A stretch of 20,329 nt of DNA from a virus, in the IMG/VR virus record IMGVR_UViG_3300048033_001309, positions 1 through 20,329 of that record; one strand, 5' to 3'. This document shows, in pieces, positions 1 through 20,329 of the stretch. How positions within the stretch are numbered: the first letter of the stretch is position 1; each line of letters starts with the position of its first letter. The position numbers and the translations under genes were made by a program. The notes beneath the pieces are model-generated. The model was not told the DNA's origin, did no database searches, and saw only the letters and a list, made by a program, of their open reading frames with translations.

Positions 1-606
1 GCATTAGACACACTTAATGAGCTTGCAGCGGCACTTGGCGACGATGCTAACTTCAGCACAACAGTAAATACTGCTTTAGGTAATAGAGTTCGCGTTGACA
101 CAGGCACTCAGGGTCTTACTGATCAAGAAAAGCTAAATGCTAGAACAAACATAGGTGCACCTGCTACATCTCACAACCACCAAGCTTCACATATTACGTC
201 CGGAAAATTAGATAGGGATAGATTGCCGGAAACTATTTCTGGTCTTGACATACTTACAGCTGATAAGCTAAAAGGTGAACTTGCAACGGTGACTCTAGAC
301 GCACAAGATGAAGTGCCGGTAGATCTTACTACCTATACAAATATTTATTGCGATATAGGTATCAATGGATGGCGTGGTTTTGATTTAACAATCGATGCAA
401 CATCTGTAGGGAACAGCGGTACTATCGTATTACACAACGGCGCGCAAATGACAGTTGGCGCTCCTTTCAATATGCCTTCAGAATTTAAAACACCAAATGG
501 CGATTCTATTATTTGGGTAAGAGGTTCTGGAACAACAGCAATTTTATCGTACTTCGTAGTTTCTACTAGTGTTGTACTAATCAATTATATAGGTAATTAT
601 CAGTAA
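1..606 (+). CDS. Tail fibre protein, C-terminal part (5' end outside window)
   Basis: The reading frame is open from base 1 to the TAA at 604-606, so this is the last 201 residues of a longer protein; an internal TTG at 223 is not the start. The opening segment (ALDTLNELAAALGDDANF, then VNTALGNRV and LNARTNIGA) is the linker typical of phage tail fibres, including many T7-type and prophage fibres. A His-containing SHNHQASHITSGKLDRDRLP segment follows, also common in fibre shafts. The last ~110 residues are rich in beta-type sequence and probably form the distal domain. The role is inferred as host attachment at the virion tail. The stop overlaps the ATG of the next gene (TAATG), so the Thr-rich proteins downstream are probably co-translated and may belong to the same fibre apparatus. 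The family is fairly sure; the exact fibre is not. Confidence 0.75.
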   Translation, partial: ALDTLNELAAALGDDANFSTTVNTALGNRVRVDTGTQGLTDQEKLNARTNIGAPATSHNHQASHITSGKLDRDRLPETISGLDILTADKLKGELATVTLDAQDEVPVDLTTYTNIYCDIGINGWRGFDLTIDATSVGNSGTIVLHNGAQMTVGAPFNMPSEFKTPNGDSIIWVRGSGTTAILSYFVVSTSVVLINYIGNYQ

Positions 607-1979
607 TGAATTTTGGATTTAGATCTATTTATAAGTGGAACACGACTAGATCGACTTCAAAGTCTACATCTACGAGTAATAACACTATAACTACTTTTAC
701 CACGACGTTTAACACGACGAGTACGTTTGGTACATCTAGTACTTTTAATACTTCTCATAGTACGACGACTACGTTTGATACTACTACAACTTGGGAGACA
801 AGTATAGAAACGTCAAGAAGCACAACTACGACATGGGCAACATCATCAAGCTTTAATACAACAACAACGTATAATACTACTAGGTCTACAGAAACATCTA
901 GATCTACAAGTCATTCTACGCTCACTACGTATGAGACGTCTCATAGCACCTCTCAAAGCACGACTACAGTTTTTGAAACTCAACATATAACTGATACTAC
1001 CGTATTAAATCCTTATTATGTAAATACAACAACTACTTATAATTCGTATTTTAATACAATTACACAGGTGCTAACAAATAGGGCGACAAGTAGATCAACT
1101 GTTACAACATTTTCAACTAGTCATAGTACATCACACAGTACAACGACTACGTTTGAAACATCGCATAGTACCACGACAACGTACAACACCACTAAAAGTA
1201 CGACCACTACTTATAATACAACTCAAAGTACTACAACGGTATATGCAACATCGCATAGTACCACAACTACTTTCGCGACAAGTCATAGTACATCGAGAAG
1301 CACGACTACCACTTATAATACAACTCGCTCAACGACAACTACTTATTTTACTAGTCGTTCAACAACAACTACGTTTTCTACGTCGCATTCAACGACTACG
1401 ACTTATAATACTACTTTTGAGACGTCCCGTACAACAAATTCTAGTTTTAATACTACGCGCACAACAACAACTACGTTTAATACTACTAGATCTACTACTA
1501 CTACGTTTGCTACTAGTAAAACTACTACCACTACTTATACAACAAGTAGAGGCACAAGTAGAACAACAACAACCACATATAATACAACAAGATCGACCAC
1601 TACTACATTTAATACTAGTAAAGGTACAACTACTACATGGGCAACGAGTAAAAGTACCACGACATCTTGGACTACTTATTGGAATACTAGTAGAAACACA
1701 ACTACATATTTCAACACAAGTAGATCTACCACGACTACATTTGCAACATCAAGAGCGACAACAACTTCTTGGACAACATACTGGAATACTAGCAGGTCTA
1801 CAACTACGACTTTTGCAACAAGTAAAAGTACAACAACTACATATAACACAAGTAGATCAACATCTTATGTAACAACATTTGCTACTTCTGGTACGCAGTC
1901 AACTTCATGGACAACAAGTTGGTTAACATATTGGACAACCGCATGGGAAACATCAGGCGGAGGATTAGGTATGAGATAA
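606..1979 (+). CDS. Thr/Ser-rich decapeptide-repeat protein A (putative fibre or virion surface protein)
   Basis: This is a 457-residue protein of which roughly half is Thr. From residue ~163 it is a nearly unbroken array of a 10-residue unit: basic or polar residue (R/K/H/Q), S/T/G/A, T-T-T-T, aromatic (F/Y/W), N/A/E, T, S/T. Typical units are RSTTTTYNTT and HSTTTTFATS. Four-residue inserts ending in TS (HSTS, RGTS, FETS) and a SWTTYWNTS variant break the period. Residues ~125-160 form a non-repeat interruption containing TQVLT at 153-157. The C-terminus is Trp-rich and ends in a Gly-rich tail. It has no Cys, few acidic residues and almost no Pro. No signal peptide or membrane segment is visible. 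Start ATG 606 overlaps the previous stop. Position after a tail-fibre gene suggests a fibre or decoration protein. I do not recognise the family; function is inferred from context only. Confidence 0.8.
   Translation: MNFGFRSIYKWNTTRSTSKSTSTSNNTITTFTTTFNTTSTFGTSSTFNTSHSTTTTFDTTTTWETSIETSRSTTTTWATSSSFNTTTTYNTTRSTETSRSTSHSTLTTYETSHSTSQSTTTVFETQHITDTTVLNPYYVNTTTTYNSYFNTITQVLTNRATSRSTVTTFSTSHSTSHSTTTTFETSHSTTTTYNTTKSTTTTYNTTQSTTTVYATSHSTTTTFATSHSTSRSTTTTYNTTRSTTTTYFTSRSTTTTFSTSHSTTTTYNTTFETSRTTNSSFNTTRTTTTTFNTTRSTTTTFATSKTTTTTYTTSRGTSRTTTTTYNTTRSTTTTFNTSKGTTTTWATSKSTTTSWTTYWNTSRNTTTYFNTSRSTTTTFATSRATTTSWTTYWNTSRSTTTTFATSKSTTTTYNTSRSTSYVTTFATSGTQSTSWTTSWLTYWTTAWETSGGGLGMR
1092..1889 (+). repeat. 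Decapeptide-coding repeat array, 30-nt period (gene A)
   Basis: The array encodes more than 20 tandem copies of a 10-residue unit, with occasional 12-nt inserts that keep the frame. The protein unit is well kept but the DNA is not: all four Thr codons are mixed freely, so neighbouring units differ at many third positions. It is therefore a protein repeat, not a recent DNA satellite or a CRISPR array. Confidence 0.8.
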
Positions 1980-1988
1980 TTTTATACA

Positions 1989-3323
1989 ATGGGATTAACA
2001 AGTAGATTAACATCAAGAAATACGTCGGTCACCACATCTAGGAATACGGCGATCAATAGAAATACAACGAGAACGACTTCGCGTACCACGACATTTGCTA
2101 CGTCGAAGAGTACCACGACTACATATAATACTACACGAGCTACGACTACAACTTGGCAAACAAGTAGAGGTACATCACGTTCTACTACGACTACATGGAA
2201 TACTACACGAGCTACGACCACTACTTTTGCTACTTCGAGGAGTACAGTCACAACATGGACGACTAGCCGGGGTACCAGTAGATCTACTACTACCACTTTT
2301 AATACAACAAGGTTAACAACAACTACGTTTAATACCACTCGTTCTACTATAACGACTTTTGCTACGTCGAAGAGTACAACAACAAGTTGGACTACATACT
2401 TTAATACGTCTAGGTCTACCACGACCACTTACAATACTACAAGAACCACAACAACTACCTATGCTACTTCTAAATCAACTGTAACGACGTATTTGACTAG
2501 CGTAAATACATTGACGAGATTTAATACAAGTAAGAGTACAACTCGATCAACAACAACAACGTATAATACATCTAAAAGTACCACTACTGGTTTTACAACG
2601 AGTCATAGTACTACTACGACTTTTGCAACTAGCCATAGTACGACTACAACGTTTACGACTACGTATAATACAACACGTAGTACGACTACGACCTATAATA
2701 CTAGTAAAAGTACGACTACGACATTTGCAACAAGTCATTCTACAACTACGACTTTTGCGACTAGTCATTCTACAGTAACAACATATAATACGACGCAAAG
2801 TACTGTTACAACTTACAATACTTCGTATGATACAACATCTAGTTATACTACTAACTGGACAACATATTGGTTTACTGAGAGATCAACAGCTACTTTTATA
2901 CAAACTAGTAGAACCACGCAAACCACGTTGTATACTAATGTACCGACTCAAGTATTAACTTATTACAATACTTCTAAGTCTACGACTACAACATGGACAA
3001 CATACTATAATACTAGTCACAATACAACCACAACATATACGACTTTATTTAATACAACAACGACATTTAGTACATCTCATAGTACATCAACGTCTACAAC
3101 ATTTAATACAAGTCAGAGCACAACGACTACTTGGATAAGCTATTTCAATACATCAAGCACATTTAGCACAAGTAGAGCGACAACAACAACATATCAAACA
3201 ACAACAGTTTTTAATACCACAACGACATTTAGTACGTCAACAACAACGTCTTCTTCGTTTGGTACAACCTTTAATACAACAACAACTTTTAATACAACTG
3301 TTGTCACTAGCTTTTACGAATAA
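1989..3323 (+). CDS. Thr/Ser-rich decapeptide-repeat protein B (paralogue of protein A)
   Basis: This 444-residue protein has the same composition and the same 10-residue unit as the gene before it (KSTTTTYNTT, RSTTTTFNTT, HSTTTTFATS), the same four-residue inserts (RGTS) and the same SWTTY-FNTS variant. It opens with shorter SR/NT-rich repeats, carries the main array over residues ~32-279, and then has an irregular aromatic-rich part with TQVLT at 320-324, a motif shared with the neighbour's interruption. It ends in FNTT and TTFS blocks and a final SFYE. No Cys is present and there is only one obvious Pro. ATG 1989 lies 9 bases after the upstream stop with no Shine-Dalgarno. The two genes look like an old tandem duplication with later rearrangement. 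A structural or adhesive virion role is inferred; the family is not recognised. Confidence 0.8.
   Translation: MGLTSRLTSRNTSVTTSRNTAINRNTTRTTSRTTTFATSKSTTTTYNTTRATTTTWQTSRGTSRSTTTTWNTTRATTTTFATSRSTVTTWTTSRGTSRSTTTTFNTTRLTTTTFNTTRSTITTFATSKSTTTSWTTYFNTSRSTTTTYNTTRTTTTTYATSKSTVTTYLTSVNTLTRFNTSKSTTRSTTTTYNTSKSTTTGFTTSHSTTTTFATSHSTTTTFTTTYNTTRSTTTTYNTSKSTTTTFATSHSTTTTFATSHSTVTTYNTTQSTVTTYNTSYDTTSSYTTNWTTYWFTERSTATFIQTSRTTQTTLYTNVPTQVLTYYNTSKSTTTTWTTYYNTSHNTTTTYTTLFNTTTTFSTSHSTSTSTTFNTSQSTTTTWISYFNTSSTFSTSRATTTTYQTTTVFNTTTTFSTSTTTSSSFGTTFNTTTTFNTTVVTSFYE
2082..2825 (+). repeat. Decapeptide-coding repeat array, 30-nt period (gene B)
   Basis: This is the second array of the same 10-residue unit, with Thr tetrads followed by an aromatic residue and N-T-S/T or A-T-S. 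As in the first array, codons are scrambled between copies while the amino-acid pattern is kept. In-frame four-residue inserts recur. Confidence 0.75.
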
Positions 3324-3328
3324 AAGTT

Positions 3329-3336
3329 TATATTTG
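3329..3336 (+). promoter_or_regulatory. Candidate Bacteroidetes-type -7 element
   Basis: TATATTTG matches the Bacteroidetes sigma -7 consensus TAnnTTTG exactly and lies in the short gap before the glycosyltransferase-like gene, 26 bases ahead of its ATG. No convincing TTTG -33 box is found at the usual 19-21 base spacing, so this is weak evidence for a promoter separating the fibre genes from the next block. Confidence 0.25.
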
Positions 3337-3361
3337 ATTAATTTAATTAAATTTTATATCC

Positions 3362-4252
3362 ATGGAAATGTTCAACGAAGTTGCTCTAAAAGAAAGATTA
3401 GGGCCACTTAAAAAACAAAGAAACCTTTGGAATCTTGAAGGTTTAGAACGGCATCTTTTGATGCATATTAAAAAGTACGGTGTAGAAACTAGCTACGATG
3501 TTTTAGCTGGTGAAATGCCATATTTTAAAACAATGGGATACACAGAGTATGCCACTAACTTTTATATGCAACCATTGAATCTTAAAATACGTGAAGATTC
3601 AATTCAAGATGCTTACGATCATAATGTAGAAGACGTAAAAGACTTTGCTGGTTATTTACGCAAGAACATTGAAGAAGGCCAAGCTAATAAATATAAAGAC
3701 CGTAAGATTGATACAGAGATCGATCCTGAAATGAACTTAGTTATATTACCTGGTTCAAATAAGCTTCATGAGCATGTTTGTAAAAACAAGCTTGACTATA
3801 TTAAAAAGAAGCACGGTAAATATGTTTTATTCAAGCCTCACCCGATTACTACTCATGCTGTTATTGGTGAATTAAAAGATATGTATGGTGAGCATCAAAT
3901 TCTTGATCGCAACCTAGATATGTATTACTACATGCAACATGCAGATAAGGTGTATAGCACGCATTTAAGTGAAAGTGCATTATACGCTTTAGTATTAGAG
4001 AAAGAGATTGAGCCAATCGACGTATTGCACATGCAGCATCGCGGTTCCTTCTATCCTATTAATCAACATCTATTTGATAGACCTGGACAAGACGGTATAG
4101 ACTGGGTGAATCGTGTATTCTCAAGTCATAAGTCTGGTATCATTAATCCTGCTGTAGATGCAAATTGGAGAGAAAAGATTGATCAGTATCTTGAATATAT
4201 CATGGCAAAACGTAAGTTTTACAAAAACTTCTACATAGACCATAAACCCTAA
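3362..4252 (+). CDS. Glycosyltransferase-like protein with KPHP motif (GT-B type, capsule/sialyl-type)
   Basis: This 296-residue protein has a C-terminal half resembling GT-B enzymes that use CMP- or CDP-activated donors (capsule polysaccharide, polysialyl- or CDP-glycerol-type transferases). LVILPGSN (126-133) looks like the strand opening the second Rossmann domain. YVLFKPHP (154-161) carries the conserved KPHP, and ADKVYSTHLSESALYAL (194-210) fits the downstream donor-binding S/T-S-E segment of these families. The N-terminal half (residues 1-120) is helical and not recognised. No signal peptide or membrane segment is seen, so it should be cytoplasmic. It lies directly downstream of two Thr/Ser/Asn-rich proteins, which makes them candidate acceptors, but it could equally modify another phage component or host surface sugar. 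An ATG at 3368 is an alternative start. Donor and acceptor cannot be read from the sequence. Confidence 0.5.
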   Translation: MEMFNEVALKERLGPLKKQRNLWNLEGLERHLLMHIKKYGVETSYDVLAGEMPYFKTMGYTEYATNFYMQPLNLKIREDSIQDAYDHNVEDVKDFAGYLRKNIEEGQANKYKDRKIDTEIDPEMNLVILPGSNKLHEHVCKNKLDYIKKKHGKYVLFKPHPITTHAVIGELKDMYGEHQILDRNLDMYYYMQHADKVYSTHLSESALYALVLEKEIEPIDVLHMQHRGSFYPINQHLFDRPGQDGIDWVNRVFSSHKSGIINPAVDANWREKIDQYLEYIMAKRKFYKNFYIDHKP

Positions 4253-4308
4253 AAAGGGTACAAAACGTGTAATATTATAAATTGTAATAAAATTAAATTC
4301 AATACATT

Positions 4309-4560
4309 ATGTCGGAAATTAAAAAGATTTCAGAAGAGGAATTAAATCAACTGCAAGCTTGCGTAGGTGAAATGAACAAAGTTCAAGGAGTTATTGGCGA
4401 TCTTGAATTACGCAAACATAACGCGCTACATGCTTATAACGATTTAAAAAATTCTTTATCAGAAATTCTAAAACAACTTCAAGAATCATACGGTGACGTT
4501 AATATCAACCCAAATGATGGTACGATTTCAGCGCAAGAACCGAAACTAGAAGTAGAATAA
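4309..4560 (+). CDS. Small helical/coiled-coil phage protein, function unknown
   Basis: This 83-residue acidic protein is mostly helical, with a heptad-like pattern over residues ~8-68 (ISEEELNQL, MNKVQGVIGDLELRK, LSEILKQLQ). A short tail containing YGDVNINPNDGTI (66-78) follows, a form seen at the end of small coiled-coil proteins in phages. It has one Cys and no membrane segment. It lies 15 bases before the chaperonin gene in the same run, with an A/T-rich leader and no Shine-Dalgarno. Size and coil pattern loosely recall prefoldin-like helical hairpins, but nothing specific supports a chaperone role. Function is not assigned. Confidence 0.65.
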   Translation: MSEIKKISEEELNQLQACVGEMNKVQGVIGDLELRKHNALHAYNDLKNSLSEILKQLQESYGDVNINPNDGTISAQEPKLEVE

Positions 4561-4575
4561 ATTAAATTTAATTAA

Positions 4576-6147
4576 ATGGAATACAATCAGCCAAGTGCAA
4601 TTGTTAAGGATTTGTCTTTTGGGGCAGAAGCCAGAAACAAAGTATTTGATGGTGTAACCCAACTAGCAGAAGCAGTAAAGTCTACATTAGGCGCTTCTGG
4701 TAAGTGTGTAATTTACGAAGACGCAACAGGCAGACCGGTTATCACAAAAGACGGTGTAACCGTAGCAGAATCCGTAATTTTATTAGACCCGGTTGAAAAC
4801 CTCGGCGCGACACTTATTAAAGAAGCGGCTAAGAATACAGTGAAAGAAGCAGGAGACGGTACGACAACATCTACCGTCCTTGCTTATTCATTGCTTAAAG
4901 AAGCAAACGAAGCAATCGAAAATGGATTAAACGTTCGTGATATTAAGACCGCTTATGAAAAAGGTTTAAGGTTAACCACAGATTACTTAAATAAAAATAA
5001 AATTGAAGTTGATGGAGACATGTTGCATTCTGTTGCAGCAATTTCTACAAACAACGATTTAGAGCTTGGTAAGATTATTGGCCAAGCATACGAAACTGTA
5101 GGTAAGCACGGCATCGTTTTAATGGAAGAGTCTGATACTTCAGATACATATTTTGATGTAGTTGATGGTGTTCAGTTTTCTTCAGGTTTAAAAACACAAG
5201 TGTTAACTACGGACGATGATAAGAGTAAAAGCGAATTAGAAAATCCTTATGTTCTTATTGTAGCAAATGAAATACCAAGTATTAGAAATATACAAAGTGT
5301 ATTAGAGTTTGTTATAAAACAAAATCGACCAATTCTTATTATTGGACATTTAGCACAGCAACCTATGAGCGCTTTGCTAATGAATAAAACAAAGGGTAAT
5401 GTCAAAGTTAATATTATTGATCTACCTGGTTTTGGTCCAACAAAAAGAGAAACTATCGAAGATTTAGCTGCTTTAACCGGTGCTAAGGTTATTGACGAGC
5501 AATTAGGGGACGATTTAAGCCTCATAGAGCCGTCTATGCTTGGCGTAGCGGTCAAAAGCGTAACAGATAGTAAAAACACTGTCTTAACTATAGAAAGCGT
5601 CCCAAAACCCGCGAAACAACGTATTGTATCTGTAGAGAAAAAAATAGCCGACGAGCAAAATCCTTTTGTAAAGAAAAAGCTTGAGCAAAGGCTAGCAATG
5701 TTGTCGGGTTCAGTTGGGATTATTAAAGTTGGCGCAAACAGTCAAGTTGAATTAAAAGAAAAGAAAGATCGTGTTGAAGATGCGATCTATGCAGTAAAAG
5801 CTGCGTTACAAGAAGGTATTGTGCCTGGCGGAGGTGTAGCTTTAATGAATGCCGCCCAAAAACAAAAATTACAATCTAACGAGGATATATTATTTCAAAA
5901 TGCAATAACAGCACCGTTTAATACTATCCTACAAAATGCGGGCTTAGATGTGCCCGAAGATTTTAATTATAGAAAGGGTTGGGGTATTAATGCAATGAAC
6001 GGAAAACCGGTAAATATGATTAAGGTTGGTATTATAGATCCTGTTCTCGTTACTAAAACAGCATTGAAAAATGCAGTTAGTGTCGTGAATACGATTATAT
6101 CAGCAGATGCAATAATTTCTAATAAAAGAATAGATGCAGGCAATTAA
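4576..6147 (+). CDS. groEL: Phage GroEL-like chaperonin (Cpn60, group I)
   Basis: This 523-residue group I chaperonin aligns along its whole length with bacterial GroEL (~547). It uses ATP to fold proteins inside a ring cavity. ATP-site residues are kept: KDG at 58-60, AGDGTTT at 92-98 (D94 equals E. coli D87), RVED at 399-402 (D402 equals catalytic D398), GGG at 418-420 and IIDP at 486-489. The apical domain spans about 195-380 and its substrate-groove positions stay mostly hydrophobic. The Gly/Met-rich C-terminal tail is missing. By eye-alignment, R197 and E386 (inter-subunit pair) are Ser203 and Gln390, and ring-contact residues K105 and R452 are Glu112 and Asn449. It overlaps the co-chaperonin gene by 14 bases, with groEL first, the reverse of the usual groES-groEL order. 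Structural proteins of this phage are the likely clients. The identification is very secure. Confidence 0.97.
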   Translation: MEYNQPSAIVKDLSFGAEARNKVFDGVTQLAEAVKSTLGASGKCVIYEDATGRPVITKDGVTVAESVILLDPVENLGATLIKEAAKNTVKEAGDGTTTSTVLAYSLLKEANEAIENGLNVRDIKTAYEKGLRLTTDYLNKNKIEVDGDMLHSVAAISTNNDLELGKIIGQAYETVGKHGIVLMEESDTSDTYFDVVDGVQFSSGLKTQVLTTDDDKSKSELENPYVLIVANEIPSIRNIQSVLEFVIKQNRPILIIGHLAQQPMSALLMNKTKGNVKVNIIDLPGFGPTKRETIEDLAALTGAKVIDEQLGDDLSLIEPSMLGVAVKSVTDSKNTVLTIESVPKPAKQRIVSVEKKIADEQNPFVKKKLEQRLAMLSGSVGIIKVGANSQVELKEKKDRVEDAIYAVKAALQEGIVPGGGVALMNAAQKQKLQSNEDILFQNAITAPFNTILQNAGLDVPEDFNYRKGWGINAMNGKPVNMIKVGIIDPVLVTKTALKNAVSVVNTIISADAIISNKRIDAGN

Positions 6148-6391
6148 TCATTATATCATTATCGAACAGTTAAAAGAAGAGCCTAAAAAAGTAAATGGTT
6201 TACTATTAACTGATAACGTTACAAACGATGTAAGATACCTTAAAGGTAAAGTCATTAGTGTTGGTAATAGAACCGAAGTCGTGAAAGCTGACGATGTAAT
6301 CTATTACGACAGACACGCCGGGCATGGAATCGAATGGCAGGGTAAGCTTTATTACGTTATTAAACAACAAGATATCGTAATTATAGAATGA
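6134..6391 (+). CDS. groES: GroES-like co-chaperonin (Cpn10), short form
   Basis: This 85-residue protein (E. coli GroES has 97) would cap the chaperonin ring. The beta-barrel opens with NHYIIIEQLKEEP. The mobile loop follows (residues ~14-35), with LLL at 23-25 in place of the IVL that docks on GroEL. KGKVISVGN (37-45) and the closing IEWQGKLYYVIKQQDIVII complete the fold. Between VGN and the next strand about 9 residues are missing compared with E. coli, which is the segment that forms the roof hairpin of the dome. T4 gp31 also lacks this roof. The start ATG lies inside the last codons of groEL, and the TGA overlaps the next ATG (ATGA). It is the natural partner of the upstream chaperonin. 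Confidence 0.88.
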   Translation: MQAINHYIIIEQLKEEPKKVNGLLLTDNVTNDVRYLKGKVISVGNRTEVVKADDVIYYDRHAGHGIEWQGKLYYVIKQQDIVIIE

Positions 6392-6828
6392 GGCTTGAAC
6401 CAAGCGATTTGAGGGAAATGCAACTGTTGAAGTATTACAGGCTCGTTCGTAAATGGGCCTGTAAGACTCACGGTCTAACAGACGCTGATCTTGAACTGTT
6501 AATCTATTTTGATTGTTTAAAGCGATTTACGCGTAATGATTATATAAATGGCACGTATCTTATGAGTTGGGATAAAAAGCGCTGGGAAAAATTACGTAAC
6601 AACGGGTGGATTGATGTTTGGAGGCAACGTAATCGTACAACACAGAAGTACACAATATATACGACTTCATTTAAAGCAAAGCAGCTTATAACTCGTATTT
6701 ATAAAATATTATTAGGTCAAGAAGACATACCTATCACTGAATCAAATGTCTTTTATAAAAACAAATCATATACTGATAAAGTCTTTAATAAGGCGATTGA
6801 TGATATGATAAAAGATAAGGAACGATGA
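6388..6828 (+). CDS. Winged-helix-like (MarR-like) phage protein
   Basis: This 146-residue basic protein has a helical N-terminal part, LTDADLELLIYFDCLKRF (about 30-47), then a segment that fits a recognition helix and wing (SWDKKRWEKLRNNGWIDVWRQ, followed by KYTIYTTSFKAKQLI). That order is typical of winged helix-turn-helix domains, including MarR-like proteins common in marine phages. It might bind DNA, either as a regulator of late genes or as a packaging accessory; neither is shown by the sequence. Start and stop both overlap neighbours as ATGA, so it is translated with groES and the lipoprotein gene. Fold assignment is moderate and function is open. Confidence 0.55.
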   Translation: MRLEPSDLREMQLLKYYRLVRKWACKTHGLTDADLELLIYFDCLKRFTRNDYINGTYLMSWDKKRWEKLRNNGWIDVWRQRNRTTQKYTIYTTSFKAKQLITRIYKILLGQEDIPITESNVFYKNKSYTDKVFNKAIDDMIKDKER

Positions 6829-7091
6829 AAAAACTATTATTAATTATTTCAGCGTCCTTTTTGATTAGTTGTTCGGCTGGTAAAGTTGTAAATTCTAAAG
6901 ATATTACAGCTCAAACAAACTGGCTAGATTCTAGCGAAGATAATCCTATTATCAACGTTATTCAAAAAGTGTATGCTAATGATGACATTGAAATTGTTAT
7001 CAAAAAAAAATACACAACCGATTACGTTAAAATAATGCAACGGAACGGTAAAAAAATTATTAACAAAAAAACTGAGCGTAATGGCTTATAA
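6825..7091 (+). CDS. Small predicted lipoprotein
   Basis: This 88-residue protein has a classic lipoprotein signal: MKK, a hydrophobic stretch (residues 4-14) and the lipobox LISC with C16 as the lipidated residue. The mature part is about 73 residues, hydrophilic and very Lys-rich at its end. Ser at +2 would suggest outer-membrane sorting by the E. coli rule; whether that applies to this host is unknown. Phage lipoproteins known from T5 (Llp) block reinfection by binding a receptor, and others help lysis; the nearby holin-like gene fits lysis, but neither role is demonstrated. A nine-A tract at 7002-7010 could slip. Start ATG overlaps the previous stop (ATGA). Confidence 0.7.
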   Translation: MKKLLLIISASFLISCSAGKVVNSKDITAQTNWLDSSEDNPIINVIQKVYANDDIEIVIKKKYTTDYVKIMQRNGKKIINKKTERNGL

Positions 7092-7173
7092 AAAATCAGT
7101 AAAAAAATGCAAGAAATGCGGCAAACCAATGTCGTCTTGCAAGTGTAAAAGATCAAAATCAAAATCTTATTAA
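7081..7173 (+). CDS. 30-residue Cys-rich basic microprotein (possible zinc knuckle)
   Basis: A 30-codon frame starts at ATG 7081, inside the last codons of the lipoprotein gene, and ends at TAA 7171-7173, three bases before the next ATG. The protein has C10-K-K-C13 and, after CGKPMSS, C20-K-C22, in a Lys/Ser-rich background. A CxxC pair followed by CxC could bind one zinc ion. It fits exactly into the run of overlapping tiny genes, which is the main support for its being real. Function unknown. Confidence 0.5.
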   Translation: MAYKKSVKKCKKCGKPMSSCKCKRSKSKSY

Positions 7174-7175
7174 TT

Positions 7176-7361
7176 ATGAAATTAATTTTATTAGTAGCAG
7201 TACTAGTAGCTGCAGTAGCTGCCGCTTGGGTAGGAGCAGTTAAATTAAATAAAAAAGGACTTCTTAAGGATGAAAACAATAATAACGTACCAGATATTGT
7301 TGATGACAAAATTGAAGAAGTAAAACAAAAAGTAAAAAAAGCTGTAAAAAATAAAAAGTAA
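7176..7361 (+). CDS. Small membrane-anchored protein with EF-hand-like loop
   Basis: This 61-residue protein has an N-terminal hydrophobic helix (residues ~3-23, LILLVAVLVAAVAAAWVGAV) that should anchor it in a membrane. Residues 32-43 (DENNNNVPDIVD) place Asp/Asn at positions 1, 3, 5, 9 and 12 of a 12-residue calcium-type loop, like EF-hand or thrombospondin type 3 loops. The C-terminal ~17 residues are a Lys-rich helix. The same plan (one membrane helix, then a D/N-rich loop) occurs in small proteins of other phages. It lies between the Cys-rich microprotein and a basic protein, with its TAA overlapping the next ATG. A lysis or membrane role is possible but unproven. Confidence 0.65.
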   Translation: MKLILLVAVLVAAVAAAWVGAVKLNKKGLLKDENNNNVPDIVDDKIEEVKQKVKKAVKNKK

Positions 7362-7648
7362 TGGCAACCAAAAACGCACCATCAAGAAAAAAATCTAAAG
7401 GCTATTACGCCGAAGTTAAAAAAGGTGGTGGTACTGGTTCTAAGGCTGGCGGCGGTATGACTAAAAAAGGTGTCGCTAAATACAGAAAGGATAACCCTGG
7501 AAGTAAGCTTAAAACCGCAGTTACCACTCCGCCATCAAAACTCAAGAAAGGAAGCAAAGCCTGGAAGAGACGTAAATCATTTTGTGCAAGATCTAAAAGC
7601 TGGACTTCAGAAAGAGGTAAAGCAGCAAGAAGAAAATGGAACTGTTAA
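7361..7648 (+). CDS. Lys/Arg-rich small phage protein (MTKKGVAKYR-type)
   Basis: This 95-residue, strongly basic protein has a Gly/Lys-rich N-terminal half (YYAEVKKGGGTGSKAGGG) and a conserved-looking half with MTKKGVAKYRKDNPGSKLKT, then KKGSKAWKRRKSFCARSKSW and a final RRKWNC. I recall this pattern from many uncultured marine phages and cyanophages, where it is listed as hypothetical. Two Cys (in SFCAR and the terminal residue) are kept with the basic clusters. The charge suggests binding to nucleic acid, either packaged DNA or RNA. ATG 7361 overlaps the preceding TAA (TAATG). Function is not assigned. Confidence 0.7.
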   Translation: MATKNAPSRKKSKGYYAEVKKGGGTGSKAGGGMTKKGVAKYRKDNPGSKLKTAVTTPPSKLKKGSKAWKRRKSFCARSKSWTSERGKAARRKWNC

Positions 7649-7649
7649 T

Positions 7650-7757
7650 ATGAAAAAACTATCACCGAAACAAAAAAAGATTGCTAAGAAAGCTGCGCCT
7701 TATAACAAAATCACAGGAGCTGATTTTAAAGCAATGAAAAAGAAAAAAAGAAAGTAA
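7650..7757 (+). CDS. 35-residue basic microprotein
   Basis: The sequence is short and Lys-rich (KKLSPKQKKIAKKAAPYNK, then ITGADFKAMKKKKRK). I chose ATG 7650, one base after the upstream TAA. The same frame is open further upstream to 7470, but that longer form would run through the middle of the preceding gene in another frame and reads as a shadow. The core K-I-A-x-x-A-x-P-x-x-x-I-T-x-A-D-F-K resembles short proteins seen in the same neighbourhood of other marine phages. The TAA overlaps the next ATG. Function unknown; DNA binding is possible from the charge. Confidence 0.6.
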   Translation: MKKLSPKQKKIAKKAAPYNKITGADFKAMKKKKRK

Positions 7758-7894
7758 TGCCAAAAGACGCTTGTTACAATAAAGTAAAGAAAAAATATAG
7801 GGTGTTTCCATCAGCTTATGCTTCGGGAGCTATTGCTAAATGCCGTAAAGTAGGCGCAAAGAATTGGGGCAATGGCCGTAAGAAAAAGCGCTAA
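7757..7894 (+). CDS. 45-residue basic Cys-containing microprotein (FPSAYASGAI motif)
   Basis: A 45-codon frame from ATG 7757 (TAATG with the previous stop) to TAA 7892-7894. The sequence is highly patterned: DACYNKVKKKYRVFPSAYAS, then GAIAKCRKVGAKNWG and a Lys/Arg tail. The CYxKVKxxYxVFPSAYASG...KCRKVGxxNWG pattern is one I recognise from many phages and also from some large DNA viruses of eukaryotes, so this is a real conserved protein despite its size. Two Cys residues bracket the motif. It overlaps the next gene by 23 bases. The role is unknown; its recurrence in structural regions suggests a virion or nucleic-acid partner. Confidence 0.7.
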   Translation: MPKDACYNKVKKKYRVFPSAYASGAIAKCRKVGAKNWGNGRKKKR

Positions 7895-8147
7895 GGGAGC
7901 ATCTCTACGCCGTTGGTTTAAAGAAGAATGGACTGATGTTCGTACTGGTAAGCCATGCGGTAGAAGTAAAGGTGAAAAACGTGGTGTGCCATATTGCAGA
8001 CCTAAAAAACGTGTTTCGTCTAAAACACCTAAAACAGCGTCTGAAATGTCTGCGGCTGAAAAGCGTAAAAAGATTGCAGAAAAGAAACGACTTGGGCAAC
8101 CGGCAGGTAAGCCACGTCGTGTAAAAAACACAAAACGTAGAAAATAA
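7872..8147 (+). CDS. Arg/Lys-rich small phage protein (SLRRWFKEEW motif)
   Basis: This 91-residue, very basic protein begins with AKGASLRRWFKEEWTDVRTG, continues KPCGRSKGEKRGVPYCRPKK and then RVSSKTPKTASEMSAAEKRK, and ends in a Lys/Arg tail. The order W-F-K-E-E-W, PCGR, YCRP, KTPKTASEM matches a protein type I recall from phages and large eukaryotic viruses, usually next to the FPSAYASG protein as here. Two Cys (PCGR, YCRP) could form a metal site or disulfide. It overlaps its upstream neighbour by 23 bases and the holin by one base pair of codons (TAATG). Function is unknown; charge suggests nucleic-acid contact. Confidence 0.72.
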   Translation: MAVRKSAKGASLRRWFKEEWTDVRTGKPCGRSKGEKRGVPYCRPKKRVSSKTPKTASEMSAAEKRKKIAEKKRLGQPAGKPRRVKNTKRRK

Positions 8148-8563
8148 TGTTAGGTATTTTAGCTAAAATATTTGGTGGTGCTGGCGCTGAGGTTGCTGGT
8201 AAACTGGGAGGCTTAGTAGATAAGTTTGTACATACTAAAGATGAAAAAGCCGAGTTCGAAAAAGAGATGGAAAAAATCTTTAAAGATCACGAACTGGCAT
8301 TAGAAAAAGAAATTAGTTCAAGGCATGCTGCAGATATGCAGTCTGATTCTTGGCTTAGTAAAAACATTCGCCCCATGATAACTTTATTTTCATTGGGCAT
8401 TTATACTTTATTTGCTATTACTGATGGCAACATGGGCAATTTTAATATTGCCAATCAGTATGTTGAGTTGATGGGACAAATTCTGTCTTATGCGCTCGGC
8501 TTTTACTTCACATCTCGAGGTCTAGAAAAAATGGCTTCAATTGTGAAGAAAGACAAAAAATAA
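8147..8563 (+). CDS. Holin-like membrane protein (3TM/GTA-type holin family)
   Basis: This 138-residue protein has a weakly hydrophobic Gly/Ala-rich N-terminus (1-25), a charged helical stretch (30-65), then SDSWLSKNIRPMITLF leading into a membrane helix (~76-92) and a second one (~104-122), with a Lys-rich end. The Ser-Trp-x-x-x-x-x-RP entry to the first strong helix is characteristic of the 3TM holin family linked to gene-transfer-agent release. It would form lesions in the inner membrane at the time of lysis. No endolysin gene is in this window, so a partner must lie elsewhere. It follows the basic microproteins by TAATG overlap. Confidence 0.7.
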   Translation: MLGILAKIFGGAGAEVAGKLGGLVDKFVHTKDEKAEFEKEMEKIFKDHELALEKEISSRHAADMQSDSWLSKNIRPMITLFSLGIYTLFAITDGNMGNFNIANQYVELMGQILSYALGFYFTSRGLEKMASIVKKDKK

Positions 8564-8570
8564 TTTCAAT

Positions 8571-8789
8571 ATGAATTTAATCAGGAAGATTAGCATTGGC
8601 CGTGATTATAAAAATGACGCAATGCATTACGCTGTAGGACAAGAAGTTTATGGCGGTCATACAATATGTAACATTATAGAAAAAGAGGAAAAGTTCAGTA
8701 TATTTATAAAGAAAAATAACGAAGTTTTGCCATGGAAAGATTTTAATAAAAACATGGCTGTTGCTATTGAATATAATCTTGAATATTAA
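8571..8789 (+). CDS. Small conserved phage protein, function unknown
   Basis: This 72-residue protein starts MNLIRKISIGRDYKNDAMHY, followed by AVGQEVYGGHTICNI and a charged C-terminal half. The beginning resembles hypothetical proteins common in marine phages (LIRKISIG-DYKN-AMHY-VGQ). Alternating hydrophobic stretches suggest a small beta-rich fold. No membrane segment is seen. It lies 7 bases after the holin gene and overlaps the next gene by TAATG. Function not assigned. Confidence 0.65.
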   Translation: MNLIRKISIGRDYKNDAMHYAVGQEVYGGHTICNIIEKEEKFSIFIKKNNEVLPWKDFNKNMAVAIEYNLEY

Positions 8790-9394
8790 TGCGAAGTATT
8801 TTTACTTTTATTATCGAACCTAAAGAAGGTAGATATAATAATAAAAAGAAAGTTAACGATAAGGAACTTATATTAAATAGCGTTATTGCTAATCATGAAT
8901 ACATTAGCCGTAATGCTATTGTTTTAGAAACGCCGAGCGCTATTAAAACAAATATAAAAGCCGGCGACGAAGTAATTGTTCATCATAATATTTTTAGAAG
9001 GTATCATGACGTACATGGGAATGAAGTGGACAGCTCAAATTACATCGAAGGCAATAAGTTTTTTTGCACGCCAGATCAAGTATTTCTTTATAAAAGGAAT
9101 AGGGATTGGCAAGCCCCTAGTGGCTATTGCTTTGTTAAGCCTATCAAAAGTATTGACGAGTTTGACACAAATACAGAAAGACCATTAATTGGTGTTTTAA
9201 AATACGCAGATAAAGAACTGGCAAATAATGGTATAAAAGCCGGTGATTTAGTAGGCTTTACTCCTGACAGCGAATATGAGTTTACCGTAGAAGGTGAACG
9301 TATGTATCGTGTCTTAACTAATGAAATTACAATTAAATATGAATATCAAGGAGATGAAGAAGAGTATAATCCAAGCTGGTTACAAAGCAGTTGA
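8789..9394 (+). CDS. Protein with two tandem GroES-like (Cpn10) domains
   Basis: In this 201-residue protein each half follows the co-chaperonin plan. Domain 1 (1-102): opening strand IFTFIIEPKE, a long loop (~11-40), AIVLETP, then NIKAGDEVIVHH (55-66) and closing FFCTPDQVFLYK (91-102). Domain 2 (~111-186): GYCFVKPIKS, a shorter loop (~121-131), LIGVLKYADKEL, GIKAGDLVGFTPDSEY (148-163), EGERMYRVLTNEITIKYE (168-185). The IKAGD at 56-60 and 149-153 is the GroES-type turn and is the same in both halves. Tandem Cpn10 domains are known in chloroplast Cpn20. No IVL-like docking tripeptide is obvious in domain 2; ELILN (26-30) is a candidate in domain 1. It may be a second cap for the phage or host chaperonin, or a virion protein reusing the fold. 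Fold call is by eye. Confidence 0.5.
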   Translation: MRSIFTFIIEPKEGRYNNKKKVNDKELILNSVIANHEYISRNAIVLETPSAIKTNIKAGDEVIVHHNIFRRYHDVHGNEVDSSNYIEGNKFFCTPDQVFLYKRNRDWQAPSGYCFVKPIKSIDEFDTNTERPLIGVLKYADKELANNGIKAGDLVGFTPDSEYEFTVEGERMYRVLTNEITIKYEYQGDEEEYNPSWLQSS

Positions 9395-9614
9395 TGAACT
9401 GATTAAAGTAGCTGAAGAGCAGATTATAACAAAAACAGAAGACGACGTTTCCGCAGATAGATTAAAGAATGCTGCAGCTACTAAAAAGCTTGCAATATTT
9501 GACGCTTTTGAAATACTGAATAGGATTATAGACGAAGAAAATGTCTTAGATAATAAACCTAAAGAAGAAAAGAAAGAATCATTTAAAGGCTTTGCAGAAA
9601 GGAGATCTAAATAA
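9354..9614 (+). CDS. Candidate small terminase subunit / helical protein before TerL
   Basis: The protein of about 86 residues is almost all helical and charged: SIIQAGYKAVDELIKVAEEQ, then SADRLKNAAATKKLAIFDAF and EILNRIIDEE, and a Lys/Glu-rich tail. ATG 9354 gives the shortest overlap with the upstream gene (41 bases) and starts MKKSIIQAG; ATGs at 9321 and 9339 are in frame and cannot be excluded. The ADRLKNAAATKKLAIFDAFEIL segment is one I recall in proteins immediately upstream of large terminases in marine phages. Position and helical character suggest a DNA-recognition terminase subunit, but no helix-turn-helix is evident. Its TAA overlaps the terL ATG. Confidence 0.5.
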   Translation: MKKSIIQAGYKAVDELIKVAEEQIITKTEDDVSADRLKNAAATKKLAIFDAFEILNRIIDEENVLDNKPKEEKKESFKGFAERRSK

Positions 9615-11824
9615 TGGCTTATCAGCAAACATTATATAAGATCGTAGAACCAGTGAAACTGACTACAATACACCGTTTAAACAAGAAGAAAGCTTGGAAG
9701 TACGGGTATGATAGAGATCATGATATTGTAGTTATAAGCAAGACTGGAGAGATCGGTGAAATATACGAGATAAATAACTTGTGTATAGCATTGCCAAAAC
9801 AATATGAAGTACATATTAATTCTGAAAAAAAATGGGCGCCTTTTGATTACCCTAAAGAACTTCAGCAGATTAAAAGTGTATTTGATTGGCGAGATTACCC
9901 CGAAGAGTTTAAAGATAAATGGGAGGAATATATAAATGACGAATTTGACAGGCGCGAAAACGGTTTTTGGTTTCTTAACAAGGACAAGCCTACTTATATC
10001 ACTGGCACTCATTACATGTACTTGCAGTGGACCAAGATTGATGTTGGGCACCCAGACTTTCGGGAAGCAAACAGATTATTCTTTATATTCTGGGAAGCTT
10101 GCAAAGCAGACTCGAGATGTTACGGTATGTGCTACCTTAAGAATAGACGATCTGGGTTCTCTTTTATGTCAAGCTCCGAGACCGTTAACCTTGCAACAAT
10201 TACAAGCGATGCGAGATTTGGTATACTGTCCAAGTCTGGATCCGATGCTAAGAAGATGTTTACGGATAAGGTTGTTCCAATATCAATCAACTACCCATTC
10301 TTCTTCAAACCAATTCAAGACGGTATGGATCGACCAAAATCGGAACTCGCGTATAGAGTACCAGCGTCGAAACTCACAAAGAAGTCTATACAAAACAAAG
10401 AGAAAGAAATACTCGAGGGACTCGATACAACAATAGACTGGAAAAATACAGGTGATAACTCTTATGATGGTGAAAAGCTATCGTTACTGGTTCATGATGA
10501 AAGCGGTAAATGGGAAAGACCTGACAACATATTAAACAACTGGCGTGTTACAAAAACATGTCTAAGACTCGGAAGTCGAATCATTGGTAAATGTATGATG
10601 GGATCTACATCCAATGCGCTGGACAAAGGTGGTGAAAACTTTAAAAAGTTGTATTATGACTCAGACGTCACAAAACGAAACCGCAATGGACAGACTCGCA
10701 GTGGACTATATAGTTTGTTCATACCTATGGAATGGAATTACGAAGGATTCATCGACGCTTTTGGAATACCTGTATTCGATACACCAGAACGACCAACTGA
10801 GGGACCGATGGGAGAGAGTATTGAGGTTGGAGTAATAGAGCATTGGGAAAATGAAGCAGATGGTTTAAAAGGCGATCAAGATGCGCTAAATGAATTTTAT
10901 CGTCAGTTTCCTAGGACAGAAGAGCATGCGTTCCGTGATGAAACTAAGAACAGTATATTCAATCTAGTTAAGTTATACGAGCAGATTGATTATAACGAAG
11001 ATTTAAAAAGCAGCGGCGCTATTGTAAGGGGGAACTTTCAATGGGAAAACGGCGTGCAAGATTCTAAAGTAATTTTCCATCCAAATAGTGCCGGAAGGTT
11101 TAATATATCTTGGATACCACCTATAAATCTTCAAAATCGTGTAATACTAAAAGGAGGAATGAAATGTCCAGGCAATGAGTATTTAGGTGCTTTTGGGTGT
11201 GACTCCTACGATATATCAGGAACAGTTGGTGGCAGAGGTTCGAAAGGTGCACTCCACGGTTTAACTAAGTTTAGCATGGAAGATGCACCATCAAATACTT
11301 TCTTTTTAGAGTATTTAGCAAGACCGCAAACTGCTGAAATGTTTTTTGAAGACGTACTAATGGCGATAGTATTTTACGGAATGCCGTTATTAGCTGAGAA
11401 CAACAAACCTCGTCTTTTATATTATTTAAAACGTAGAGGTTATAGAGGTTACTCAATGAACAGACCTGATAAGTCTTATACTAAACTATCAACAGCAGAA
11501 AAAGAGATTGGCGGAATACCAAACTCATCTGAAGATATAAAGCAAGCCCACGCCGCAGCAATTGAAGCTTACATAGAAAAGCATGTAGGATTAAACGAAG
11601 AAGGTAGTTATGGAAGTATGTATTTCAATACTACTTTAAACGACTGGGCTAAGTTTGATATAAATAATAGAACAAAGTTTGATGCCGCGATCAGTTCAGG
11701 CTTAGCAATAATGGCATGCAATAAAAACATGTATGCGCCAACAACGCAAAGAACAACACGTACATTAAACTTTGGATTTACAAAATATAATAATCAAGGA
11801 TCAATTTCAAAAATAATAGAATAG
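9614..11824 (+). CDS. terL: Terminase large subunit (packaging ATPase/nuclease)
   Basis: This 736-residue terminase pumps DNA into the prohead and cuts it. After an N-terminal ~130-residue extension, the ATPase has a Walker-A-like KNRRSGFSFMSSS (176-188), a Walker B LSLLVHDE (289-296) with catalytic E296, and a coupling motif MMGSTSN (328-334). The nuclease domain starts near GAFGCDSYDISG (525-536), where D530 and D533 fit metal-binding acidic residues of the RNase H fold. It is longer than many TerL (about 450-650) and similar in size to those of crAss-like and large podoviruses. ATG 9614 overlaps the previous stop, and an AAAGGAG at 9598-9604 sits 9 bases upstream, one of the few Shine-Dalgarno-like matches here, though it is inside coding sequence. 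Confidence 0.9.
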   Translation: MAYQQTLYKIVEPVKLTTIHRLNKKKAWKYGYDRDHDIVVISKTGEIGEIYEINNLCIALPKQYEVHINSEKKWAPFDYPKELQQIKSVFDWRDYPEEFKDKWEEYINDEFDRRENGFWFLNKDKPTYITGTHYMYLQWTKIDVGHPDFREANRLFFIFWEACKADSRCYGMCYLKNRRSGFSFMSSSETVNLATITSDARFGILSKSGSDAKKMFTDKVVPISINYPFFFKPIQDGMDRPKSELAYRVPASKLTKKSIQNKEKEILEGLDTTIDWKNTGDNSYDGEKLSLLVHDESGKWERPDNILNNWRVTKTCLRLGSRIIGKCMMGSTSNALDKGGENFKKLYYDSDVTKRNRNGQTRSGLYSLFIPMEWNYEGFIDAFGIPVFDTPERPTEGPMGESIEVGVIEHWENEADGLKGDQDALNEFYRQFPRTEEHAFRDETKNSIFNLVKLYEQIDYNEDLKSSGAIVRGNFQWENGVQDSKVIFHPNSAGRFNISWIPPINLQNRVILKGGMKCPGNEYLGAFGCDSYDISGTVGGRGSKGALHGLTKFSMEDAPSNTFFLEYLARPQTAEMFFEDVLMAIVFYGMPLLAENNKPRLLYYLKRRGYRGYSMNRPDKSYTKLSTAEKEIGGIPNSSEDIKQAHAAAIEAYIEKHVGLNEEGSYGSMYFNTTLNDWAKFDINNRTKFDAAISSGLAIMACNKNMYAPTTQRTTRTLNFGFTKYNNQGSISKIIE

Positions 11825-14242
11825 ATGGCAGAAATGTTACCCAGCGGCGTATTCCCAAGCCAGGCAGTATCAAGCGCTGAAAAATCTTCTCCTGAATATG
11901 GTAGAGAAGTAGCAAAGGCGATTGAGTCAGAATGGTTTAAAAGAGATTCGGGAAGCGTTCGCTTTTATGCAAACAGGGATAACTATCATAGATTGAGATT
12001 GTATGCACGCGGCGAGCAAGATATACAAAAGTATAAAGATGAATTATCAATTAATGGTGATTTGTCTTATCTTAATTTAGATTGGAAACCTGTACCAATT
12101 ATCCCGAAGTTCGTGGATATTGTGGTAAATGGAATTAGTGAAAGAATGTTTGACATTAAAGCATACTCTCAAGATCCATATTCTATAGAAAAAAGAACAC
12201 AATACGTAGAGGATATCTTAATTGATATGCGTTCTAAGAACGAAAAAATGCGAGTACTTGAAGCAACTGGCATTGATACGTTTAGAACCGACCCAAATAA
12301 ATTACCTGAAACTGAAGAGGATTTAGAGCTGCACATGCAGTTAGAATACAAGCAGTCTATTGAAATAGCAGAAGAAGAAGCTATCAGTAATGTTTTAGAC
12401 CATAATAAATACGATTTACTTAAAAAGCGTTTAGATTATGATTTAGTTACTATAGGCGTTGCTTGTGATAAAACATCTTTCAATACAGCCGAAGGTATTA
12501 AAATTGACTATGTAGATCCAGCTGATTTAGTTTACTCATACACAGAATCACCTTATTTTGATGATTTATATTATGCAGGTGAAATAAGAAGAGTAAGCAT
12601 ACCAGAACTTAAAAAACAATTTCCGGACTTAACAACAGAAGACATTAAAGAAATCGAGGGCACAGGAAGTAACACCCTTTTATATAATAAGTCTTACGCT
12701 GCTTCGGATTCAACAGATAATAATCATGTATATGTATTGTATTTCGAATACAAGACTTTCATGGATCAAGTATATAAAGTAAAAGAAACTGCTACCGGTG
12801 CTGAAAAAGCAATCGAAAAAGATGACACATTCAACCCACCAGCAGACGCGAGAGCAAGATTCAAAAGAGTTAAGCGATCGATTGAAGTACTTTATGAAGG
12901 CGCAAAAATTATTGGCCACAATAAAATACTTAAATGGCAACTCGCAGAAAATATGACAAGACCTAAGTCTGATACGACTAAGGTAAACATGTCTTACAAT
13001 ATTGTAGCACCACGTATATATAAAGGAAAGATTGAATCTTTAGTTGGTAGAATGACTTCGTTCGCTGATATGATTCAACTTACACATCTTAAAATACAAC
13101 AAGTACTTTCAAGAATGGTTCCTGATGGTGTTTATTTAGATGCTGATGGTATTGCAGAAATTGATTTAGGTAACGGAACAAATTACAATCCACAGGAAGC
13201 ATTAAATATGTATTTCCAAACAGGTTCTGTTATTGGTAGATCAATGACGCAAGACGGTGAATTTAATCACGGTAAAGTTCCTATTCAAGAATTACAATCG
13301 TCAGGAAGTAATGCTAAAATTGGCAGCTTAATTAATTCTTACAATTACTATCTAAACATGATTAGAGATGTAACGGGATTAAATGAAGCTAGAGATGGTA
13401 GTACCCCTGATAAGAATGCTTTAGTAGGTTTACAAAAACTTGCTGCTGCTAATTCAAATACAGCTACTAGACATATATTACAATCTGGATTGTACTTAAC
13501 ACTTAGAACAGCTGAAAATATTTCTCTTCGTATTTCTGATGTATTAGAATACGGTAATACAGAACAAGCATTTATAAAAGGCATCGGTAAATTCAATGTA
13601 GCTACCCTTCATGAAATAAGCGATCTATTTATTCATGACTTCGGAATATTCTTAGAATTAGCACCGGACGAAGAAGAGAAGCAAAGACTTGAAAATAATA
13701 TTCAATTAGCTATTCAAAGAGATCAAATTAACCTTGAAGATGCTATTGATATTAGAAACGTTAAGAATCTTAAGTTAGCTAATGAGCTACTTAAATTAAG
13801 AAGACGTAAGAAGTTTGAACAAGACAGAAAAGTTCAAATGCAAAATATTCAAGCGCAAACACAATCAAACGCTCAGGCTGCTCAAGCTGCTTCACAAGCT
13901 AAGATACAACAAGAACAGGGTGTAGCCGCATCTAAGATTCAAATCAATAAAGCTCAAATGGAATTTGATATTGCTAAGCTAGAAAGAGAAGCGGCTATCA
14001 AGAAAGAGCTTATGATGCATGAATTTGAGTTAAACATGAAGCTTAAAGAAGCTGATTTAAACGTAATAAATACTAAAGAGAAGTATAAGGAAGACCGCAA
14101 AGACAAACGTACTAAAATTCAAGCCTCTCAACAATCTGAGTTAATTGAACAACGTAAAGGAAATGCGGGACCTAAAAACTTTGAATCTGCCGGTAATGAT
14201 GTATTAGGCGGATTTGGTTTGGAATCATTCGAACCTAAATAA
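11825..14242 (+). CDS. Portal protein
   Basis: This 805-residue portal forms the dodecameric ring at one capsid vertex through which DNA passes. It directly follows terL (ATG immediately after TAG). Diagnostic segments are RLYARGEQDIQKYKDEL with WKPVPIIPKFVDIVVNGISE near the N-terminus, VDPADLVYSYTESPYFDDLY in the wing region, and MIRDVTGLNEARDGSTPDKN followed by LVGLQKLAAANSN in the stem/crown region, which is well kept in portals of this phage type. Residues from ~640 on form a long Gln/Ala-rich helical region (QNIQAQTQSNAQAAQAASQA and on) that would extend as a barrel into the capsid, as in other podovirus portals. Length matches the ~800 residues of crAss-like portals. Confidence 0.9.
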   Translation: MAEMLPSGVFPSQAVSSAEKSSPEYGREVAKAIESEWFKRDSGSVRFYANRDNYHRLRLYARGEQDIQKYKDELSINGDLSYLNLDWKPVPIIPKFVDIVVNGISERMFDIKAYSQDPYSIEKRTQYVEDILIDMRSKNEKMRVLEATGIDTFRTDPNKLPETEEDLELHMQLEYKQSIEIAEEEAISNVLDHNKYDLLKKRLDYDLVTIGVACDKTSFNTAEGIKIDYVDPADLVYSYTESPYFDDLYYAGEIRRVSIPELKKQFPDLTTEDIKEIEGTGSNTLLYNKSYAASDSTDNNHVYVLYFEYKTFMDQVYKVKETATGAEKAIEKDDTFNPPADARARFKRVKRSIEVLYEGAKIIGHNKILKWQLAENMTRPKSDTTKVNMSYNIVAPRIYKGKIESLVGRMTSFADMIQLTHLKIQQVLSRMVPDGVYLDADGIAEIDLGNGTNYNPQEALNMYFQTGSVIGRSMTQDGEFNHGKVPIQELQSSGSNAKIGSLINSYNYYLNMIRDVTGLNEARDGSTPDKNALVGLQKLAAANSNTATRHILQSGLYLTLRTAENISLRISDVLEYGNTEQAFIKGIGKFNVATLHEISDLFIHDFGIFLELAPDEEEKQRLENNIQLAIQRDQINLEDAIDIRNVKNLKLANELLKLRRRKKFEQDRKVQMQNIQAQTQSNAQAAQAASQAKIQQEQGVAASKIQINKAQMEFDIAKLEREAAIKKELMMHEFELNMKLKEADLNVINTKEKYKEDRKDKRTKIQASQQSELIEQRKGNAGPKNFESAGNDVLGGFGLESFEPK

Positions 14243-14272
14243 TTTTTTTAACTAATTATATAATATTTTATC

Positions 14273-15493
14273 ATGGCAGATGTACAAGCTAAAGTCGTAG
14301 AAAACGAAGTGCCGTCTCGAGCCGAAGCAGAAGAAACTGTATTAGAAAATGCAGGAGTAAACACGAAGCAAGAAGACGGAACTTATAAAGTTGATCTACG
14401 CAGTAACAATCAAACACAACAAGAAGATGCCGTTCAAGAGCAAAGCGCAGATGAGGTTCCTGTACGCGACGAACCCGAAGCTGGCCAAGAAGTGGTCGAA
14501 GAAATACGGGACGCCGAAGAACCTACCGAAGAAAGCGAAGAACAAGTCTTACAAGAAATAACAGAAGACGATGAACAAAGTGTGCAATTGCAAACACCGG
14601 AACAAACCGCTTCCGGGACTAGCGAAACTGAAAGTCAGCAAGTATCAGATCAAAATCAAGAAGTAAAAATTGATTTACCTGAAGGTGTAGAAAAACTTGT
14701 GGAGTTTATGAACGAAACAGGTGGTACACTTGAAGATTATGTTCGATTAAATGCTGATTATAATAACATCGATGAAAATTCTTTATTACGCGAATACTAT
14801 AAACAAAAGAAAGCGCATTTAAGTAATGAAGAAATTAACTTCTTGATTGAAGATAAATTTTCATTTGATGAAGAAATAGATGATGAGCGAGACATCAAAA
14901 GAAAGAAACTCGCATTTAAAGAGGAAGTTGCAGAAGCACGTAACTTTTTGGAATCGCTTAAGGGTCAATACTATCAAGAAGTCAAGTTGGGTTCTCGATT
15001 AAACCCTGAGCAGCAAAAAGCCGTTGATTTCTTCAATCGATATAACGAAGAGCAATCTTCAACACAACAACTCTTAGAAAGACAAGCTTCAAAGTTTCAA
15101 CAAGAAACCGATAAAGTTTTTAGCCAAGATTTCAAAGGTTTTGATTTTAAGGTAGGAGACAAAAGATATCGTTTTAATGTTAAAGACATAGAAGCTACAA
15201 AGTCAGCACAGAGTGATATTATGAATGCTTTTTCAAACTTTGTCGATACAGACAATACATTGAAAGACGGACATGGTTATCATAAAGCGCTTTTTACAGC
15301 TAGAAATGCAGACGCTATTGCAAATCATTTTTATGAGCAAGGTAAAGCTGATGCAATCAAAACTTTAGAAGCGCAATCCAAAAACATTAATATGGACCCT
15401 AGAAAGTCTGGTGTTATTGAAGCAGGAGGTGCTAAAGTTAGAGTTGTAAGTGGAGAAAATAGCTCGAAACTTAAAATTAAACTTAAAAAATAA
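14273..15493 (+). CDS. Scaffold-like capsid assembly protein
   Basis: This 406-residue protein lies between portal and major capsid genes, the usual place of the scaffold. Residues 1-135 are extremely acidic and Gln/Glu-rich and probably disordered (VEEIRDAEEPTEESEEQ and similar). The middle (~135-300) is helical and charged, and the C-terminus is basic (GGAKVRVVSG, then KLKIKLKK), as scaffolds often use a basic helix to bind the capsid protein. Its low complexity and charge separation fit a scaffold that is lost or cleaved during maturation. No protease gene is visible in the window. Start ATG 14273 has an A/T leader only. The role is inferred from position and composition. Confidence 0.7.
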   Translation: MADVQAKVVENEVPSRAEAEETVLENAGVNTKQEDGTYKVDLRSNNQTQQEDAVQEQSADEVPVRDEPEAGQEVVEEIRDAEEPTEESEEQVLQEITEDDEQSVQLQTPEQTASGTSETESQQVSDQNQEVKIDLPEGVEKLVEFMNETGGTLEDYVRLNADYNNIDENSLLREYYKQKKAHLSNEEINFLIEDKFSFDEEIDDERDIKRKKLAFKEEVAEARNFLESLKGQYYQEVKLGSRLNPEQQKAVDFFNRYNEEQSSTQQLLERQASKFQQETDKVFSQDFKGFDFKVGDKRYRFNVKDIEATKSAQSDIMNAFSNFVDTDNTLKDGHGYHKALFTARNADAIANHFYEQGKADAIKTLEAQSKNINMDPRKSGVIEAGGAKVRVVSGENSSKLKIKLKK

Positions 15494-15505
15494 AACATTT
15501 AAAAA

Positions 15506-16942
15506 ATGGCAGCAGTAACTCCAAGTGCAGGAGGAAATTTAAACGCAGTACCTGCACCGGTAAAACAAACATTAGCAAGTAACTACCTAAACTTTACAGG
15601 TGGTGACAACGATTGGTCTCAGCAATTCTTACCAGACCTATACGAGCAAGAAGTAGAGCGATATGGTGATCGTTCAGTTTCTTCTTTCTTACGTCTAGTA
15701 GGTGCTGAAATGCCAATGTCTTCAGATCAAGTTATCTGGTCTGAGCAAGGAAGATTACACCTTTCTTATGAAGGTGCATCAATCACTGACGCGGGTGTTA
15801 TCACTATCGCAAACAGTGGAACTCACGCAGTACGTGAAGGTCAAACTATCGTACTTTCTGACAAACAAGCTTCGGCTACAGTAATTAAGTGTTACGTTTC
15901 TGCAGTAGCAGCTGACAACACTACACTAACCGTAATTCCTTACACTGGTGGTGCAACTGTAGGTGCAGTAGCAAATTTCGCAACAGCAACTGACGATGCA
16001 GCAAACAAATGTGATTTCTTCGTATTTGGTTCTGAATTTGCTAAAGCTTCTAACGGAATGGGCGATGCAGTTAAGCCAAGCTTCAAATCTTTCACTAACA
16101 AACCAATCATCATTAAAGATCAGTATGAGATCTCTGGATCTGATGCTTCTCAAATCGGTTGGGTTGAAGTAACTGGTGAAGCTGGTCAAACAGGATACTT
16201 ATGGTATATCAAAGCTGAAGGTGATACTAGAACTCGTTTCGAAGATTACTTAGAAATGGCATTGGTTGAAGGTGAAAAAGGTGATTCTAATAACGCTATC
16301 GACGCTATCTTAGGTAGCAACGGTGACGAAGTAGGAACTGAAGGTTTATTTGCAGCAATTGAAGATCGCGGACACGTAACTTCAGGTGTTGTTGGTACTT
16401 CAGCTTCTGACGATCTTGGATCATTTGACGAAATTCTTAAGAAACTAGACAAGCAAGGAGCAATCGAAGAGAACATGCTTTTCGTTAACCGCGAAGTATC
16501 TCTTGCAATTGACGATATGCTTGCAGCTCAGAACTCTTACGGTTCAGGCGGTACTTCTTATGGTGTATTCAACAACCAAGAAGATATGGCTCTTAACTTA
16601 GGATTCTCTGGTTTCCGTCGTGGATCTTACGATTTCTACAAAACTGACTGGAAATATCTTAACGATGCTTCTACTCGTGGACTTATCGATGATATCCGTG
16701 GTGTATTAGTACCTGCAGGAACTTCTTCAGTTTACGATCAAATCTTAGGGAAAAACATTAAGCGTCCGTTCTTACACGTACGTTACCGTGCTTCTCAAGC
16801 TGATGACCGTCGTATGAAGTCTTGGATCACTGGTTCTGTTGGTGGAGCTTCTACTAGCAGCCTTGATGCAATGGAAGTACACTACCTATCTGAAAGATGT
16901 CTTATCGTTCAGGGAGCTAACAACTTCATGTTATTTAACTAA
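15506..16942 (+). CDS. Major capsid protein
   Basis: This 478-residue protein is the likely shell protein, probably with the HK97 fold. It sits right after the scaffold and before a strong terminator. The N-terminal part has QQFLPDLYEQEVERYGDRSV and then FLRLVGAEMPMSSDQVIWSE, followed by a beta-rich insertion (residues ~85-170), and the C-terminal half has GSYDFYKTDWKYLNDASTRG, then VRYRASQADDRRMKSW and a closing HYLSERCLIVQGANNFMLFN, typical of the last strands in this family. Its codons differ from neighbouring genes: Arg is mostly CGT and C-ending Phe/Asn codons are frequent, whereas AGA dominates elsewhere, as expected for a very highly expressed gene. The leader is A-rich (CATTTAAAAAATGG) without Shine-Dalgarno. 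Confidence 0.9.
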   Translation: MAAVTPSAGGNLNAVPAPVKQTLASNYLNFTGGDNDWSQQFLPDLYEQEVERYGDRSVSSFLRLVGAEMPMSSDQVIWSEQGRLHLSYEGASITDAGVITIANSGTHAVREGQTIVLSDKQASATVIKCYVSAVAADNTTLTVIPYTGGATVGAVANFATATDDAANKCDFFVFGSEFAKASNGMGDAVKPSFKSFTNKPIIIKDQYEISGSDASQIGWVEVTGEAGQTGYLWYIKAEGDTRTRFEDYLEMALVEGEKGDSNNAIDAILGSNGDEVGTEGLFAAIEDRGHVTSGVVGTSASDDLGSFDEILKKLDKQGAIEENMLFVNREVSLAIDDMLAAQNSYGSGGTSYGVFNNQEDMALNLGFSGFRRGSYDFYKTDWKYLNDASTRGLIDDIRGVLVPAGTSSVYDQILGKNIKRPFLHVRYRASQADDRRMKSWITGSVGGASTSSLDAMEVHYLSERCLIVQGANNFMLFN

Positions 16943-16954
16943 TAACAAAATATG

Positions 16955-16997
16955 TATAGCAACGGGGTGCCTTCGGGTGCCCCAACGCTATATTTTT
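16955..16997 (+). terminator. Rho-independent terminator after major capsid gene
   Basis: A GC-rich stem GGGGTGCC / GGTGCCCC (two G-U pairs) closes on a TTCG loop. It is extended by outer arms TATAGC / GCTATA separated by a small internal loop, and followed by five T. The rest of the gap is A/T-rich. Confidence 0.85.
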
Positions 16998-17019
16998 AAC
17001 TTTCTTATTTTATTTTATT

Positions 17020-17778
17020 ATGGCAACTAAAAAACAAGCGGCAGCCCCAGCCCAACCAAAGTGGGAAGTAAAAGATAGAGTATATGTACTATCAAGCGGT
17101 AAAACCCCTATTACATATACAATTAAAGGACGTGGTATTTATTGGTTCGATGAAGAACAAGGTTATGAAAGAGAATTAAAGTATACCACAAATCAACGTA
17201 CTCCTTTTGTTGATGAATTTCAAGGAGAAGCACGATTAGGACACATTGTATTTCAAGACGGTGTTTTAAATGTGCCAAAATCGAAAACAGTTTTACAACA
17301 ATTGCTTTCGTTATATCACCCAGACAGAGATCGTGTGTTTTATGAATTTGATCCAGAAACAGTAGCTGAAGATGAATTAGACATGATCGAGCTGGAAATC
17401 GAGGCACTAACTACGGCAGGAAGTATTGATATCGATCACGCTGAAGCAATTATGCGTTCAGAATTAGGAAATAAGGTATCTAATATGTCTTCTAAGGAGC
17501 TTAAAAGAGATTTATTGATTTTCGCTAAGACAAATCCAGGTCTCTTCTTAGAACTTGCCGCAGACGATAATATAAGAATTAGAAATATCGGTGTAAAAGC
17601 AGTTGAAGCCGGTATTATTAAACTTGATGCAGACCAACGTACTTTTAGTTGGGCAAGCAACGGAAGAAAACTGATGACAGTTCCATTTGATGAAAACCCA
17701 TATTCAGCATTAGGCTCATGGTTTAAAACAGATGACGGCATTGAAGTTTTCCAATCAATTGAAAAAAGATTAGAATAA
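17020..17778 (+). CDS. Conserved virion-module protein after the capsid gene, function unknown
   Basis: This 252-residue protein has a short Ala/Pro/Lys-rich N-terminus (1-15), a beta-type part including RVYVLSSGKTPITYTIKGRG (20-39) and GIYWFDEEQGYERELKYTTN, an acidic middle (VAEDELDMIELEIEAL, ~118-133), and a closing segment DQRTFSWASNGRKLMTVPFD then ENPYSALGSWFKTDDG. I recall this closing pattern from proteins just downstream of capsid genes in marine phages. No enzyme motif or membrane segment is seen. It stands alone between two strong terminators, so its dose may be set separately from the capsid and tail genes. A head decoration, head-completion or assembly role would fit its position, but none is shown. 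Confidence 0.6.
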   Translation: MATKKQAAAPAQPKWEVKDRVYVLSSGKTPITYTIKGRGIYWFDEEQGYERELKYTTNQRTPFVDEFQGEARLGHIVFQDGVLNVPKSKTVLQQLLSLYHPDRDRVFYEFDPETVAEDELDMIELEIEALTTAGSIDIDHAEAIMRSELGNKVSNMSSKELKRDLLIFAKTNPGLFLELAADDNIRIRNIGVKAVEAGIIKLDADQRTFSWASNGRKLMTVPFDENPYSALGSWFKTDDGIEVFQSIEKRLE

Positions 17779-17782
17779 CCCC

Positions 17783-17810
17783 GGGGGCCTTCGGGCCTCC
17801 ATTTTTTTTT
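17783..17810 (+). terminator. Rho-independent terminator
   Basis: Stem GGGGGCC / GGCCTCC with one G-U pair and a TTCG loop, followed by a run of nine T after one A. It lies 4 bases past the stop of the preceding gene and 9 bases before the next ATG. This is a textbook intrinsic terminator. Confidence 0.92.
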
Positions 17811-17818
17811 AAAACAAT

Positions 17819-18532
17819 ATGGCAGTTCACGTAAACCATGTATACCGAACGGTTCTTGCTTTTCTAAATAAAGAGCAAAGAGGATTTTTAACACCTGAGC
17901 AATTTAATAGATTTGCTAAGATGGCGCAGCATGATATAATTAATGAAGCTTTTTATGATTATAACCGTGCAGTCCGCAATCAAAATGGTCAAGGGGCTCA
18001 TTCTGAGTACAACCTTATTCATAAGTTAAGAGAAAAATTAGATTTTTTAGTTTCTCAAGCTGAATTAAATAATAGCAACGGTACAATTTCATTGCCAAAT
18101 GATTTATTAAAATTATTTAATGTATCGGTAGGTGACGGAAGTACAAGAACCACAGAGGTTGAAAGGATTACAAGATCTGAACTTAATTATTATAAGGGCT
18201 CGCAATTGGCAGCGCCTGATAAAGACTTTCCTGTGTTTTATCAAGAAGGATCAACAATTAAAGTATGGCCGCAGTCAAATGATATAATTTCATCTGTTAC
18301 TGTAGATTATTTAGCTGACCCGGTAGATCCAAAATGGGCATATACAGGCGGTGGTTCTAGTGCTTATACCTATGATGAAGCTAATTCAATAGACTTTGAG
18401 CTGCATCATAGTGAAGCTCCTAGTGTTGTAAAGAAAATTTTAGCTTATTCCGGCGTTACGGTTAAAGACCCTAATGTTATTCAAATGGCACAGTCAGAGC
18501 AAGCAAGTGAGTTTAATAAAGAAAACGCATAA
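17819..18532 (+). CDS. Head-tail adaptor / tail ring-type protein 1
   Basis: This 237-residue protein begins with a helical part (VNHVYRTVLAFLNKEQRGFL, then TPEQFNRFAKMAQHDIINEA). The middle is beta-rich (GTISLPNDLLKLFNVSV, VFYQEGSTIKVWPQ, VTVDYLADPVDPKWAYTG), and a C-terminal helix HHSEAPSVVKKILAYSGVTV leads to KDPNVIQMAQSEQAS. The helix - beta - helix plan with the ending V-V-K-K-I-L-x-Y-x-G-V-x-x-x-D-P matches adaptor/ring proteins that follow the capsid genes in crAss-like and marine Bacteroidetes podoviruses. It would sit below the portal and start the tail. It begins 9 bases after a terminator, so it needs read-through or a promoter not seen here. Family call is moderate. Confidence 0.6.
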   Translation: MAVHVNHVYRTVLAFLNKEQRGFLTPEQFNRFAKMAQHDIINEAFYDYNRAVRNQNGQGAHSEYNLIHKLREKLDFLVSQAELNNSNGTISLPNDLLKLFNVSVGDGSTRTTEVERITRSELNYYKGSQLAAPDKDFPVFYQEGSTIKVWPQSNDIISSVTVDYLADPVDPKWAYTGGGSSAYTYDEANSIDFELHHSEAPSVVKKILAYSGVTVKDPNVIQMAQSEQASEFNKENA

Positions 18533-18536
18533 TTAA

Positions 18537-19625
18537 ATGGGGCTAATTACAGAAACCAACAGAGAATATTACAACTTAGAACAAACGTTCACGGGTACAG
18601 GTTCATTAAGCGACTTTGTTTTAACATTTGATCCGCTTCCAACTTCTGAAGCTGATTTTAAATTATTTATTGACGGAAGCGAAAAAGCTACTAGCACTTA
18701 TGTGTTTCCTAAATCAGGAACTACAAATACAATAGAGATTGTTCCTGCCCCTGCTGATAATGCTCAAATTAAGGTTGTATTAAACACATCTTCATACGGT
18801 AAATATCAGTACATATCAATGAAAGATTTGGTACGTAATTTCATGATACAGTATATTGGCGATGGCAAATTACTTAATCGCGGAATGAGAAGAGATGTCA
18901 TATTTCATGCTAAAAGAGGAATACAAGAATTTAGCTACGATATAGCTAGAGTAGAAAAAATATTAGAATTCCAAGTTGGTACCACATTAACAATGCCGTT
19001 TCCACAAGACTATGTAAACTATGTTTCTATGTCTTGGGTAGATAAAGTAGGTGTTGAGCACCCAATACCACATGGTAGAATAACTTCAAGACCATCATCA
19101 GCCCCTCTACAAGATAGCTCAGGTAACTTCTTTTTTGATGACGACGAGAGTTTACTAGAATCAACTCCTGTTACAAATCAAAGATTTAAAAAATTAAAAG
19201 ACGAAGCCGGTGATTACTTACTTGACCCCAACTATAATATTGATCGTGTGTTTAAAACAGGAAGTCGCTATGGTGGCGAGCCTGAATTAATGAATGATAA
19301 CGGTATGTTTGTTGTGGACAGTGCGAATGGCAACTTCGCGTTTAGTAGTAATTTACAGGGGGCAATAATCAATCTTAAATATGTTTCAGACGGACTTGGA
19401 ACTGATGACGAGATGCGAATTCATAAATTAGCAGAAGAGGCTTTATATAAGCACATTGCTTTTATGATGGCTAGTAGCATGACACAAATTCCTGAATATA
19501 TTATTAATCGTCTTAGAAGAGACAGAAGAGCGGCAATGCGAAACGCTAAACTTAGATTACAGAATTATAAGCTAGCAGAGCTTACCAATGTTATGAGAGG
19601 TAAGTCAAAACATCTTAAACACTAA
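18537..19625 (+). CDS. Tail ring/tubular-type protein 2 with N-terminal fibre-like beta domain
   Basis: Two parts are visible in this 362-residue protein. Residues ~14-83 (EQTFTGTGSLSDFVLTFDPL, FKLFIDGSEK, TIEIVPAPADNAQIKVVLN) look like the small beta-sandwich module often repeated in phage fibres and appendage proteins. From ~87 the body begins with YGKYQYISMKDLVRNFMIQY and continues with VIFHAKRGIQEFSYDIARVE, PFPQDYVNYVSMSWVDKVGV and RRDRRAAMRNAKLRLQNYK, matching the second ring/tubular protein of this phage type. A role in the head-tail connector or tail tube is likely. Stop of the previous gene and ATG are joined as TAATTAAATG. The domain split is by eye. Confidence 0.6.
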   Translation: MGLITETNREYYNLEQTFTGTGSLSDFVLTFDPLPTSEADFKLFIDGSEKATSTYVFPKSGTTNTIEIVPAPADNAQIKVVLNTSSYGKYQYISMKDLVRNFMIQYIGDGKLLNRGMRRDVIFHAKRGIQEFSYDIARVEKILEFQVGTTLTMPFPQDYVNYVSMSWVDKVGVEHPIPHGRITSRPSSAPLQDSSGNFFFDDDESLLESTPVTNQRFKKLKDEAGDYLLDPNYNIDRVFKTGSRYGGEPELMNDNGMFVVDSANGNFAFSSNLQGAIINLKYVSDGLGTDDEMRIHKLAEEALYKHIAFMMASSMTQIPEYIINRLRRDRRAAMRNAKLRLQNYKLAELTNVMRGKSKHLKH

Positions 19626-19629
19626 TTAA

Positions 19630-20329
19630 ATGCCTGAAATTAAAAACACTTTCCTGAAAGGGAAAATGAATAAAAGCCTGGACGATCGACTTCTTCCAGA
19701 GGGTGAATACCGTGATGCATTGAATGTTCAGATTACTAAGGCTGAAGGAGAAGATATTGGTGCAGCTCATAATATTTTAGGTAACCTTAGTATAAAAGAT
19801 TTAGGTTTATCAGCTAACGCAAAATGTATAGGTGTTGCTTCTGATGACAAAAGAAATGCCATATACGCGTTTTTTGCTGACGACGCTAGTAATAACCATA
19901 TATATGAAATAAGACCAAATGAAACACCCGTAGGCGCCTCTCTACTTGTTTCAGGGTCTTTTTTAAATTTTGACGAAACAAAATATATAACCGCTATAAA
20001 CATAATTGAAGATCAGTTGTTCTGGTCTGACGGTATTAATCAACCAAGGGTGATTGATATTGCAAAAGCAAAAAATAGCGATATAACATACGATTCAGAA
20101 GTTAAAGTTGCGGTTGCAAAATATTCTCCATTTGAAACAGTAACAATTACAGGATACGCTAATGTAGCGGACAACCCTGATTATATAAAAGAAAAGTTTG
20201 TCAGGTTCTCTTACCGATATAAATTCAAAGACAATAAATATTCTCAAATAGCTCCATTCTCACAAATCGCTTTTGATTTAGAAAACGATAGCATACAAGA
20301 TGCTGCCGAAGTTGAAGAGATTTACAAGT
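19630..20329 (+). CDS. Large tail protein, N-terminal part (muzzle/tail-hub-like; 3' end outside window)
   Basis: The frame opens at ATG 19630 (TAATTAAATG after the previous stop) and stays open for 233 codons to the window end. It begins with NTFLKGKMNKSLDDRLLPEG, then EYRDALNVQITKAEGEDIGA and HNILGNLSIKDLG, a start I recall from the large tail proteins next to the ring proteins in marine Bacteroidetes phages. Repeating elements follow (NAIYAFFADDASNNHIYEIR, LFWSDGINQPRVIDI), typical of beta-propeller-like or repeated beta domains. In crAss-like phages the protein at this place closes the tail (muzzle). Function by analogy and position; the full length is unknown. Confidence 0.65.
   Translation, partial: MPEIKNTFLKGKMNKSLDDRLLPEGEYRDALNVQITKAEGEDIGAAHNILGNLSIKDLGLSANAKCIGVASDDKRNAIYAFFADDASNNHIYEIRPNETPVGASLLVSGSFLNFDETKYITAINIIEDQLFWSDGINQPRVIDIAKAKNSDITYDSEVKVAVAKYSPFETVTITGYANVADNPDYIKEKFVRFSYRYKFKDNKYSQIAPFSQIAFDLENDSIQDAAEVEEIYK

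Follow-up and report, generated by a model that had tools for sequence, protein, structure and literature searches.

Results

Two adjacent threonine-rich proteins follow a tail-fibre-type gene

The DNA analysed here (the window) is a virus fragment of 20,329 bases from IMG/VR. Comparison with PHROG places its TerL, portal and capsid-region proteins in head-and-packaging families, and the TerL shows 64% identity to that of Caudoviricetes MW202828 and 46% to those of Flavobacterium elemo phages. The plus strand opens with the C-terminal part of a tail-fibre-type protein (positions 1–606; 201 aa are seen, the 5' part being cut by the window edge), which matches PHROG tail and tail-fibre families (best phrog_4757, E 1.3e-14; phrog_21962, tail protein, E 1.2e-9). 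Two Thr-rich repeat proteins follow on the same strand: protein A (606–1979, 457 aa), with the short aromatic N-terminus MNFGFRSIYKWNT and a Gly-rich C-terminus, and protein B (1989–3323, 444 aa), without a globular domain. Their ORFs share one frame and are separated by 9 bases. Directly 3' of B, also on the plus strand, lies the gene of a 296-aa protein named fam0 (3362–4252), a predicted GT-B CMP-ulosonate (Kdo/sialic-type) glycosyltransferase.

Farther along the window, positions 4576–6391 hold a phage GroEL (523 aa, PF00118) and, directly after it, an 85-aa GroES-like gene; the elemo relative L002 has such a pair in the opposite orientation. Two small Lys/Arg-rich proteins of similar composition (95 and 91 aa; 7361–7648 and 7872–8147) are possibly DNA-binding or virion-internal. 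No Thr-rich ORF was found in the stretches examined of the two closest annotated phages (L001 and L002), indicating that the cassette is exchangeable.

Protein A contains 200 Thr and 79 Ser residues and protein B 206 Thr and 67 Ser (61% Thr+Ser). Pairs of aromatic residues at a distance of ten positions numbered 24 in A and 31 in B, against means of 7.0 and 6.6 in 2000 shuffles (maxima 17 and 16), and the corresponding pairs of basic residues numbered 20 and 18, against means of 3.2 and 2.8 (maxima 10 and 9). When 48 decapeptides were aligned, all had Thr at positions 3 and 5 and 47 had it at position 9, whereas only 36% of the third codon positions were identical, which indicates that the repeat pattern is maintained at the protein level. 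Comparison with the close relative L025 gave dN/dS values of 0.17 for A and 0.19 for B, evidence of purifying selection, and the difference in length between the two A proteins corresponds to a deletion of exactly 40 residues. A and B are real, selected proteins that change in length by whole units; a DNA-level artefact was rejected because of these dN/dS values and the third-position divergence.

These results confirm the preliminary description of two adjacent decapeptide-repeat proteins of about 450 residues. The strict period proposed there (R/K/H-S-T-T-T-T-aromatic-N/A-T-S/T) holds in part: the decapeptide is present, but within a mixture of units 4, 6, 10 or 14 residues long, and what is invariant is T-x-big-x-T with even spacing. 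The absence of a named family was also borne out, since neither A nor B had a match in Pfam or PHROG. A tblastn search of A against phages gave no match either, low-complexity masking making this search uninformative, and nothing relevant on Thr-rich phage repeats was found in the literature search.

A common spacing rule among the relatives

Relatives were gathered with A and B as queries, and 91 non-redundant members were analysed for their repeat grammar. The Thr-rich relatives, which often occur as adjacent pairs, reach 3333 aa (3336 residues between stops). Loci L013, L016, L026 and L031 encode single-gene Thr-rich proteins of 2600–3333 residues, one array extending over approximately 10 kb. 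Throughout the 91 members, a big residue (F, Y, W, R, K or H) has Thr at position +2 in 92% of cases and at position −2 in 90%, and the spacing between big residues is even in 11,466 of 12,709 instances, as opposed to 6,303 of 13,953 in shuffled sequences. The rule of the family can be written as T-x-[aromatic/basic]-x-T, spaced nearly always by even numbers of residues. The net charge is positive in 97% of the proteins, and Cys (median 0) and Pro are nearly absent. A mucin-like protein would combine more than 40% Ser/Thr with richness in Pro; here Ser+Thr averages 58%, but the median Pro content is 0.34 per 100 residues. A match to rve_2 on the A protein of locus L008 lies inside the repeat and was dismissed as low-complexity noise.

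Even spacing together with mixed unit lengths fits two-faced extended strands, or simply a dense acceptor pattern. AlphaFold2 gave no usable model of A (pLDDT 26), a program that tends to over-predict confident solenoids for perfect repeats (PMC11795689). Neither the constant coil length nor the confident solenoid model of a fixed-coil beta-solenoid was found for A and B, and such a solenoid is disfavoured because the unit lengths vary freely (4, 6, 10, 14 and more). Hence, of the beta-structured fibre suggested initially, perhaps a solenoid or spiral, the strand-like alternation stands and the fixed coil does not.

The regular Thr columns had also suggested that the arrays are used directly, as ice-binding or carbohydrate-binding (adhesive) surfaces. 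No positive evidence was obtained for ice binding. Unlike many insect antifreeze repeats, the arrays have neither a fixed coil length nor Cys; moreover, the proteins also occur in phages of Vibrio and Caulobacter hosts, and a binding surface leaves the transferase gene linked to them unexplained. We consider this reading very improbable.

A place in the virion fibre, as proposed in the preliminary description, is backed by the upstream gene with its matches to tail-fibre PHROGs and by the fibre chaperone present in some relatives. The A protein of locus L007 ends in a Peptidase_S74 chaperone domain (25.7 bits against a cut-off of 22), and the Peptidase_S74 motif was recognized by pattern in 7 of 110 Thr-rich ORFs; the A protein of the window had no Pfam match to it. 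The short aromatic N-terminus is common to the A proteins and is a possible anchor. A and B are members of a large family without a name, whose proteins are probable tail-fibre stalks. Since virion proteomics for phage KVP40 or another relative carrying the genes was not found in the literature, we infer the virion location of the Thr-rich proteins.

The fam0 gene is linked to the Thr-rich genes

The fam0 protein corresponds to phrog_26179, whose function is not annotated in PHROG. A search with fam0 yielded 283 relatives, 80 of which were kept; together with those obtained earlier they represent 70 non-redundant loci. A Thr-rich ORF occupies the position immediately upstream of fam0 in 63 of the 70. 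Five of the remaining seven are cut at the contig edge, one (L057) has the Thr-rich sequence upstream in another frame, and one (L086) has a single intervening gene, so that no true counter-example was seen among the 70. A second fam0 subfamily (99 relatives), only about 20% identical to the fam0 of the window, has a Thr-rich ORF upstream that follows the same even-spacing rule in 35 of 38 non-redundant loci, the other three having less than 340 bp upstream. The pair was seen in cultured Vibrio phages and at more than 100 non-redundant loci of IMG/VR (in the two counted subfamilies, 98 loci have both genes). Linkage of fam0 to a Thr-rich gene is obligate, being observed in every locus with enough sequence.

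The pair occurs in unrelated phage backgrounds, with portal families phrog_6547 and phrog_33693 or a T4-type tail sheath (L064), although the sampled loci of each subfamily come mostly from related phages. It is also present in Straboviridae (KVP40 and QD01), the KVP40 cassette not adjoining tail genes, and in Caulobacter Autographiviridae (podophages). The Caulobacter phages have a less Thr-rich protein upstream, in which the rule is weak (Lullwater, BL198) or absent (Cr30). Two genes before fam0 (QD01_262 in QD01), KVP40 and QD01 carry KVP40.0254 (L039:8172-8765) and QD01_260 (L139:1917-2423), members of phrog_30374 in which a short version of the array with a four-residue period (TSRSTTRSTAY) is fused to an N-terminal PTTGAIS-type domain. 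Deeper scans with the Caulobacter and Vibrio fam0 proteins returned only the reference phages. A genome scan with fam0 gave a single match, on a contig of phage-like character from a Flavobacteriales MAG, and at that sensitivity fam0 therefore looks phage-restricted. A role for fam0 as a DNA-modifying transferase was rejected because of its strict linkage to the Thr-rich gene and not to replication genes.

The linkage bears on whether the two genes work together. The arrays might be structural beta-fibres that stay bare (extended strands, trimeric or intertwined, stabilised by Thr/aromatic ladders), with fam0 acting elsewhere, e.g. on the host surface, blocking superinfection, and the linkage reflecting operon history. 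Alternating strand faces would indeed yield even-only spacing, one relative has the Peptidase_S74 trimer chaperone, and phages are known to carry envelope-modifying transferases. However, a one-to-one association that recurs in unrelated genomes and in a subfamily only about 20% identical demands a functional tie, and the monomer has no fold in AlphaFold2. We judge the bare fibre unlikely.

Fold and conserved motifs of fam0

The AlphaFold2 model of fam0 had a pLDDT of 82.5 and a pTM of 0.83. Foldseek returned a weak but consistent list of GT-B proteins (PimA, SdgB, a polysialyltransferase, GtfA and TarM), with no PDB match at E <0.001. In VIA-align the top 15 matches were all Kdo transferases (Z 8.4–10.6, rmsd 3.8–5.8; Foldseek E above 0.001), among them KpsC (Z 10.6 over 224 residues), WbbB (9.1) and KrkA (8.5), and an epimerase and a polysialyltransferase came next. 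Profile-profile comparison of fam0 with bacterial Capsule_synth proteins gave a probability of 86.4% over the CMP-binding lobe, whereas none of 12 control families, nor a reversed control, exceeded 0.8%. In sequence searches nothing significant was found in the PDB, the window fam0 had no match to Pfam Capsule_synth (PF05159) above the curated cut-off, nor did the window genome, and the Pfam matches of other fam0 members, all weak and inconsistent, were discarded.

Sialyl- and Kdo transferases bind CMP through a (K/R)XHP motif (PMC12887879), which fam0 contains as KPHP at residues 158–161. K158, H160 and P161, together with D46, N133 and E204, are invariant in 72 of 72 fam0 sequences; further conserved motifs are G131/S132/N133 (GSN) and S203/E204 (SE). 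The Asp-nucleophile motif QXXXD, located where the C-terminal Rossmann domain begins and carried by the bacterial Capsule_synth proteins used for comparison, is absent from fam0, where by inspection the conserved GSN (131–133) stands instead. We assign fam0 with high confidence to the GT-B transferase-like proteins. It is predicted from model and motifs to work like a CMP-ulosonate transferase, and it is not placed in GT99, GT107 or GT140; since the Asp nucleophile of those families is missing, its mechanism and donor may differ from theirs.

The missing QXXXD would also be expected if fam0 were a chaperone-like pseudo-enzyme for the folding or assembly of the Thr-rich fibre, and tail-fibre assembly factors are often encoded beside the fibre. 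Yet KPHP is invariant and GSN and SE are conserved across the 72 sequences, and Kdo-8-phosphate synthase, CTP_transf_3 and other glycosyltransferase genes are linked to fam0. Such a role has, in our opinion, little chance of being correct, and a sugar transferase is the preferred reading.

Sugar genes and other modification genes near fam0

A Kdo-8-phosphate synthase gene (NCBIfam NF003543, E 3e-118) lies within three genes of fam0 in 7 of the 70 loci, while only 4 of 50,697 phage records contain a protein more than 40% identical to it. Kdo synthesis genes are found in a minority of fam0 loci. In L031 (8918-10309) and L012 (5854-7293) this phage synthase has an extra C-terminal region of about 200 residues.

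Locus L064 also has a CTP_transf_3 (CMP-sugar synthetase-family) protein fused to a methyltransferase, as well as a cupin and a 2OG-Fe(II) oxygenase, and L046, L049 and L051 have two further glycosyltransferases. In the second subfamily (L144–L223) a GT29-like gene is present in 79 of 80 loci and a GT8-like gene, labelled by inspection, in 75 of 80; the GT29-like gene of L014 (3481-4131) scored 34.4 bits against a cut-off of 23. These GT29-like sialyltransferase genes are neighbours of Thr-rich proteins, and examples from phages seem to have been little described.

About 20 loci have a methyltransferase-like gene between A and B (e.g. L058:1572-2669 and L093:4753-5304). Of 20 members, 12 gave a weak match to Methyltransf_25; some members have a weak intein/Hint-like C-terminus, and the product may modify the fibre too.

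Discussion

The preliminary description did not include the obligate link between the Thr-rich genes and one for a glycosyltransferase of CMP-sugar type, a link that makes the Thr arrays probable glycosylation acceptors. We propose that A and B are phage fibre stalks whose Thr arrays are O-glycosylated by fam0 as a dedicated CMP-ulosonate transferase. This proposal as a whole is likely to be right, and its central element, the Thr-rich protein as the acceptor of fam0, is somewhat more secure.

The donor would most likely be a CMP-activated ulosonic sugar (Kdo or a sialic/pseudaminic-type sugar), and the chance that it is Kdo itself falls slightly short of even. As a catalytically active enzyme, fam0 would transfer this sugar onto Thr residues of the T-x-[aromatic/basic]-x-T arrays in A and B. 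Gram-negative hosts produce CMP-Kdo for their own LPS, so that most phages would need the transferase only. In an attractive but unproven scheme, most phages would draw on this host pool and a few would add a supply of their own, some encoding Kdo-8-phosphate synthase, others a CMP-sugar synthetase-family protein or additional glycosyltransferases. The outcome would be a long virion fibre, presumably extended and bottlebrush-like, with rows of anionic sugars on Thr that the regularly placed basic residues would partly neutralise. A more speculative extension, which we hold only tentatively, is that many phages of Gram-negative bacteria make fibres of Thr-rich arrays whose Thr residues directly receive Kdo or a different ulosonic acid from a phage-specific transferase family, forming an anionic protein-glycan bottlebrush that mimics LPS or capsule.

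An ulosonic acid O-linked to fibre Thr would be a new virion modification. Self-glycosylation of the fibres, if true, would matter for the evolution of host range and for the stability and immune recognition of phages; it would also give the CMP-ulosonate transferases a phage branch and explain the Kdo synthesis genes of some phages. Two unnamed phage families, phrog_26179 and the unlisted Thr-rich repeat family, are joined here into one testable system, and the test is practical because the pair is carried by QD01, a cultured phage of the Vibrio natriegens laboratory strain Vmax. Such a fibre-glycosylation system was not found in Pfam, the PHROGs or the literature searched.

Among known enzymes, fam0 resembles the retaining Kdo transferases KpsC (GT107), WbbB (GT99) and KrkA (GT140) in its predicted GT-B fold, the (K/R)XHP motif and the similarity to the CMP-binding lobe of Capsule_synth. 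It differs from them in lacking the QXXXD nucleophile, in scoring below the Pfam cut-off and in being linked to a repeat protein and not to capsule or LPS genes. As regards the acceptor, tail fibres with Peptidase_S74 (the endosialidase chaperone) are comparable in that this domain ends relatives of A, whereas A and B of the window are without it and the stalk is a Thr-rich array. Glycosylated phage virions are known, e.g. mycobacteriophage capsids and tail tubes, in which phage transferases are likewise predicted to decorate virion proteins; the present case comprises a whole family of acceptor-like repeats with a transferase linked one-to-one. A parallel in gene arrangement is found in the serine-rich repeat adhesins (GtfA/GtfB) and the Sdr proteins (SdgA/SdgB), where a very long Ser/Thr stalk also adjoins its own GT-B transferase, and fam0 had both SdgB and GtfA among its weak Foldseek matches. 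Those systems use UDP-GlcNAc and are anchored to Gram-positive surfaces, whereas here the enzyme is of the CMP-sugar type and belongs to phages of Gram-negative hosts. Dedicated glycosylation of Ser/Thr repeats is already known in bacteria; what is new here is the setting and the type of enzyme.
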